A DNA stretch of 64,000 nucleotides. It comes from Providencia manganoxydans. Its GTDB lineage: Bacteria; Pseudomonadota; Gammaproteobacteria; Enterobacterales; Enterobacteriaceae. Numbering within the stretch: the first letter of the stretch is position 1; every line of letters starts with the position of its first letter. The notes beneath the pieces were generated by a model that was not told the DNA's origin, did no database searches, and saw nothing but the letters and a program-made list of their open reading frames with translations. The stretch lies in assembly GCF_016618195.1 (NCBI RefSeq), contig NZ_CP067099.1, positions 2,294,001 through 2,358,000 on the forward strand, given 5' to 3'. The translations under genes were made by a program, and so were the position numbers. Of this stretch, positions 1 through 64,000 are shown one piece after another.

Positions 1-3000
1 CTCTCGGTCCTGTTAGACGTGTAATTGCTTCCCATTCACGGCGGCTAGCTAACATTAATGTATCAATATTGAGAGTTAACGCTTGCTTATTATGCCGTTG
101 TAATTGATTTTGCAATTCAGCGAGTTGAGCAATCTGTTCTGTGACTTGATTATTATCTAAAGAAAGTACGGGTGATCGGGTTTCAATTTTATTTTTAGCC
201 GATAACAAAAAGGCATGTTTAACCGTATTGGCTAATTTACTTACCCAATGAGAAGAGTGATCAGCCTCAATCAACGGTCGTAACAAAGCCAATATTTGCC
301 AATTTGCTGGTGAAAAATGCGCGGTTTCAGCCCTAAATTTTTGAAATCGAGCTAGCTCAGGTAACGCTTTTTTTAACTGTTCAATAGCTGTCGCTAATGA
401 GTTCCCCGTCATAATAGCATCTTTAAATTGTTGCCAATAAGTTACTGTTAATACAGGTTTTAGCCTATCCAAAATAGCTAAGCTGTTTTGCCTTGCTTCC
501 GCTTTGTCGATAGCCGCTTCTACTTCGCGGCATTGCTGCATAAATCCAAGTCGTTGCAGTTGAACAATGGCCGATAAAAAATGTTCTGGTTGTGGATAAT
601 TTGCCAAAGTGGCCGCATTTTGTTCAACTTGTCGAAGCTGTTCAATTAGCGAGCTGAGGGTTTTCTGCCATAACTGTATCGCTGGATTTAGTGGCTCAAT
701 GTGTAATTGATGGAAGATAGGTAATAGTTCTTGATATAACAGGCGCCATTGTTGCTCGGTATTAATCGTTTTTAATAAACAATCAAACTTAATAACACTA
801 CTGTTCATTCCACTGGAAGCAACGAATTGAGCGAGTTTGTTTTTTCGACTGTAATAGAAAGGATTTAAAAAACGTAGAAATGAGCCGTGTAATTTCTCCG
901 AAATAGCACGTGACAGCTGAGATAATGTTAAATTATCCAATGATGCCAATAGCGAAAAATAATGAGATTCTGTTCCTGTGGTATCAATGCTGCTTAAGCG
1001 GTTATTTAGCTGTATTAATTGCTCTATCACCGTAGCACCAATGGTTTGTTTACCCTGCTCATTTAAAAACAAGGTTAGCCACTGCGAAAAGTCGTGCCAT
1101 TGATCGGGGGTCAATAAAGCAAACTGTTGTTTGCACTGCTGGTAAGTTGTTCGATGATCTAGCAATAGCTCTATATTTATTTGATGTTCAATGCCACTCT
1201 CAGTGCTTAAACGCTGAGTTTCTGCCGCGATAAACAATGGAAAAGTCTGCTCAAACAAGCGGTATTCTGGATCATCAAGGTTAAATTGCGCTATTCCATT
1301 CAATGGACTTTGCTCATAATTTAATGCAAACCAGTTAGGGGCATGAATATTAATATCATTGATAAATTGAGTGATACTGTTTTTGTTTTGTAAGACTAAA
1401 ACAGATTGTATTTGATCAATATCCAGCAAATAACGTTCGGCTTTATCAGCAACCAATAACCCTGATAATACCTCTTTATATGACAATTTTAATTGGTCAT
1501 CATCGGTATACATTGCCTGATAATATTCATCAAGCGTATTTTCACACTGTTCAAGTGTTTGATTAACTTGCCGACGTTGATTGCGCCAATCATCATCGTG
1601 TAACTCGGTTGCCAATTTAACCCATAATTGTTCAAGTTGTTCTCGAACTGCCTGAATAACTTCTCGTGATTTCTGATTTTGATTAATCATTAATACACGA
1701 TCTGCCAATCCACTAGCAACTAAGCGTTTATAAACCACCTCTAATGCAGCGGGCTTTTGACAGATAACTAATGCCGTTTTCTGACGACCAATAGCATCAG
1801 CAATTAAGTTGACAATCGTTTGGCTTTTCCCTGTTCCCGGAGGGCCTTCAATTAATAGTCCGGTTCCTTGGCGAGCAGCCTGTACTACCGCCTCCTGAGA
1901 CGGATCTGGCAGTGATAAAAAGTATTGGTCTTTAGTTTGTTCCTGTCGTGCCCCATCTATACTTTGTTGCTCATTGAGGTTGAGCATGGTGGCTAGTGCT
2001 GTTTGATTAATACTTTGTGAAGTAATTAATTGCAAATCACTGCTGATGGCTTGCCCAATAAATGAAGTATGGAACAACACCGCCGAGCAAATAATTTGTG
2101 CACTGTTTTCGGGTACATTTTCAGTAATAGAGGGTAATGGTGATAAATTAAATTCTCTCACGGGCAAAAGCCCATTGAGCATTGTCATTGTTTCTTCAAC
2201 ACTTAAGGCGGCTTGCGAAAGAATATTATCTAACGCGTCTTGCCATTCACTCACTGCGGGGATCCCAACAAAATTAGCCAGCGCTGGGTTAATGCGGACC
2301 GCTGCTCTATCATTATCAAAAGCGAGTTGGACAGGTCCTCGTTGTAATTCAGAAGATAAAATAGATACGGGCCATAAAAATAATGGCGCAATACGTGGTT
2401 TGATTTTATTGGGTTGGGTATTCAGGAGTAAAAATGGAAAACCTAAATACATGCCATTGATACCGGTGTCTCTTTGGTACAATTGCGTATCTGATTGCAA
2501 TGCCCACAAACGTGAATTAACGCCTTTACGCTGTAACAACAAATCACTATCAATCGTGATTGCACGGCTTTTCCGATTAATTAAATGCTCTAATAGCTTA
2601 TCAGCACCTTGGTGTGAGCTCGTGCACTCAGTAAGGTCAACCCGACCGGCTGTAGCCGTTAAACGCATACGGACAAGGTTACCACGTTGGGTAACAGAGG
2701 TGAGTTTTTGTGCGAAAAAGCCAAGAACTTCAAGGATATACTTCTGTGATTCTGGAACTTGCCATTGCTCAATTGGGACGGCTAACATCAGCAAAACCTG
2801 CGGGAGTGGCAAGCGACGCGTTAATAAAAAAGTGTCAGCCCACTGATCAATATCCATTACACCGAGTCGTTTAAAACCATCTAATCGTTCTGCTAATAAT
2901 TGAAATAGCTCATTACGTGGTAAAAGCAACTGCTGCTTAGCCACTTCATGGTCAAAATGGGCAATATCATATTGTGTAGCCAATTTAGCCGCATCACTTA

Positions 3001-4774
3001 TAATAGTGTCTACCGCTATAAACTGCCCAATATCAGCACTGAGTAGTAAAATATAATCATCTTCTTGTGGCTTTTGTTTACCAATGAGTACCCTTAAGCT
3101 GTCGTTATGTGTATCAGGGAATTGCTGATGAAAAATATCCCAACGCGCCATTAACTGGCTGGTAGAACTAATTAATAAATAGAGTTTTAAGCTTTCTTCA
3201 TTGAGTGGGATTTGCTGTTGTTCTGCGCGCAGGCGGATCCTACATTGACGATGAAAAAGTTGAACCAGCCAATGTTGCTCGTCTATCGCTTGAAGTTGAT
3301 TTGCTAATGGCTCACTAATTAATTGGTAACCCAACATTGGGTTGTCTAGTAGCCATGCTGGCGTGATAATTTCACCTTGAAAAACAAACGGAATATTTGG
3401 ATTCAAAATCCGTAGCGCTAAGGCCAATTTTAGGTCAGGAATAATTTCTGTATTATTCATTAAACGCTGTAATTGCCCTAATACACTGCCCATTTGGTCA
3501 AATTTACTTAACCATGACGTGATTTCTCCACGGGTTAACAAGTCAATCGCATCGTCCCAATGCGCTTGTTCCGCTGCAACCAACGCAAATGTTTCTGGAT
3601 GACTGAATTGGTATCCTGCGAATGACAAGTTATGTACTTGTTGCTGTATGTCGCTATTGAGCAATTCAGGAGCTTGGACAGGACGACCTTGTAACCAAGC
3701 TGAAACTTGAGGCCACTGCCAACGTGAAAAGCGATCTCTATTTAATAAACCACGTAATAAGAGTTGAGTACGGTCATCCAATTCACTAGGGAGCTCAATA
3801 CCATTCGTCATGACATGAATCAGAAATGCATTATCATGGATATGATCAAAACATTTTCCACGGGTTAATTGCTCCAGCAAAATAATCCCTAAGCTCCACC
3901 AATCTGATGCGGCGCAAACCCCTCCTGCTAAGGTTTCTGGAGCGGTATAACGTGAAATATCTAATGGTGAGACGATATCAAGATCAAATTCAGACAAGCT
4001 TGCTGAACCATATTCTATAATAACAATATCGAGTGGTTCACGACTGCGTATTAATAGGTTAGAAGGCCTTAAAGCACGATGACGTAATCCATGTTCAGCA
4101 AATGTGGCTAATGCAGTTCCCAGCTCTTCAACTAATTTAGGAATTTCATCAGGCCGCCAAAAATCCCCTTGTTGGATAAATTGGCTAAGTGAGCCACCGG
4201 TTAACTGTTCAGTGACATGCCATGCTCTATTTTCCCATCGCCCTGTTTCATAAAACTGTGGCACATGCTCAGTGGGAATGAGTTTGAGTACTTGGTAAAT
4301 CGCCGGATCAGGCTCTTCCCCCTTTTGGTACAGCGTTAATACACCAACTTGCCCTGTCAGCTTATTTGTGACAGTGTAACGCTCACGCGCGCTATCAATT
4401 TCATTAATACGTTGATCTAGACGCCAGTCATCTATATATCGGTGAGAAGTTATCTCTTGTTGCTGCTCGCGACTATCATTGGATAACGCTGCATCAGCAC
4501 CGCATTGTAGGCAAATAAGATCACTGGGGTCCATTGGATGACCATTGACGCAAACTATCGCGTCTGATGTCGATACATCGACAACCTTATCGCCCGCTGA
4601 AATGTGATCGCCGGTAACTTCGCTTTGCTGTAATGGCGGTTGCCAACTTTCATCCTGAATGGTTTCAAGAGTAAGATCCCAACCACAAGGTTGATGATTA
4701 ATTTGCCCCTCACAAAAAATCTCCGTTAATGGGCGTTTTGTCTGGCAATGAGGGCAAAAACGTATCATGGTCAT
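1..4774 (-). CDS. Zinc-ribbon/pseudokinase/SF1 helicase (DUF4011-like) giant protein, 3' end outside window
   Basis: I translated this reading frame by hand from the complementary strand; it is open for about 1591 codons and leaves the window at position 1. The N-terminus holds paired cysteines (C7/C10, then a CxxC near residue 86), a likely zinc ribbon. Residues about 110-330 form a protein-kinase fold with a conserved APE and a DWWSLG motif. The catalytic residues are missing, however: the VAIK lysine position reads VLT, HRD reads HRA and DFG reads EYG, so it should be a pseudokinase. Near residue 975 a Walker A (GPPGTGKSQT) follows a Q-motif-like PSQEAV, as in Upf1/Dna2-like DUF4011 helicases. 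A long helical region comes next; helicase motifs II-VI must lie outside the window. The ATG at 4774 lies 17 nt after the radical SAM gene, so it is the third gene of an operon. An ATG at 4768 is an alternative start. The function is unknown; a defence role is only inference. Confidence 0.85.
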   Translation of the reverse strand, partial: MTMIRFCPHCQTKRPLTEIFCEGQINHQPCGWDLTLETIQDESWQPPLQQSEVTGDHISAGDKVVDVSTSDAIVCVNGHPMDPSDLICLQCGADAALSNDSREQQQEITSHRYIDDWRLDQRINEIDSARERYTVTNKLTGQVGVLTLYQKGEEPDPAIYQVLKLIPTEHVPQFYETGRWENRAWHVTEQLTGGSLSQFIQQGDFWRPDEIPKLVEELGTALATFAEHGLRHRALRPSNLLIRSREPLDIVIIEYGSASLSEFDLDIVSPLDISRYTAPETLAGGVCAASDWWSLGIILLEQLTRGKCFDHIHDNAFLIHVMTNGIELPSELDDRTQLLLRGLLNRDRFSRWQWPQVSAWLQGRPVQAPELLNSDIQQQVHNLSFAGYQFSHPETFALVAAEQAHWDDAIDLLTRGEITSWLSKFDQMGSVLGQLQRLMNNTEIIPDLKLALALRILNPNIPFVFQGEIITPAWLLDNPMLGYQLISEPLANQLQAIDEQHWLVQLFHRQCRIRLRAEQQQIPLNEESLKLYLLISSTSQLMARWDIFHQQFPDTHNDSLRVLIGKQKPQEDDYILLLSADIGQFIAVDTIISDAAKLATQYDIAHFDHEVAKQQLLLPRNELFQLLAERLDGFKRLGVMDIDQWADTFLLTRRLPLPQVLLMLAVPIEQWQVPESQKYILEVLGFFAQKLTSVTQRGNLVRMRLTATAGRVDLTECTSSHQGADKLLEHLINRKSRAITIDSDLLLQRKGVNSRLWALQSDTQLYQRDTGINGMYLGFPFLLLNTQPNKIKPRIAPLFLWPVSILSSELQRGPVQLAFDNDRAAVRINPALANFVGIPAVSEWQDALDNILSQAALSVEETMTMLNGLLPVREFNLSPLPSITENVPENSAQIICSAVLFHTSFIGQAISSDLQLITSQSINQTALATMLNLNEQQSIDGARQEQTKDQYFLSLPDPSQEAVVQAARQGTGLLIEGPPGTGKSQTIVNLIADAIGRQKTALVICQKPAALEVVYKRLVASGLADRVLMINQNQKSREVIQAVREQLEQLWVKLATELHDDDWRNQRRQVNQTLEQCENTLDEYYQAMYTDDDQLKLSYKEVLSGLLVADKAERYLLDIDQIQSVLVLQNKNSITQFINDINIHAPNWFALNYEQSPLNGIAQFNLDDPEYRLFEQTFPLFIAAETQRLSTESGIEHQINIELLLDHRTTYQQCKQQFALLTPDQWHDFSQWLTLFLNEQGKQTIGATVIEQLIQLNNRLSSIDTTGTESHYFSLLASLDNLTLSQLSRAISEKLHGSFLRFLNPFYYSRKNKLAQFVASSGMNSSVIKFDCLLKTINTEQQWRLLYQELLPIFHQLHIEPLNPAIQLWQKTLSSLIEQLRQVEQNAATLANYPQPEHFLSAIVQLQRLGFMQQCREVEAAIDKAEARQNSLAILDRLKPVLTVTYWQQFKDAIMTGNSLATAIEQLKKALPELARFQKFRAETAHFSPANWQILALLRPLIEADHSSHWVSKLANTVKHAFLLSAKNKIETRSPVLSLDNNQVTEQIAQLAELQNQLQRHNKQALTLNIDTLMLASRREWEAITRLTGPR

Positions 4775-4791
4775 CCGCTATTCCGATCCAC

Positions 4792-5424
4792 TTATTTTTT
4801 AAGTTGTTTTAAAGGTTGTTCTTTTTGTTCAAGCCATGATTGTAAATAGGACATGTCATGGCGCTGGGGGATCCCCAGTAAAAAAATACGACCTGTTTCA
4901 TCTACGGCGAGATCAAGCGCTTTATGAGAATCTATTAACTGAGTATCGTATTGAGAGAAACGTTGTTTTCCCAATGATGTGAGACAATGCAACTGTTGGT
5001 TATCACTTCCTCTCAATGCCAATGTTTGTGGCGCGCTTTCTTGATATGGTCCTGTGATTAACGCATCAATCAACCCATTCATATCTAAAATGTCTTGATG
5101 AATATCATCCCATTCATAACCGCTATAAACTAAAATGTCACCCTGAAAATCTTGCCGTAGTTCTGTTAATAAACATTGCAAAGCATCTCGTTGCTCAAAT
5201 GGTTCTCCACCTGAAATGGTGATCCCATCCGCCTCTTGTAACCATGGTTTTAATTGCTGCATCAAAACCGTAATATCAATACCATTTTCTCGCCGATGCC
5301 AAGTGTCCGGTGACATACATCCTTTGCAATGTATAGAGCAGCCTTGAACCCATAAGCCAATACGTTGACCGGGCCCCAAAGTCGTGACAGGAAAATGAAC
5401 TCGTGAAAGACTGATTTTTGTCAT
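4792..5424 (-). CDS. NrdG-like radical SAM (4Fe-4S single-cluster) activase-type protein
   Basis: The 210-residue protein carries the radical SAM cluster motif at C29, C33 and C36 (VQGCSIHCKGC) and the SAM-binding GGEP at 72-75. Both match the compact activating-enzyme family that includes anaerobic ribonucleotide reductase activase NrdG. It is longer than NrdG (about 154 residues) and has an extra C-terminal helix-rich tail. No glycyl-radical enzyme lies nearby; instead it sits 6 nt downstream of a Clp-like AAA+ gene and 17 nt upstream of a pseudokinase-helicase gene. By family it should cleave SAM to a 5'-deoxyadenosyl radical. Its target is unknown and may be one of its operon partners. 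The fold assignment is firm and the function is open. Confidence 0.88.
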   Translation of the reverse strand: MTKISLSRVHFPVTTLGPGQRIGLWVQGCSIHCKGCMSPDTWHRRENGIDITVLMQQLKPWLQEADGITISGGEPFEQRDALQCLLTELRQDFQGDILVYSGYEWDDIHQDILDMNGLIDALITGPYQESAPQTLALRGSDNQQLHCLTSLGKQRFSQYDTQLIDSHKALDLAVDETGRIFLLGIPQRHDMSYLQSWLEQKEQPLKQLKK

Positions 5425-5430
5425 TTATTA

Positions 5431-7266
5431 TTACGCCATCGGTTGCAGTAATATACGCGTTGATTCACCTATCTCTATATCTGTTATTTGATAAGCGCTA
5501 TTCTCCACCAATTCGCTGTCAAAAATGGCTCGTGATAATGGATTAATTAAATATGCTTCTAATTGATTGCGTATACCGCGCCCACCATTCGATAAATCAG
5601 CTAAACAACGTGTTTTTAGTCTCTCTTTTGCCTGTTGGGAAATAACAATGTTTAATGACTGTTTTTCCAGATCTAATAGAATGTTATCAACCATTTGTTC
5701 AAAGATTTGCTCTGCCACATCTGGGCGAATAAAATCAAAAACAATGATATTTTCACCGATACGGTTTAATAATTCAGGCCGGTTAAGCACTAATTTGAAA
5801 TGTCGCTCAATCTCATTTTTTACATTGCGAGTCACTGTTTCAAATGGTTCATGGGGTTGCACATTAGCAACGCGTTCCCCATTAGCATCTAAACGATAAA
5901 TACCGAGGTTGGAAGTAAAGATGATCAGAGATTCAGAGAAATAAACGCGATCTCCCCGCCCTGAAGTTAAAACACCATCATCAATAATTTGTAAAAACTT
6001 ATCCATTAGGTGAGGATGTGCCTTTTCAATCTCATCAAATAGCACAACACTAAAAGGTTTTTCTCTGATGGCATTGGTTAATTCGCCACCTGAATCATAG
6101 CCTACGTAACCAGGAGGAGCACCAATCAAACGTTGATCTGCATGTTCGGCACTAAACTCTGACATATCAAAACGAATATAAGCACTCTCATCGCCAAATA
6201 GCAGTTGAGTTACTGTTTTGGCTAATTCCGTTTTACCAACACCAGTTGGTCCCGCCAAAAAGACAACCCCTCTAGGACGGCCGCCTTTATGACCACCAAC
6301 CCCTGTCATCGCGCGTTTGATAATATCGAGTAAATGGGTGACTGCATGCTGTTGCCCTTTAACCCTGCGTTGGATCATTTGTGGTGCATGACGAATTTTT
6401 TGTTTATCGATTTTTTTCCATGGATCTTCGGTAATACCTACTTTATAGCGACGTACAGCATCACTAATACGCACAGCGTCAACTTGCTCAATGCGCGCAA
6501 GCTGAATGATCGCAGTTAAATCAAGTAGCAGTAGACCTTCAGTTTCATCGATAAAATCATTAAGTAAACGCTGTTTTTCGCTTTCCTCTATATCGCTAAA
6601 GTTTGCTAGCGAAGACAATAAACTTGGCGCGAGTTGTCGGCGAACTTGGCTATCTGGCTTAGCCACCGAAATAGCGCGCACTCGTGGATTGTTGACTAAG
6701 AACCAATCAGGTAAATCCGTTTCCTTTTCCACAATCCAAAATAAGCTATTAAAATAAGGTTGATTTTTTTCGCCTGCTGGACGTGCTTTTGCTTGATGGG
6801 ATACCACTAAAGCTCGAGTAAATAAACTGTGCTCTGCTGGCGTCAAATTAGCGCGGTGGGAAATTAAACATGAGGCGAAATCAATGCAAAGTGCTATCGG
6901 CTGTTCAGTACAATTTACCCATTTATCCAGCACTTGATTGAGGATATCTATTCCTCCTGCGGAATACCCTTCAGTGGGTGTTAACCCCAGTTTTTGCATG
7001 AGTGCCATCCCTGCCTCAACCTGTTTGGCTGGGTTAGCCACCCATTGGAACCCCAATAAAGGGGTATAGGTAATAATATGTGCGTAGCCAGCCTCAAATA
7101 AACTATTAAATAAGGATTGATTAAACGGTAATGGTGTCACCACATTAGGAGCAACTTCGCTTGCCTGAAGATCACGAACGTTGCCAAATAATACAAATTG
7201 GCTTTTTAATGGTATAAATCTCAGTAAATCGCGTAACCAACGTGGTTTTTGAAAAGCAGTTTCCAT
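5431..7266 (-). CDS. Two-domain Clp/Hsp100-like AAA+ ATPase, first gene of the pseudokinase-radical SAM operon
   Basis: The 611-residue protein has a complete C-terminal Clp-type AAA+ module: Walker A GPTGVGKT (339-346), pore-loop-like GYVGY (about 387), Walker B VVLFDEIEKAH (407-417), sensor 1 TSN (451), arginine finger in RPELLNRI (496-503) and sensor 2 in GGRGIRNQLE (561-570). The first 290 residues look like a second AAA domain that has lost its Walker A; only a Walker-B-like strand (IALCIDFAS, about 124-132) can be seen. A good ribosome site (AAGGA) precedes the ATG at 7266. Members of this family thread or remodel proteins, so it may act on the radical SAM protein or the helicase encoded next. 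There is no ClpP-binding IGF/L loop that I recognise, so it may be a remodeller and not part of a protease. Confidence 0.88.
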   Translation of the reverse strand: METAFQKPRWLRDLLRFIPLKSQFVLFGNVRDLQASEVAPNVVTPLPFNQSLFNSLFEAGYAHIITYTPLLGFQWVANPAKQVEAGMALMQKLGLTPTEGYSAGGIDILNQVLDKWVNCTEQPIALCIDFASCLISHRANLTPAEHSLFTRALVVSHQAKARPAGEKNQPYFNSLFWIVEKETDLPDWFLVNNPRVRAISVAKPDSQVRRQLAPSLLSSLANFSDIEESEKQRLLNDFIDETEGLLLLDLTAIIQLARIEQVDAVRISDAVRRYKVGITEDPWKKIDKQKIRHAPQMIQRRVKGQQHAVTHLLDIIKRAMTGVGGHKGGRPRGVVFLAGPTGVGKTELAKTVTQLLFGDESAYIRFDMSEFSAEHADQRLIGAPPGYVGYDSGGELTNAIREKPFSVVLFDEIEKAHPHLMDKFLQIIDDGVLTSGRGDRVYFSESLIIFTSNLGIYRLDANGERVANVQPHEPFETVTRNVKNEIERHFKLVLNRPELLNRIGENIIVFDFIRPDVAEQIFEQMVDNILLDLEKQSLNIVISQQAKERLKTRCLADLSNGGRGIRNQLEAYLINPLSRAIFDSELVENSAYQITDIEIGESTRILLQPMA

Positions 7267-7477
7267 GACATCCTTTACCTTACATGAGCATTTTATTCAA
7301 GTTTACCGTAAATGTTCGATAAATAGCGCATTTATCTATAACAACAACCAATAATCTGAACATTCTCATTACATTTGGTTATTCATTCATCTTTGTGTTT
7401 AATATTTCTATATTCCATTGTAATTTATAAGCAATCAATCGCCTTAATTTACCCTAATATTGAATAAGTGAGCCGAG

Positions 7478-7936
7478 ATGTCCCCTTCATTTGAAACCTA
7501 TTTGCATCCAACGTTATCCAACTGTTCTATCACGACTAATCCACACAACATGGATATTACAGCCATTCATCAGTTTTTAACTCATTCGACTTGGGCTGCG
7601 GGTATTTCCCGTGAAACTGTGCAGTTATCTATTACCAATAGTTTATGTTTCGGATTATTTAAAGATGATAAGCAAATTGGATTTGCGAGGTTAGTGACTG
7701 ATTACGCAACATTTGGTTATTTATGCGATGTATATATTGTAGAAGAATGGCGTAATCATAAATTGAGTCGTTGGTTAGTTGAATGTTGCCAACAGCACCC
7801 TGTTACTCAGCGTTTACGACGTATTATGTTAGTAACTTCGACCGCTTCTTGGCTTTACGAAAAAGTCGGTTATCGCCCAGTTAAGCAAGAGAATTTTGTT
7901 TGGCAAATTGTTCGGCCAGATATATATAAACAGTAA
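7478..7936 (+). CDS. GNAT-family N-acetyltransferase
   Basis: The 152-residue protein has the N-terminal pattern of a common enterobacterial GNAT group (ITTNPHNMDITAIHQFL, then SRETVQLSI and NSLCFGLF). A central strand (GFARLVTDYATFGYLCDVYI) leads into a loop where the acetyl-CoA pyrophosphate binds, though the usual RxxGxG is replaced by HKLSRWL. An internal ATG at 7550 is possible, but the residues before it still match the family, so I keep the upstream start. It is a single gene divergent from the AAA+ operon. The substrate is unknown; members of this group acetylate small amines or peptides. Confidence 0.8.
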   Translation: MSPSFETYLHPTLSNCSITTNPHNMDITAIHQFLTHSTWAAGISRETVQLSITNSLCFGLFKDDKQIGFARLVTDYATFGYLCDVYIVEEWRNHKLSRWLVECCQQHPVTQRLRRIMLVTSTASWLYEKVGYRPVKQENFVWQIVRPDIYKQ

Positions 7937-8553
7937 ATAAATTTAACTGGCCGAATAAAAAAAAGTAATGTGAGATCATGTTAGATAATATGATTAAGTA
8001 TCACTTTTATAATTTTTCATCTAAAAATAACCTTCGAAATGTGCTGCTAATTTATATAAAGTTAGCATATTGAATTAATAACACTCTCAACCATTTATTA
8101 GTATGTTGTTTTCCAGCTCAACTATCATGGTAGTTGAAGCTATTTCTACCATCGAAAACACTAAATATAATAATCCAGAAAATTTATTTATATCGAATGA
8201 ATATCATTAAAGATATTAAGTAATTGCAATTTCAATAATATATCCCTTATAGTGTTATCAGATTGTTAATTAATTATATCCATCAGCATTATCGGTTGTT
8301 ATGCCATTTTTTATCAAAAAATAAATTTATATCAGCTATTTATCCTTGTTCAGTATGGATGTTTAGTCGCGCCTCTATTTTATTATTTAAGTACTAGGGG
8401 CTGTTAATAGTTTACTCGTGATACTTCAAGTTGCTGCATTAACGATGTTCACTCGCACTAGTCATATCCTTATGTATGCGCCTAGTGACTTGTTTACTTT
8501 TTGCCTAGCTGTACTTCGAATTATCTAGAGTAAAGATTAAATAAGGAAGCTCT
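7937..8553. other. 617-bp intergenic region, mostly AT-rich, containing one dispersed repeat
   Basis: I find no convincing gene in either strand. The first 470 bases are strongly AT-rich with short hairpins, one being an AACTA/TAGTT stem near 8118-8140. The last part is a palindromic repeat (listed separately) that ends about 20 bases before the M20 peptidase start. Confidence 0.6.
8411..8534. repeat. Copy A of a roughly 125-bp dispersed palindromic repeat
   Basis: It opens with TTTACTC and closes with GAGTAAA, a short terminal inverted repeat. The complementary strand reads TAATTCGAAGTACAGCTAGG, then AGTCACTAGGCGCATA, then AACTTGAAGTATCACGAG. The same landmarks in the same order occur at 52017-52150 and, in part, at 38121-38143. 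It resembles the well-known intergenic repeat of Serratia, Photorhabdus and related genera that runs from TAATTCGA to ACTTGAAGTATGACGGG. Confidence 0.7.
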
Positions 8554-9669
8554 ATGAATTCAACATTATCTTTAACGCAAAAATTACTCAGTTTTAATAC
8601 TATTAATCCCCCCGGCAATGAAGCCGAATGTATGCAGTTTCTTGCGGATTATTTGAAGCACAAAGGTTTTGAAACGAAACTTCATTCATTTGGTGAACAA
8701 CGCATGAATCTTCTCGCGTGGATCTCAGGTTCAAAGGCTGGTAAACCATTGGGTTTTACTGGACATATCGACACCGTTCCTTTAGGCAAAACACCTTGGA
8801 AGTTTGACCCATTTGGTCACGATATTCACGGAGACAAGCTCTATGGACGCGGAGTCAGCGATATGAAGGCTTCTATAGCTGCGTTTATCATTGCCTGTAT
8901 ACAGCAGCAAGCCGCTTTGCGTAACAGTACAGGGGTAGTGCTTTATTTAACCGGTGGTGAAGAAACGGGTTGTGATGGCGCAAAAGCACTGCTAGCTGAA
9001 GAACATGTTCCTGAACCCGGCGCCTTAATTGTGGGCGAGCCAACGAATAATTATCCTATTATCGGCCATAAAGGTGCTTTATGGTTACGCTGTGCTCTTA
9101 AAGGCAAAACGGCTCATGGCTCTATGCCTTCTTTAGGGATCAATGCCATTTATTTAGCCGTTGATGCCTTAGGCAAAATAAAAGATCATTCCCTTGGTGC
9201 TCCTCACCCTTTAATGTCTTCACCCACTATGAATGTAAGTCGAATTCAAGGTGGCGAGAATATTAACTCTGTCCCTGATTATGTTCATTTCGATATGGAT
9301 ATTCGCAGTGTCCCCAACTTACCACATCAGCAAATATCGCAGCAGCTGGCCGCTCTTTTAGGGGAAAGCGCTGTATTAACCACATTGGTTGATTTACCTG
9401 CCGTGTTAACCGATGAAAAGCACACTTGGGTTCGTCAAGTTTATCAACATTGCCAAGCCCTACACCAACAACCTTTAGAAGCAAAAACAATGCCTTATTT
9501 TACCGATGCTTCGTTATTAGTTCCCGCATTAGGTAATCCCCCTTGCATTGTATTAGGTCCGGGTGAACCTGAACAAGCACATCAAACGGATGAATATTGC
9601 TCTATCGTTAAAATGGAGGCAGCTAAGACACTGTATAGCAAAATTATTTCTGATTGGGCTTCAGCTTGA
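8554..9669 (+). CDS. M20-family metallopeptidase (ArgE/DapE-like deacylase)
   Basis: The 371-residue protein has the M20 zinc-site motifs in order: GHIDTVP (H71, D73), GRGVSDMKA (bridging D103) and GGEETG (catalytic E136 and zinc E137). The dimerisation-domain histidine is in TAHGSMPSLG. The family hydrolyses N-acyl amino acids or dipeptides in the cytoplasm. An AAGGA site precedes the ATG. The next gene, 85 nt downstream, is an MFS carrier, so the pair probably imports an acylated amino acid or peptide and cleaves it. Acetylornithine deacetylase and succinyl-diaminopimelate desuccinylase are close relatives, but the pairing with a carrier favours a catabolic role. Confidence 0.88.
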   Translation: MNSTLSLTQKLLSFNTINPPGNEAECMQFLADYLKHKGFETKLHSFGEQRMNLLAWISGSKAGKPLGFTGHIDTVPLGKTPWKFDPFGHDIHGDKLYGRGVSDMKASIAAFIIACIQQQAALRNSTGVVLYLTGGEETGCDGAKALLAEEHVPEPGALIVGEPTNNYPIIGHKGALWLRCALKGKTAHGSMPSLGINAIYLAVDALGKIKDHSLGAPHPLMSSPTMNVSRIQGGENINSVPDYVHFDMDIRSVPNLPHQQISQQLAALLGESAVLTTLVDLPAVLTDEKHTWVRQVYQHCQALHQQPLEAKTMPYFTDASLLVPALGNPPCIVLGPGEPEQAHQTDEYCSIVKMEAAKTLYSKIISDWASA

Positions 9670-9754
9670 AGAATGGGTAAATAGCAATCATCAATGCGCA
9701 GTACGTACTCCAATTCTTTAGTCAACATAAGTAAAATAAACGAGGAGTCGTTAC

Positions 9755-11053
9755 ATGTACCAAAATACAGTAGAAGTCGAAACTATTACCAGTCAGGGCG
9801 CTATTTCTGACAAAACCTACAATAAGTTATATTGGCGTTTACTGCCTTTTTTAGCGCTGTGCTATATGTTTGCTTATATTGACCGCATTAATATGGGCTT
9901 CGCTAAGTTACAGATGCAGGATGCGATCAACCTTAGTGATGCTGCATATGGTTTAGGTGCAGGGATCTTCTTTCTTGGTTATGTACTGTTTGAAATACCA
10001 AGTAATCTGTATTTAACTAAGATCGGCGCAAAAAGAACGTTTGTCCGTATTATGATCTTATGGGGGCTAACATCTGCGTCCATGATGTTTGTCTCTTCTC
10101 CAACAATGTTTTATATATTACGTTTTTTACTTGGTGTTTTTGAAGCTGGCTTCTTCCCTGGTGTGATTTTCTATCTGACATTATGGTTTCCAGTTCAACG
10201 TATGGCATCTGCAATGGCATTACTTATGTTAGCAGCCCCAATTGGCAGCATTATTTGTGGCCCGTTATCAACATGGTTAATGACTCACTTTCATGGTGTC
10301 AATGGATTACAAGGTTGGCAATGGATGTTCATGTTGGAAGGCTTACCGTGCGTTCTTCTTGGTATTTGGGCTTGGTTCTATATTATAGATAAACCAGAGC
10401 AAGCTAGTTGGTTAACCAAAGAAGAAAAACAAGAACTTGCCTCTTCAATCTCCCAAAAACAGCAAAGCGTTATCAACCATGCATCGTTTTTAACTGCCAT
10501 TAAAACACCACTTACCTATGCATTAGCTATTCTATACTTTTGTATTATGTGTGGTATTTATGCGATCAGTTTCTGGTTACCAACTATTTTGCAGTCACAT
10601 GGCATTACTGATCTGATTGATATTGGTTTATATTCAGCTCTGCCCTATATTGCAGCCTTATTCAGCATGGTGATCTTATCCAAATCATCGGATATACGCC
10701 AAGAACGCCGTTTGCATGTTGCTATCCCTGCTCTCGTTGCGGGCCTTGCTTTATTTGCCTCTAACTATATGAGCAATTTTTTTCTGGCGATATTATTGCT
10801 AATTATTGCAACAGCATTAGTCTGGACAGCTTATACCATCTTTTGGTCTATCCCGTCTAAATATATGCAGGGAACTGCCGCTGCTGGTGGTATAGCTATG
10901 ATCAATACCATTGGGTTATTTGGTGGCTTTTTAAGTCCTTATGTCTTAGGGTGGATCAAACAAACCACAGGCTCACTCACTTATGGCTTAATTTTAATGA
11001 CAGTATTACTATTAATTGCTTCTGTGATTATGTTTAGCCAACGAAAAGTTTAA
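9755..11053 (+). CDS. MFS transporter, anion:cation symporter (ACS) type
   Basis: The 432-residue protein has about 12 membrane segments and the ACS-type opening LALCYMFAYIDRINMGFAKLQM. The motif GYVLFEIPSNLYLTKIGAKR at the TM2-3 loop is typical of tartrate, hexuronate and allantoate-type carriers. A strong GAGGAG site lies 7 nt before the ATG. It follows the M20 peptidase on the same strand and probably imports that enzyme's substrate, an organic anion such as an N-acylated amino acid. The hairpin at 11068-11108 follows the gene. Confidence 0.88.
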   Translation: MYQNTVEVETITSQGAISDKTYNKLYWRLLPFLALCYMFAYIDRINMGFAKLQMQDAINLSDAAYGLGAGIFFLGYVLFEIPSNLYLTKIGAKRTFVRIMILWGLTSASMMFVSSPTMFYILRFLLGVFEAGFFPGVIFYLTLWFPVQRMASAMALLMLAAPIGSIICGPLSTWLMTHFHGVNGLQGWQWMFMLEGLPCVLLGIWAWFYIIDKPEQASWLTKEEKQELASSISQKQQSVINHASFLTAIKTPLTYALAILYFCIMCGIYAISFWLPTILQSHGITDLIDIGLYSALPYIAALFSMVILSKSSDIRQERRLHVAIPALVAGLALFASNYMSNFFLAILLLIIATALVWTAYTIFWSIPSKYMQGTAAAGGIAMINTIGLFGGFLSPYVLGWIKQTTGSLTYGLILMTVLLLIASVIMFSQRKV

Positions 11054-11067
11054 CTTTAATGATTATT

Positions 11068-11108
11068 TAAATAGATGTTGAGAAGTATAGAATTACAACA
11101 TCTATTTA
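11068..11108. terminator. Hairpin after the ACS transporter gene
   Basis: TAAATAGATGTTG (11068-11080) pairs perfectly with CAACATCTATTTA (11096-11108) across a 15-base loop. It starts about 15 bases after the stop codon. No strong T-tract follows, so it may terminate weakly or protect the 3' end of the mRNA. Confidence 0.55.
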
Positions 11109-11330
11109 GAATCCCCATTTCACTCTCACCGCAATTAAAACAAGATATCATTTAATATATTCTTCCAGTCTTATAAATGATTTTTATTATAAATTTAAAT
11201 ATTATCTTCAGTTTTTGTTATTAAAACCATTATCAATGTAATTAATTGTAATTATGGCATTAATCTATTGCGCTTAGTGTTATATCCAAGGTTTATACTA
11301 TCATTAAATTAAACGCAGGAGGATTAGACC

Positions 11331-11561
11331 ATGTCATTTCTCAGTTGGTTATTTGGCTTCAATAGAAAATCACGTTACTCCAACTATAATCGCTATTCTA
11401 AACATGGCGGTTACGCTAAACACGGTAGGCATCATGGACAATATGAATATCAAAACTGGGATGTTAACAGATCAGAACAACCCCTAATACAATGTAGGCA
11501 ATGCCAATCTATTTTAAATAAGAATGCGAAATTCTGTAGTGAATGTGGTCTATCGGTATAA
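11331..11561 (+). CDS. Small protein with C-terminal zinc ribbon
   Basis: The 76-residue protein starts with a hydrophobic patch (MSFLSWLFGF) followed by a Tyr/His/Gly/Arg-rich stretch without clear structure. It ends with a zinc ribbon of two CxxC pairs (CRQC and CSEC, separated by about 13 residues). A very strong AGGAGG site precedes the ATG. It is followed 30 nt later by a methyltransferase gene on the same strand, so the two are probably co-transcribed. I do not recognise a named family beyond the zinc-ribbon fold; membrane-anchored or nucleic-acid-binding roles are both possible. Confidence 0.75.
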   Translation: MSFLSWLFGFNRKSRYSNYNRYSKHGGYAKHGRHHGQYEYQNWDVNRSEQPLIQCRQCQSILNKNAKFCSECGLSV

Positions 11562-11591
11562 ACAAAAGCGCCTCTCATTAAGGTACGCAAA

Positions 11592-12155
11592 ATGAAACTA
11601 TCTTTTTTTTACCAATTTAATCACTACCCATTGTATATGAAAAATTTTATTGCTTCGCCAACTAAAATGGGAACGTTATTACCCTCTTCACCTTGGCTAT
11701 GCAATAATATTCTCAATAATATAGATTGGAAAAATAGCTATAAAATAGTGGAAATTGGCGCAGGCAACGGCGTTATTAGTCAATATATTTTACAACGTAT
11801 GTCTTCATTAGCCAGTTTAGATCTCTATGAAATTAATAACGATTTCATTAAGATCCTCAATCAAATAGATGAGCACCGAATAACCGTACATCATCGTTCA
11901 GCAGAATATTTATTCGGGGACTATGACATTGTTATTTCAGGGCTCCCTTTTCGTTCATTAAGCAAGAAAACAGGTATGAAGATCCTGAAAAATACCCGAG
12001 AACGATTACTGAAAAATAATGGCAGTCTGATATTGTTTCAATATACAAAAGGTTGTGAATCTATGTTTTCACGTTACTTTCATTTTACCAAAGAAAGGGT
12101 TTACCTTAATGTTCCACCCGCTTGGGTCTATACTTGTAAGCCTAAGTTAGATTAA
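11592..12155 (+). CDS. SAM-dependent methyltransferase (phospholipid N-methyltransferase / KsgA-like)
   Basis: The 187-residue protein has SAM motif I as IVEIGAGNGVISQYIL (about 54-69), an acidic residue after strand 2 (LYEIN), and a motif-IV-like IVISGLPFRS. The N-terminus (KNFIASPTKMGTLLPSS) is the signature of PmtA-like and rRNA-dimethylase-like enzymes that act on phosphatidylethanolamine or RNA. It lies in an apparent two-gene unit behind the zinc-ribbon gene. The substrate cannot be decided from sequence alone. The unit ends at a strong bidirectional terminator. Confidence 0.78.
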   Translation: MKLSFFYQFNHYPLYMKNFIASPTKMGTLLPSSPWLCNNILNNIDWKNSYKIVEIGAGNGVISQYILQRMSSLASLDLYEINNDFIKILNQIDEHRITVHHRSAEYLFGDYDIVISGLPFRSLSKKTGMKILKNTRERLLKNNGSLILFQYTKGCESMFSRYFHFTKERVYLNVPPAWVYTCKPKLD

Positions 12156-12180
12156 GAGTTAAACCATGAATAAATATACA

Positions 12181-12212
12181 ATGTCACCTTAAAGTGGATT
12201 TTAAGGTGACAT
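12181..12212. terminator. Bidirectional Rho-independent terminator
   Basis: ATGTCACCTTAAA (12181-12193) pairs perfectly with TTTAAGGTGACAT (12200-12212) around a six-base loop, followed by CAATCTTTTATT. It sits between two convergent genes, the methyltransferase and yaiI, and should serve both. Confidence 0.8.
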
Positions 12213-12219
12213 CAATCTT

Positions 12220-12684
12220 TTATTGTGCAGATAAGGTTTTCCTTCGTTGCAATAACCATTTATCTAATTCATTGGCAAATTGTTGGCGATCTCGTTGATT
12301 TAAACTTGCGGGTCCACCCGTTTGAACACCACTCGCCCTCATCGTATCCATAAAATCTCTTATTGTTAAACGTTCTCGAATAGTCGCTTCATTATAACGT
12401 TCCCCTCGCGGATTCAAGGCGATCGCCCCTTTTTCCATCACCTCAGCGGCCAAAGGAATATCCGCAGTGACGACCAAGTCCCCCTTCTGTGCACGACGTA
12501 CAATTTCATTATCTGCAACATCAAACCCAGCGGGCACTTGTAGGGTACGTAAAAAAGCCGATGGCGGTACACTTAAACGCTGATTAGCAACGAATGTTAT
12601 CTGAACTTCTTCGCGATCAGCCGCCCGATACAAAACCTCTTTGATGACTTTTGGACAAGCATCCGCATCAACCCAAATAAACAT
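12220..12684 (-). CDS. yaiI: YaiI/YqxD family (DUF188) protein
   Basis: The 154-residue protein opens with IWVDADACP and carries [26 protein letters not shown] and [12 protein letters not shown], the conserved blocks of the E. coli YaiI family. I start it at 12684 because this ATG has a GGAG site seven bases upstream and matches the family start; an upstream ATG at 12702 would add six unmatched residues. The fold is PIN/NYN-like with clustered aspartates, which suggests a nuclease, but no function is established. It converges on the methyltransferase gene. Confidence 0.92.
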
Positions 12685-12886
12685 CAAGTTACTCCATAAC
12701 AATTAAAATCGTGTTTTACCACTGAATAATAACAATTTGATTGCTCTTGATTTTAAGCTATTTTTTCCATCACTAAAATAAAAACTGATTGAAAGCTAGC
12801 ATTCAGTGTAAATTCTTTATTATCAATAAGATCACAATAGCTTAAACTACTTCTTTCTCACTCACAAATCATGTTTTAATATCTAA

Positions 12887-12950
12887 ATGACTTCTTTCAT
12901 TAACGATGAGAGAAGTCATCATTGATAGCACAGTTTATTACTGTGCTATC
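12887..12950. terminator. Two tandem hairpins downstream of the threonine aldolase-like gene
   Basis: The first stem pairs 12887-12900 with 12906-12919 (ATGACTTCTTTCAT/ATGAGAGAAGTCAT, one mismatch). The second pairs GATAGCACAG (12924-12933) with CTGTGCTATC (12941-12950). Both lie just past the stop of the minus-strand gene at 12956. There is no clear T-tract, so this may be a 3'-end stabiliser or a weak terminator. Confidence 0.55.
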
Positions 12951-12955
12951 ACGAA

Positions 12956-13981
12956 CTACAGTAATTGCTTAAATGTAGAAATAAACTTATCAACATCTTG
13001 CTGAGTCGTTGACCATGAAGTACACAGACGTAAACAGCTTAGCCCATCATCTGGCTCACAAATTTTGCGTAGTGCATAGTGCGCCATTAATTTTTTAGCT
13101 AATTCATCAGGAAGGATCACAAAAATTTGATTTGACTCAGGTGGAGCAAGGAAACTAAATCCTTTTTGTTCGAATAAGCTCACCAACTGTTGGGCTTTAT
13201 CATTAACATATTTCCCTAATTCAAAAAATAAATCATCGGTAAAAAGTGCATCAAACTGCGCGGCTAATAACCAACCTTTGGCTTGTAATGCCCCTTTCTG
13301 CTTGATAGAAAAACGAAAATCAGATTTTAATGCAGGATGTAAGATAACCAATACCTCTGCGGCAAACGCACCAATTTTAGTACCGCCGATGTAAAACATA
13401 TCGGTAAGCTGTGCAATATCTTCGATCGTCAAATCACTTTCTTTCGACATTAAACCAGATGCAAGGCGCGCACCGTCCATAAACAGTAATAACCCATGTT
13501 TATTACATTCCGCTTTCAGTGCTTGTAACTCTTGTTTACGGTAAACGGTACCAATTTCCGTTGAGTTGCTGATGTAAACCAATTTAGCTTGAACGGAATG
13601 TTCATCAGTATGCTCTGACAAAATCGCTTGGATATGCTTCGGCTCTAATTTTCCTGATCCAGAACTCACTGTAATCACTTTATGCCCAGTTGCTTCAATG
13701 GCTCCTGTCTCATGAGTTGCAATATGACCCGAGTCGACTGCAATTACAGCTTGATGTGGGCGAAGCACATGAGAAATCGCAGTTAGATTAGTGATTGTCC
13801 CACCATTAAAAAAGTGGAGATCCGCATCGTTGCGGCCGATCCTTTTCTTGATGTTATCTGTGATTTGCTGTGTATATTTATCCGTGCTATACCCGTCAAA
13901 ACGTTTTCCGACTAAATCGTTTAATACTTGCATAACCCTTGGGTGTGCTATTTCGTTATAATCATTTTGAAAGCTATACAT
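12956..13981 (-). CDS. PLP-dependent low-specificity threonine aldolase-like lyase
   Basis: The 341-residue fold-type I PLP enzyme shows the cofactor aspartate in MDGARLASG (about 168-176) and the Schiff-base lysine in GGTKIGA (K202). The opening SFQNDYNEIAHPRV and the HETGA motif (about 91-95) match the threonine aldolase / beta-eliminating lyase group. The reaction expected is cleavage of L-threonine or allo-threonine to glycine and acetaldehyde. The AGGA site before the ATG is good. It differs from E. coli LtaE, whose lysine motif is GTKNG-like, so the real substrate may be another beta-hydroxy amino acid. It appears to be a single gene. Confidence 0.82.
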   Translation of the reverse strand: MYSFQNDYNEIAHPRVMQVLNDLVGKRFDGYSTDKYTQQITDNIKKRIGRNDADLHFFNGGTITNLTAISHVLRPHQAVIAVDSGHIATHETGAIEATGHKVITVSSGSGKLEPKHIQAILSEHTDEHSVQAKLVYISNSTEIGTVYRKQELQALKAECNKHGLLLFMDGARLASGLMSKESDLTIEDIAQLTDMFYIGGTKIGAFAAEVLVILHPALKSDFRFSIKQKGALQAKGWLLAAQFDALFTDDLFFELGKYVNDKAQQLVSLFEQKGFSFLAPPESNQIFVILPDELAKKLMAHYALRKICEPDDGLSCLRLCTSWSTTQQDVDKFISTFKQLL

Positions 13982-14105
13982 TACTATTCCTACTAATTAA
14001 TATAGATTATTATTTATATTCGAATACTGCCCCATCTTCAATCAATCGATTGATATTGTTATTTTTAATTTTTCGTAGGATGTTTTAATAACGATTAGAA
14101 GGATG

Positions 14106-14738
14106 TTACTGGCTGCGCCGGAAAGTCAGGTTAATACGGCATTCCCCCAATACTGGGTGGCTACCTGCTTTTATGCTACGTATTCCATGGTAATTTAAGC
14201 GTGATTTTCCTCCCCAAACAACAACATCACCATGCTCTAATAAAAATACTTTTTTCGGTGCATCTCTGGTCAAGCCACCGAATTCAAACATTGCTGGTAA
14301 ACCTAAAGAAAATGAAACGATTGGCTGTGAAAAATCAGTTTCATCTTTATCTTGATGCAAAGACAATTTAGCCCCAACGCCATAGCGATTCACCAAACAA
14401 GCATCAGGAGAGAAATGCTCAAATCCAACACTATTAGCGGCTTGTTGTGCCAATTCAAAGAAAATAGCCGGCATTTTTGGCCATGGTGATTGAGTGATAG
14501 GATCATCCATTTGATAGCGATACCCATTGAGATCGCTCACCCAGCCCCAAGATCCACAATTAGTCATTGATGCTGACATTGAATAACCACCGGGTGTTAG
14601 CATATGTCGAAATGGAGACTGTTGTATTACCTGCTCTAATGCAGCGAGCAGTTCTTGCCCATTCCCTAATAGATACCCTTTCAATAACCAAGCATCTTCA
14701 GCCATTAGCAAAGTATTTTCTTCATCTGAAAACAACAT
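14106..14738 (-). CDS. alkB: DNA oxidative demethylase AlkB
   Basis: The 210-residue Fe(II)/2-oxoglutarate dioxygenase has the iron ligands HQD (H128, D130) and H184 (in NYHGIRS). The 2-oxoglutarate-binding arginines are in RINLTFRRS (R201, R207). The substrate-lid signature is GGYSMSASMTNCG, and length and order match E. coli AlkB. It repairs 1-methyladenine and 3-methylcytosine in DNA and RNA. In E. coli it is in an operon with ada; here ada lies 18 kb away, so the pair is split. A TTGGAG site precedes the start. Confidence 0.93.
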   Translation of the reverse strand: MLFSDEENTLLMAEDAWLLKGYLLGNGQELLAALEQVIQQSPFRHMLTPGGYSMSASMTNCGSWGWVSDLNGYRYQMDDPITQSPWPKMPAIFFELAQQAANSVGFEHFSPDACLVNRYGVGAKLSLHQDKDETDFSQPIVSFSLGLPAMFEFGGLTRDAPKKVFLLEHGDVVVWGGKSRLNYHGIRSIKAGSHPVLGECRINLTFRRSQ

Positions 14739-14990
14739 ACCAACTCCAAGAAAATTAAAATCCGTGCAATAGTGTTAAACATCATGACGTTTTTTGACAG
14801 ATGCCATTATACATTCATGTGAAAATTATTATTTTCCAATGTGACTATATAAATAGTTAATAATTTCAAATATCATTCGATTTACTAGATTTTCACCCAT
14901 AAATAAATCTGTTTTTGATTAAATAAGGACAGTGCTAGAATATTATTAATCATATCGCGATATTTTATAAATATAGGATTTCACCTTTAC

Positions 14991-17177
14991 ATGACAAAAT
15001 ATCCTTACTATCTTGCTTTAGCTTTTTTCGTTTTTAGCTCATCCACATATGCACTGACTCTTCAACATAATGGTTTTTTACTTGATATCGAGCCTGATAC
15101 CTTAAAAATAACGCATAAAAATGCGCTTATTAATGAGGGAATGTCACCAACTGCGGTGGATAAACTTAATACCAAGACAGATACAGCTCAGTGGTATTGG
15201 TCTGATAAACAAATGCAGGTCACCGCTCATCTCGAAAATCAGCAATTACGATTGCATTTTCAAACTTCAAAACAGCAAAAATTAGATTGGTATCAACTTC
15301 CTAAATCTGTTTCTGCACTCTATTTACCTATCGGTGAAGGTAGCCACGTTCCTATCAACAACCCAATTTGGCGACAATATTTAATTAATGAACAAAACGG
15401 GATTGATACCAATTATGATCTTAAATTACCGCTATGGAGCCAACAACAAAATCAAGTATATAGTTGGCTACTTGTCACTCCATTTAGCAATAAAATTACC
15501 TTTTCTGAGCAAGCTAATCAATTGCAGATGTCATCTAGTCACATATTTGACCAATTTAACCTTACTCAACCATTTGAAGTCATTCTTTCTATTGGCGAAA
15601 GTCCAATAGATGGTGCATTGGCTTATCGGCGCTATTTAGAATCGATAGATGAAATTAAAACCTTGCAACAAAAATTCCTTAATATCCCAGATGGCAATAA
15701 ATTGATTGGTGCCTCTCATGTCTATATTTGGGGTAAAGGTTTATTGGATCAACAAGACATTAAAAACTGGTCAGGTTTAAATGAATATTTGCAATCACCT
15801 AAAGGTAAATCCATTTGGGATGCTCTTGATAAAGATGCACAACGTGCATTCAAAAAAATCAAACAATCTCCCCCTGAAAAATGGCAACAACCTTATTTAG
15901 TTAGTGCTCTTAATGAAGCTTTTAAAGTTGTCGTGCCTAATCCTAAAACGCCTGAAGACAGTGATTTCTTACTCTATCAACAAATTCAAGCACAAAAGAT
16001 AGAACACATGGTGTTAAAACAACTTGGACCATGGCTAACTGGCAATGAAAATTGGGGGCAAGGTTTATCCATTCCACTAATCAATCAGTTGAACCTTCAT
16101 GGATTACCTAAGTTATGGCTAGGTGTTGATAATTGGTCAGTGACTTTTTACCAGCCTGAAGCCGTTGAGCAGGCAGTAAAATTGGGTTACTTGATAGGAG
16201 CTTATGACTCATATGACACCGCGATCCCTATCGGAGTCAATGAGCATTGGCTAACCGCGCAAATTCCTACTGTTTTGCGACAAAAATGTGCCATCGTGCA
16301 ACAAAATGGACAAAAAAGCCCTGGCTTTGGGGGAAAAGGCTATTACTTAAATCCAAACTGTATGCAAGATTATTCACAAACGCGTATCAAAGCGTTACTT
16401 GAACTGTCGCACATCAATAGCTTATTTCTCGATGTCGATGGCACCGGTATGGTGGTCAATGACTATAGTGATATTAATTCTATGAGTGCCGAGCAAATGA
16501 CAGCTGCACGTAATGCGCGATTAGGTTGGATTGAAAAAACGCTTCGGATCCCATTAGGTTCAGAAGATGGTAATGCGGTGACCGCTAAACATCTTATGTT
16601 TGCTGATGGAATGGAAACATGGGGTTTTGGTTGGGGCGATAAAAGCATCCATAAAGATAAAAATTCACCTTATTATTTAGGCGCATGGTGGCCTGAAAGT
16701 GAGCCAGCTGTTTTTTTTAATAAAGCTAAGTTAAAACAACCCTATTTAACCGTTGAGTTTGATCCGCGTTGGCGACTGCCGCTCTATCAAACAGTATTTC
16801 ACGACGCAATTATTAGCACACATCACTGGACATTTGATAACCTCAAATTCCCTGAAGTACAAACGACTAGAGAGTTATTAAGCCAATTATATAATACAGC
16901 GCCTTTATATAATTTAAGTCGAGGGACGATTAATCAGCGGCTCCCCGCAATGCTCAAATCCGATAGTGTTTTTCGGCCTATACACCAAGTATTATGGGAT
17001 CAAAAACTAGTCGGATTTACATGGCTCGATAAAGAAGGTTGGGTACAACAAACCACCTTTAGCGATGGTTCAGTGATTATCGCTAATTTTGCCGATAAAC
17101 CATTTAATGATGTGCCACCTCGTTCATTAAAAGCTATGTTATCGAATGGGAAAATCGTTAAACAAAGTTATCCTTAA
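14991..17177 (+). CDS. Secreted glycoside hydrolase related to GH129/GH101
   Basis: The 728-residue protein starts with a Sec signal peptide (YYLALAFFVFSSSTYA, cleavage after about residue 21). The central block HINSLFLDVDGTGMVVNDYS resembles the nucleophile region of the GH129/GH101-like hydrolases (LF-D-D-x-x-G, then DYS), which remove N-acetylgalactosamine from mucin-type glycans. A later GWIEKTLRIP and KLPLYQTVFHDA-like block (RLPLYQTVFHDAIIS) also fits a TIM-barrel active site. It is a single gene preceded by a 250-bp AT-rich region. Periplasmic or exported host-glycan breakdown is likely; exact specificity is inferred only from the family resemblance. Confidence 0.7.
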   Translation: MTKYPYYLALAFFVFSSSTYALTLQHNGFLLDIEPDTLKITHKNALINEGMSPTAVDKLNTKTDTAQWYWSDKQMQVTAHLENQQLRLHFQTSKQQKLDWYQLPKSVSALYLPIGEGSHVPINNPIWRQYLINEQNGIDTNYDLKLPLWSQQQNQVYSWLLVTPFSNKITFSEQANQLQMSSSHIFDQFNLTQPFEVILSIGESPIDGALAYRRYLESIDEIKTLQQKFLNIPDGNKLIGASHVYIWGKGLLDQQDIKNWSGLNEYLQSPKGKSIWDALDKDAQRAFKKIKQSPPEKWQQPYLVSALNEAFKVVVPNPKTPEDSDFLLYQQIQAQKIEHMVLKQLGPWLTGNENWGQGLSIPLINQLNLHGLPKLWLGVDNWSVTFYQPEAVEQAVKLGYLIGAYDSYDTAIPIGVNEHWLTAQIPTVLRQKCAIVQQNGQKSPGFGGKGYYLNPNCMQDYSQTRIKALLELSHINSLFLDVDGTGMVVNDYSDINSMSAEQMTAARNARLGWIEKTLRIPLGSEDGNAVTAKHLMFADGMETWGFGWGDKSIHKDKNSPYYLGAWWPESEPAVFFNKAKLKQPYLTVEFDPRWRLPLYQTVFHDAIISTHHWTFDNLKFPEVQTTRELLSQLYNTAPLYNLSRGTINQRLPAMLKSDSVFRPIHQVLWDQKLVGFTWLDKEGWVQQTTFSDGSVIIANFADKPFNDVPPRSLKAMLSNGKIVKQSYP

Positions 17178-17204
17178 AAGATAATGGGTTACTGGTTTAA
17201 CGAC

Positions 17205-17247
17205 AAAAAAAGCAAGCTGTATTCGACCATATTTTACGCTTGTTTTT
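17205..17247. terminator. Bidirectional terminator between the hydrolase and autotransporter genes
   Basis: An A-rich arm AAAAAAGCAAGC (17205-17216 region) pairs with GCTTGTTTTT (17238-17247), leaving one bulged base, and ends in a T-tract on both strands. It separates two convergent genes. Confidence 0.6.
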
Positions 17248-17274
17248 AGCTCGAATAGCGCTATAAATAAGCGA

Positions 17275-20112
17275 TTAAAACTGGTAGTTAACACCTAACA
17301 TTAGTATTGAGTCATGATAACCATGGCTACCTATTTGGTAACCTACATTACCCCATATATTCAATTGGTTATTCAACTGCCCTTCGATACCAAACTTTAA
17401 TTCTCCAGTGTCCTTTTTCCCTTTCTGTGTACTAATGACACCATTGGCACTCACGCCAAAATCCTTACTATTATGGTTCCAATTTGCTTCAATATAGGAA
17501 TAAAACAGGCTATTTTTATCTGTAGATTGAACATTCACTCCATTGATTAATAGTCTAATACCTACACGTGATTGAATATTACCATCACCAATACCTTTCA
17601 CTTCAGTACCATTTGCTTCGTAATGAATATCGGGTTTAATTCCCATCCAAATTAACTGTACACTAGGCTGAATAAAATAAGCGATATTTTTTGTCGTGTT
17701 TTCAGCCAATTTCAGCGTATAGCCAGCCTCAATAGAGTTAGTTATCCCTTTCAATTTATATTGTTCACTTGCTAATCCTTCGCCTGAAACAGTGTTGTTA
17801 AATAGGCTATACATTAACCAATGTATCGACATATAAACCGGTATTATCAACAGTATTTGCCCCTCCTAACCCGTACACTCCAAAACTGTAACCGCGTAAC
17901 ATCCCCTCTGCATTGTAATGAGAAAGACTTGAGTGAGTATTGCTACGGCTTTCACCATAACCTGCCATCACACCAAAACTAAAACGAGCTACTTTCTGTT
18001 CAACCCACTGTACTAAATCTTTTCCTAGCTGAAAAACATAACTGTTAGACTGTGTTTTTAGTTGAGCGTGTGTATCATTTATTTGCTGGTGGCGACCTTC
18101 ACTGCGGATCCATAAATTGTTAAGTCTTTTGGTATTTGTAGTTTGTGATTGAGCTTGCATGATCCCAAACGGTTGGAAAATACGTAATGCCACACCAACT
18201 TCTTGAGCGACACCTTTACGATCTTGGAGTGAAGGCATAAATAATGTATTTGCTGTTGATAGGCTTGCCGAATAAATCCCGAGCTCAGGCCTTTCAATTG
18301 CAACACTCTCTTCAATCAAGGTCGGTTCAGTTGATATCTTTGTTTCAGTAGAGAGAGCGGGTTCGATAGGTAGAGTCAGCGCTTCTGTAGGTATCGATTC
18401 AATAGGTTGTGTGATTATCTCTGGTTTCTCGGCTGCTATAAAAGTACTAATTAACTTCCAATCTTTATTATTGCTAGCCTTAGTTAGCCAATAATCATAT
18501 GCTCCCGCCACAATACGGCCTGTTTGAATGAACTCCCCATTAGATTCTCCACCTATTTGGATTACTCGTATTCCATTGAGTGTTGCTGCTCCCATTCCTC
18601 CTACATTATTAATAGTTACATAGGTCGAACCAGAAGTACTTCCTGTAATATATAATAAATCACTAGCTGAATTATCATCATTTAATTCAGTATTTAAGAG
18701 CAAATACCCATTGTTACCCATATAATTCCCATCAAGTGTAAAATTATCACCCGCTAGTGCATTATCTAAACTGATAGTTCCTGAGTTATTAAAGTTGGTT
18801 ACTGTTAATATTGTCGATTGATATCCCCCAAAGGACTCCAAATTGGCAGCGGTTATTAATCCATGGTTGTCTAATGTACTTTTTGAGTTTCCGAGGAAAC
18901 TTATTCCCCCAGATAGATCCCAAATGCTACCAACATTATTGGTCCTGCTATATTGTCCCCCGTAAGAGATGACAGTAATATTTGCCCTTTGATTAGACCA
19001 TTATTAACAATAGTATGTGTCACCTCATAAGGATACATACCCCATTGACTCTTGATTGCATTGGATGACGATAAATCTGAAATATTACGTATAGTGCCAG
19101 AGTTAGTGATTTCAATAGCAACATCTTTCTTAGCGATGACATCATTGTAAGGCTGTATCTCAATCCCCGTTGCTGATCCTTCAATCAGGCTGTCTTGTTG
19201 TACATTGATAGAGATCGGTTTAGTACTTTGAGTAAAGATACCATAACTACCATTCCCTAAAGCTGTTACTAATCCTGTTGTTGTAATGGAAATAAATCCA
19301 GTTCCAGAACCGAGATCGACAGCATAAATTCCACTTCCTTCAGATAAAATATCATTCACATTAATAATTAATGATTTTGCATTTTCACTATTAATAATAT
19401 TGACAGCATAAGCATTTTTTCCCATAGAGTGAATTTCACCAGTGACATTAATAATGCTTTCTCCATTGCCATAATTTTGAAATGAAATACCGCCTATACC
19501 AGCAATAATATTAGTTGCTGTGATATATGCATTATCGGCATAGCTTGTGCCTGTGATCCCCCAGCCATTTGTAGAAACTGTATCCCCTGTAGCAATTAAA
19601 GTAATATTTTTACCATTCTCTCCAAAACTCGATACATTAATTGCACTCGCATAATGGTCAGTAACTAATGTATTAGCAACTTGCAAAGTCAGCTCCTCTG
19701 CATTTTTACTAATACTTGCGGCTATAGCGGCACGACCTATATCACCTAAATTAATGACATCTCCGGTTAGCTTGACGAAAAGATCGCCATTTTCACTTGA
19801 TACGTACATCCCAAAGCCAACGCTGGAAATAGTTGATTTATAATCATCAATCAACGTTATGCCATTGCCATTAGATGCTAACATCATGGAATAATTGCTT
19901 TGAGTTGAAAGGCCAAATCCGTCTGTTGTCGTCACTATGGTAGGTTTACCACTAACACCAAGTAGAATAATTGTTTGGTCATTGTCAGTGATCCCCCCTG
20001 AACAAACATAAACCCCCAGTTCTCCAGTGCAGTTTCCTCCTTGTGCCGTTTCAACCATAAAAGTCAGCATGCTCAGTATTATCTGTTGACGAATACGAAA
20101 TAGTTTACGCAT
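17275..20112 (-). pseudogene. Autotransporter adhesin broken by two frameshifts
   Basis: Three adjoining pieces on one strand rebuild a single type Va autotransporter of about 945 residues. Piece 1 (20112-18901) has a signal peptide ending TAQG and a beta-helix passenger rich in short N/G/T/S repeats. Piece 2 (from the shift down to 17807) continues the passenger: upstream of its nominal start the frame reads VGSIWDLSGGISFLGN, a standard passenger motif. It then enters the barrel. Piece 3 (to 17275) is the rest of the beta-barrel and ends in the expected aromatic residue (NYQF). The frames change near 18940-18950 and near 17820 (DT, then WLMYSLFNN). Neither site is a homopolymer. The product would be a truncated secreted fragment without a barrel, so the gene looks inactive unless the shifts are sequencing errors. 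Confidence 0.85.
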
Positions 20113-20218
20113 AACTGCAACCTTTTCGTGAGTAATTGTTACACGTGAATGAAACGCTAGATAAGAGATAAGGAGAGGATTAACAACCGATCTGACGACA
20201 TAATAGATTTACAAATAA

Positions 20219-20243
20219 CCCGCCTATATATAATTTAGGCGGG
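20219..20243. terminator. GC-rich hairpin, probable terminator of a decayed minus-strand gene
   Basis: CCCGCCTA (20219-20226) pairs with TAGGCGGG (20236-20243). On the minus strand the stem is followed by TTATTTG. It lies downstream of the gene remnant at 20401-20565 and about 107 bases upstream of the autotransporter start, so it may also insulate that promoter region. Confidence 0.5.
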
Positions 20244-20400
20244 CAATGGCACAATGTCGATATTATCAGATCAAATCTTAGTCTGAATTTCAGAAATAAA
20301 GGTGTTACTTAATATCAAAAAATCAATAGACACTGTCGCTCAACATTGGGATGTTTTCCGTATTTCTATTTATTACCGCTATGCCAAGACATAATCAAGG

Positions 20401-20565
20401 CTAATGATTTTGTTCCCAAACCGCTTTGACCTGCCAATGCTCATCAAAATTTGAGTGATTTTTACACGAATCTATCGATTGCTTTACTTTTTCTGCTTGC
20501 AACTTTAATTCTTTTGTTAAGCTACCGCAAAGGTTAAGGTGTTTTCGGATGACTTTTAAGTTTTT
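20401..20565 (-). pseudogene. Possible 3' remnant of a gene of unknown function
   Basis: The minus strand reads about 54 codons between two stops with coding character: LCGSLTKELKLQAEKVKQS, then a charged and aromatic C-terminus ending WEQNH and a stop. No ATG, GTG or TTG start is available in the frame. A terminator-like hairpin lies downstream. I read it as the tail of a small secreted or helical protein that has decayed. I do not recognise the family, and a chance open frame is possible. Confidence 0.35.
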
Positions 20566-20632
20566 TTATTGTTACTTTGCATATGCTTTTGTTCGATAAA
20601 TAACAAACTAATTCACAAGATTTGGATATAAA

Positions 20633-21526
20633 ATGACTAATAATGCGCCAATTACACTCTATTATGATTCATTTGGCGATCGCGCTAACCCCGCGGTCGT
20701 ATTGATACCGGGCTTAGGTGGCCATAACATTAGTTGGTCAGAAGACTTTTGCCAACGACTGGTAAATGCAGGTTATTATATAATTCGTGTTGATAACCGT
20801 GACAGTGGTCTGTCACCCCATTTTGATCATTTCCCTGAGATCAATATTCCTGAATTGATTGAACGATTACAACGTGGTGAACACGTTGATATTCCTTATA
20901 CCTTATTTGATATGGCGGAAGATGTTCTAAGGCTGTTAAACCAACTATCGATTGAAAAAGCACATATTATTGGTCGTTCAATGGGGGGGATGGTTGCACA
21001 ATTAGTTGCGGCTTTAGCGCCTGAAAACGTATTAAGTTTATGTCCTATTATGTCAAGTACAGGCAACCCTGCTTTACCACAGCCAGAGCCTGACGTGATG
21101 CAACTATTGATGAGTTCAGGTGCAAATCCAAAAGAAGATCTTGATGGGTATCTAGAAGGTCAATTGGCATTTTATCGGCGTATCAGCTCGACACTTTTTC
21201 CATTCGACGAAGCTTATTATCGTCATTATATACTGCAAGCCTTAGCACGCAATTATTCACCAAAAGGGACTAAACGTCAGCTAGTTGCAGTCGCTATTAC
21301 GGGAGATATGCGTCCTCATCTAACCACGATCACGGCACCAACGCTAGTGATCCATGGTTCAGTAGATCCATTGTTCCCTACCGCTGCGGGGAAAGATATT
21401 GCCGACAATATTGCAAATGCTACTTTTGATTTGATATCAGATATGGGGCATGAAACGCCACCACTATTAATTCCTCTAATAGCAGATAAAATCATTACAC
21501 ATTTAAATTCTGCTAGTAGTGAATAA
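20633..21526 (+). CDS. Alpha/beta-fold hydrolase
   Basis: The 297-residue cytoplasmic protein has the oxyanion motif GLGGH (about 27-31), nucleophile GRSMGG (S116), a likely catalytic Asp in HGSVDPLFP and a His in DMGHETPP. DNRDSGLS after the second strand is typical of the epoxide hydrolase/haloperoxidase-like esterases. It resembles the group containing aclacinomycin methylesterase RdmC and many unassigned esterases, so the substrate is not known. A perfect terminator follows directly. It appears to be a single gene. Confidence 0.82.
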   Translation: MTNNAPITLYYDSFGDRANPAVVLIPGLGGHNISWSEDFCQRLVNAGYYIIRVDNRDSGLSPHFDHFPEINIPELIERLQRGEHVDIPYTLFDMAEDVLRLLNQLSIEKAHIIGRSMGGMVAQLVAALAPENVLSLCPIMSSTGNPALPQPEPDVMQLLMSSGANPKEDLDGYLEGQLAFYRRISSTLFPFDEAYYRHYILQALARNYSPKGTKRQLVAVAITGDMRPHLTTITAPTLVIHGSVDPLFPTAAGKDIADNIANATFDLISDMGHETPPLLIPLIADKIITHLNSASSE

Positions 21527-21531
21527 CTCAT

Positions 21532-21557
21532 AATAAGACCGCTTAGGCGGTCTTATT
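21532..21557 (+). terminator. Rho-independent terminator of the hydrolase gene
   Basis: AATAAGACCGC (21532-21542) pairs perfectly with GCGGTCTTATT (21547-21557) over a TTAG loop. It begins 6 bases after the stop. A repeat element starts immediately at its 3' edge. Confidence 0.8.
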
Positions 21558-21692
21558 GAGGTTACTGACGAAGCAGGATAAAGCGTGGTTTTTCCCGCTC
21601 CGTGTTATCAGCCGAAAATCAATGAATAGATTTTCCTTGTTTATTTCAGAATCTCTAACGACTGCCGCCAAACATGATATGTTTGTCAACAG
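21558..21692. repeat. MITE-like element, copy 1 (about 135 bp)
   Basis: The sequence from GAGGTTACTGACGAAGC to GTTTGTCAACAG is nearly identical to 37829-37967. The ends form an imperfect inverted repeat (GGTTACTGACGAA against GACTGTTGACAAA). It is flanked by TCTTATT on both sides (21551-21557 and 21693-21699), a candidate target duplication. It carries no gene. Its right end lies about ten bases from the polyferredoxin stop. Confidence 0.65.
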
Positions 21693-21701
21693 TCTTATTC
21701 A

Positions 21702-22586
21702 TTATAACCAGCCCTGTTTTTTATGTTGTATACAGATTGGGCACAATCGCTCATTTTGCTGCCAAGCAGAGAAAGGTAATCGGCATCGTTCACAATGTGC
21801 ATCGTAGTATTGAAAAGTAACAGGTTCATTGTCTTTTGCTACCTGCGGTTTAACTTGGAGCGATTTAGGAAAACAAACCACCTGACAGCTCATACACCCT
21901 GTACACCGCTTTTCATCAAAATTAAATTGGTGATTGCCAAAAGTAATCGCTTGCTCATCACAAACTTTGGCACAAGCGCCACAAAGAATGCAACTTTCCG
22001 GATCTAACTCAATATGGAACCAGCTGTCTTGCGGATAGAACTGTTTACGTGCATTGAGTCCTGTACGTACTTGCCCTTTATTTAAAGGTACCTCGTCTAA
22101 CTTTTGTCGGAAAAACATTAAACGACGACCACTGTCTACCTCGGGGGGTTGCGTCATGATCAATTGCCAAACAGGCTCTTGAAGTGTTTTAAGCTTTAAG
22201 TTTAGTGCCGCTAATACAGGTAACCACTTATCAACTAACGGTTCCGCAATTTCTATCCCATCGATTTGATATTGCTTATGCCAAACCAGTAGCTCTTCTA
22301 CGCTGGCTAAAGGTTCATCATGGCTGATCACTAAATGATTGTTCTGATAGGTACGTTCATGGGGCGAAATGTTATCAATCGCATCAACAGGACAAGAAAA
22401 TAAGCAATTGCCACATTGATAACAGAGTTGATTATTGATTACCGCATCCATAGTATCAAAGGCAATCGCATCGACAGGACAAACTTGTGCACAGCTGTCA
22501 CAAACGCTATTTTTGAGGCGTTTTCTTACACATTTATCATTGATAACGGGTTCAGGTGGAAGCTCCACACGAATAAAACGCCTCAT
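21702..22586 (-). CDS. Polyferredoxin-like protein with four 4Fe-4S motifs and a C-terminal zinc finger
   Basis: Four CxxCxxCxxxC motifs occur in two pairs: CDSCAQVCPVDAI and CYQCGNCLFSCPVDAI near the start, then CILCGACAKVC and CTGCMSCQVVCFPKSL near the end. A final CERC...CPIC looks like a zinc ribbon. The middle section has no recognised motif. I prefer the start at 22586 (GGAG nine bases upstream); an ATG at 22601 is the alternative. There is no Tat or Sec signal, so it is cytoplasmic. It probably transfers electrons, but no partner oxidoreductase is adjacent. It resembles unassigned 4Fe-4S proteins of enterics. Confidence 0.8.
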   Translation of the reverse strand: MRRFIRVELPPEPVINDKCVRKRLKNSVCDSCAQVCPVDAIAFDTMDAVINNQLCYQCGNCLFSCPVDAIDNISPHERTYQNNHLVISHDEPLASVEELLVWHKQYQIDGIEIAEPLVDKWLPVLAALNLKLKTLQEPVWQLIMTQPPEVDSGRRLMFFRQKLDEVPLNKGQVRTGLNARKQFYPQDSWFHIELDPESCILCGACAKVCDEQAITFGNHQFNFDEKRCTGCMSCQVVCFPKSLQVKPQVAKDNEPVTFQYYDAHCERCRLPFSAWQQNERLCPICIQHKKQGWL

Positions 22587-22775
22587 ATAACTAAACTCCA
22601 TGACCTAGCAACAAACAAAATAACGCTTAAAATCGATAAATATCTTAACATGCTTTGATTAGGCAGATCAGTTGTCAAATCAAATCATCAGTAAAAACAA
22701 GTAATATGCTGTGAATATAAGCGGGCTCAGGAGGCGTAGTCCCCTCTATACCACTTGCATTCGATAATCATTATT

Positions 22776-23948
22776 TTATTTATTAAGAGAAAATTTCCGT
22801 TGCGCTTGGTCGAAGCTCGGCCTTCTCACCTGTGGCAACTCTTTTTCCCATAGTGGATTAGTTTTAATATGATATCCCTCTGCTTTCGCTGCTTTGACCA
22901 GCTCAACTAACTCTTCTTTAGTATTGATCATGCACAATGGGTCAAAGTGACCTATCTTTCGGGGTAACGCAAAAGTTGCAGGGAAATTAGCCTCTAATTC
23001 ACTAACTGGATTAGTCGCATCAATGCTGTGATGTACCACTTTTTCACCGTCACCAACCAATGCTTGGTTGATCAATGGGATCATTTCACGAACACGTAAC
23101 GAAGCATTACCAATTTCTTTATCTTCATTTTTATAAAAATTCTGCGGATCTTTATAGTATTGAAATAACGCTGAATCCGTTGAGGTGCGACGATACTGGC
23201 TAAATCGACGTAAGAAAACTTCATGGGCTACATCTTGAATTGGTAGATTATCTTTTACGCCAAAATCCTCCAAACAGGGGCCAATCAGTAACAAATCATA
23301 GTCCGCTGTCAAAGGCAGTGTCGATTGTTTAGGTGAAAGTACTTGTAGCTGTTTTCCATGGTAAGAAACAAGGTATCTCTGATACCCAACGTCCCATTTA
23401 GCTTCAAATTGATACGTTTGAAGACTTGGCGCTGTTGCTGTGAATTGGATAATGCCATCTTCATTTTCAAGTGACAGAGAATCAATAGCTTTGAGCTGAC
23501 ATAATGTATGTAAGCGATCATAAGTGACCGCCAATGGCACTGACTCAGCATGCTGTTCTGCAATGCATTGTTCAATCAAACGATTGTATTTTTTTATTTG
23601 TTCAGTTGATTTATTTTCTAATTTACTAAACCGCTGATCGGTACAAATCAACCCTGCTTGAGCCCCCCATGAAGCACTTTTTCCTTTAATATGAAAGCTT
23701 TTAGTAGGATACCCTGCGGCAATAAGATCTGTGGCTAGTCGATCAACAGGTCGAACACCAATAATACAGTTTTGCGTTTGTGCAACAGCTTGCAGAGGAG
23801 CTAAATGTGTACTGACAAGTCCTGACGTTTCACTGACCTTTTTAACCAGTTGATCTATATGCTCACCTTGTGTGGATTCTACTGTTTGGTGGTTTAATGA
23901 TGTTTCTGGTTGCAATAGTAATATTGGTTTATTATTTAATTTAATCAT
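22776..23948 (-). CDS. exoY: ExoY-like nucleotidyl cyclase toxin
   Basis: The 390-residue protein aligns by eye along its whole length with Pseudomonas ExoY and the edema factor/CyaA catalytic domain. The ATP-binding block PTKSFHIKGKSASWGAQAG (81-99) supplies K83 and K90. ADYDLLL (215-221) supplies the metal aspartates D216 and D218. HHSIDATNP (306-314) and NFPATF (321-326) complete the site. These toxins make cyclic nucleotides inside eukaryotic cells after activation by a host factor. It has no Sec signal, and no secretion or chaperone genes lie in this window, so type III or other delivery must be encoded elsewhere. AAGGAG precedes the ATG. All key residues are present, so it should be functional. 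Confidence 0.88.
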   Translation of the reverse strand: MIKLNNKPILLLQPETSLNHQTVESTQGEHIDQLVKKVSETSGLVSTHLAPLQAVAQTQNCIIGVRPVDRLATDLIAAGYPTKSFHIKGKSASWGAQAGLICTDQRFSKLENKSTEQIKKYNRLIEQCIAEQHAESVPLAVTYDRLHTLCQLKAIDSLSLENEDGIIQFTATAPSLQTYQFEAKWDVGYQRYLVSYHGKQLQVLSPKQSTLPLTADYDLLLIGPCLEDFGVKDNLPIQDVAHEVFLRRFSQYRRTSTDSALFQYYKDPQNFYKNEDKEIGNASLRVREMIPLINQALVGDGEKVVHHSIDATNPVSELEANFPATFALPRKIGHFDPLCMINTKEELVELVKAAKAEGYHIKTNPLWEKELPQVRRPSFDQAQRKFSLNK

Positions 23949-24262
23949 TGAATTCTCCTTATCTACTCATTTTTCACCATTCCTTTTTACTCGTAAAAAT
24001 AAAATTTTCACTTAATAATTTTGCAGCACCAATAACTACCTACAACTAACAATAAATACCTAATCATTAATAATTACAATTATTTATAAAAAATCGCATA
24101 TTGCGATAATACAAATTTACTTAATATATGTAGAATATAGCTAGGTTAGTTATTTGATTAGTGCATTCAACTGCCTAATGATCTCATTAAGCTTTTCTTC
24201 ATCGTTAAGAACATATTGACGAGAAGGATCCTACTCCTCCCATGCTGAAATAAGGTCTGTAC
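23949..24262. other. 314-bp divergent promoter region between exoY-like gene and yqhD
   Basis: AT-rich spacer with the exoY-like ribosome site at its left end and the yqhD ribosome site (AAGG) at its right end. I see no gene. In E. coli yqhD is activated by the AraC-type YqhC encoded next to it; no such regulator gene is adjacent here. Confidence 0.5.
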
Positions 24263-25420
24263 ATGAACAATTTCGAATTTTATAACCCAACCCGTATTGT
24301 ATTTGGTGAAGGAAAAATCGTTGAGTTGAACAGATTGATCCCTAAAGAAGCGAAAGTATTGATTCTTTTTGGTGGCGAAAGTGCCCGTAAAACAGGCACA
24401 TTAGATGAAGTAGAAAAAGCACTTGGTCACCGCCAAATTGGCCTATTTGGCGGCATCGAAGCCAACCCACGTTATGAAACATTAATCAAGGCTGTCGAAC
24501 AAATTAAGCAAGAAGGCTATGACTACCTATTAGCTGTAGGTGGTGGCTCAGTGATTGACGGCACCAAATTTGTTGCCGCAGCTGTTAATTTTGAAGGTGA
24601 TAGCTGGGACATCTTGACCAGTGGTGGTGCAAAAGTGACCTCCGCCCTACCTTTTGGTACCGTTTTAACGCTACCTGCAACAGGATCTGAAATGAATAAA
24701 GGTTCTGTGATCACACGTGAATCGACACAATCCAAACGGGCATTTATGCATGATAGTGTCTATCCACAGTTTTCCATTTTAGATCCAGTAAAAACTTTTA
24801 CACTTCCACCACGCCAAATCAGTAATGGTGTTGTGGATGCATTTGTCCACGTAATGGAACAATATTTAACCTATCCCGCGAATGCGCCGGTACAAGACGT
24901 ATTTGCTGAAGGGTTATTAAAAACCTTGATTGATATTGGTCCTAAAGCCTTAGCCACCCCACACGACTACGATATCAGAGCGAGTTTAATGTGGACTGCC
25001 ACACTGGCCTTGAATGGCTTAATTGGTGTTGGTGTCCCTCAAGACTGGTCGACGCATATGTTAGGCCATGAGTTAACCGCGTTATATGGTTTAGACCATG
25101 CACAAACACTCGCTATTGTTTTACCTTCTATGTTGATTGAGAAATTACCACAAAAACAAGCTAAACTCGCTCAGTATGCTGAACAAGTATGGGGAGTTCA
25201 TGATGGTTCAGATAAACAAAAGGCATTACAGGCCATTGAACTAACACGCGAGTTTTTTGAACGCATGCAGGTCAAAACACGTTTAAGTGACTATAACCTT
25301 GGTCAAGATGTTATTGAGCCGTTGATCGAGAGTTTGACGAAAAATGGTATGACCGCGTTAGGTGAACATCATGATATTACACCTGAAATCAGTCGCCGTG
25401 TTTATGTTGCATCCTTATAA
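24263..25420 (+). CDS. yqhD: NADPH-dependent aldehyde reductase YqhD
   Basis: The 385-residue iron-containing alcohol dehydrogenase family protein matches E. coli YqhD throughout. It has the nucleotide loop AVGGGSVIDGTKF, TLPATGSEMN, and metal ligands in DAFVHVMEQY and in HMLGHELTALYGLDHAQTLA. The family reduces short aldehydes such as methylglyoxal, glyoxal and acrolein in the cytoplasm. AAGG lies before the ATG, and yghU follows 48 nt downstream as a likely operon partner in electrophile defence. Confidence 0.94.
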   Translation: MNNFEFYNPTRIVFGEGKIVELNRLIPKEAKVLILFGGESARKTGTLDEVEKALGHRQIGLFGGIEANPRYETLIKAVEQIKQEGYDYLLAVGGGSVIDGTKFVAAAVNFEGDSWDILTSGGAKVTSALPFGTVLTLPATGSEMNKGSVITRESTQSKRAFMHDSVYPQFSILDPVKTFTLPPRQISNGVVDAFVHVMEQYLTYPANAPVQDVFAEGLLKTLIDIGPKALATPHDYDIRASLMWTATLALNGLIGVGVPQDWSTHMLGHELTALYGLDHAQTLAIVLPSMLIEKLPQKQAKLAQYAEQVWGVHDGSDKQKALQAIELTREFFERMQVKTRLSDYNLGQDVIEPLIESLTKNGMTALGEHHDITPEISRRVYVASL

Positions 25421-25468
25421 ATCTTACGTTCCTACCTCATCTGGTGGGAACGCTAATTAGGAGATAAA

Positions 25469-26308
25469 ATGAGCAATTCAACCTATACGCCACCTAAAGT
25501 TTGGCATTGGGAAGCCGGTAATGGCGGTAAGTTTGCTAATATCAACCGCCCTATTTCTGGTGCGACACATGAGAAAGAGCTGCCTATTGGTAAGCATCCA
25601 TTACAACTCTACTCTTTAGGAACACCAAACGGCCAAAAAGTCACCATCATGTTAGAAGAGCTACTTGAATTAGGTATTAAAGAAGCTGAATATGATGCTT
25701 GGCTCATTAATATTGGTGATGGTGATCAATTCGGTTCTGGGTTCGTAGAAATCAATCCTAACTCAAAAATTCCTGCTCTCGTTGATAGAAGTGGTTCTCA
25801 GCCCATTCGTGTATTTGAATCAGGTTCGATTCTGACCTATTTAGCCGAGAAATTTTCTACATTTTTACCAACCACCCAACCTGAACGTGCAGAAACGTTG
25901 TCTTGGCTATTTTGGCAAATGGGTTCAGCACCTTTCGTAGGTGGGGGGTTTGGACACTTCTTTGCTTACGCACCAGAAAAATTTGAGTACCCAATCAACC
26001 GATTTGCCATGGAAACGAAGCGTCAACTCGATGTGTTAGATAAACGTTTAGCCCAAAATCAGTTTGTAGCAGGTGAACATTATTCTATCGCTGATATCGC
26101 TATCTGGCCTTGGTACGGTGCTTTGGTTAAAGGTTGGCAATATGATGCAGGTGAATTCCTGAGCGTACATGAATATAAACATTTGATACGTTGGGCTGAT
26201 GAAGTCTATGCACGTCCGGCTGTACAACGTGGCCGCAGGGTAAATCGCTTACAAGGCGATCCTGCACAACAAGTGCGTGAACGCCATGATGCCAGTGATT
26301 TACGATAA
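25469..26308 (+). CDS. yghU: Glutathione S-transferase-like disulfide-bond reductase YghU
   Basis: The 279-residue protein matches E. coli YghU. It has an N-terminal extension with WEAGNGGKFANINRP, a thioredoxin-like GST-N domain with LYSLGTPNGQKVTIMLEE and ESGSILTYLAEKF, and a GST-C domain with QMGSAPFVGGGFGHF and SIADIAIWPWYG. YghU binds two glutathiones and reduces disulfides. AGGAG precedes the ATG. Placement directly after yqhD joins aldehyde reduction with glutathione chemistry. A strong terminator follows. Confidence 0.93.
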   Translation: MSNSTYTPPKVWHWEAGNGGKFANINRPISGATHEKELPIGKHPLQLYSLGTPNGQKVTIMLEELLELGIKEAEYDAWLINIGDGDQFGSGFVEINPNSKIPALVDRSGSQPIRVFESGSILTYLAEKFSTFLPTTQPERAETLSWLFWQMGSAPFVGGGFGHFFAYAPEKFEYPINRFAMETKRQLDVLDKRLAQNQFVAGEHYSIADIAIWPWYGALVKGWQYDAGEFLSVHEYKHLIRWADEVYARPAVQRGRRVNRLQGDPAQQVRERHDASDLR

Positions 26309-26331
26309 CCCAACCCTGTTATAATCTCCCA

Positions 26332-26363
26332 TCAAGCCTTACACTGTAAATTGTAAGGCTTGA
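26332..26363 (+). terminator. Hairpin terminator after yghU
   Basis: TCAAGCCTTACA (26332-26343) pairs perfectly with TGTAAGGCTTGA (26352-26363). The downstream sequence TGATCCTTAATG is only weakly T-rich. Confidence 0.7.
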
Positions 26364-26597
26364 TGATCCTTAATGCGTTCATGCATAAAAAAACAGCAGT
26401 AGGATAATCTAGAAAAATAACTACTTACATACTATTTTCTATCTTTAAAATCGTAATCCCAGATAGGTATGATGGAATATTTTGTTTTTCTATTTTTTGA
26501 TTTTCATAGCACATAAGCGATTTCCAGTGACCACAAAATTCGGTAGTTTATATCTATAATCACAACATCATAATAATAAAATCTGGATCGTGAGTTC

Positions 26598-27791
26598 ATG
26601 TTGTCAAAATCAAATATCTCAAATAGTGCCTTACTCTGTTCGTCACTGCTATTGACCATTGGGCGCGGCGCAACATTGCCCTTTATGGCAATATACCTCA
26701 CGCGACAATATCAAATGGCAATTGATATTGTCGGATTTGCCATGTCATTAGCCTTAACAGTCGGTGTACTGTTTAGCATTGTATTTGGTATTTTGGCTGA
26801 TCGGGTCGATAAAAAGCGCTGTATGCTTATTGCTATCATCGCGTTTATTTGCGGTTTTATTGCCATTCCACTCACTAATCATGCGGCATTAGTGGTAGTG
26901 TTTTTTTCACTGATTAACTGTTCATATTCTGTATTTGCCACCGTATTAAAAGGTTATTTCTCAGATACATTACCAATTAATATTAAAGCTAAGGTCTTCT
27001 CGCTTAACTATACCTTCCTCAATATTGGTTGGACTGTTGGCCCTCCAATAGGCACTTGGCTGCTCATGTATAGTATTAATTTACCCTTCTGGCTAGCAGC
27101 CGTGTCCGCAGCATTGCCCATTTTCTTTGTGCAACGTTTTGTACAAAGTGTAAAGCCGTTACAAAATACAGAAGGTAAATCCGTTGTGTGGAACCCGATG
27201 GCAATGCTCTACGATCGCGCATTGGCTTGGTTTATCTTATCTACCTTTCTCGGATCATTAGTGTTTGGCTCGTTTATGACTTGGATATCACAATATGTGA
27301 TAACCGTTGCAAACAGTGATTTTGCTCAATCCGTTATCGGCGTTATTCTTCCTGTGAATGCAATTGTCGTAGTGACCTTACAATATGTTGTTGGTAAACG
27401 TTTACATCGCGATAATTTAAAGCGTTATATGACTATTGGAACGGTATTTTTTGTTGCTGGTTTAGCAACGTTTATGCAGGCAGGTGAAAATCTTTATCTA
27501 TGGGCGTTTGCTTCGTTTGTGTTTACTTTAGGTGAGATTATTTATGCGCCTGGTGAATATATGCTAATTGATAATATTGCTCCTGAAGGCATGAAATCGA
27601 GCTATTTTTCTGCACAAGCACTTGGCTTATTAGGTGGCGCCTTTAACCCCATGTTAACAGGGGTTGTTTTAACTGAATTCCCACCTAAAACTATATTTAT
27701 CATATTGATGGGAGTCACCGTTTTGGCCTGGATGAGCATGCTAAAAGGGATGAGTGTAAAGCCCAAAAGTCCGTTGAAAATTGAATCATGA
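26598..27791 (+). CDS. ydeE: MFS exporter YdeE-like
   Basis: The 397-residue, 12-helix protein matches E. coli YdeE closely: SLLLTIGRGATLPFM at the start, ADRVDKKRCML (motif A region), NYTFLNIGWTVGPPIGT and TLGEIIYAPGEYMLID. YdeE has been linked to dipeptide and L-arabinose efflux. The ribosome site is weak (GTGAG). It is a single gene and converges on another MFS gene, sharing a terminator. Confidence 0.9.
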   Translation: MLSKSNISNSALLCSSLLLTIGRGATLPFMAIYLTRQYQMAIDIVGFAMSLALTVGVLFSIVFGILADRVDKKRCMLIAIIAFICGFIAIPLTNHAALVVVFFSLINCSYSVFATVLKGYFSDTLPINIKAKVFSLNYTFLNIGWTVGPPIGTWLLMYSINLPFWLAAVSAALPIFFVQRFVQSVKPLQNTEGKSVVWNPMAMLYDRALAWFILSTFLGSLVFGSFMTWISQYVITVANSDFAQSVIGVILPVNAIVVVTLQYVVGKRLHRDNLKRYMTIGTVFFVAGLATFMQAGENLYLWAFASFVFTLGEIIYAPGEYMLIDNIAPEGMKSSYFSAQALGLLGGAFNPMLTGVVLTEFPPKTIFIILMGVTVLAWMSMLKGMSVKPKSPLKIES

Positions 27792-27799
27792 CAACACTT

Positions 27800-27828
27800 A
27801 AGGGTGAAAGCCTATAACGCTCACCCTT
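27800..27828. terminator. Bidirectional terminator between two convergent MFS genes
   Basis: AAGGGTGA (27800-27807) pairs with TCACCCTT (27821-27828). The right arm overlaps the stop codon region of the minus-strand gene. TTGGTTTTTCC follows on the plus strand. Confidence 0.65.
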
Positions 27829-28978
27829 CTTGGTTTTTCCGCATGGAAAATAAACTAATTAACAATGCGCTAACAAGTATGATTGCCACCATCGCCCCCA
27901 CTTCTTTTAACCCAAACTGGTTCAATAACCATGATAAAAACGGCAGCATTGTAAATAAGACAATATTATTCAAACTCTCTGAAACGGCTAGCACCTGCCC
28001 TTTATTTTCACCACTTTCGGTGGCAATAATACTTGCACTGAGCGGTGCGGCCATGCCTAGAAAATTGCCCCAAATAAATAAAATAACTATCGCTATCAAC
28101 AAAGAATAATTGGCTATCATGAATACAATGATTGCAATAGACATCAAGGTCACCACAGATAATAATCGTTGATGATTATTATAGAGAATTTTACTAAGCG
28201 ATTTAACTTGCCAATTCCCTACCAATAAGCCAATCCCAAATGCACTGATCACCATGCCAATCACCGCGCTATCAATCTTAAATTTATGGCGTAGTACTTC
28301 ACCAGCTAATAGAAAAACACTAACCGCAGAGCCATTCCATAGGGCCTTTGCTCCAACAAGGCGTATTAGTTTAAAGTCACGTAACCAGCGAAAACTGGCT
28401 TGTTTTTGCCGAATATCGTAGGGTTGATGACTTGGCAATATGCGATATGCACAAAACCACACGATAAAGCTGCCGATTGCAGTCATGATAAATGGCACAT
28501 ACCAAGCAGCATACTCTGTCAAAACGCCTGCAAATACTGGCCCTAATACAATACCGAGAGTCATACCCAACATGACATGCCCCATTGCGACAGGTTGCTG
28601 TGACGATGGCACAATGTCTGCAATAAGCGCAAATACGGTGGGAACAATAATCGCAGATGCTAAACCACCACAAATACGAAAAATTAACGCAACACCGAAG
28701 CTCGGTGACACAATTATTGCCAAACTATCAATGGCAAATAAAAGCATCCCCGCTAATAATAACTTTCGACGATCAACACGGTCTGAAAAATAACCTAGTA
28801 CTGGCGCGGTAATAGCATAAGTTAATGCATAAGCAGATATTAGCCATGATACTTGAATAGGATCGACGGAAAAGACTTCAGCGAGAGGCGTTAATGTCGC
28901 TGATAACATAAATTCAGTGGTACCCACCAAATAAACCGCAGCGGCGAAAACCAATAATAAATAGCGTTGAGATAACAT
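27821..28978 (-). CDS. MFS transporter, DHA1 drug:H+ antiporter type
   Basis: The roughly 385-residue protein has 12 predicted helices. The motif GYFSDRVDRRKLLLAG lies between TM2 and TM3, and a motif-C-like GITLGIVLGPVFAG-type stretch (MTLGIVLGPVFAGVL) in TM5 marks it as an exporter. The longer reading from 29029 adds 17 residues with no ribosome site; AAGG six bases upstream supports the ATG at 28978. The substrate is unknown. It converges on ydeE. Confidence 0.85.
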   Translation of the reverse strand: MLSQRYLLLVFAAAVYLVGTTEFMLSATLTPLAEVFSVDPIQVSWLISAYALTYAITAPVLGYFSDRVDRRKLLLAGMLLFAIDSLAIIVSPSFGVALIFRICGGLASAIIVPTVFALIADIVPSSQQPVAMGHVMLGMTLGIVLGPVFAGVLTEYAAWYVPFIMTAIGSFIVWFCAYRILPSHQPYDIRQKQASFRWLRDFKLIRLVGAKALWNGSAVSVFLLAGEVLRHKFKIDSAVIGMVISAFGIGLLVGNWQVKSLSKILYNNHQRLLSVVTLMSIAIIVFMIANYSLLIAIVILFIWGNFLGMAAPLSASIIATESGENKGQVLAVSESLNNIVLFTMLPFLSWLLNQFGLKEVGAMVAIILVSALLISLFSMRKNQEG

Positions 28979-29182
28979 CATTAACCTTATTCGTAGATAA
29001 AAAGACAATAACAAACCCGCCGCTAGCAAAAGCTACAGCAAAGAAATGGCATGTTTTTGTGGAGTTTGGAATTTAAAACAGAAGGTAATACTGGACGAAA
29101 AAAGAGGTAAAAAAGGAGATTTATAAGAAGAACAAATGTAGATATATCAGCATATAAAAAGATATTATCAGTGTCAATAAAC

Positions 29183-29836
29183 TTAGTTACTTAGCAGTAT
29201 AATTTGACCTTCCTGTCGGATCATACCCTGCTCTTTTAATTTAAACAGCACTTTATCCAGATGGCGGCGTGAAGTACCTAAAATCGCGGCAAGCGTTTCT
29301 CGTGGTAGGCGAATTTGATGGCTTGAAATCTGCGTCAATATATACAACAGGTTTTTTTCGATTGAATCCACTGCGGTCATTAAGCGCTGTTCGCCATTAA
29401 TCAGTGAGCGTTTGGCTAATTGACGATTCAATAAAATAGATAAGCGGTGATCTTGCGACAACCAAACTAAAAAGCTGTCAGTTGGTATACGGATCACTCT
29501 TGCATCTGTTAATGCAATGACGTCATAACAGTAGTGTTTTTGCTGACACAGCGCTTCCATTTCCCCTAAGAATTCCCCTTTATAACAAAAGGTTAATGCT
29601 AACTCTTTACCATTGTCGGCGAGTTTGTTTACCACAAACTCACCTTCAATAATAATATAGGTATATTGATTTTCAGTGCCTTGTTGGATCAGCTTATAGC
29701 CTTCTTGTAAGTGAATAGTACAAAAAGTATTCTTAACTGAAGGTGGCGCATGACGAAATAGCCAATCCACATCGGGCAATAGCTCTTGTTCACTAAACTT
29801 CAGCCATAACTCACGAAAAGGCGTTTCATCCATCAT
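29183..29836 (-). CDS. Crp/Fnr-family regulator (YeiL-like)
   Basis: The 217-residue protein has an N-terminal cyclic-nucleotide-binding-type barrel (EGYKLIQQGTENQYTYIIIEGEF, FLGEMEAL) and a C-terminal winged helix (LPRETLAAILGTSRRHLDKVL). The sequence and its place beside a NupX-type nucleoside permease recall E. coli YeiL, which sits near rihB and nupX. It has no Fnr-like cysteine cluster. As the last gene of an operon with the permease and S-adenosylhomocysteinase, it probably regulates that operon. GGTGG precedes the tandem ATG ATG start. Confidence 0.82.
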   Translation of the reverse strand: MMDETPFRELWLKFSEQELLPDVDWLFRHAPPSVKNTFCTIHLQEGYKLIQQGTENQYTYIIIEGEFVVNKLADNGKELALTFCYKGEFLGEMEALCQQKHYCYDVIALTDARVIRIPTDSFLVWLSQDHRLSILLNRQLAKRSLINGEQRLMTAVDSIEKNLLYILTQISSHQIRLPRETLAAILGTSRRHLDKVLFKLKEQGMIRQEGQIILLSN

Positions 29837-29858
29837 AGTGCCACCATTTAATAGTTAG

Positions 29859-31127
29859 TTAACCTAAAATTAATCCAGCCACAGCACCATTCATTAAGTT
29901 AGCTAAAATTGCTGCACCAAATGCTTTAAATGCGATGCTTGTTAGCTCCCCTCTGCGCTCAGGGCACATTGCACCAATCCCACCTATCGCGATACCGATA
30001 GTACCTATATTAGTGAAACCGCACAGTGCAAAAGATAAGATCACTTGTGTTTTCGCACTGAGAGCCTCACCTGTCGCAGGTAGAATCGAACCATCCAAAT
30101 AAGGCTGTAGATTAGCATAGGCAATAAATTCATTGAATAATACTTTTTGCCCTAATAGTTGCCCTGCAAACTGAGCCTCCTGCCAATCAACACCTAGCAG
30201 CCAAGCAACAGGTGAAAATAACCACCCGATCAACTGAGTGAGCGAAACCTCATAGCCCGTGAAACTCGTGGCCCACATCATAATTCCATCAAACATCGCA
30301 ATAATCGCCAGCAATGCCAGCAACATACCTGCTATGTTTAATGCCATACTAACACCGACGCTAGCACCTTGAGTCACCGCATCAATACTATTACGGTACT
30401 CTGATTTTTCCCCTTTCATGGATGTTGCTGTCGTGTGCTTATCACTATTTTCTTTGGTTTCAGGGAAAAATATTTTTGCAAATAATAACCCTGCTGGCGC
30501 AGACATAAAAGATGCAGCAAGAAGATACTCAATTTTAACGCCATATTGCGCATAGCCCAATAATACAGTCCCTGCAATAGAGGCTATCCCACCGACTAAA
30601 ATGGTGAAAAATTCTGATGAGGATAGATATTTCAAATAGGGACGAATAACCAGCGGAGCCTCAGTTACCCCCAAAAAAATATTCGCAGCAGATGACATAG
30701 ATTCTGCACGGGAAGTCCCCAATAAACGGTGTAATGCCCCCCCAATCAAAATGATTAGCTTTTGCATAATACCGATATGGAACAACAAAGCTGACAGTGC
30801 TGATAAAAACACTAAAACAGGCAATACTTTGAATACAAAGATAAATCCGTCAGCACCTAGCAGATCAAACATTTTATCGGTTGCTAAGCCGCCGAGCAAA
30901 AACTGCGTTCCTGTTTGGGTGTAGTCTAATAACGCCGTGACTTTATCTGCCATCCACATCATAACCTGCTTGCCCACAGGAAGGTAAAGCATGCAAAAGG
31001 CAAAGGAAAATTGCATTAGCAATGCGATGGAAACAAGCCGCAGACTGATCCTGCGGCGGTTGTTCGAACATAGGTAGGCAACCAATAAGATGACTGCAAT
31101 ACCCAAAAGGCTATTCAGTATCGACAT
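29859..31127 (-). CDS. Concentrative nucleoside permease (NupC/NupX type)
   Basis: The roughly 422-residue inner-membrane protein matches the CNT family. GVTEAPLVIRPYLKYLSSSEFF is the family signature, followed by GGIASIAGTVLLGY and, near the end, the helix pair with ALCGFTNIGTIGI and GAMCPERRGEL. It imports nucleosides with a proton or sodium ion. GAGGA lies upstream of the ATG at 31127. It lies 20 nt after the S-adenosylhomocysteinase gene and 22 nt before the Crp-type regulator. The context suggests adenosine or inosine as the main substrate. Confidence 0.9.
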   Translation of the reverse strand: MSILNSLLGIAVILLVAYLCSNNRRRISLRLVSIALLMQFSFAFCMLYLPVGKQVMMWMADKVTALLDYTQTGTQFLLGGLATDKMFDLLGADGFIFVFKVLPVLVFLSALSALLFHIGIMQKLIILIGGALHRLLGTSRAESMSSAANIFLGVTEAPLVIRPYLKYLSSSEFFTILVGGIASIAGTVLLGYAQYGVKIEYLLAASFMSAPAGLLFAKIFFPETKENSDKHTTATSMKGEKSEYRNSIDAVTQGASVGVSMALNIAGMLLALLAIIAMFDGIMMWATSFTGYEVSLTQLIGWLFSPVAWLLGVDWQEAQFAGQLLGQKVLFNEFIAYANLQPYLDGSILPATGEALSAKTQVILSFALCGFTNIGTIGIAIGGIGAMCPERRGELTSIAFKAFGAAILANLMNGAVAGLILG

Positions 31128-31146
31128 CAACGTCCTCCGCCTGCTT

Positions 31147-32397
31147 TTATTTCAGCTCAAACGCATTTAAATACTGATATTGCCTATCACTGAGCATATC
31201 GAAAGAAACACCCATATCTTGCAATTTCAAACGTGCTACTTCGCTGTCGATTTCATCAGAAACCGCATAGACTTTGTTTTCAAGATCATGTTTTAACAGA
31301 TACTCAGCACCGAGTGCTTGCAAAGCAAAGCTCATATCCATGATTTCTGCGGGATGGCCATCAGCACAAGCAATATTCACTAATGCACCACGACCGAGTA
31401 AATAAACCGTACGGCCATTTTGTAGACGATATGCTTCGATATTTTCACGTGCTTCAAACGTTGAAATAGCGATCTCTTGTAGTGCTTTAAGATTGATTTC
31501 ATCTTCAAAGTGACCAGTGTTACTGATCAATGCACCTTCTTTCATTAAATTAAAGTGAACATCAGTTAATACATCACAGCAGCCTGTTGCAGTGACAAAA
31601 ATATCCCCAAGTGGTGCAGCGGCTTCCATTGTCATCACCTCAAAACCATCCATTTTGGCTTCCAATGCTTTAATTGGATCAATTTCGGTAATGATAACTT
31701 CAGCGCCGAGACCTTTAGCACGCATCGCACAGCCTTTACCACACCAGCCGTAACCGGCAACCACCACTTTTTTTCCTGCAATCACGAGATTCGTTGTGCG
31801 CATTATGCCATCAAATGTTGATTGCCCAGTGCCGTAACGATTATCAAACAAGTGCTTTGATTGTGCGCCATTAATTGAAATAACAGGGAAATTTAACTCA
31901 GCACTTTTTTCTCGGGCCATTGCGCGCAATACACCCGTGGTTGTTTCTTCACAAGCACCAATCACGTGATTAGCATATTCAGGGTAAACGCTGTGCAACT
32001 CATGCACCAAATCACCACCATCATCAATCACAATGTGTGGCTCACAAGCAAGGGTCTGCTTAACAAATTGTTGATATTCTTCAGCACTTGCACCATGAAT
32101 GGCAAACGTATTGATGCCATTTTTGACTAAAGCCGCGACAATATCGTCCTTGGTTGACATTGGATTACTACCTGTAACAGAAACTTTTGCTCCTCCAGCC
32201 GCAAAGACTTGAGCCAGATAAGCGGTCTTCGCTTCAAGGTGAATAGAGAGTGCGATACGCTTTCCTGCGAAGGGTTTTTCTTGTGTAAAGCGCGCTTCAA
32301 GAGCACGTAACAGTGGCATATGGGCGCGTACCCAAGCAATTTTTTGCTCACCTGCTGGTGCTAACGATAAATCTTTGTAGATACTGGTGACCATCAT
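31147..32397 (-). CDS. ahcY: S-adenosylhomocysteinase (adenosylhomocysteine hydrolase)
   Basis: The roughly 416-residue protein has the NAD-binding GYGWCGKGCAMRAKGLGA, TATGCCDVL, the N-terminal SIHLEAKTAYLA, and substrate-region blocks GACEETTTGVLR and NRYGTGQSTFDG. It reversibly splits S-adenosylhomocysteine into adenosine and homocysteine. Enterobacteria normally use the Pfs/LuxS route, so this gene is unusual here. It lacks the eukaryotic-type insertion, like archaeal and Thermotoga forms. A GGA site lies before the ATG ATG at 32397/32394; the reading from 32439 adds residues without support. It is the first gene of an operon with a nucleoside permease and a Crp-type regulator. Confidence 0.92.
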   Translation of the reverse strand: MMVTSIYKDLSLAPAGEQKIAWVRAHMPLLRALEARFTQEKPFAGKRIALSIHLEAKTAYLAQVFAAGGAKVSVTGSNPMSTKDDIVAALVKNGINTFAIHGASAEEYQQFVKQTLACEPHIVIDDGGDLVHELHSVYPEYANHVIGACEETTTGVLRAMAREKSAELNFPVISINGAQSKHLFDNRYGTGQSTFDGIMRTTNLVIAGKKVVVAGYGWCGKGCAMRAKGLGAEVIITEIDPIKALEAKMDGFEVMTMEAAAPLGDIFVTATGCCDVLTDVHFNLMKEGALISNTGHFEDEINLKALQEIAISTFEARENIEAYRLQNGRTVYLLGRGALVNIACADGHPAEIMDMSFALQALGAEYLLKHDLENKVYAVSDEIDSEVARLKLQDMGVSFDMLSDRQYQYLNAFELK

Positions 32398-32660
32398 ATA
32401 TTCCTTTTCGTGTTGCTTTAATTGGAGCAAAACATACAAAAGGCTTGATGGTCACAATAGGTCATTTGCCCATATTAGGTTGGAAAAGTGTTAACGAGAT
32501 ATAATAATTACAAACAATAGTTAGCTACAGTTATTTTTTAAACTTAGGCAACCTGTCTTCAATGGTCGCTTTTTATTCGTATTAAAAACAGTAGAACAGC
32601 GTTCAAACACAATAATTCACTCAAATAATTAATGGTGCAACAAAGATTAACCATTCCTAA

Positions 32661-33725
32661 TTATTTGTTGATGGATTCCTTATCCAATAAACTGCGTTTA
32701 CGCGCTATTCCCCAACGGTAACCAGACAAAGAGCCGTCATTACGCACAACTCGATGACAAGGTATAGCAACCGCTAACATATTGGCGGCACAGGCTCCCG
32801 CCACCGCCCTAACCGCTTTCGGATCACCGATTTGCTTAGCAATATCACTATAGCTTACGGTTGTTCCGACAGGGATCGAACGTAATGCTTGCCAAACTCG
32901 CTGCTGAAATGCGGTACCTCTAATATCTAAGGGTAATTTTAACCCAATTTCAGGCGCTTCGATAAAACCAATAACTTGTGCAACAACGTGTTCAAATTGA
33001 TGATCTCCCCCAATCAGTTCGGCTTGAGGGAACTTATCTTGCAGATCTTGTAATAAACGCTCCGGATCATCGCCTAATAAAATGGCGCAGACTCCAACTT
33101 CACTTTGAGCCACTAAAACATCCCCTAATGAACATGCCGCTAATGCAAAGTAAATTCTTGAGCCATCGCCACCCGCTTTCCATGCGGTAGGTGTCATACC
33201 TAGACGTTCAGTAGACGTTTCATAGAAACGACTATTGGAGCTGAAACCCGCATCATATATTGCATCAGTAATACTCGGTTGCTGTTGTAGCTGCCGCTGT
33301 AATTTTCCATGACGATATGCGATTGCATATGCTTTAGGTGTTAGCCCTATGAGGTTTTTAAATAGACGATGAAAATGATAACGACTGATCCCGACAAAAG
33401 CCGCAATCTCATCCAGCTTGGCATTACCATTATTTTGTTCAATATATCGACAAGCTTGAGCTATTTTTTGTTGGTAAAACTGTTCTAGTTGTGGCGCCTG
33501 CTTATTACTCCGTTTTCCAGGACGATAACCCTTATCTAGCGCTTGCTGTTCATTATCAAAAAACTCAATATTATTACGATTAGGTAAACGACCCGCTGCT
33601 GATGGATGGCAATAGATTAAAGAGCTACGCACGCCATAGACAAAATAACCATCAGCTGACTTATCACGTTCAACAACTGCTTGCCAACGTGCCTCATCGT
33701 TTAACCATTTATTTGTTGTTGTCAT
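32661..33725 (-). CDS. ada: Ada-type alkylation repair protein with degenerate N-terminal metal site
   Basis: The 354-residue protein aligns with E. coli Ada across all parts: N-Ada domain, AraC-type helix-turn-helix (ISRYHFHRLFKNLIGLTPKAY) and O6-alkylguanine transferase with IPCHRVV and SYSDIAKQIGDPKAVRAV. Of the four zinc cysteines only C39 (the methyl-accepting one, C38 in E. coli) remains. The others read A43, G70 and S73 in CHPSAAGR and YRPGKRS. The C-terminal repair activity should work, but methylphosphotriester sensing and induced activation probably do not. GGAG lies upstream of the ATG. alkB is not adjacent. Confidence 0.92.
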   Translation of the reverse strand: MTTTNKWLNDEARWQAVVERDKSADGYFVYGVRSSLIYCHPSAAGRLPNRNNIEFFDNEQQALDKGYRPGKRSNKQAPQLEQFYQQKIAQACRYIEQNNGNAKLDEIAAFVGISRYHFHRLFKNLIGLTPKAYAIAYRHGKLQRQLQQQPSITDAIYDAGFSSNSRFYETSTERLGMTPTAWKAGGDGSRIYFALAACSLGDVLVAQSEVGVCAILLGDDPERLLQDLQDKFPQAELIGGDHQFEHVVAQVIGFIEAPEIGLKLPLDIRGTAFQQRVWQALRSIPVGTTVSYSDIAKQIGDPKAVRAVAGACAANMLAVAIPCHRVVRNDGSLSGYRWGIARKRSLLDKESINK

Positions 33726-34005
33726 AATAAGTTACTCCATCTTGCCTGTGATGGTGTCATTATTGAGAAGATCATCCAACCACAAACTCCATCTCTTGCT
33801 TTTTAATTCACAAATTATTTCGTCTCCAATTCATGATGACAGTAATAAAGCTAACCCTGTTAATTATAGGAACTCGTAAATTAGGGATAAACTATCTTCG
33901 GCACTAAGCCATAGACAACAGCAGCAGAAACGCTCGGCCTAACCACCAAGAACAAGAGCTAAACCAAGCGATTAATGAAAGACAACGCCTTAATAAACAG
34001 GCCGT

Positions 34006-35190
34006 TTAATCCGAAAGACACGCCACTTGTTGTAGAGCCGCTTGTTTGGAATGTTGACGTACTTTGATCCACAGAACGAATATTCCTAACAAAGCAACCA
34101 CCGTCCCCATATAGCTGACCATTGCGTAACTGAAGCCATTAGCAAGTACACTGGCACCAATCATCGCACCGATCGCGTTTCCTAAATTAAATGCGCCAAT
34201 ATTTACAGAAGAAGCTAGGGCTTGTGCACCAGTAGCTGCTTTCATGACCAATATTTGCAATGGAGGTACAATACTGAAGCTGAAAATACTCCAAAATGCT
34301 AAACCAATTCCAGCCCCAATTGGCGTCGTCCCAATAATTGGGAAAATAGCCATACTCAACGCCAACATTGCGAAGAAAGCAAATAATGAACCATACAATG
34401 ATTTATCTGCAAACAAGCCACCAAGATAGTTACCCACAGTCAAACCAATACCAATAATCATCAGCATCAATGTCACCATTTGATCTGATGCATTAATAAA
34501 TACCATCAACATCGGTGTTACGTAGGTATACAAAGTAAACATTGCACTAGCGCCGAGCACAGTACTCAACATGCCTAACATCACTTGTGGCTTGCGTAAA
34601 ATACGTAACTCTTCCCGCACATTCACACTTTTACCTGTTAAATGTTTTGGTAACGCTAAAACCAAGCTGATAATGGTGACGAAACCAAGTACTGAGATCA
34701 GATAGAACGCTTGTCGCCAGCCAATCACTTGAGTCAATTTCGTTATCAAAGGAACACCACCTATACTGGCAATGGTTAATCCCATAAACATAGCGGCAAT
34801 CGCACTTGCTTGTTTACTCGGTGGAACAACACTTGCAGCCACAATGGCACCAATCCCAAAAAATGCGCCATGATTTAGACTGGTCACAAAGCGAGAAAGT
34901 GACAGCGTCACTAAATCAGGTGACATCGCCGATAATAAATTCCCAACAGCAAATATAGACATTAAAAAGATCAGTGCATACTTAGGTCGATATTTGACTA
35001 AAATTAATGTCATGACTGGAGCCCCTATCATGACCCCCAACGCATAAATAATCACGATCGCGCCGACCGAAGGAATCGAAACATCCAAATTATCGGCGAT
35101 GTAAGGTAACATCCCCATAGGGGAAAACTCGGTGACTCCAATAGCAAAAGCACCGACAGCTAATGCGAGTAACGCTGTATTGATTTTCAT
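34006..35190 (-). CDS. ydhP: MFS transporter YdhP-like
   Basis: The roughly 394-residue protein has 12 helices and matches E. coli YdhP in MKIN..LLALAVGAFAIGVTEFSPMG, RFVTSLNHGAFFGIGAIVAASVVP, AMFTLYTYVTPML and SVNIGAFNLGNAIGA. It belongs to the AraJ/purine-efflux-like exporters. I start it at 35190 (AAGG six bases upstream), which matches the YdhP start; 35211 adds seven residues. A LysR gene lies divergently upstream, within 176 bases, and probably controls it. Confidence 0.9.
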   Translation of the reverse strand: MKINTALLALAVGAFAIGVTEFSPMGMLPYIADNLDVSIPSVGAIVIIYALGVMIGAPVMTLILVKYRPKYALIFLMSIFAVGNLLSAMSPDLVTLSLSRFVTSLNHGAFFGIGAIVAASVVPPSKQASAIAAMFMGLTIASIGGVPLITKLTQVIGWRQAFYLISVLGFVTIISLVLALPKHLTGKSVNVREELRILRKPQVMLGMLSTVLGASAMFTLYTYVTPMLMVFINASDQMVTLMLMIIGIGLTVGNYLGGLFADKSLYGSLFAFFAMLALSMAIFPIIGTTPIGAGIGLAFWSIFSFSIVPPLQILVMKAATGAQALASSVNIGAFNLGNAIGAMIGASVLANGFSYAMVSYMGTVVALLGIFVLWIKVRQHSKQAALQQVACLSD

Positions 35191-35365
35191 AATTGACCTT
35201 ATTAGGCACAATAATTCCGCATAGCATGTTGACTCAGAGGCATTGTGAATTATTGAGCATAAAAATATTTGTTTATTGAATCATCTGATGGGGCAAGATT
35301 TTTCCACATTGATATGCAATGAAAAAGACGTTAAGGTGGAAAAAACTTTTGCGGAAATTGCAAAA

Positions 35366-36265
35366 ATGAAGATCACGTTTGAAGAGTTGCAAGTCTTTAT
35401 TAGCGTTATTGATTGTGGGTCGATAACCGCAGCCGCAGAACAGTTAAACCTGACGATATCCACCGTGAGTAGAGCATTACTCAGACTTGAAGAAAAAATG
35501 CAAACCACCCTTGTTTATCGTACAACGCGTAAAATTAAACTCAGCGATGAAGGTGCCGCATTTTTGCAAAAATCGCGAGAGATAATTCAATTGGCTCAAG
35601 AAGCCGAAGAGATGCTCTCAACGCGTCAAAGTATCCCTTCAGGGAAATTGCGCATTGATGCATCGACCCCATTTTTAACTCGCGTCATCGCCCCACTCAT
35701 TCCATTATTTAGTGAACAGTATCCACAAGTCGAATTAGAAATCACAAATTTTGAAGGTTTTACCAATTTATTAGAGAAAAAAACCGATGTTGCCTTTCGT
35801 ATTGGTGAGTTGAAAGATTCATCACTGAATGCAACCTTAATTGGTTATAGCCAACGGCGATTACTTGCTAGCCCCACATACCTAAAAAAATATGGTGTCC
35901 CTACCCGTATCGAAGATTTAGCTAATCACCGTTTATTAGGGTTCACCGCGCCTGAGTCATTAAATATATGGCCACTGAATATGGACGATGGGACTCCACT
36001 TAAAATTATACCCGATATTTCAGCCTCTAGCGGCGAAGTGTTGCTCCATCTGGCGCTCCACGGCAGTGGGATCTTACTTTCTTCTGATTTTGTCAGCTAT
36101 GAGGCGCTTGCCAATGGTGAGTTGGTACAAATATTAACTGCACAGACCAATAAATTAAGGCAACCAATTCACGCTGTCTATTACCGCAATCAAGCTGTTT
36201 CGCCACGATTACGCTGTTTTATTGATTTTGTGAAAAAACACAGCAGCCAAATTGAAACACACTAA
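35366..36265 (+). CDS. LysR-family transcriptional regulator
   Basis: About 299 residues from the ATG at 35366: an N-terminal winged helix (FEELQVFISVIDCGSITAAAEQLNLTISTVSRALLRLEE) and a periplasmic-binding-like effector domain (GKLRIDASTPFLTRVIAPLIPLF). A reading from a TTG at 35276 would add 30 residues not typical of LysR proteins. It is divergent from ydhP, the usual arrangement for LysR and its target. Effector unknown. Confidence 0.88.
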   Translation: MKITFEELQVFISVIDCGSITAAAEQLNLTISTVSRALLRLEEKMQTTLVYRTTRKIKLSDEGAAFLQKSREIIQLAQEAEEMLSTRQSIPSGKLRIDASTPFLTRVIAPLIPLFSEQYPQVELEITNFEGFTNLLEKKTDVAFRIGELKDSSLNATLIGYSQRRLLASPTYLKKYGVPTRIEDLANHRLLGFTAPESLNIWPLNMDDGTPLKIIPDISASSGEVLLHLALHGSGILLSSDFVSYEALANGELVQILTAQTNKLRQPIHAVYYRNQAVSPRLRCFIDFVKKHSSQIETH

Positions 36266-36272
36266 ATGTGAC

Positions 36273-37115
36273 TCAAACTTGAGCAATGTGTTTTTTAAAT
36301 GCAGATAACGTCAGCCCAGTATGCCGTTTAAAATAACGACATAGATAAGATGTATCTTCAAAGTTTAAGGTAGCAGCAATTTCTTTAATTGATAGCTTCC
36401 CCGTACCTAATAGCGCTTTTATTTCCAATACAACTTGTCTATCAATCAAAGCTTTTGGCGCGTCATTAAAAAAATTACGCGTAATTTGGGATAAATAAAA
36501 CGGTGTGATCGACAACTTTTGTGCATAAAATTGAACATCACGCTGTTCGCGACAATATTCAGTGATCATATTCCAAAAACGCCAACAAAGTTGCTCTTTA
36601 CGGCTACGTTGCATTTTTTGTTGTAACAGCGTTGTAGGGATTTTTTCAGCAATCAATAAGAAAAAGTTTTGTACATGCTGACATAGCATTAACTCAGTAA
36701 ACTCCCCCTTCTGTTGAATAAGATAAACAAATAATGACATCCATTGCTGTAATACAACCTGTTCTGCTAAAGCAACCTGAAGCACTGGGGATTGATTAAA
36801 GAATGCAAATAGTGAGTTTGGTAATTTAAAAGCGATATCGGTCGCGAACGCTTTTTCTAATGTAATAATATCAAACTGCGCCAAACGCGAACGTCGGTGC
36901 AACATCACATAGGTATCGTCATATAAGACAATAATATCGTTTTTCTTAACCGCATAGGTCATGAAATTAATATTAAAAACCGCACAGCCACTTTTACATA
37001 TCAGCACCGAAACATAGCTCGGCGTTAATGGTACTAACAACATCTTATCGAGTGTTGATGCCCCTATACTCACCTTATTAGGAATACTGTATTGTTGGCT
37101 TAAGCCATTAACCAT
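36273..37115 (-). CDS. AraC-family transcriptional regulator
   Basis: The 280-residue protein ends with two helix-turn-helix motifs of the AraC type (AQKLSITPFYLSQITRNFF and IKEIAATLNFEDTSYLCRYFKRHTGLTLSAFK). The N-terminal half looks like a cupin-type effector domain but has no metal-binding histidine pattern that I can see. It lies tail to tail with the LysR gene, 7 bases apart. Its upstream region faces a GNAT gene, a possible target. Confidence 0.87.
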   Translation of the reverse strand: MVNGLSQQYSIPNKVSIGASTLDKMLLVPLTPSYVSVLICKSGCAVFNINFMTYAVKKNDIIVLYDDTYVMLHRRSRLAQFDIITLEKAFATDIAFKLPNSLFAFFNQSPVLQVALAEQVVLQQWMSLFVYLIQQKGEFTELMLCQHVQNFFLLIAEKIPTTLLQQKMQRSRKEQLCWRFWNMITEYCREQRDVQFYAQKLSITPFYLSQITRNFFNDAPKALIDRQVVLEIKALLGTGKLSIKEIAATLNFEDTSYLCRYFKRHTGLTLSAFKKHIAQV

Positions 37116-37243
37116 AGTGCCATTACTCCATCAAAAACAACGATAGTTGTCAAAAGTACCCAAATTGACGAGGTTTTGCGCTTATATATATCACAAAAAC
37201 ACCTAAAATATGCTTCATCATATATCAATATAGAGATGAAAAA

Positions 37244-37789
37244 ATGATACTTTATACCGAAAGATTGATCCTCCGCCCTTGGCAACTCAGCGATGCAGAA
37301 AACCTTTATCGTTATGCTAAAGATGAACATATTGGCCCTATTGCTGGATGGCCGCCACATCAAAGTGTTGAAGAAAGTGCAGCGATTATTCAGCAAATAT
37401 TTATGCGTGATGAGATATACGCCGTTGCATTAAAAGAAGATAACCAAGCTATTGGCTTGATTGGTTTATCCTTTAGCTCTGACAGTAATTTTCCGATCGG
37501 CGAAAATGACGCAGAAGTCAGTTACTGGATAGGTGTACCTTTTTGGGGGAAAGGTTTGATACCCGAAGCGATACGAGAAATTATGCGCCATGCCTTTAAT
37601 GATTTAAAACTGAATAATCTCTGGTGTGGTTATTTCCAAGGTAATGCGCAATCCAAAGTTGCTCAAGAAAAATGTGGCTTTACCCATTATGCCACTTTAG
37701 CTCCACAATATATTGAGTTAATTGGCGAAACAAGGATAGAAGAAACCAGTCGGATCACTTATCAAGAATGGCGAATAGCACAACAATAG
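37244..37789 (+). CDS. GNAT acetyltransferase, RimJ/RimL type
   Basis: The 181-residue protein starts with TERLILRPWQLSDAENLYRYA, the hallmark of the RimJ/RimL-like group, and has a CoA-binding region VSYWIGVPFWGKGLIPEAIREI followed by NLWCGYFQGNAQSKVAQEKCGF. These enzymes acetylate protein N-termini, amino-acid-like drugs or spermidine. It is single and is followed by a terminator and a repeat element. Confidence 0.88.
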   Translation: MILYTERLILRPWQLSDAENLYRYAKDEHIGPIAGWPPHQSVEESAAIIQQIFMRDEIYAVALKEDNQAIGLIGLSFSSDSNFPIGENDAEVSYWIGVPFWGKGLIPEAIREIMRHAFNDLKLNNLWCGYFQGNAQSKVAQEKCGFTHYATLAPQYIELIGETRIEETSRITYQEWRIAQQ

Positions 37790-37809
37790 TTGCACGATTA
37801 CTTTTATTT

Positions 37810-37828
37810 GAGCGACCTTTTGGTCGCT
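37810..37828. terminator. Terminator stem, left copy of a duplicated hairpin
   Basis: AGCGACC TTTT GGTCGCT forms a seven-base stem 21 bases after the GNAT stop. The same 19-base segment recurs at 37968-37986 on the far side of the repeat element. The left copy is followed by GAGGTTGC and has no T-tract. Confidence 0.7.
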
Positions 37829-37967
37829 GAGGTTGCTGACGAAGCGGGATAAAAGCAGGGTTTTTCCCGCTCCGTGTTATCAGCCGAAAATCAATGAATT
37901 GATTTTTCTCGTTTATTTCAAAACCCCTAACGACTGCCGCCAAACATGCTATGTTTGTCAACAGTCT
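37829..37967. repeat. MITE-like element, copy 2 (about 139 bp)
   Basis: This is nearly identical to 21558-21692, including CGCTCCGTGTTATCAGCC, TCAATGAAT and AACGACTGCCGCCAAACATG. It has imperfect terminal inverted repeats and no gene. It is bracketed by a direct repeat of a complete 19-base terminator hairpin, which suggests insertion with duplication or recombination at the terminator. Confidence 0.68.
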
Positions 37968-37992
37968 GAGCGACCTTTTGGTCGCTTTTTTT
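37968..37992 (+). terminator. Functional-looking terminator, right copy
   Basis: The same AGCGACC TTTT GGTCGCT stem as at 37810-37828, here followed directly by a T-run (TTTTTTTG). It should end transcription that passes through the element. Confidence 0.75.
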
Positions 37993-38120
37993 GTCTTTTA
38001 TTGCCACAAGAATACCCATGTGACTATTTATACTCTAAGTAACTCAGGCCACAATTGACGATAACCGAGGAGTATAGATAAAAACTGAACGTAGCCACTT
38101 ATATCTCAACAAAAAGCCCT

Positions 38121-38143
38121 ATAACTTGAAGTATGACGAGTAT
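38121..38143. repeat. End fragment of the dispersed palindromic repeat
   Basis: ATAACTTGAAGTATGACGAG matches one end of the repeat copies at 8411-8534 and 52017-52150. The other half is not recognisable. It lies in the AT-rich region (37993-38262) upstream of the NhaC-type gene, which otherwise holds only that gene's promoter. Confidence 0.5.
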
Positions 38144-38262
38144 ATGCGTGTTTTTTGTTACAAAACGCTGCAAATTTGCATATAACTGTTCATTTATCCT
38201 ATCTATCAGTGCTATGATTTTTCGACAATTATAATTTTAAAATAAAATTAATAGGTAAACAC

Positions 38263-39690
38263 ATGCATGACTATGGCATTTGGACAATCATCACACCCAT
38301 TGTCACAATCCTTTTGGCAATTTTTACTCGGCAAGTGATGCTTTCACTTATGTTAGGGATTTTGGTCGGTTTTACTGTTATTCATGACCACAATATTTTA
38401 CTCGGTGTTAAAGGCACAGTTAACGGCATTATCGATACTTTTGCCTCTCCCGGAAATACGCGTACTATTATCTTTATCGTGATGATTGGCGGTATTATGC
38501 GCTTAGTTGTCGTAACAGGCGGTGTACGAGCGCTAGTTCAGTTACTAACAAATCGTACTAAACTAGTGAAAAATCGTGTGGCAACTCAATTATTAGCTAT
38601 TGTGATCACATCGCTGATTTTTATTGAAAGCTCTATCAATCAGTTAGTTGCCGGTGCTTCAACCAAGAACCTAGCGCGTAAATATGCTGTCGCCCCCGAA
38701 AAAATGTCGTACATCATCCAAACGGCCTGTGTATCTGTATGTTCCTCCGCAGTGATCAATGGTTGGGGAGCCGTGATTATGGGATTGATTGGCGTGCAAA
38801 TCTCACAAGGACTAATTAGTGGTGAACCTTTTGATATTTTAATAAAATCTCTCGGCTATAACCTAATGGCTTGGCTCTCTTTAGCCTCAATCCTATTTTA
38901 TGTGTTCAGCAATATCTCTTGGGGGCCGATGAAAAAAGCAGAAATGCAATATCAGGCTGACCACAGTGCAGGTATTCTCTCTCAACACAACCTTACCGAC
39001 GATGAAGCTGAGATCATTGAGCATCCTAATGCCCATTCTGTTTTAAACTTTTTTATCCCAATCCTATCTACCGTACTGATGGTCCCTATCGCACTGTACA
39101 TTACGGGAGATGGAGATTTCAGTAAAGGCAGTGGCTCTACCTCTGTTTATTGGGGAGTCATGTTTGGTACTGTCGTTTCTTTCTGTTGGTTTATTGGCCG
39201 TCGTTTACTCAATATTGATGGCTTCTTTAAAGAACTCTTTATTGGTTATGCTAATATGCTGAAAATTAGCTCAATCATGATCCTTGCATTTTTAATGGGT
39301 AATGTTTCTGCTGAGCTCAATACAGGTGCCTATATTGCCGAAGTTACACAAGGTGTAATGGCTCCAGGCTTCTCAATCGGCTTTATTTTCATTATTAGCG
39401 CCATTATGTCATTGGCAACAGGTACCTCATGGGGAACTTTTGCCATTATGATCCCAATCGGTGTTCAACTCGGTATTTCAGTTGATATGCCTGTTGAATA
39501 TATGATTGGTGCCGCTATTTCAGGTTCAATATTTGGTGATATGACATCGCCAATTTCAGCCGATGCAATTGTTGCATCAATGGCGACAGACTGTGACCAT
39601 ATTGAACATATTCGCACGCAAATGCCTTATGCATTGGTTACTGCCAGTATGGTTCTTGCGATTTATTTATATTTAGGTTTTTCACATTAA
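38263..39690 (+). CDS. NhaC-family Na+/H+ antiporter-like transporter
   Basis: The 475-residue protein has about 11-12 membrane helices. It shows features of the ion transporter superfamily: [35 protein letters not shown] polar helices, and [19 protein letters not shown] and [19 protein letters not shown] near the end, as in NhaC and tetracycline-like carriers. The co-transcribed D-cysteine desulfhydrase starts 17 nt downstream. The transporter may therefore import the enzyme's amino-acid substrate, or protect ion balance; context favours an amino-acid-related role. Confidence 0.85.
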
Positions 39691-39707
39691 TTTTCGAGGG
39701 AGTCACA

Positions 39708-40697
39708 ATGTCACTGCAACAAAAATTAGCACATTTCGCCAAAGTGAGTTTGAACAAAGTCTCGACTCCACTTGAACGACTTGAAAATTTATCACGTGTT
39801 TATGGACGTGAGATATATATCAAGCGAGATGATATTTCATCCCTTGCCATGGGAGGAAATAAGTTACGCAAACTAGAATTCCTAATTGCAGATGCATTAG
39901 AAAAAAAAGCCAAAGTCATTATCACTGCCGGTGCTATCCAATCTAATCATGTTCGCCAAACTGCCGCGATTGCAGCAATGTACGGTTTAAGATGCGTTGC
40001 CTTACTTGAAAATCCCATACAGAGTGAAGACACTAACTTCCTTCATAATGGTAATAAATTACTCACTGACTTATTTGGTACGGAGTCAGTAATGTGCGAA
40101 GCATTAACCGATCCACAATCACAGATGGAACAATTGATTGAGGATTTGGAGTTAGACGATGCTTATATTGTGCCTGTTGGTGGTTCTAATGCTCTTGGTG
40201 CATTAGGCTATGTTCAATGTGCCATCGAAATCGCTCAGCAAAAACCATTACAGGTAGAGTTCGACAAAGTCGTCGTCGCTTCTGGTAGTGCGGGAACTCA
40301 TGCAGGACTTGCTATTGGTTTACAAGAACTTCTCCCTCATACACAAGTTATCGGCGTTACCGTGTCACGTTTTAAACAAGACCAAGCGCCAAAAGTTGAG
40401 AAAATTCAGAGAGAATTGGCGGAATTACTGGCAATAGTAAAAACGCCGGAAATCCATCTGTGGGATAATTTTTTTGAACCTGAATATGGTATGCCAAATC
40501 GTGCGGGGTTAAATGCAATCACCCTGCTTGCTCGTAGTGAAGGTATTTTATTAGATCCTGTGTACACAGGAAAAGCCATGGCTGGCTTAATTGATTACTT
40601 AGAAAACTCTAATGAAAAAACACCTGTACTTTTTGTGCACACAGGTGGTTCTCCTGCGTTATTTGCCTATCCTGAGGTCAGTAAATCGATTATTTGA
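39708..40697 (+). CDS. dcyD: D-cysteine desulfhydrase
   Basis: The 329-residue fold-type II PLP enzyme has the cofactor lysine K52 in [39 protein letters not shown] and [13 protein letters not shown], all typical of DcyD and ACC deaminase-like proteins. It converts D-cysteine to pyruvate, ammonia and sulfide in the cytoplasm, giving either detoxification or a sulfur source. GAGGGAG precedes the ATG. It is in an operon with the NhaC-type carrier. A terminator follows. Confidence 0.9.
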
Positions 40698-40704
40698 TTA
40701 ATAT

Positions 40705-40740
40705 AAAAAATGGCTCATGTACTTTAAGTGAGCCGTTTTT
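40705..40740 (+). terminator. Rho-independent terminator after dcyD
   Basis: GGCTCA (40712-40717) pairs with TGAGCC (40729-40734). An A-run lies before the stem and GTTTTT follows it. It is placed right after the dcyD stop. Confidence 0.75.
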
Positions 40741-41033
40741 AATCTAAAAATACGCTTTAAAACATCTTCGTTACTAGTATTACCATCCCTCTCGCGCCCC
40801 AGCGACAATACTCTCCGAGTTATGCAAAACCAATACCACATTAAAAATAGATTTTGATATTCATCGTTGTATTAATCGTGTCTTTTTGATTACTAAATAT
40901 GATGCTGATATTGGCATCAAACCTAGCTCCCCATCAGACCTACTTTTTCGCGTCAAAAGTGCTTTATCTATAACCTGTCATAGGCAAATAACTTTGAGTT
41001 GTATAGACTAACTATCTCATTCAGGGGAATTCT
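40741..41033. other. Intergenic region downstream of dcyD, no clear gene
   Basis: About 290 bases. The plus strand has an open but start-less frame of roughly 60 codons (about 40855-41010) without recognisable motifs. The last bases hold the ribosome site (AGGGGAA) of the next gene. Confidence 0.4.
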
Positions 41034-41471
41034 ATGAACATTTATCTACGTGAAATTACAAAAGATAATTTTGAAGCAGTTTCTTTATTGGATGTTTATG
41101 AGGAGCAGGAAGATTTCATTGCATCGAATACTTGGTCTATGCTTGAAGCTGCCTATAATCCTGAATATATAATTAGAGCTATTTATTTAAAGGATACTCC
41201 TGTAGGTTTCTTTATGTGGGTACCTACATCAAGTCAAAAAATTGCTATCTGGCGTTTTATGGTTGATAAAAAGCATCAGCACAAAGGTATTGGCCGCCAA
41301 GCAATGCACCTTGCTTTAGCGGAAATTAAACAAGATCAGCAATTAAAACAAATTGAGATTTGCTACGATCCCAAAAACCGTATTGCTAAATCGTTCTATT
41401 CATCACTTGGTTTTATGGAAATAGGTTTGGATGAAGATGGTGAAGAAATGCTCGCTATTATTAATTTATAA
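41034..41471 (+). CDS. GNAT acetyltransferase, BltD/spermidine acetyltransferase-like
   Basis: The 145-residue protein starts MNIYLREITKDNFEAVSLL and has IWRFMVDKKHQHKGIGRQAM (CoA loop HKGIGR) and CYDPKNRIAKSFYSSLGF. This pattern is that of the small Bacillus BltD/PaiA-like diamine acetyltransferases. Polyamine acetylation is a reasonable guess. AGGGG lies upstream. A second GNAT follows 21 nt later, so they are probably co-transcribed. Confidence 0.85.
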   Translation: MNIYLREITKDNFEAVSLLDVYEEQEDFIASNTWSMLEAAYNPEYIIRAIYLKDTPVGFFMWVPTSSQKIAIWRFMVDKKHQHKGIGRQAMHLALAEIKQDQQLKQIEICYDPKNRIAKSFYSSLGFMEIGLDEDGEEMLAIINL

Positions 41472-41492
41472 CAGCACCCTGAGATGATTTTT

Positions 41493-42008
41493 ATGACTGT
41501 ATCCCTTATAAAAGCCACAGAACAGGATGCCCAGCTGCTCCACGAGATCGGAGTAAAAAGCTATCGCCATCATTTCGCTAAGTTGTGGCTGAATGTAGAC
41601 GAATTAGCGGATTATCTTTATCAAGAGTATTCCCCTCAACAAATTATTAAGGATATACAAACAACCAATACAGAATGGTTTTTGATTAAGGAGCTACAAC
41701 AGCCTATAGGTTTAGTAAAACTAACCTATCATGCGATGATCCCCGATGAATCTCTCTGTGGTACGCAGTTAAATAAAATCTATTTTTTACCTGATGCAAC
41801 AGGTAAAGGAACAGGCAAAACCGTATTTACTCAAATAGAAACATTGGCAAAACAACAAAATGACTCTCTTTTATGGCTAGATGTCTTAGCACAAAATGCC
41901 CACGCCCTTCGGTTCTATCAAGCGAATGGTATGCAAAAACTAAAAGAAGTTATATTTACGAGTAAAACTCAGCAAAATCTTGAATTTATTATGAGCAAAA
42001 ATCTGTAA
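41493..42008 (+). CDS. GNAT acetyltransferase
   Basis: About 171 residues: KATEQDAQLLHEIGVKSYRHHF at the start, KIYFLPDATGKGTGKTVFTQIE (CoA loop) and LWLDVLAQNAHALRFYQANGM near the end, a classic GNAT fold. I prefer the ATG at 41493, which has GAGATGA upstream; an ATG at 41484 is in frame. It follows another GNAT and ends at a bidirectional terminator. Substrate unknown. Confidence 0.85.
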   Translation: MTVSLIKATEQDAQLLHEIGVKSYRHHFAKLWLNVDELADYLYQEYSPQQIIKDIQTTNTEWFLIKELQQPIGLVKLTYHAMIPDESLCGTQLNKIYFLPDATGKGTGKTVFTQIETLAKQQNDSLLWLDVLAQNAHALRFYQANGMQKLKEVIFTSKTQQNLEFIMSKNL

Positions 42009-42049
42009 TCACTCTATTTTTCCAATAAATTACGGTAAGTCACTAAGCG

Positions 42050-42080
42050 AATAAACCCTACCTTATACGGTAGGTTTATT
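42050..42080. terminator. Bidirectional terminator between GNAT and EamA genes
   Basis: AATAAACCCTACC (42050-42062) pairs with GGTAGGTTTATT (42069-42080), with one bulged C. The flanks are A- and T-rich on both strands, and the two genes converge here. Confidence 0.7.
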
Positions 42081-42082
42081 CT

Positions 42083-43015
42083 CTACAACTCACTTTGTGT
42101 CTTAGTGCGTTTATTCGCAATCAAGATCCCCATAATAATCAAACCACCACCAAACAGCACCATTGCGCTAACCTTTTCATCCAATAATATCCCTCCTGCG
42201 ATCACCGCAGTTAATGGATTGAGTGCAATAAATGCCCCTGCATTAGCAGCACCAATTTTATTAACGCCTTGGTAATACCAAACATAAGCTACTGCGGAGC
42301 CTAAAATACCTAAATAACTTAAACTCAAGAGATCCGTCATATTTAACTTTGAAAGATCATTTAACACAGCTTCCCCTGAAAATACAGTGCAAATAATCAG
42401 TAAGAATGTTCCAAATAAAACAGCATAAGCGACAGTATGTAATGCGCCAATTTGCCTAATCACATGTTTACCTGCAACTGTATAGATCCCCCAACTAACC
42501 ACGCAGCCTAAAATAGCCAAATCACCTGTATTTGTCATAAAACCTTCTATACCAGATGTTTTGTCCGACAAAAGAATAAAAGCACCGAATACACATAAAA
42601 TAATACCAATACTTTTACTAATAGATATTTTCTCACGCCAAATTAAAAACGATATTAATGCTATCATTGCAGGGTTAATAGCCACCAGCAGTGCTGCCCG
42701 AGAAGCAGGAATAATTTGCAATCCATAAAAAAACAAAACTTGATAAACAAAAACACCAGACAAACCTAAAATAGCAACTTGCATAAATTGCTTTAAAGAC
42801 ACTTTCTTCCAACCTATGTTTTTGCAGCTTAATACTAAAATTAAAGCGGCAGATGCTAAAATAAAACGAATAGTTGCTGAAAGTAATGGTGAAATTTCAG
42901 GTTGAATGTATCGCCCCGCAATAAACGTCCCCCCCCATAGAATTGATACCAATGTCAACTGAATGAATGTGTAATTCACTGACTGCGATAAATTGATAAC
43001 ACGACCATTGGACAT
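42083..43015 (-). CDS. EamA/DMT-family transporter
   Basis: The 310-residue protein has ten membrane helices in two EamA repeats (SILWGGTFIAGRYIQPEISPL and, in the second half, LAILGCVVSWGIYTVAGKH). SLSYLGILGSAVAYVWYYQGVNKIGAANAGAF is typical of YdcZ/RhaT-like metabolite exporters. AAGGG precedes the ATG. A LysR gene is divergent, 105 bases away, and probably regulates it. Export of amino acids or related metabolites is likely. Confidence 0.88.
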   Translation of the reverse strand: MSNGRVINLSQSVNYTFIQLTLVSILWGGTFIAGRYIQPEISPLLSATIRFILASAALILVLSCKNIGWKKVSLKQFMQVAILGLSGVFVYQVLFFYGLQIIPASRAALLVAINPAMIALISFLIWREKISISKSIGIILCVFGAFILLSDKTSGIEGFMTNTGDLAILGCVVSWGIYTVAGKHVIRQIGALHTVAYAVLFGTFLLIICTVFSGEAVLNDLSKLNMTDLLSLSYLGILGSAVAYVWYYQGVNKIGAANAGAFIALNPLTAVIAGGILLDEKVSAMVLFGGGLIIMGILIANKRTKTQSEL

Positions 43016-43120
43016 AGGATCCCTTATTATCTATTTAAATTAAAAGTTCACTGACACTAGACAGCGCTAGAAGAATAAGTTATTACTTCTTTATTCTCAT
43101 AAACAAATGAGTAATTACTC

Positions 43121-43990
43121 ATGACATTGACCCAACTTGAAATCTTCACATTAGTCGCCGAGCTAAAAAGCTTTACCCTTGCGGCAATGCAATTAAATAT
43201 CTCTCAATCCGCAGTTTCTCATGCAATAAAAGCACTGGAACAAGATCTCAACGTGTCTTTATTTACCCGTGAACAAAACCAAATTACAGTGACTGAAATT
43301 GGCGGTGTTTTATTGGTTAAAGCTCAACATATGTTGAATATTCATGAAGCTATGAAACAGGAAGCTCAAGCCGCAAATGGGCTAAAACAAGGTGTTTTGC
43401 GAATAGGATCATTTGGACCTGGCTCATCTTCAGGTATTTTGCCGCCATTACTAAAAAAATATCGAGAACAATACCCTTTGATAAGTGTGATCGTAGATGA
43501 AGGTGATGACGAAAGTGTGGCGAGGTGGTTATTAGAGAAACGGGTTGATATTGGTTTCGTGATCTTACCTGATGAGCGATTTGAGACTTTTAAAGTTATT
43601 GAAGACCAAATGGTTGCGATTCTGCCACTAGAGCACCCTTTAGCAGCGAAAGACGCAGTGAGTTTAAAAGAACTATGCCAATATCCCTTTAATCTTACTG
43701 AAGCGGGCTCAGGTAAAATGGTAATGGCGCTTTTTCATGCACAAAAACTGATGCCCAAAATTCAATTTCGCACTCGTCAATTACTCAGTACTTTTGCTTT
43801 AGTCGGCCGAGGAGAAGCAGTATCTATTGTTGCACAACTGGCGATCCCCTCTGACTTAAACAATATTGTGATTAAACCACTTAATCCAAAAGTTGAACGT
43901 ACTGTTGCCTTTGCTATTACTAATGAAAGTGAAATATCGCCTGCAACAAGAGCTTTTATAAAAATCGCTAAATCGCTTGAGATCCGTTAA
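43121..43990 (+). CDS. LysR-family transcriptional regulator
   Basis: The 289-residue protein has the winged helix LTQLEIFTLVAELKSFTLAAMQLNISQSAVSHAIKALE and an effector domain starting GVLRIGSFGPGSSSGILPPLLKKY. It is divergent from an EamA exporter, the probable target. Its last 23 bases overlap the 3' end of yqfB on the opposite strand. Confidence 0.88.
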   Translation: MTLTQLEIFTLVAELKSFTLAAMQLNISQSAVSHAIKALEQDLNVSLFTREQNQITVTEIGGVLLVKAQHMLNIHEAMKQEAQAANGLKQGVLRIGSFGPGSSSGILPPLLKKYREQYPLISVIVDEGDDESVARWLLEKRVDIGFVILPDERFETFKVIEDQMVAILPLEHPLAAKDAVSLKELCQYPFNLTEAGSGKMVMALFHAQKLMPKIQFRTRQLLSTFALVGRGEAVSIVAQLAIPSDLNNIVIKPLNPKVERTVAFAITNESEISPATRAFIKIAKSLEIR

Positions 43991-44306
43991 CTAGACGATA
44001 ACGAATGACAAACAATGATTGTTCTGTTGGATAAATTTCACGGATCAGGGCTTTTAACGTATCAAGTGTCATCGCTTCTTGGGTAGCATGATAATCCGAG
44101 ATATCATCGTAACGAATTGCTTCAACAGAAAGGATTTCAATGTTGGTGTAATACTTGCCTGTTTCTAGGGCAAAGACCTTTACAACCGTACCCGGAACAT
44201 AATGGCTTTCACTTTTATCACGAATGGTAATCACTTTTTCGCCAGAAGTGACCAACGGCAGCAAACGCTCAAAAAAAGTGATCGTATCAGGTACGTTCTT
44301 CTTCAT
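43968..44306 (-). CDS. yqfB: ASCH-domain N4-acetylcytidine amidohydrolase YqfB
   Basis: About 112 residues matching E. coli YqfB: DTITFFERLLPLVTSGEKVITIRDKSESHY, with the ASCH-domain residues in GEKVITIRDKSESH, and MTLDTLKALIREIYP near the end. The family hydrolyses N4-acetylcytidine. The start at 44306 has AAGGA before it; the longer reading from 44321 starts inside that ribosome site. The C-terminus is slightly longer than in E. coli and overlaps the LysR gene tail to tail. Confidence 0.88.
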   Translation of the reverse strand: MKKNVPDTITFFERLLPLVTSGEKVITIRDKSESHYVPGTVVKVFALETGKYYTNIEILSVEAIRYDDISDYHATQEAMTLDTLKALIREIYPTEQSLFVIRYRLVNGSQAI

Positions 44307-44397
44307 CAAAAATCCTTTCAATTAATCTCTATTAACCATGCTCCCAAGTACTGTACATTGAGGCATGGTAGCTACAGCGGTACCTAAAATAGGTAAC

Positions 44398-45228
44398 TCA
44401 ATTTTTTAGATAGCGGGCATGAAATGCAATATGTTCACCTATAAAACTCGCAATAAAATAATAGCTATGGTCATAGCCTTCACGTAAATTTAAGGTGAAA
44501 TCATGACATTTTCTTTGGCACACTTCAGCGAATAATTCGGGCTTTAGCTGATCGTGATAAAATGGATCATGAGTCCCTACATCAACCAACATAGGGGGAG
44601 TCACTTGTATTTCATTCAATAAGCTAATGGTATCGTAACGAGCCCAGAGAGACTTATCTTCTCCTAAATAGGCAGAAAATGCTTTTTGCCCCCACGGAAC
44701 CTGAGTTGGCGCAACAATAGGTGCAAATGCAGAAATACTGCAATAACGTTCAGAATTACGTAACCCGATCATCAATGCACCATAGCCACCCATTGAATGC
44801 CCCAAAATAGCTCTTTTCCCATTTGCAGGTAAATGCGCTTCAACTAATGTAGGTAATTCATCAACAATATAGTCATACATATTGTAATGATCACGCCAAG
44901 GCGCCATTAACGCATTGAGATAAAAACCGGCACCTTGGCCGAGATCATAGGCATCGTCATCAGCAACTTGCTCCCCTCGAGGACTAGTATCCGGCGCAAT
45001 AATGATCACTCCATGTTCAGCGGCAAATTGCTGAGCTCCCGCTTTAGTAATAAAATTTTGCTCGTTACAAGTTAACCCTGAAAGCCAATAAATCACAGGA
45101 TATTGTTTATCTATCACATCAGAAGGCAAATAAGCGGCAAACTTCATCGTACAGTTTAAAGCTACTGAATGGTGTTGATAAACATCTTGCCAGCCACCAA
45201 AGCAAGCATGGCGTTCAATTCTTTCCAT
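44398..45228 (-). CDS. fghA: S-formylglutathione hydrolase
   Basis: About 276 residues of the esterase D family, with nucleophile GHSMGGYGALM, oxyanion-side YWLSGLTCNEQNF and the histidine in EGYDHSYYFIASFI. It hydrolyses S-formylglutathione to glutathione and formate, the second step of formaldehyde detoxification. I start it at 45228; the TTG at 45243 lies over the GGAG ribosome site. It is the third gene of the frmR-frmA-fghA unit but is separated from frmA by a strong hairpin. Confidence 0.94.
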   Translation of the reverse strand: MERIERHACFGGWQDVYQHHSVALNCTMKFAAYLPSDVIDKQYPVIYWLSGLTCNEQNFITKAGAQQFAAEHGVIIIAPDTSPRGEQVADDDAYDLGQGAGFYLNALMAPWRDHYNMYDYIVDELPTLVEAHLPANGKRAILGHSMGGYGALMIGLRNSERYCSISAFAPIVAPTQVPWGQKAFSAYLGEDKSLWARYDTISLLNEIQVTPPMLVDVGTHDPFYHDQLKPELFAEVCQRKCHDFTLNLREGYDHSYYFIASFIGEHIAFHARYLKN

Positions 45229-45262
45229 GTATGCAGACTCCAAATATGTATGTAAATAATAT

Positions 45263-45282
45263 AAGCCCGATAATTCGGGCTT
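45263..45282 (-). terminator. Intra-operon hairpin between frmA and fghA
   Basis: AAGCCCGA (45263-45270) pairs perfectly with TCGGGCTT (45275-45282) over a TAAT loop. On the minus strand it falls between frmA and fghA. It has no long T-run, so it could attenuate fghA or stabilise the upstream mRNA. Confidence 0.6.
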
Positions 45283-45288
45283 TGATAA

Positions 45289-46416
<1,128 letters not shown>

Positions 46417-46419
46417 TTA

Positions 46420-46692
46420 TTAACGCAGGTATGTACGAATGAGTGAAATAGCATCATCAACAGATTCTTTCTGGATTTGTGTTGTTGCGGACTCTTGTAG
46501 CCCTTCTCGTAAATGACTTTCTAACACCCCAGCCATTAAGCCATTCACGGCTCCTCGGATAGCGGCAATTTGTTGCAATACTAAGCCGCACTCCACCTCA
46601 TCTTCCAAGGCGGTTTCCAGAGCTTGTAACTGACCTTTTAATTTTCTAACTCGAGTCAACACAGCTTTTTTTTCTTTCGGTGAATGAGGCAT
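46420..46692 (-). CDS. frmR: Formaldehyde-responsive repressor FrmR
   Basis: The 90-residue all-helical protein of the CsoR/RcnR family matches E. coli FrmR: HSPKEKKAVLTRVRKLKGQLQALE, the reactive cysteine in VECGLVLQQIAAIRGAVNGLM (Cys about 36), and SVDDAISLIRTYLR at the end. FrmR represses its own operon and is released when formaldehyde cross-links the N-terminal Pro2 to that cysteine; both residues are present. It is the first gene of the operon. Confidence 0.95.
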   Translation of the reverse strand: MPHSPKEKKAVLTRVRKLKGQLQALETALEDEVECGLVLQQIAAIRGAVNGLMAGVLESHLREGLQESATTQIQKESVDDAISLIRTYLR

Positions 46693-46701
46693 GATAATGA
46701 G

Positions 46702-46752
46702 TACCTATAATATACATAGGGGGAGTATAGTATTATTAAGATAATCTGTACA
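46702..46752 (-). promoter_or_regulatory. frmR promoter with overlapping FrmR operator
   Basis: On the minus strand a -35 box TGTACA (46747-46752) and a -10 box TATACT (46724-46729) are separated by 17 bases. The -10 runs into TATACTCCCCCTATG followed by TATTATAGG (46702-46729), a C-tract flanked by short AT arms, as CsoR/RcnR-type repressors prefer. Binding there would block the promoter. Confidence 0.6.
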
Positions 46753-46857
46753 GAATTGATGCTATATGGGTTAGAAAGTGCTTTCTATTAGCGTAATACT
46801 ATTAATAGCAATACGCTTTTTATACACTGAAAAAAATTAATTTTTTGAGTGAACCCA

Positions 46858-47637
46858 ATGAATAACGATGAAATAAAATTCTATCAACAAGAGCAACATT
46901 TTTGGTCGGCTATCTGCCAAGAAACCATGCAATTTGGCCAGGCGACAACTGCTTATTTCTCGGAGTTGCCTATCCCCGCGTTTAGTTTTATTTACTTACA
47001 TGCAAACGCTGAATTATCTGATTTTGTTGCTGCTAATCATCAGTTTACGATAAAAAACAAACCTTATTTATTGGTGGTTCATGAGAACACATTACAACAA
47101 GTCATGCCATTAATTACTGAGCATCGTTATCAAAGTGACGGTGAAACGACGGCTATGATATTAGCCAAAGCAGACATCATAAAAAATGCAGATAGTACAA
47201 TTCCCGAAGGATATACCATCATGCAATGTAATCAGAATTTAACTGATTGGGCACAACCATTGATCAGTGCTTTCGGTTCACAAGATAATGATGAAGAAGA
47301 AGATTTAACTGTAATTAATGAATACATTCGCTATCACCAAAGAGCGTTGGATAGGAATACACAATTAGAACATTATGTATTATTAAAAGATGCTCAACCA
47401 GTATGCTCACTTACACTCACTGTAAATGGCAAAATGGCACGTTTAGATGATATCGGCACAGAAACCCAATACCAGCGGAAAGGACTAGCAACGCACTTGA
47501 TTAAATATGCGTTAAACGAGTGTAAGAATAAAGGAATTGAGTCGTGCTTTTTGGAAGCATCAAGCGATGGCTTATCGATTTATAAAAAATTAGGCTTTAC
47601 TTCGTTGTTTCAGTATCATTGCTTTATTGTCGAATAA
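46858..47637 (+). CDS. Double-length GNAT acetyltransferase (paralogue of 54589-55362)
   Basis: The roughly 259-residue protein has an N-terminal half without GNAT motifs (FWSAICQETMQF, then FIYLHANAELSDFV) and a C-terminal GNAT domain. That domain contains ARLDDIGTETQYQRKGLATHLI (CoA loop) and CFLEASSDGLSIYKKLGF. It shares this layout and many residues with the protein at 54589-55362. A GTG at 46849 is in frame, but the ATG at 46858 is more likely. It is divergent from frmR. The substrate is unknown. Confidence 0.85.
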   Translation: MNNDEIKFYQQEQHFWSAICQETMQFGQATTAYFSELPIPAFSFIYLHANAELSDFVAANHQFTIKNKPYLLVVHENTLQQVMPLITEHRYQSDGETTAMILAKADIIKNADSTIPEGYTIMQCNQNLTDWAQPLISAFGSQDNDEEEDLTVINEYIRYHQRALDRNTQLEHYVLLKDAQPVCSLTLTVNGKMARLDDIGTETQYQRKGLATHLIKYALNECKNKGIESCFLEASSDGLSIYKKLGFTSLFQYHCFIVE

Positions 47638-47642
47638 ACCAT

Positions 47643-47672
47643 CTACAGGTACTGATTAAAAAGTACCTGTAG
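47643..47672. terminator. Bidirectional terminator between GNAT and LysE genes
   Basis: CTACAGGTACT (47643-47653) pairs perfectly with AGTACCTGTAG (47662-47672). The right arm contains the stop codon region of the minus-strand LysE gene. Confidence 0.72.
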
Positions 47673-48264
47673 TTAAATAAGGTACTATCGTCATAATTAA
47701 TAGTAATATCCCACCACCAATATTAATCACTTTTTTTAGTTTCACGATATCAATTTTTGTTGATGTCACTATTAATAGACCACATGACAGTACTAACCAA
47801 AGTGCCATCATAATAATATGAATAGTTGATAATAAAAGAAAACTAAATAGAGTTGGATCTATACCAGCGAAACTGGTAACAACCACTAAATAAAGAATGA
47901 TCGCCTTTGGGTTAAGCAAATTCGCTAAATAGGCATCTTTTAAGGTAACAGTTTTAAGCTTTTTACCAATAGATTGTTTCGATGCTTTGATTCCTGAATA
48001 AATTAACATCACAGACAGGTAAATTAAATAAATCGAGCCTAGGATACCGATCAATTTAAATAACCAAGGCGAAGAAACGATGATTTTTGTTACACCTAAA
48101 CCAACTAACAATCCATGAGTTAAAATCCCTAATCCAGTTCCTACAATGGGAACAACAAGGCCACGAAATCCGCTATTCAACGAACTATTAAGAGCAATCG
48201 CAAAACTTGCCCCTGGAGAGATAACGATAGGTAATAATGTTAATATGAATCCCCAAATATCCAT
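47656..48264 (-). CDS. LysE/RhtB-family amino-acid exporter
   Basis: The 202-residue protein has about six helices and the LysE start SPGASFAIALNSSLNSGFRGLVVPIVGTGLGI. YLANLLNPKAIILYLVV is the conserved NPK motif region. Such carriers export homoserine, threonine, lysine or related compounds. A strong GGGGAGG site precedes the ATG. It is single, 46 nt after the next minus-strand gene, so it may be co-transcribed with it. Confidence 0.88.
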   Translation of the reverse strand: MDIWGFILTLLPIVISPGASFAIALNSSLNSGFRGLVVPIVGTGLGILTHGLLVGLGVTKIIVSSPWLFKLIGILGSIYLIYLSVMLIYSGIKASKQSIGKKLKTVTLKDAYLANLLNPKAIILYLVVVTSFAGIDPTLFSFLLLSTIHIIMMALWLVLSCGLLIVTSTKIDIVKLKKVINIGGGILLLIMTIVPYLTTGTF

Positions 48265-48310
48265 GGCCTCCCCTTTTTTATTTCCTAGTTAACAAGCAGA
48301 TAAAAGTTTG

Positions 48311-48847
48311 CTATTCAGCAAGCTTTATATAATGAGATTTCACTAGGGTATCGAGGTAAACTGTTGTTTTAACGTGGCGATAGTGAGATTGAATATCACT
48401 TTGGGTAAATAAAGGTACACCATGACCTAATAAGATTGGAGCTCTAGTCAAAATCAACTCATCAATTTTGTTTTCTGCTAAAAACGTCTGTATTACCTTT
48501 CCCCCATCAATATACACCCTTTTAAAATTATAAGGTTTAAGTGTTAGTTCAATTTGCTGAAGTGTACCTTGTAATAACTTAACTGAATCAGGGAGTGATT
48601 CAGGTAATGTTGATAATGATTGACTTAATACAAATACAGGCTTATCAAACGGCCAATCACCACCAAACCCCAAGACGGTTTCAAAGGTATTTCGCCCCAT
48701 AATAACAGCGTCAATACTAGCCATAAATTCAGCATAGCCAAAATCAGAACCATCGGGGTTATCAATATTGGTCAACCAATCAATATCACCATTTTTATCC
48801 GCAATATAACCATCAAGACTGGTTGCAATATAAGCGATAAACTTCAT
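48311..48847 (-). CDS. Dihydrofolate reductase-fold (RibD C-terminal-like) reductase
   Basis: About 178 residues: MKFIAYIATSLDGYIADKNGDIDWL at the start, DAVIMGRNTFETVLGF, and YIDGGKVIQTFLAENKIDELILTRAPILLGHG near the end. These are the hallmarks of the RibD_C family that reduces pteridine- or riboflavin-type substrates with NADPH. The start at 48847 has an AGAGA site; the reading from 48880 adds eleven unusual residues. Function otherwise unknown. It is likely co-transcribed with the LysE gene downstream. Confidence 0.85.
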   Translation of the reverse strand: MKFIAYIATSLDGYIADKNGDIDWLTNIDNPDGSDFGYAEFMASIDAVIMGRNTFETVLGFGGDWPFDKPVFVLSQSLSTLPESLPDSVKLLQGTLQQIELTLKPYNFKRVYIDGGKVIQTFLAENKIDELILTRAPILLGHGVPLFTQSDIQSHYRHVKTTVYLDTLVKSHYIKLAE

Positions 48848-49034
48848 TTTTATTTCTCTACAAGTGACAATAATAAACAAAAATTATAATAAAGATATGA
48901 TTGGTTTTTAGTTATCCATGTGTGCGCTAATCAGCCTTTGTCGATTATTAACTTTGACCCGCTAACTGACTAAAACTCGCTCATCATTAATTTTTACCTC
49001 CAGCAATCATCCCTTTAATGGGGGCTTAAGCAAC

Positions 49035-49970
49035 TTATTTTTTATCTACGGTTTGATACCATAATTGGATATCTTTAACAATTAACTCTGTTTGCCCTTG
49101 GCCTTTATTATCAACGAAAAAATGGTCGAGGCCTTGATAGGTTTTAAAATAAACGTGTTGATTGTTACTTTTTTCCATCATTCTCACCACACTGTAAGGG
49201 TCAACATTAATATCATCCATGGTTTGGATCACTAAATGCGGTGTTTTCACCGATCGTATTAGTTTTTGATTATTAATAGTTAACATCTCACGCCACCATT
49301 TTCCACCATGCTCACTTGGAAACTGGTCTTCATCGAGTTTATTTTGCACAACTTCTTTCGCAAATTGTTTAAAACCATCAATATATTGAGGAATTTCTGC
49401 TGTAGGTGTTGTTTTTTCAATACTATAGATAACATCATTAATGAAAAACTGCCCTCCCATATTCAATGATACCGATGCTTGTACTTTATCGGTTTTTGAT
49501 ATGATTAAATTTGTCACCACTGCACCTTCACTACCGCCAATAATCACAATATTGTGGTAGTTATTTTTAAGGTATTCGATCAAGGCTAAATAATTTTCAG
49601 CTCGTTCCAGTGGAGAGTCATTTTTCATATAATCAATAGGACAATCCTTAGCCGAAACTTCTTTTCCATCTTTACCAACTTGACTATTCAAGCCCGTTTT
49701 TTCCACTAATAGAATGTCATTTTTAGGAAATGCGCCTCCAAAGTTTTTTATCATACTGTCGTTGTTAACAACGCTTCGGCAATCAGAACCTTGAATTAAT
49801 ACTAATAAATCATCTGAAGGCTGTACATCACGCTTGATAATGTAATAATGAATTTCTTTCCCTGACTTATTGTTGATTTTTTGTAAATCAAATGTATTGT
49901 TAGCAAATGTAGTCAAAGAAAATGTTGTCAACATTAAAAAAATAGCGCATTTTTTCATATTTTTAACCAT
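49035..49970 (-). CDS. Secreted alpha/beta hydrolase-like protein
   Basis: The 311-residue protein has a Sec signal peptide (MKKCAIFLMLTTFSLTTFANN). Behind it are a nucleophile elbow GGSEGAVV, an Asp in QTMDDINVDP and a His in YQGLDHFFVD. LVLIQGSDCRSV resembles the oxyanion strand. An esterase or peptidase in the periplasm is likely. A methionine at 49958 is a possible alternative start. I do not recognise a named family. Confidence 0.75.
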   Translation of the reverse strand: MVKNMKKCAIFLMLTTFSLTTFANNTFDLQKINNKSGKEIHYYIIKRDVQPSDDLLVLIQGSDCRSVVNNDSMIKNFGGAFPKNDILLVEKTGLNSQVGKDGKEVSAKDCPIDYMKNDSPLERAENYLALIEYLKNNYHNIVIIGGSEGAVVTNLIISKTDKVQASVSLNMGGQFFINDVIYSIEKTTPTAEIPQYIDGFKQFAKEVVQNKLDEDQFPSEHGGKWWREMLTINNQKLIRSVKTPHLVIQTMDDINVDPYSVVRMMEKSNNQHVYFKTYQGLDHFFVDNKGQGQTELIVKDIQLWYQTVDKK

Positions 49971-50345
49971 TAATTATTGTTATTTTTTACCTATATATTA
50001 TATAAAAAATATATTATTTAAATATAAGCCAAAAATGCTTTGTTCCATATAATTGATATTACGTTAAAATAAAACAGTGTTGTGAGTAAATTTAAGATTT
50101 TACTAGTTTTAAAATCAGTTACCCTAAATATGTGTGTCAATTTAGTATACTCATAGTCACATATGATTATTTTGTTATTTAATTTCTGTTGTCAGCACTT
50201 GGGACTTTTAAAAATATATCTTAAGTACTCAAAATGTCGCTAAGCCAATATTCGACAATTTTAAGTATCATAAACCAATGTCCTATTACAAAAAACAACA
50301 TTTTCGGTGCGGTAAACTTATCACCGCACCCTATTTCTTGCCCTA
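49971..50345. other. 375-bp AT-rich intergenic region with a DeoR-gene terminator
   Basis: No gene is visible. A hairpin with GGTGCGGT (50306-50313) pairing with ACCGCACC (50323-50330) lies just past the DeoR stop and should terminate that minus-strand gene. The rest is strongly AT-rich and should hold the promoter of the secreted hydrolase. Confidence 0.55.
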
Positions 50346-51116
50346 TCATGCAAATAAAATTTGCATATCTGTTTTCACTAATAGTTGGTGTAAATCATTT
50401 GGTATGTGTTTATTCACCACTAATATCGATATTTGTTGGCAGCTTGCGACCAAATATCTTGCTGCCCCCGGTAATTTATCTGCGGTAATCCCCATAATAA
50501 CTTGATTACTCTGCTCAATAAGTGCTTTTTTGAATTCAGCCTCTTCATAATCAAAAATGGTTACACCAATTTGAGGATCAAAAGCACAACCACCAATAAA
50601 ACACTGGTCAAAATATATCTGTCTTATTTGATGCATTGAACTATTGCTAACACTCGCGCCGATTTGTGTATTCATCTTACCACCAATCATAACCACCTCA
50701 CACAACGGCTTTTTCATCAACTCTATCGCAATCAAAGGTGAATTTGTGACTACCGTACTCGCTAACGTTTCTGGAATACTTCGGGCAATTTCAAGATTAG
50801 TAGATCCTGAATCAATAAAAACACACGTATTGTTCTTAATTAAACTTGCACATTTCTGCGCGATTGTGGTCTTTTCCGCTTGATTCAATCCTATTCTTTG
50901 TTCGAACGTTCCTGCTGATTCCAGTACACTGACAGCACCACCATGTACTCGTTTACAAACGCCTTCTTCCGCTAATTCATTTAGATCACGGCGAATAGTA
51001 TGTTCTGAAACCCCCATCTCTCTGGCAAGAATAGTGCAAACCACACGCCCTTCATTTTTTAGTAATTGACGTATTTTTTTTTGTCTTTGATCTGGAAAAG
51101 CGGCATAATCGAGCAT
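50346..51116 (-). CDS. DeoR-family transcriptional regulator
   Basis: The 256-residue protein has the DeoR winged helix (RQKKIRQLLKNEGRVVCTILAREMGVSEHTIRRDLNELAEEG) and a sugar-phosphate-binding C-terminal domain (VFIDSGSTNLEIARSI, VTNSPLIAIELM). Proteins of this type sense phosphorylated sugars or polyols. It is divergent from an inositol monophosphatase-like gene, with an MFS gene after that, which together look like its target module. AGGAT precedes the ATG. Confidence 0.9.
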   Translation of the reverse strand: MLDYAAFPDQRQKKIRQLLKNEGRVVCTILAREMGVSEHTIRRDLNELAEEGVCKRVHGGAVSVLESAGTFEQRIGLNQAEKTTIAQKCASLIKNNTCVFIDSGSTNLEIARSIPETLASTVVTNSPLIAIELMKKPLCEVVMIGGKMNTQIGASVSNSSMHQIRQIYFDQCFIGGCAFDPQIGVTIFDYEEAEFKKALIEQSNQVIMGITADKLPGAARYLVASCQQISILVVNKHIPNDLHQLLVKTDMQILFA

Positions 51117-51208
51117 AAAATCATCCTATGGTTAAACTGAAAACATCATAGTCGAGCACAAAAAGATGTCAAATTAATTGATACCTTCCGTTCAATAAGG
51201 GTCTTCTT

Positions 51209-52006
51209 ATGTCGCAACATCCATTGATAGATAGCTTTTTCCTACATGAACTCGCTAATATTGCAGGTAAAGCATCACTTGAACATTATCGAACTCATGA
51301 ATTAACTGTTTTAGAAAATAAGCCTAAAGCAGATTACCAATTTGATCCCGTGACACAAGCAGACAGGTTGGCTGAAAAATTAATGCGAGAACACATTACA
51401 AAAATTTATCCAGAACATTCTATTATTGGTGAAGAGTATGGAGTAACGGGTGATAGCCCTATTCAATGGGTGTTAGATCCGATAGATGGCACTCGCCCAT
51501 TTTTATGTGGTTTACCTCTTTGGGCAAACTTAATTGGGCTAACGATTGATGGCAAAGCTACAATGGGTATGATGAGCCAACCTTATATTGGTGAACGTTT
51601 TTGGGCTGATCACTCAGGAAGTTGGACAAGTAGTCATCATGGACATTTCCAGCTACAAACCCGTAAAAACATCCCTCTTGACCAAGCCATTTTGCACACT
51701 AACTCTCCAGAACCTATCGATAGCCATAAAAATATTCACTTTACTGCGCTCACAAAAAGAGTGTTAATGACCCGTTATGGCGGTGAATGCTATGCCATGG
51801 CAATGCTAGCAGCAGGACGAATTGATATTTGTTTCGATTTCGCACTAGAACCTTATGATATCGTCCCTTTGATCCCTATCATTGAACAAGCAGGAGGGCG
51901 CGTCACAACTCTTGATGGCAATCGGGCGGAGAAAGGTGGCGCTGTATTAGCAACTGGCTGTCCTATTTTACATGAGCAAGTTTTAGATATTCTTAATCAT
52001 GGATAA
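51209..52006 (+). CDS. Inositol monophosphatase-family phosphatase (histidinol-phosphatase HisN-like)
   Basis: The 265-residue Mg-dependent phosphatase has GEE (about 74-76), the metal-binding DPIDGTRPF (about 92-100) and a late EPYDIVPLIPIIEQAGG in place of the usual WDxAA. The closest group I recall is HisN-type histidinol-phosphatases. The context (DeoR divergent, MFS downstream) suggests removal of phosphate from a sugar or polyol phosphate. AAGGG precedes the ATG. Confidence 0.82.
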   Translation: MSQHPLIDSFFLHELANIAGKASLEHYRTHELTVLENKPKADYQFDPVTQADRLAEKLMREHITKIYPEHSIIGEEYGVTGDSPIQWVLDPIDGTRPFLCGLPLWANLIGLTIDGKATMGMMSQPYIGERFWADHSGSWTSSHHGHFQLQTRKNIPLDQAILHTNSPEPIDSHKNIHFTALTKRVLMTRYGGECYAMAMLAAGRIDICFDFALEPYDIVPLIPIIEQAGGRVTTLDGNRAEKGGAVLATGCPILHEQVLDILNHG

Positions 52007-52016
52007 TGTAACCACT

Positions 52017-52150
52017 TAACTCTAAATAATTCGAGATGCAGCTAACGGTGAATAAGTCGCTAAGTACATAGAAAATTATGTGAAAATGCGAATAAATAAA
52101 CCACTATGCCTTAAAGAAAGGTGCTGTAACTTGAAATATAATGAGTACAA
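52017..52150. repeat. Copy B of the dispersed palindromic repeat, overlapping a gene start
   Basis: TAATTCGAGATGCAGCTAACGG, GTCGCTAAGTACATAG and GTAACTTGAAATATAATGAG follow the same order as in copy A (8411-8534, opposite strand), with an AT-rich altered middle. The ATG at 52141 of the following transporter gene lies inside its right end. Confidence 0.65.
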
Positions 52151-53331
52151 TAAAATATATTAATAAAATGACTCTATCTTCTGAATTATTAGAAACATCA
52201 CCAGCAATGCCACCAGCTAAAAAAGAGCAAGTGGCTACACGAATTATTTTCTTTATTGCTGGTTTTGCAACCGCTTCATGGGCTGCGTTAGTTCCTTTTG
52301 TAAAAACCAATACCGGCGCCAACGATGCCATGCTGGGCTTATTGCTGTTATGCTTTGGGGTTGGTGCTTTAGTCGCAATGCCTTTGACTGGAGCACTTGC
52401 CGCTAAGTTTGGTTGCCGTCGGTTGATGGTCACTTCAACCATTGGTTTTTGCCTCATTTTGCCACTCTTACCCGCTATTTCACATGTCAGTATACTGATT
52501 GCCAGCCTATTACTTTTTGGTATCGGCATTGGTCTTACTGACTGCGCCATGAATATACAAGCCGTCATTGTTGATAAAGCCTCAGATAAACCAATCATGT
52601 CTGGTTTTCATGGATTCTATAGTGTTGGTGGGATTGCGGGTGCAGGTGCTATGAGCGCGATATTACTCCTTGGGGTATCTCCTATTGCTGCCGCAACAAT
52701 CATTTCATTATTCTCACTATTACTACTCTTGATTAGTTTTAAAGGCTTTTTAAAATACGCCCACGCTCTAACCGGTCCTTTACTCGCCCTCCCTAAAGGT
52801 ATCGTATTGGTTATCGGTATTGTCTGCTTTGCGATTTTTCTTGCTGAAGGAACTGTTCTTGATTGGAGCGCAGTCTTTTTAATTGAACACCATGGCCTAA
52901 AGGAATCCCTAGGTGGTTTAGGTTTTGCTGCTTTTGCAACCACAATGACTCTTGGCCGCCTAACGGGTGATAAAATTGTGATGCGTGTTGGTTCTGCCCG
53001 AGTCGTCTTTTGGGGCGGTTTATTAGCTTGTATTGGTTTTATTATTGCAGTGTTATCACCCTATTTAACCATAGCGATATTAGGCTATGCATTAGTTGGC
53101 GCTGGTTGCTCAAACATCGTTCCTGTGATGTTTTCTGCAATAGGAAAACAAAACACCATGCCAGAAGCATTGGCCGTGCCTGCTGTTTCGACTTTGGGCT
53201 ACCTTGGGATCCTCGCAGGTCCAGCCGCTATTGGCTTTGTTGCTTTCCAGTTCACGTTAGCCGCTGCTTTACTGATGATAGCTGGGTTATTGGTTATTAT
53301 TGCTTTTGTGACTAAATTGGTCAGAGTTTGA
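52141..53331 (+). CDS. MFS transporter, fucose-permease/YbjJ-like
   Basis: The 396-residue protein has 12 helices and shares with YbjJ-like permeases the blocks GFATASWAALVPFVKTNTGA, DCAMNIQAVIVDKASDKPIMSGFHGFYSVGGIAGAG and AEGTVLDWSAVFLIE. The module with a DeoR regulator and an IMPase-like phosphatase suggests transport of a sugar or polyol. The ATG at 52141 lies within a dispersed repeat; an in-frame ATG at 52168 is an alternative. Neither has a clear ribosome site. Confidence 0.84.
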   Translation: MSTIKYINKMTLSSELLETSPAMPPAKKEQVATRIIFFIAGFATASWAALVPFVKTNTGANDAMLGLLLLCFGVGALVAMPLTGALAAKFGCRRLMVTSTIGFCLILPLLPAISHVSILIASLLLFGIGIGLTDCAMNIQAVIVDKASDKPIMSGFHGFYSVGGIAGAGAMSAILLLGVSPIAAATIISLFSLLLLLISFKGFLKYAHALTGPLLALPKGIVLVIGIVCFAIFLAEGTVLDWSAVFLIEHHGLKESLGGLGFAAFATTMTLGRLTGDKIVMRVGSARVVFWGGLLACIGFIIAVLSPYLTIAILGYALVGAGCSNIVPVMFSAIGKQNTMPEALAVPAVSTLGYLGILAGPAAIGFVAFQFTLAAALLMIAGLLVIIAFVTKLVRV

Positions 53332-53484
53332 GCTCATTTATGAAAACCATCGTTATAACAGAGGTTTTTTCTCCTTGAATTAGAACTGTATAGAGAAAAT
53401 GAATCATAGCCATTACTATTTATTGAGATTTCAAATACTCATTCAATAAACTAATATATTTAATTCAATGATTTTTGGTACATT

Positions 53485-54585
53485 ATGACTTCACAAACAA
53501 AGAATAATATCATCATTATAGGTGCCGGTATTGTTGGATGCACTCTTGCTTGGTACTTATCTCGTAACTATACAGGAAAAATTACGCTCATTGATAAATC
53601 TGACGCTGCGGATGGCGTCACTCAACACGCCTTTGCATGGTTGAATGTTTCCTATGGTCGCCCTAGTGGCTATAGTCAATTCAGAAAGCAGGCTCTGAGT
53701 GAATGGCGTTCTCTTGATAAATTAACTCAAGGCAAACTCAACGTGAATTGGTGTGGTGCCATTAGCTGGCAAGCTAACACTGAGGCAACGCATCAATTTA
53801 TCGAGTCCCATCATAAAACAGGATTCAATATTAAAGCCCTCACTCAGGCACAATTACAGGTTCTTGAGCCCAATTTACGTGTTCTTCCTAAACTTGCTGC
53901 CTTTGCACCCGATGAAGCTTATGTTGACCCTGTTTACACCACAAAAACATTACTTGAGCTTGCAATAATCCAAGGTGTTAATTATTTACCGCATACCCAT
54001 GTACAACAATTACTGAAAGATAATAATAAAATTGTCGGTGTTACAACATCGTTAGGCGATCTATATGCAGATCAAATTATCGTGACGGCAGGCCTTGGGG
54101 CTATTGAGCTGTTCAAATCATTGCAGATCCGCCTTCCTATCGCACCTTCTCCTTCAATTATTGCTCATTTCCATGACAGTACCGCGACGCCAGCGATGAA
54201 ACATATTATTTCTACACCAGAAATGGAAGTTCGACCAACATTGGATGGAAATACGCTCTGTGCGGAAGACTATATTGATGAACAGCCGGAGCACAGTGCA
54301 ATGAATATCGCACGAAATGCCTTATCTGTGATCCAAAATTCATTTATAGCTACGAGTACATTAAGTCTAGAAAATGCTTTCATTGGAATGCGACCTATGC
54401 CACAAGATGAGATGCCAGTCGTCGGTAAAGTTGCTGATTTCAGTGGTTTATATATTATAAGTATGCACGCCGCTATCACCCTTGCGCCATTAATCTGTCA
54501 TCTAGCGCAAAAGGAAATAATACATGGCACAGAACAGGCGGCACTTCGCCCATATCGATTAACACGCTTTACATCAGGTAACTGA
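53485..54585 (+). CDS. FAD-dependent oxidoreductase (DAO family)
   Basis: The 366-residue protein opens with the FAD-binding IIIIGAGIVGCTLAWYLS and has the C-terminal substrate/FAD block FIGMRPMPQDEMPVVGKV. DAO-family enzymes oxidise amines or amino acids such as glycine, sarcosine or D-amino acids. A GNAT gene starts 4 bases downstream, so the two are in one operon and may act on the same amine. It lacks a signal peptide. Confidence 0.85.
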   Translation: MTSQTKNNIIIIGAGIVGCTLAWYLSRNYTGKITLIDKSDAADGVTQHAFAWLNVSYGRPSGYSQFRKQALSEWRSLDKLTQGKLNVNWCGAISWQANTEATHQFIESHHKTGFNIKALTQAQLQVLEPNLRVLPKLAAFAPDEAYVDPVYTTKTLLELAIIQGVNYLPHTHVQQLLKDNNKIVGVTTSLGDLYADQIIVTAGLGAIELFKSLQIRLPIAPSPSIIAHFHDSTATPAMKHIISTPEMEVRPTLDGNTLCAEDYIDEQPEHSAMNIARNALSVIQNSFIATSTLSLENAFIGMRPMPQDEMPVVGKVADFSGLYIISMHAAITLAPLICHLAQKEIIHGTEQAALRPYRLTRFTSGN

Positions 54586-54588
54586 GAC

Positions 54589-55362
54589 ATGAATATACCG
54601 CTCTACTATTTAAGGCATTATCAATCGATCGAAAAGACATTTTGGACTTCGATTTGTGAACATAGCATACAAATCGAACAGCATACCATTTGCTACCTTA
54701 CACCGTTAAATTCGCCTGTATTTAACTTTATCTATCTCCAGCCTGAATCTTCGATTCAAGCGTTTAAACAAGCACATAGCCTTTTTGTCGCACAAAAGAA
54801 AAATCATACCTTAGTGATCCCTGAGGAAATGCTACCCGAAGTTGTCTCTGAAGCACTCTCTTTAGGCTACAAACGTGACAGCGTAACAACTGCTATGGCG
54901 TTGTCCCTAGATAAACAACGCTCAGTTAAACTACCAGAGAATCAGGTTGATATTGTCTTTGCTAATCATGACCTTTCGCTATGGGCCAAGCCATTAGTTT
55001 CTGCCTTTTATCTCTCTGAAGAACACGACCAAGTGGTTAGCGAGTACGTTCGTTATCATGAGGATGCCTTGCTACAAGGTGCTCCACAATTCCATCTAGT
55101 ACTACTGGTTAACGGATCCCCTGCGACTTCCATGACTGTCACCATTGAAGGTGCATTAGCGCGTTTCGACGATATCGGTACAGAACCCTCACACCAAGGT
55201 AATGGTTATGCGTCGCAGCTCATCGCATACGCATTAGCGTTTTGCCGCCAACAAGGCGTAGAGCATTGTTTCTTAGATGCTTCTGAAGCAGGTTTTGATT
55301 TGTACAAAAAATTTGGTTTCGAACCAATGTTCCGCTATATCAATTATGTCTGGTGCAAATAA
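54589..55362 (+). CDS. Double-length GNAT acetyltransferase (paralogue of 46858-47637)
   Basis: The 257-residue protein shares the two-part layout of its paralogue: an N-terminal half with FWTSICEHSIQIEQH and FIYLQPESSIQAF, and a GNAT half with ARFDDIGTEPSHQGNGYASQLI and CFLDASEAGFDLYKKFGF. It follows the FAD oxidoreductase directly. Acetylation of the amine that the oxidase uses or produces would make sense, but this is inference. Confidence 0.85.
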   Translation: MNIPLYYLRHYQSIEKTFWTSICEHSIQIEQHTICYLTPLNSPVFNFIYLQPESSIQAFKQAHSLFVAQKKNHTLVIPEEMLPEVVSEALSLGYKRDSVTTAMALSLDKQRSVKLPENQVDIVFANHDLSLWAKPLVSAFYLSEEHDQVVSEYVRYHEDALLQGAPQFHLVLLVNGSPATSMTVTIEGALARFDDIGTEPSHQGNGYASQLIAYALAFCRQQGVEHCFLDASEAGFDLYKKFGFEPMFRYINYVWCK

Positions 55363-55783
55363 TCTATTAAATTAGCCATTTTTAACCAACAACCCTAAAC
55401 TGAGCCATTGATTAACCAATGGTTCATTTATGATACTAATGGCGCAAGTAACATAACCCATCATCGGGATCTTATCGAAACAAACAGGGTGTTGGGTTAA
55501 ATATGATTGCTTATCGCAATCAGATACCCTGTGGTTTTATTGCATTGATAATTTTTCAAATCATTCCGCCTTCCCATGAGGTATAGCTGCTTATGCCCTA
55601 TCTATAATCGCCACCACGGTATAGGGCACTTTTTATTTGATAGATTTGGGTAGTTAACTGATAGCATTACTTTTCCCAACTTTTTGCGCAACAGCAGTGG
55701 CGGATAATTGATTAATTCGTTTAGGTGGCAGCTATACCACCGCTAAATACTGTTGAATTATCCATATATCATAAGTTAATACG
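55363..55783. other. 421-bp intergenic region with inverted repeats
   Basis: A TGCCCTAT/ATAGGGCA stem near 55593-55632, followed by CTTTTT, may be a terminator. A wider inverted repeat links GGTATAGCTGC (55580-55590) with GCAGCTATACC (55728-55738). The 159-base segment between these arms has no gene and could be a degenerate MITE. The rest should hold the promoter of the P-loop kinase gene. Confidence 0.45.
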
Positions 55784-56332
55784 ATGAAAATTAATATTAT
55801 TGGTTGTAGTGGCAGCGGCAAGAGCACACTTGGCCGTGCATTAGCGTCACTTTACTCAGTTCCATACATCGAGATGGATGCCCTTTATTGGCAAAAAAAT
55901 TGGCAACCCTCTACCGATGAGCAATTAACTGAAAAATTAATCCATGCCTTAGATAGTGCCGCTGATGGTTGGGTACTTGATGGTAATTATACCCGCACAC
56001 AACCAATTAAATGGCAAGATATCGATATGGTTGTTTGGCTGGATTACTCTTTTTCTCGCACATTATATCAATCTATATCGAGAACCTTTTCGCGGCTGAT
56101 TAACCAAAAAGAACTTTGGCCTAATACGGGAAATGTTGAATCATGGAAAAAAGCATTCTTTAGCCGAGACTCGATCATTTTATGGGTTTTAAAGACTTAT
56201 CATAGTGGGAATGCAAGGCGGATCATCAGTATGGTTGATGAACAATACCAACATATCCGTTTTATACGTCTTACCTCCCCCAAAGAAACGGCCACTTTCT
56301 TGCAATGGATGCGAAAAAACATCAGTGAATAA
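55784..56332 (+). CDS. P-loop kinase, adenylate/shikimate kinase-like (topology modulation protein family)
   Basis: The 182-residue protein has Walker A GCSGSGKST (about 7-15), a DALYW motif (about 33-37), DGNYTR, and a Walker-B-like MVVWLDYSFSR. It ends with a HIRFIRLTSPKE strand. This is the signature of FlaR / DNA topology modulation proteins, which are nucleotide-kinase-like with unknown substrates. An alpha/beta hydrolase gene starts 34 nt downstream on the same strand. Confidence 0.82.
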   Translation: MKINIIGCSGSGKSTLGRALASLYSVPYIEMDALYWQKNWQPSTDEQLTEKLIHALDSAADGWVLDGNYTRTQPIKWQDIDMVVWLDYSFSRTLYQSISRTFSRLINQKELWPNTGNVESWKKAFFSRDSIILWVLKTYHSGNARRIISMVDEQYQHIRFIRLTSPKETATFLQWMRKNISE

Positions 56333-56366
56333 ATGACAATCAGCCTAGTTACTTGAGCAATTTTGT

Positions 56367-57428
56367 ATGAAACATAAACGCAAATTACTATATGTACTAT
56401 TTTCACTCTTAATCATCATGACAGCTGTTATCTTAACTGGGCAATTCGATGATTTTGATTTAGACAACAGACAAACAACTGATATTAGTTTTACAGCCGA
56501 TGGTAATAAATTATCTGGCACACTTGTGCTACCTAGCTCTGAGCAACCTAGCGCAATTGCTATATTCATTCATGGTGATGGCCCGCAAGATCGTTTTTCA
56601 AATTCAGGTTATTTACCGTTAATAAATACCTTAGTTGATAACGGTATCGCTGTGTTCAGTTGGGATAAAGCAGGTATTGGCAATAGCCAAGGTAACTGGC
56701 TGAATCAAACTATGGCAGGTCGTGCAGATGAGGCAAAAACCGCTTTAGCACTATTACGTGAAAAATACCCTTCTCCTTCAGTTTCTATTGGTTATTTTGG
56801 CTTTTCTCAGGCTGGATGGGTTATTCCTATTGCTGCGTCACAAAGCTCACCTGATTTTTCAGTCATTGTCGGTGGGGCAATAAATTGGCGAGATCAAGGT
56901 GCTTTTTATCATCGTATTCGTCTCACTCAAGAAAACATCGAAAAGTCTCAAATTGATCAACAAGTCGCAGAACAACTACAATCTTACGATGCTATTTTTG
57001 GTATTAATGGTAGTCACGACCCAGCTTCGACACCTGAGCTGTCCCTCGACCGATTTAACTTTGTTGATCGCAACTTTCTGAATGATGCATCGCAAGATAT
57101 CCCTACAATGCGCAGACGAGTGCTTGCAATATGGGGGGAAGATGACCTGAATGTTGATGCACAAACAGATGCTTGTCGTTATAAAAAACTATTGGAAAAT
57201 AATCCTAATAGCACCGTTGTGCTAGTAAAAAACAGTACTCATGGGCTACTTAATGCATCACTGTTTAACTACCAGCTAGATAGTCAATGGCCGTGGTGGA
57301 AAAAAGCCTATTTTCTTTACCTAGGCCGTGAAGGTTATACGCCACATACACTGCCATTAGTGATTGATTGGCTAAAACAACAGCCAATCGCTATTCCCAA
57401 AGATTGGCAACCAGCGTGTTCCCAGTAA
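56367..57428 (+). CDS. Membrane-anchored or secreted alpha/beta hydrolase
   Basis: The 353-residue protein has an N-terminal transmembrane or signal segment (LLYVLFSLLIIMTAVILTG) and then an alpha/beta hydrolase domain: FIHGDGPQD, SWDKAGIGNSQGNW, the nucleophile elbow GYFGFSQAGWVIP, an Asp in WGEDDLNVD and a His in NSTHGLLN. It resembles the CocE/Bem46-like esterase group. The hydrolase domain should face the periplasm. A terminator shared with ddlA follows. Confidence 0.82.
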   Translation: MKHKRKLLYVLFSLLIIMTAVILTGQFDDFDLDNRQTTDISFTADGNKLSGTLVLPSSEQPSAIAIFIHGDGPQDRFSNSGYLPLINTLVDNGIAVFSWDKAGIGNSQGNWLNQTMAGRADEAKTALALLREKYPSPSVSIGYFGFSQAGWVIPIAASQSSPDFSVIVGGAINWRDQGAFYHRIRLTQENIEKSQIDQQVAEQLQSYDAIFGINGSHDPASTPELSLDRFNFVDRNFLNDASQDIPTMRRRVLAIWGEDDLNVDAQTDACRYKKLLENNPNSTVVLVKNSTHGLLNASLFNYQLDSQWPWWKKAYFLYLGREGYTPHTLPLVIDWLKQQPIAIPKDWQPACSQ

Positions 57429-57441
57429 CCAACAATAGCGG

Positions 57442-57467
57442 GTCTGGCTGAGCATGTTCAGCCAGAC
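57442..57467. terminator. Bidirectional terminator between hydrolase and ddlA
   Basis: GTCTGGCTGA (57442-57451) pairs perfectly with TCAGCCAGAC (57458-57467). It is followed by AAATCATAATTT and lies between converging genes. Confidence 0.78.
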
Positions 57468-57481
57468 AAATCATAATTTAA

Positions 57482-58582
57482 TTAGGCATCACAAGCCGTT
57501 TTTAACGCCGCATTCTGTTGATATTTTTCAATACCAAGTTCGATTAATCGGCTGATCAGCTCTTGATAAGTCATACCACCTTGCTGCCACAATTTTGGAT
57601 ACATACTAATATTTGTAAAACCAGGTAACGTATTAATTTCATTAATGATAACTTGATTATCTTCTGTTAAAAATACATCAACCCGTGACATGCCACTGCA
57701 ATTTAAAGCTCGATAAGCCTGTAAAGCAATCTCTCTTATTTTATCACTTACCTCTGTCGACAAATCAGCGGGAGCGACAACGGATGCACCATTCTCATCG
57801 ATGTATTTTGTATGATATGCATAGAAGCTATCATGCAAAACAATTTCACCACATGGGCTTGCTAACGGTTGTTCATTACCCAATACAGCGCATTCAATTT
57901 CGCGCCCTTTTACTGCACTTTCAACCAAGACTTTCACATCAAATAAGAATGCAAAATCAAGTGCTGCGTTGAACTCTGATTCGTTAGTCACTTTACTGAT
58001 GCCAACAGAAGAGCCTTGATTAGCGGGTTTAATAAATAAAGGTAATCCGAGTTGTTTTACTGTTGCATCGTAGGTAACAGTTGCGCGATCAGCTATCATC
58101 AAGGTAATAAATGGCGCAATCTGCAAGCCTGCATCACGTAATAGGCGTTTAGTGATATCTTTATCCATACAGGCTGAGGAGCCTAAAACCCCAGGGCCGA
58201 CAAAAGGCAAATTCGTCATACGCAATAGCCCCTGCAATGAGCCATCTTCGCCTAAATTACCATGGACGATAGGAAAAATAACATCAATTTGCGGGAGTGG
58301 CTGAGCGTCTTCAAGTGAAATAAACTGCTGCGTTGTTTTACCTGGAATAATAGCAATACTGCGTTTTGGCGTATTCAATGCAATTTTAGAAGGATCATTT
58401 GCATGAACTAAAAAGTTAGTTTCATCATACTCATGCCAATGCCCTTGTTTATTAATACCAATAAGACATACATCAAACTTATCGCGATCAAGACCATTTA
58501 TAATATTTTTCGCTGATTGCAATGAAACTTCATGCTCTGTTGACTTACCGCCAAAAATCACACCAACCCGTAATTTACTCAT
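57482..58582 (-). CDS. ddlA: D-alanine--D-alanine ligase
   Basis: The 366-residue ATP-grasp ligase has FGGKSTEHEVSLQSA (substrate binding), HGNLGEDGSLQGLL, KPANQGSSVGISKV (ATP loop) and EINTLPGFTNISMYPKLW (metal and substrate). Length and motifs fit DdlA, the ligase outside the division cluster. It makes the D-Ala-D-Ala terminus of peptidoglycan precursors in the cytoplasm. GGTGGAG precedes the ATG. Confidence 0.94.
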   Translation of the reverse strand: MSKLRVGVIFGGKSTEHEVSLQSAKNIINGLDRDKFDVCLIGINKQGHWHEYDETNFLVHANDPSKIALNTPKRSIAIIPGKTTQQFISLEDAQPLPQIDVIFPIVHGNLGEDGSLQGLLRMTNLPFVGPGVLGSSACMDKDITKRLLRDAGLQIAPFITLMIADRATVTYDATVKQLGLPLFIKPANQGSSVGISKVTNESEFNAALDFAFLFDVKVLVESAVKGREIECAVLGNEQPLASPCGEIVLHDSFYAYHTKYIDENGASVVAPADLSTEVSDKIREIALQAYRALNCSGMSRVDVFLTEDNQVIINEINTLPGFTNISMYPKLWQQGGMTYQELISRLIELGIEKYQQNAALKTACDA

Positions 58583-58717
58583 TACTCACTCCACCTTAAG
58601 AAACCAACAAAACCCAGCTAGAAAATATAACACGTCAAGAAATAGTTATGGGATAAAATCTTTATTTTTCACATAGGTTCGCTGAAAGAATAAACAATTA
58701 ATAACAAAGGTGAAATG

Positions 58718-59602
58718 TCAGTAACCGTTTTCAGTTAACATTGCACTTTGTTGTAGGCTTTGTTTTAACCAATCGATAAAAACTGCCAATGCACTGCCGC
58801 TGATCGGTGTTTTTGGTGCTAATAGATAGTAAGCAGAACCATCTTCAATGAATCCTTGTGGTGCAATCAATTGCCCTGACTGTAACTCATCTTCAACCAT
58901 TAAAAATGAAGCAATTGCCACACCTTGTCCTGAAATTGCCGCTTGAATACATAAATAAAAGTGCTCATAGGAAACTTGTCGAGTTATTTGATGAAAGCTC
59001 CCCATTTGTTGTTGCCACTGATGCCAAACAGATGGGCGAGAGGCTGGATACAATAACGCAATATCACTGGTTTTATTTTGCCAATCTAAATTAGGTTGTA
59101 GTACAACGCCCACTTTTTCACTGCAAACCTTCTGCGCATAAATATCATTATTCCATTTAAAGTCATTACGCCGTAGTGCTAAATCAACCCCCGCTTTAGC
59201 AAAGTCAATAGCGCCACCAGCAGCAATTAAATGTACCGTAATATCTGGAAACAATTGATAAAACTGAGTTAATCGAGGAATTAGCCATTTCATCGCAATC
59301 GTTGGTTCGCAAGAAATGCTAACGACGTTGCTATCATCAAAACACTGTAATTCAACAAGCGTTTTTTCTAACTGTGAAAATATTTCGCTGGTGGTTTGAG
59401 AAAGTCGTTTACCCGCAGAAGTTAAAAATACAGCACGATTGCGCCGTTCGAACAGCTCTACACCAATATGCTCTTCTAGCAAACGTATTTGTCGGCTGAT
59501 AGCACTGTGAGTGACATGTAATTCCTGAGCCGCTTTCACAAAACTGCCACTGCGTGCCGCGACATCAAAAAAACGCAATGACGATAATGGAGGTAGTTTC
59601 AT
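58718..59602 (-). CDS. LysR-family regulator, GcvA-like
   Basis: The 294-residue protein begins with LPPLSSLRFFDVAARSGSFVKAAQELHVTHSAISRQIRLLEEHIGVELFER, the arrangement seen in the GcvA subgroup. The effector domain includes VSISCEPTIAMKWLIPRL. It is divergent from a LysE exporter gene 149 bases away, its likely target. Confidence 0.88.
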   Translation of the reverse strand: MKLPPLSSLRFFDVAARSGSFVKAAQELHVTHSAISRQIRLLEEHIGVELFERRNRAVFLTSAGKRLSQTTSEIFSQLEKTLVELQCFDDSNVVSISCEPTIAMKWLIPRLTQFYQLFPDITVHLIAAGGAIDFAKAGVDLALRRNDFKWNNDIYAQKVCSEKVGVVLQPNLDWQNKTSDIALLYPASRPSVWHQWQQQMGSFHQITRQVSYEHFYLCIQAAISGQGVAIASFLMVEDELQSGQLIAPQGFIEDGSAYYLLAPKTPISGSALAVFIDWLKQSLQQSAMLTENGY

Positions 59603-59751
59603 TATAGGTTACAAAAACTGACAGATTTACGTCAGCATAAATCGCTTTTTAACTCAATACAATCTATTGATAATACAAATAATCAAAAAGATAAATCGAT
59701 CACAAGAGAAGTATTTATGTCAGTTTTTATTGCCTATCAGAGGAGCATCAA

Positions 59752-60366
59752 ATGAATGAACTGATTACAGTGGCAACTATTACATTTTTAGCTGTTATAA
59801 GTCCAGGACCTGATTTTGCGATGGTGACACGCAACAGCTACGCCTACGGGACTAAAGTAGGCTTATTTGCAGCATTAGGTATTGCTGTTGGCGTTCAAGT
59901 GCATGTCTTCTATACCCTATTTGGAGTGACACTGATTATTATGGGGTCACCAACACTGTTTACTATCGTAAAATTATTGGGTGTTGGTTATTTGGTCTAT
60001 ATTGGTTTTAAATCCTTTACGAATACACAAAAAATGAATACTGAAGGAAACAACCTTACGAAGCCTTCATCACTGACGGCATTCAGAATGGGCTTTTTGA
60101 CTAATGCATTAAATCCAAAAACGATGTTTTTTGTTGTTTCCGTTTATACTCAAGTTATCCAAAACAATAATTCACAATGGCTTAATTTCAGCTATGGGCT
60201 ATTTATCTCTTTTGCTCATTGGTTATGGTTTAGCTTGATCGCCCTATTTTTTGCTACTCCAACCATTCGTAATCGTATACTTAACTATCAATTAACTATG
60301 GATAAAGTGATTGGAGCATTATTGATGATACTTGGTATTTCGTTACTGTTTTTGAATAGTAAATAA
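59752..60366 (+). CDS. LysE/RhtB-family amino-acid exporter
   Basis: The 204-residue protein has about six helices, the SPGPDFAMVTRNSYAYG start of the family, and GFLTNALNPKTMFFVV containing the NPK motif. AGGAGC precedes the ATG. Its divergent LysR neighbour suggests induction by the exported amino acid. Substrate candidates are threonine, homoserine or similar. Confidence 0.9.
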   Translation: MNELITVATITFLAVISPGPDFAMVTRNSYAYGTKVGLFAALGIAVGVQVHVFYTLFGVTLIIMGSPTLFTIVKLLGVGYLVYIGFKSFTNTQKMNTEGNNLTKPSSLTAFRMGFLTNALNPKTMFFVVSVYTQVIQNNNSQWLNFSYGLFISFAHWLWFSLIALFFATPTIRNRILNYQLTMDKVIGALLMILGISLLFLNSK

Positions 60367-60368
60367 TT

Positions 60369-60836
60369 TTACTTCAGCAAATTTGCTTCATTTACCATAC
60401 TTGCCAACTGTAATAAATCATTCGGAATATTCAGTTTGGCAAGCTCCTCAAAGGGGATCCATTTAAATTCATCTGCTGGTTTTCTTTCTGGGGTGATTAA
60501 TTCACACAGATATACCATATCAATATGCCAATGATTACCCTGCTTACCATCTATAATAAACTCTTTCAAAATGGCCAAAGGAACGGGCAAAGCATATACA
60601 TGATCAGTCCTTCGAACTTTGGTTACCGTGGGATACGCACAATCAATGATACGGCACATGAGACCAGTTTCTTCGAAGACTTCACGGATCACAGCATCTT
60701 GAGGCTCTTCATTTTCTTCAATGTGCCCCCCAGGCGGCAGCCAAAAACCTAGCTTAGGGTGCTCATGTAATAAAAACTCACCTTTATCATTACGGATCAT
60801 TGCTGTCGCTGTAAAATGCTTACTTTGTTGTTCCAT
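60369..60836 (-). CDS. NUDIX hydrolase
   Basis: About 155 residues with a complete NUDIX box: GGHIEENEEPQDAVIREVFEETGL, giving Gx5Ex7REVxEExG. I begin it at 60836, with GGGAG upstream, just after the cytidine deaminase stop; a reading from 60875 would overlap that gene. It hydrolyses a nucleoside diphosphate linked to another group. Pairing with a cytidine deaminase suggests a nucleotide clean-up role. Confidence 0.87.
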   Translation of the reverse strand: MEQQSKHFTATAMIRNDKGEFLLHEHPKLGFWLPPGGHIEENEEPQDAVIREVFEETGLMCRIIDCAYPTVTKVRRTDHVYALPVPLAILKEFIIDGKQGNHWHIDMVYLCELITPERKPADEFKWIPFEELAKLNIPNDLLQLASMVNEANLLK

Positions 60837-60840
60837 CGCT

Positions 60841-61233
60841 TCATGACTCCCTATTTTGCGTTGCTTTCCAATCAAATGGCATTAACTGTTCTAAAGTCAT
60901 TTCAGTGTCATTATCAACCGCAACTCGCGTTTGTTTATTTTTATTCGATAATTGACTGACTAATTCACGACATCGGCCACAAGGTGGTACGACATTTCCG
61001 GTTGAATCAACAGCAACCATCGCTTTAACCACTGAACCACCTGCTTTAAGTAGTTCTGCAACCGCACCATGCTCCGCGCAAAATCCTAAGGAACACGCAG
61101 TATCAATACTGATCCCCGTATAAACTTCACCATTTTCTGTTTCTAACGCTGCGGCAACATAACCACTTTCAATATAATGACTCACCACCGTGGGTTTGGC
61201 ATACTTTTTAGCGATTTCAATCAAGTGTTTCAT
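60841..61233 (-). CDS. Cytidine deaminase-like zinc enzyme
   Basis: About 130 residues with the zinc motifs CAEHGAVAELL (HxE) and PPCGRCRELV (PCxxC). Size and the VGHYIESGYVAAALETENGEVYTGISID-type start (in part SHYIESGYVAAALE) fit the small cytidine/blasticidin-S deaminases; it is not the large E. coli Cdd. GAGG favours the ATG at 61233 over 61239. The NUDIX gene follows 4 nt later in the same operon. Confidence 0.85.
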   Translation of the reverse strand: MKHLIEIAKKYAKPTVVSHYIESGYVAAALETENGEVYTGISIDTACSLGFCAEHGAVAELLKAGGSVVKAMVAVDSTGNVVPPCGRCRELVSQLSNKNKQTRVAVDNDTEMTLEQLMPFDWKATQNRES

Positions 61234-61303
61234 ATTCATCCTCTTTATTTACAAAGCGAGTCTATTTCAGATGTTAAATAAGGCAAAAGCCAATCGTGCG
61301 TTC

Positions 61304-62641
61304 TCACAGATCGACTAAATACAACACCGCTGCTTGAATTTGTGCTAATGCGACTCTTAATTGTTCATAGGAAATGGAACTGAGTGCCACTCGAATAGCT
61401 TGTGGATATGATGCCCCCCCTGCATAGGACTCAGCCGTGCTGACAGCTATATTGACTTGTTTTAGCCGACTCACTAACGCTTCTGCACGAACACCTTCAG
61501 GTAAAGGGATCCAAATAAAATAACTATATTGATGGGCGATATAGTCTATTTGGTTCAACACTTCTCTGACAATGTTTTGTCGTGCCTTGGTATCTCGTCG
61601 TTTTTTACGCTCTAATTTTGCAACTTCACCACTTTCTATCCAATGACACACAATCGCTGTTGTAATTGCGGGTGTATTCCACGTGGTGATACGAATTATC
61701 CGTTCTATTTCTGAGATTTGCTGTTTAGGGGCAACCACCATGCCTACTCGTAGCCCTGTTGCAACATTTTTTGAAAAACCAGTGACATAAAACGTGATAT
61801 CAGGGGCTAACTGAGCAAAAGTGGGAGGTGCAGGATGCTGTAAATAAGCGTAAGAGCCATCTTCAATTAACCAAAAACTATACTGTTTAGCTAACTGGAT
61901 AATCGCATGTCGTGTAGGAAGATCTATCACCCATCCCAATGGGTTATGAAGTGTAGGCATTGCATAATAACCACGAATATTTCTTTGTTGGCACAGCCTT
62001 GCGAATGCAACCATATCTGGCCCTGTTGCCGTTACAGGCACCACAACCAGTTCAATATGATAAATCTTCGCTAATGCTTTAAAACCTGGATAAGTTAGCG
62101 CATCAACAGCAATCACATCACCCGGGCTAAAAATACCTAACACAATCGTTGCAAGGCCATGTTGGGCGCCACCGACAATTGCAATTTGATCAGGATCTAT
62201 CTGCTTTATTCCTCTTTGAGCCAGATAGTTAGCAAAAATAGCCCTTTCATGACGACGCCCCACATGAGGTAAATAATGAAGAAAACCTTCTATATCTCCT
62301 CCTGAAGACAAATGCCGTAATGCTTCTCTTAACCTTTGTGTTTGCTCATTTTCGACTGGATAAATGTAATTAAGATCTAACATTGTTGGGACAACATCAT
62401 GTTCAATGCTTGATGTAGGCAATAAGCTTACGTCACGTACAAATGTTCCTCTTCCTGTCTCACCACTCACTAATCCTTGTTTGATCAGTTCATTATAGAC
62501 ACGTGACGCTGTCACCAATGAAATGCCATTTTGCTTAGCAAACGCACGATGTGTCGGCAATCTGGTACCGGGTGCTAATTCACCACTATGGATCCTATTC
62601 GCTAAATCATCTACATAGCTTTTATACCGAGCCTGTGTCAT
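61304..62641 (-). CDS. MocR/PdxR-type GntR regulator with aminotransferase-like domain
   Basis: The 445-residue protein has an N-terminal GntR winged helix (GTRLPTHRAFAKQNGISLVTASRVYNELIKQGLVSGETGRGTFV) and a fold-type I aminotransferase domain with the PLP lysine in TGFSKNVATGLRVG. These regulators use PLP and often an amino acid as signals. It is divergent from an EamA permease, 99 bases away, which it probably controls. Confidence 0.9.
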   Translation of the reverse strand: MTQARYKSYVDDLANRIHSGELAPGTRLPTHRAFAKQNGISLVTASRVYNELIKQGLVSGETGRGTFVRDVSLLPTSSIEHDVVPTMLDLNYIYPVENEQTQRLREALRHLSSGGDIEGFLHYLPHVGRRHERAIFANYLAQRGIKQIDPDQIAIVGGAQHGLATIVLGIFSPGDVIAVDALTYPGFKALAKIYHIELVVVPVTATGPDMVAFARLCQQRNIRGYYAMPTLHNPLGWVIDLPTRHAIIQLAKQYSFWLIEDGSYAYLQHPAPPTFAQLAPDITFYVTGFSKNVATGLRVGMVVAPKQQISEIERIIRITTWNTPAITTAIVCHWIESGEVAKLERKKRRDTKARQNIVREVLNQIDYIAHQYSYFIWIPLPEGVRAEALVSRLKQVNIAVSTAESYAGGASYPQAIRVALSSISYEQLRVALAQIQAAVLYLVDL

Positions 62642-62740
62642 GCAATTGTACCTATGACAATTTTTTGATTGTCATGATTATCTCGATTAGTTTAGCTGAA
62701 TACAAGTCGCAATATAGGCATAAATTATTAGGTAATTAAA

Positions 62741-63613
62741 ATGAAATCGTATTCTCATACTACTCGCGGTTGGATAAACGGCTTTATTGGAGTCGCTATT
62801 TTCAGTGGTTCACTGCCCGCAACTAAAGCAGCTTTAATTGGCTTTTCTCCTGACTTTTTAACTGCCAGCCGAGCCGCTATCGCAGGGTTACTCTCTGTGC
62901 TGATTTTAATACTGTTTCGTCAAAAATTACCAAATAGACAACAAATTATTGGATTGTCTGTTGTTGCATTAGGTGTCGTCGTTGGTTTTCCATTTTTAAC
63001 CGCCCTCGCCTTAAAACAGGTAACTTCTGCGCATTCTATGGTCTTTTTAGGGCTACTGCCTTTATCTACCGCTATTTTTGGTGTGTTGCGTGGTGGTGAA
63101 AGACCCCATAAAGCATTTTGGTTCTTTTCTGTATTAGGTAGTCTGTTTGTTATGGGATTTGCCTATTTTCAGGGAGGAAACAGCACATTAATCGGTGACT
63201 TATATATGCTCGCTGCTGTTTTAGTCTGTGGCCTTGGTTATGCCGAAGGCGCAAAGTTATCAAAGCATTTAGGTAGCTGGCAGGTCATTTGTTGGGCATT
63301 AGTTATTTCATTACCGGTCATGCTTATTCTCTGCCTATTACTTTGGCCTGACAGTTTGGAGGCTGTTCCTGCTTTTGCATGGGGTGGGCTTGGCTATGTC
63401 GCATTATTTAGCATGCTAATTGGCTTCTTCTTTTGGTACAGCGGATTAGCGGAAGGAGGTATTGCAGGTGTAAGCCAATTACAACTACTACAACCTTTTA
63501 TGGGATTAATGATTTCAGCATGGATACTTAAAGAATCAATTAACACATTGATGGTTATCTCAACAATAGGCGTTATTATTTGTGTTATCGGTTCAAAACG
63601 TTTTAGCCACTAA
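62741..63613 (+). CDS. EamA/DMT-family permease
   Basis: The 290-residue protein has ten helices in two EamA repeats (FIGVAIFSGSLPATKAALIGFSP and LYMLAAVLVCGLGYAEGAKLS). FWYSGLAEGGIAGVSQLQLLQPFMGL is typical of the family. Divergent from the MocR regulator, it probably exports or imports the metabolite sensed by that protein. A terminator follows. Confidence 0.89.
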   Translation: MKSYSHTTRGWINGFIGVAIFSGSLPATKAALIGFSPDFLTASRAAIAGLLSVLILILFRQKLPNRQQIIGLSVVALGVVVGFPFLTALALKQVTSAHSMVFLGLLPLSTAIFGVLRGGERPHKAFWFFSVLGSLFVMGFAYFQGGNSTLIGDLYMLAAVLVCGLGYAEGAKLSKHLGSWQVICWALVISLPVMLILCLLLWPDSLEAVPAFAWGGLGYVALFSMLIGFFFWYSGLAEGGIAGVSQLQLLQPFMGLMISAWILKESINTLMVISTIGVIICVIGSKRFSH

Positions 63614-63621
63614 CAACAAGC

Positions 63622-63660
63622 AAAATGGTGAAGTTCAATCACTGAACTGCCCATTTTTTT
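63622..63660 (+). terminator. Rho-independent terminator after the EamA gene
   Basis: AAAATGG...AGTTCA (63622-63637) pairs with TGAACT...CCATTTT (63643-63657), and seven T residues end the structure. A two-base internal loop lies on each side. Confidence 0.75.
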
Positions 63661-63757
63661 ATTAAAAGAGCCAGTTAATGCACTTAAAGCGCGATCATTT
63701 GATCCACGTTTAGCTAAGATGAAAAGATTATTACAATCGCATTGGAATTATCTATGA
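63632..63757 (+). pseudogene. Possible 3' remnant of a gene overlapping the GrpB-family start
   Basis: A frame open between stops for 41 codons lies directly upstream and ends EPVNALKARSFDPRLAKMKR...HWNYL before a stop that overlaps the ATG of the next gene (ATGA). No start codon and no ribosome site are visible, and the terminator overlaps its left part. It reads like the tail of a lost gene; I do not recognise the family. Confidence 0.3.
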
Positions 63758-64000
63758 CAATATCAATCGAGCAGCTCAAGCAACAAATAATGACATTTCT
63801 GGATGGTGATCCTAATGAAAACCCATGGGTAAAAGGAAAACCTCAACCTGAACAGATTGATGTTGTTAAATATAATAATGAATGTCCATTAATTTTTACT
63901 GAGCAAAAACAAGCAATTAGTAATGTACTTGCTAATCAATTTATAAGTATTGAACATGTAGGTTCAACCGCAGTACCTAAATTAGCGGCAAAGCCTGTTA
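63754..64000 (+). CDS. GrpB/UPF0157-family protein, 5' part
   Basis: Eighty-two codons are visible before the window ends. EHVGSTAVPKLAAKPV is the signature of the GrpB family, a nucleotidyltransferase-like fold of unknown function. GGAA precedes the ATG at 63754. The N-terminus (IEQLKQQIMTFLDGDPNENPWVKGKP) is longer than in the shortest members. Confidence 0.82.
   Translation, partial: MTISIEQLKQQIMTFLDGDPNENPWVKGKPQPEQIDVVKYNNECPLIFTEQKQAISNVLANQFISIEHVGSTAVPKLAAKPV

What the first reader, a model, noticed from the sequence alone, without database searches (positions are those of the whole stretch)
1..7266. Candidate undescribed three-gene system: Clp-like AAA+ ATPase, radical SAM protein, pseudokinase-helicase
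Three genes are packed with gaps of 6 and 17 bases: a two-domain AAA+ remodeller with one degenerate domain, an NrdG-like radical SAM enzyme with no glycyl-radical target nearby, and a giant zinc-ribbon/kinase-like/SF1 helicase. I know of no named system with this trio. The kinase-helicase fusion recalls MkoA of the Mokosh defence system and some TerY-P cassettes, but radical SAM and Clp-type partners are not part of those. Radical chemistry joined to protein remodelling and nucleic-acid helicase work could mean a defence or a nucleotide-modifying function.
Basis: partly seen in the sequence, partly recalled or inferred. Interest (0 to 1): 0.85.

Follow-up and report, generated by a model that had tools for sequence, protein, structure and literature searches.

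The report
Radical-enzyme, protein-motor, helicase-nuclease operon
Bacteria from Providencia to Flavobacteria keep the same four neighbouring genes (a ring-type protein motor, a radical enzyme, a giant helicase with a degenerate kinase and a nuclease domain, and a coiled-coil partner), which likely form a switch that attacks foreign or damaged nucleic acid and in which the radical enzyme is predicted to act on a new kind of target, because 8 of 12 carrier genomes tested have none of the known targets searched for.

Summary
The trio is part of a four-gene operon (gaps 6, 17, 7 bases): a Clp-like AAA+ protein with a dead first ring, an NrdG-type radical SAM enzyme, a 2,079-aa zinc-ribbon/pseudokinase/DUF4011/SF1 helicase/MTES_1575 nuclease, and a 453-aa coiled-coil protein left of the window. 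All four occur in the same order in 57 of 61 loci found with the AAA+ N-terminus, in alpha-, beta- and gamma-proteobacteria and Flavobacteriaceae, and diverge together (r 0.90-0.97). Variants pair the AAA+/radical SAM core with other partners. Eight of 11 other carrier genomes tested match neither glycyl-radical-enzyme model, so the radical enzyme probably has an undescribed target. Anti-phage defence is plausible, not shown: the helicase half resembles the candidate PDC-S37 and, below cut-off, ProA and Hhe; few flanking genes match defence models; the AAA+ tree largely follows taxonomy; a viral-contig scan found none. My paper searches found no description of the operon; one paper notes a conserved DUF4011/radical SAM pair beside a Pseudomonas aeruginosa defence hotspot. 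The mechanism is inferred.

The parts
5431..7266 (-). Gene 1, 611-aa two-domain Clp-like AAA+ protein: dead D1 (aa 7-279, window 6430-7248), active-type D2 (AAA_2 aa 331-504, window 5755-6276; Walker A GPTGVGKT, DEIEK, pore motif PPGYVG)
4792..5424 (-). Gene 2, 210-aa NrdG-type radical SAM enzyme (CSIHCKGC cluster motif at 5317-5340, GGE, RGSDNQ)
1..4774 (-). Gene 3 (part; continues left to genome 2292535, 2,079 aa in all): zinc ribbons, pseudokinase (aa 161-357, window 3704-4294), DUF4011 part (aa 746-834, window 2273-2539), SF1 helicase start (AAA_11 aa 958-1082, window 1529-1903); AAA_12 (aa 1717-1909) and MTES_1575 nuclease (aa 1975-2071) lie outside the window
7354..7368 (-). TGAGAATGTTCAGAT element about 90-105 bases before gene 1, identical in the 10 Providencia-genus rows of an 11-row upstream alignment; possible promoter or operator part

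Best explanation
A conserved four-gene operon encodes a Clp-like AAA+ protein with a dead first ring, an NrdG-type radical SAM enzyme, a zinc-ribbon/pseudokinase/helicase/nuclease and a coiled-coil protein, and it likely works as a guarded nucleic-acid-attack switch in which the radical enzyme is predicted to modify a partner protein and the AAA+ motor would then arm the helicase-nuclease. Shown by sequence: gene content, order, co-divergence, conserved catalytic motifs of D2, radical SAM, helicase and nuclease, loss of the kinase and D1 nucleotide motifs, and no match to two glycyl-radical-enzyme models in 8 of 11 other carriers tested. Inferred steps: (1) the zinc ribbons and pseudokinase of gene 3 act as a ligand- or protein-sensing lid that holds the helicase-nuclease off; (2) the radical SAM enzyme abstracts a hydrogen from a partner, most likely the coiled-coil protein, whose C-terminal domain has invariant residues (G334, Y335, G362, E364, Q373, D388, C396, G422), making a redox- or infection-sensitive mark; (3) the D2 ring, using the inactive D1 as a docking ring, threads or remodels the marked partner and releases the lid; (4) the SF1 helicase translocates on nucleic acid and the nuclease domain cuts it. 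The same AAA+/radical SAM core with other helicases, a PIN nuclease or kinase/FHA sets suggests a reusable control core with exchangeable effectors.
For: Same four genes in order in 57 of 61 loci and in the window genome plus 12 of 13 relatives with a radical SAM match; pairwise distances correlate at r 0.90-0.97, 0 of 999 permutations as high for each of six pairs. Radical SAM cysteines and GGE 60 of 60 rows, GSDNQ 59-60 of 60. Helicase Walker A and DEAS residues 60-61 of 61; nuclease D2002 and E2018 60 of 60 and D2020 58 of 60 rows with a residue. Kinase beta-3 Lys absent, DFG Asp in 7 of 61. No Walker A in D1 in 62 of 62, and likewise in nine variant AAA+ proteins, whose D2 and pore motifs are kept. 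Variants: helicase-PIN-hypothetical-AAA+-radical SAM on five plasmids (Pfam run on L094 and one more PIN protein); DUF4011 protein-kinase-FHA-radical SAM-AAA+-PP2C-like on a Clostridia plasmid; radical SAM, FHA/zinc ribbon (by eye), kinase-WD40, AAA+ and coiled coil in a gammaproteobacterium. Neither NRDD nor Gly_radical in 8 of 11 other carriers. Gene 3 helicase half resembles PADLOC candidate PDC-S37 (E 1.4e-148) and NCBIfam antiphage_ProA (494 bits).
Against: No activity, interaction or target is shown. Defence context is weak for the chromosomal type: six PADLOC models match 1-3 each of 106 flanking ORFs at E<=1e-15, three of those models being related RtcR-type ones; no matched control was run. 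The AAA+ tree mostly follows taxonomy, which also by itself explains much of the co-divergence; none found in IMG/VR. A paper reports that a DUF4011 gene beside a radical SAM gene is in every P. aeruginosa isolate (PMC10250203, passages), unlike a typical mobile defence system. The type I coiled-coil protein and the type II hypothetical are not shown homologous (hhalign E 0.076 and 0.047). Near three AAA+ relatives no radical SAM gene was detected: G176 (20 kb read), G290 and G175 (short contigs).
Confidence: 0.4

Rival explanations
1. A chromosomal stress-response or nucleic-acid repair machine, not immunity: the AAA+ motor and helicase-nuclease would clear stalled or damaged nucleoprotein, with the radical SAM cluster sensing redox state.
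For: AAA+ tree clusters mostly by family and phylum; the flanking families shown (25 of 90) are largely metabolic and transport genes; operon GC near that of its surroundings (0.409 vs 0.389); DUF4011/radical SAM pair reported as core in P. aeruginosa (PMC10250203, passages; same operon not verified); not found on viral contigs.
Against: Patchy presence: 12 of 24 in the genus, 1 of 12 in the rest of the family, none in 24 further genomes of the order; 5 of 368 other genomes of the class have a strong AAA+ match; varied genomic neighbours inside one genus; some integrase and transposase families in the flanks (rve 3, Phage_integrase 2 of 106); plasmid-borne relatives.
Confidence: 0.3
2. An accessory glycyl-radical-enzyme activase: the radical SAM enzyme would activate NrdD or pyruvate formate-lyase, helped by the AAA+ motor.
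For: Closest named family is NrdG and the RGSxNQ motif is shared with the genome's own NrdG but not with a third homologue (L142); the window genome has NrdD and other glycyl-radical domains, and 3 of 11 other carriers have NrdD.
Against: 8 of 11 other carriers match neither NRDD nor Gly_radical; the window genome already has an NrdG beside its NrdD; no such enzyme in the operon by Pfam.
Confidence: 0.06
3. A viperin-like producer of modified nucleotides serving as an antiviral small molecule.
For: Weak pVip match of one type II radical SAM protein (L094, E 5.6e-6).
Against: Window protein matches pVip only at E 0.034 and is far closer to NrdG.
Confidence: 0.06
4. Chance neighbours or annotation artefact.
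For: None found.
Against: Fixed order in 57 of 61 loci across two phyla and co-divergence.
Confidence: 0.01

Closest known systems
PDC-S37 / antiphage_ProA / Hhe (large SF1 helicase-nucleases; PADLOC candidate and NCBIfam anti-phage proteins)
   Same: Helicase and nuclease half of gene 3 (PDC-S37 495 bits, ProA 494, Hhe 310)
   Different: Far below ProA and Hhe cut-offs (1500, 2000); pseudokinase and zinc ribbons in front; three conserved partner genes
Mokosh (MkoA)
   Same: Kinase-like plus SF1 helicase in one protein (recalled); helicase part matches MkoA at 142.7 bits
   Different: Pseudokinase; nuclease is MTES_1575; AAA+, radical SAM and coiled-coil partners. The helicase of the PIN-type plasmid variant L094 is more MkoA-like (340.5 bits)
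NrdG (class III ribonucleotide reductase activase)
   Same: Fer4_12, CX3CX2C, RGSxNQ
   Different: 97.6 bits against a cut-off of 126.1; 210 aa against a 154-position model; 8 of 11 other carriers tested have no NrdD match
ClpB/ClpC unfoldases
   Same: D2 ring with ClpB/ClpC homology and pore motif
   Different: D1 lacks Walker A and models as a p97-type AAA fold; far under the Clp cut-offs
vWA-AAA+ ternary conflict systems with a radical SAM component (Kaur et al. 2020, PMC7159879, passages)
   Same: AAA+ core, radical SAM said to modify a peptide effector, kinase domains mostly with disrupted catalytic residues
   Different: No vWA by Pfam here; AAA+ is Clp-like, not MoxR/FtsH; helicase-nuclease effector
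TerY-P cassettes
   Same: Zinc ribbons with kinase-like domain (recalled); the Clostridia variant has kinases, FHA and a PP2C-like protein
   Different: No vWA or PP2C in the four proteins

Membership tests
ProA/Hhe single-protein anti-phage helicases | whole-protein score over the NCBIfam cut-off | tested here: not met
   ProA 494 vs 1500, Hhe 310 vs 2000
PDC-S37 | match over the whole profile | tested here: inconclusive
   495 bits; best stretch aa 944-2075 covers profile 282-1342 of 1550; PADLOC prints no cut-off
Mokosh | PLD nuclease domain (recalled) | tested here: not met
   Pfam finds MTES_1575 and no PLD in the four proteins
Mokosh | kinase with catalytic residues fused to the helicase (recalled) | tested here: not met
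   beta-3 Lys lost, DFG Asp in 7 of 61; best of three MkoA stretches is the helicase, aa 1631-1910, the other two not shown
TerY-P | vWA and PP2C partners (recalled) | tested here: not met
   none by Pfam in the four proteins; adjacent ORFs judged by eye only
NrdG equivalog | score over TIGR02491 cut-off | tested here: not met
   97.6-98.3 vs 126.1 bits
NrdG equivalog | cluster motif and RGSxNQ | tested here: met
   (compared with the genome's own NrdG, L140)
Activase of known glycyl-radical enzymes | a glycyl-radical enzyme in the same genome | tested here: not met
   no NRDD or Gly_radical match in 8 of 11 other carriers; present in the window genome and 3 others
vWA-AAA+ ternary conflict systems | vWA protein | tested here: not met
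   no vWA by Pfam in the four proteins
ClpB/ClpC | two nucleotide-binding rings | tested here: not met
   0 of 62 have a Walker A pattern in the first 250 aa
Viperin (pVip) | clear pVip match | tested here: not met
   E 0.034
Anti-phage defence system | protection from phage or plasmid | not testable with these tools
   needs experiment
Anti-phage defence system | location in defence islands | tested here: inconclusive
   six PADLOC models, 1-3 members each, in 106 flanking ORFs, no matched control; two plasmid variants lie near restriction or antirestriction genes

The most novel reading that the evidence does not exclude
A new class of immune or conflict system built on a reusable core of an NrdG-class radical activase and a half-dead Clp-like unfoldase: the activase installs a radical-derived mark on a protein that is not a glycyl-radical enzyme, and the unfoldase reads it to fire exchangeable nucleic-acid effectors (REase-helicase, PIN-helicase, kinase sets). 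It would be, to my knowledge, the first NrdG-family enzyme with a target outside the glycyl-radical enzymes.
Probability: 0.28. Interest if true: 0.93.

Novelty: new variant of a known kind. Interest (0 to 1): 0.76.

Why it matters
If true, radical chemistry of the ribonucleotide-reductase-activase type has been recruited to control a helicase-nuclease through a protein-remodelling ring, a control logic I found in no described system. It makes a sharp question testable at once: what does an NrdG-type enzyme act on in bacteria that show no known glycyl-radical enzyme? If the P. aeruginosa DUF4011/radical SAM pair proves to be this operon, it would also give a function to the large core gene that a published study used to mark a defence hotspot.

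Tried and rejected
Defence-island enrichment: 161 upstream ORFs chosen by script (up to three per locus, four loci left out), 106 of them given to the family scans to fit limits and avoid near duplicates; PADLOC: three related RtcR-type models match 3 members each and three other models one each; Pfam: 25 of 90 families shown, largely metabolic, with a few sigma-54, integrase and transposase families. Not counted as support. Viral carriage: 147 pattern matches in IMG/VR, 0 relatives. E. coli: no match at DNA level with 2,967 bases. Ycf35/DUF1257 and DUF2997 kinship of the coiled-coil protein and of the L032 small protein: noticed by eye, but DUF2997 E 0.05 in 1 of 22 and DUF1257 E 0.1 in one; rejected as unproven. 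Type I coiled-coil versus type II hypothetical: no significant profile match. PDB fold for the coiled-coil model: 0 matches at E<=0.001; no proof of a new fold. Clean empty site: the RND-type permease neighbour was found in 6 of 12 non-carriers and its flank read in five, where the operon is absent, but the other flank differs, so no empty site was found. P. aeruginosa operon: could not be read here; in G584 I saw no hotspot translation genes by eye in the 12 kb listed. PA2725-PA2728 as its tags is my recall; PA2727/PA2728 appear in mutation tables of PMC4918941 (passages). A regulon for the upstream 15-mer: one exact copy in the genome; at up to two mismatches 10 sites against 3 for the control pattern, contexts not studied.

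Literature: I saw no description of the operon in searches of open PMC papers; two listings were capped (10 of 496, 12 of 138), and subscription papers and most preprints are not covered. PMC10853773, PMC12629846 and PMC13356809 were seen as passages only and did not describe it.
Full report
Where it is. The window is G000:C1:2294001-2358000 of a one-contig 4.34-Mb genome; the nearest named relatives of its AAA+ protein are Providencia. Gene 1 (window 7266-5431), gene 2 (5424-4792) and gene 3 (4774 leftwards) lie on the minus strand with gaps of 6 and 17 bases; reading on to the left, gene 3 ends at 2,079 aa and a fourth gene of 453 aa follows after 7 bases. Beyond it lies a 1,028-aa gene on the other strand (RND permease by eye), so the operon ends there. 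That the four are one transcript is inferred from spacing and conservation.

Conservation. Radical SAM search: 14 of 60 genomes match, 13 of them (own, 11 more of the genus, 1 of the family) with the four genes; the fourteenth (G057, L032) is another locus. Genus 12 of 24, rest of the family 1 of 12, further order members 0 of 24. In L022 gene 3 is split in two frames. A scan of the named genome collection with the AAA+ N-terminus gave 61 loci (two peptide patterns seed the scan, so distant copies are missed). All four genes in order: 57 of 61 (L078's fourth gene is cut by the end of the stretch; the radical SAM profile used there carries a spurious extension from one long frame and was read from its radical SAM part). 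The four others: L049 and L083 end with the contig, L077 has a broken AAA+ gene without partners, L093 only a fragment. Rows used for motif counts are those with over 75% profile coverage, duplicates and the split L022 gene left out (AAA+ 62, radical SAM 60, gene 3 61, gene 4 56). Distances between the families correlate at r 0.90-0.97 over 53-60 loci. The AAA+ tree (62 rows) puts Flavobacteriaceae on one side (100/100) and groups Enterobacterales, Pseudomonas, most Burkholderiaceae and the alphaproteobacteria (one of these weakly), with strays such as two separate Azoarcus rows. So: old, co-inherited, often absent, and found in different neighbourhoods even within one genus; recent transfer is not shown.

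Variants. On plasmids the AAA+/radical SAM pair follows an SF1 helicase, a PIN protein and a hypothetical (five loci read: L094, L095, L099, L100, L102; Pfam on L094 and the L099 PIN). In Aristaeella (L098) it sits with a PDC-S37-type DUF4011 protein (1308 bits), two kinases, an FHA/zinc-ribbon protein and a PP2C-like protein (under the Pfam cut-off). In G257 (L110) radical SAM, FHA/zinc ribbon (by eye), kinase-WD40, AAA+ and a coiled-coil protein starting MSGPK share about 11 kb, with other ORFs between. A cyanobacterial plasmid (L101) has both genes about 9 kb apart. Against this, L111, L112 and L113 show the AAA+ gene without a detected radical SAM gene. In all nine variant radical SAM proteins tested the cluster motif and GSxNQ are present, and in all nine variant AAA+ proteins only D2 has a Walker A.

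Target. The window genome has its own NrdG next to NrdD and three Gly_radical matches, one of them in NrdD. Of 11 other carriers, three have an NRDD match and none a Gly_radical match; eight have neither (Aquimarina, Nonlabens, P. spelaei, Paraburkholderia, Rhizobium, Pandoraea, Luteimonas, a Moraxellaceae MAG). Caveats: Gly_radical did not ring on the three NrdD of the other carriers, so it misses some; completeness of these genomes is not told and the MAG may be incomplete; E. coli rang in both control sets. This makes a known glycyl-radical enzyme an unlikely general target and is the strongest new fact here.

Defence or not. For: kinship of gene 3 to anti-phage candidates, two plasmid variants beside restriction or antirestriction genes, patchy presence, some mobile-element families in the flanks. 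Against: few defence models in the flanks, tree, viral scan, and the report that a DUF4011/radical SAM pair is core in P. aeruginosa beside hotspot cDHS1 (PMC10250203, passages only; identity with this operon not verified). I therefore commit to a nucleic-acid-attack switch with moderate confidence and keep the repair reading as main rival.

Compared with the known. Closest in logic are the vWA-AAA+ ternary systems of Kaur et al. (PMC7159879, passages), which include a radical SAM component and mostly disrupted kinases, but no vWA protein is found here. Defining features of Mokosh, TerY-P, NrdG, ClpB, viperin and ProA/Hhe were tested and not met as listed. Hence a new variant by kind, with the bolder reading kept in the novel case.

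Noticed in passing
window 7354-7368; upstream regions of L020-L028, L033, L036, L038, L039: A 15-base element TGAGAATGTTCAGAT is identical about 90-105 bases before gene 1 in the 10 Providencia-genus rows aligned and occurs exactly once in the window genome; the other loci checked, Proteus and Xenorhabdus included, have 4 or more mismatches.
   Followed up: partly
L032:175-8835: A different locus with an MkoA-like helicase, two large unknown proteins, a small protein that by eye resembles Ycf35/DUF1257 (Pfam E 0.1), and an RGSDNQ radical SAM protein; the AAA+ gene was not seen in the stretch.
   Followed up: partly
L098:822-18684: Clostridia plasmid cluster uniting a PDC-S37-type DUF4011 protein with radical SAM, AAA+, FHA, PP2C-like and two kinase genes: a much larger phospho-signalling version.
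   Followed up: partly
L095:1-22969: The PIN-type variant lies on an Acinetobacter plasmid named pNDM1_010055, followed by an AAA/radical SAM/hypothetical gene trio.
   Followed up: no
L034, L075, L081 (gene 3); L046, L054 (gene 4): Gene 3 or gene 4 matches fall in two frames in these loci, while gene 1 is in one frame in the 57 complete loci; pseudogenes and sequencing errors not told apart.
   Followed up: no
L078:12447-14089: About 1.6 kb with extra ORFs (119 and 321 aa) lies between genes 2 and 3 in an Azoarcus MAG.
   Followed up: no
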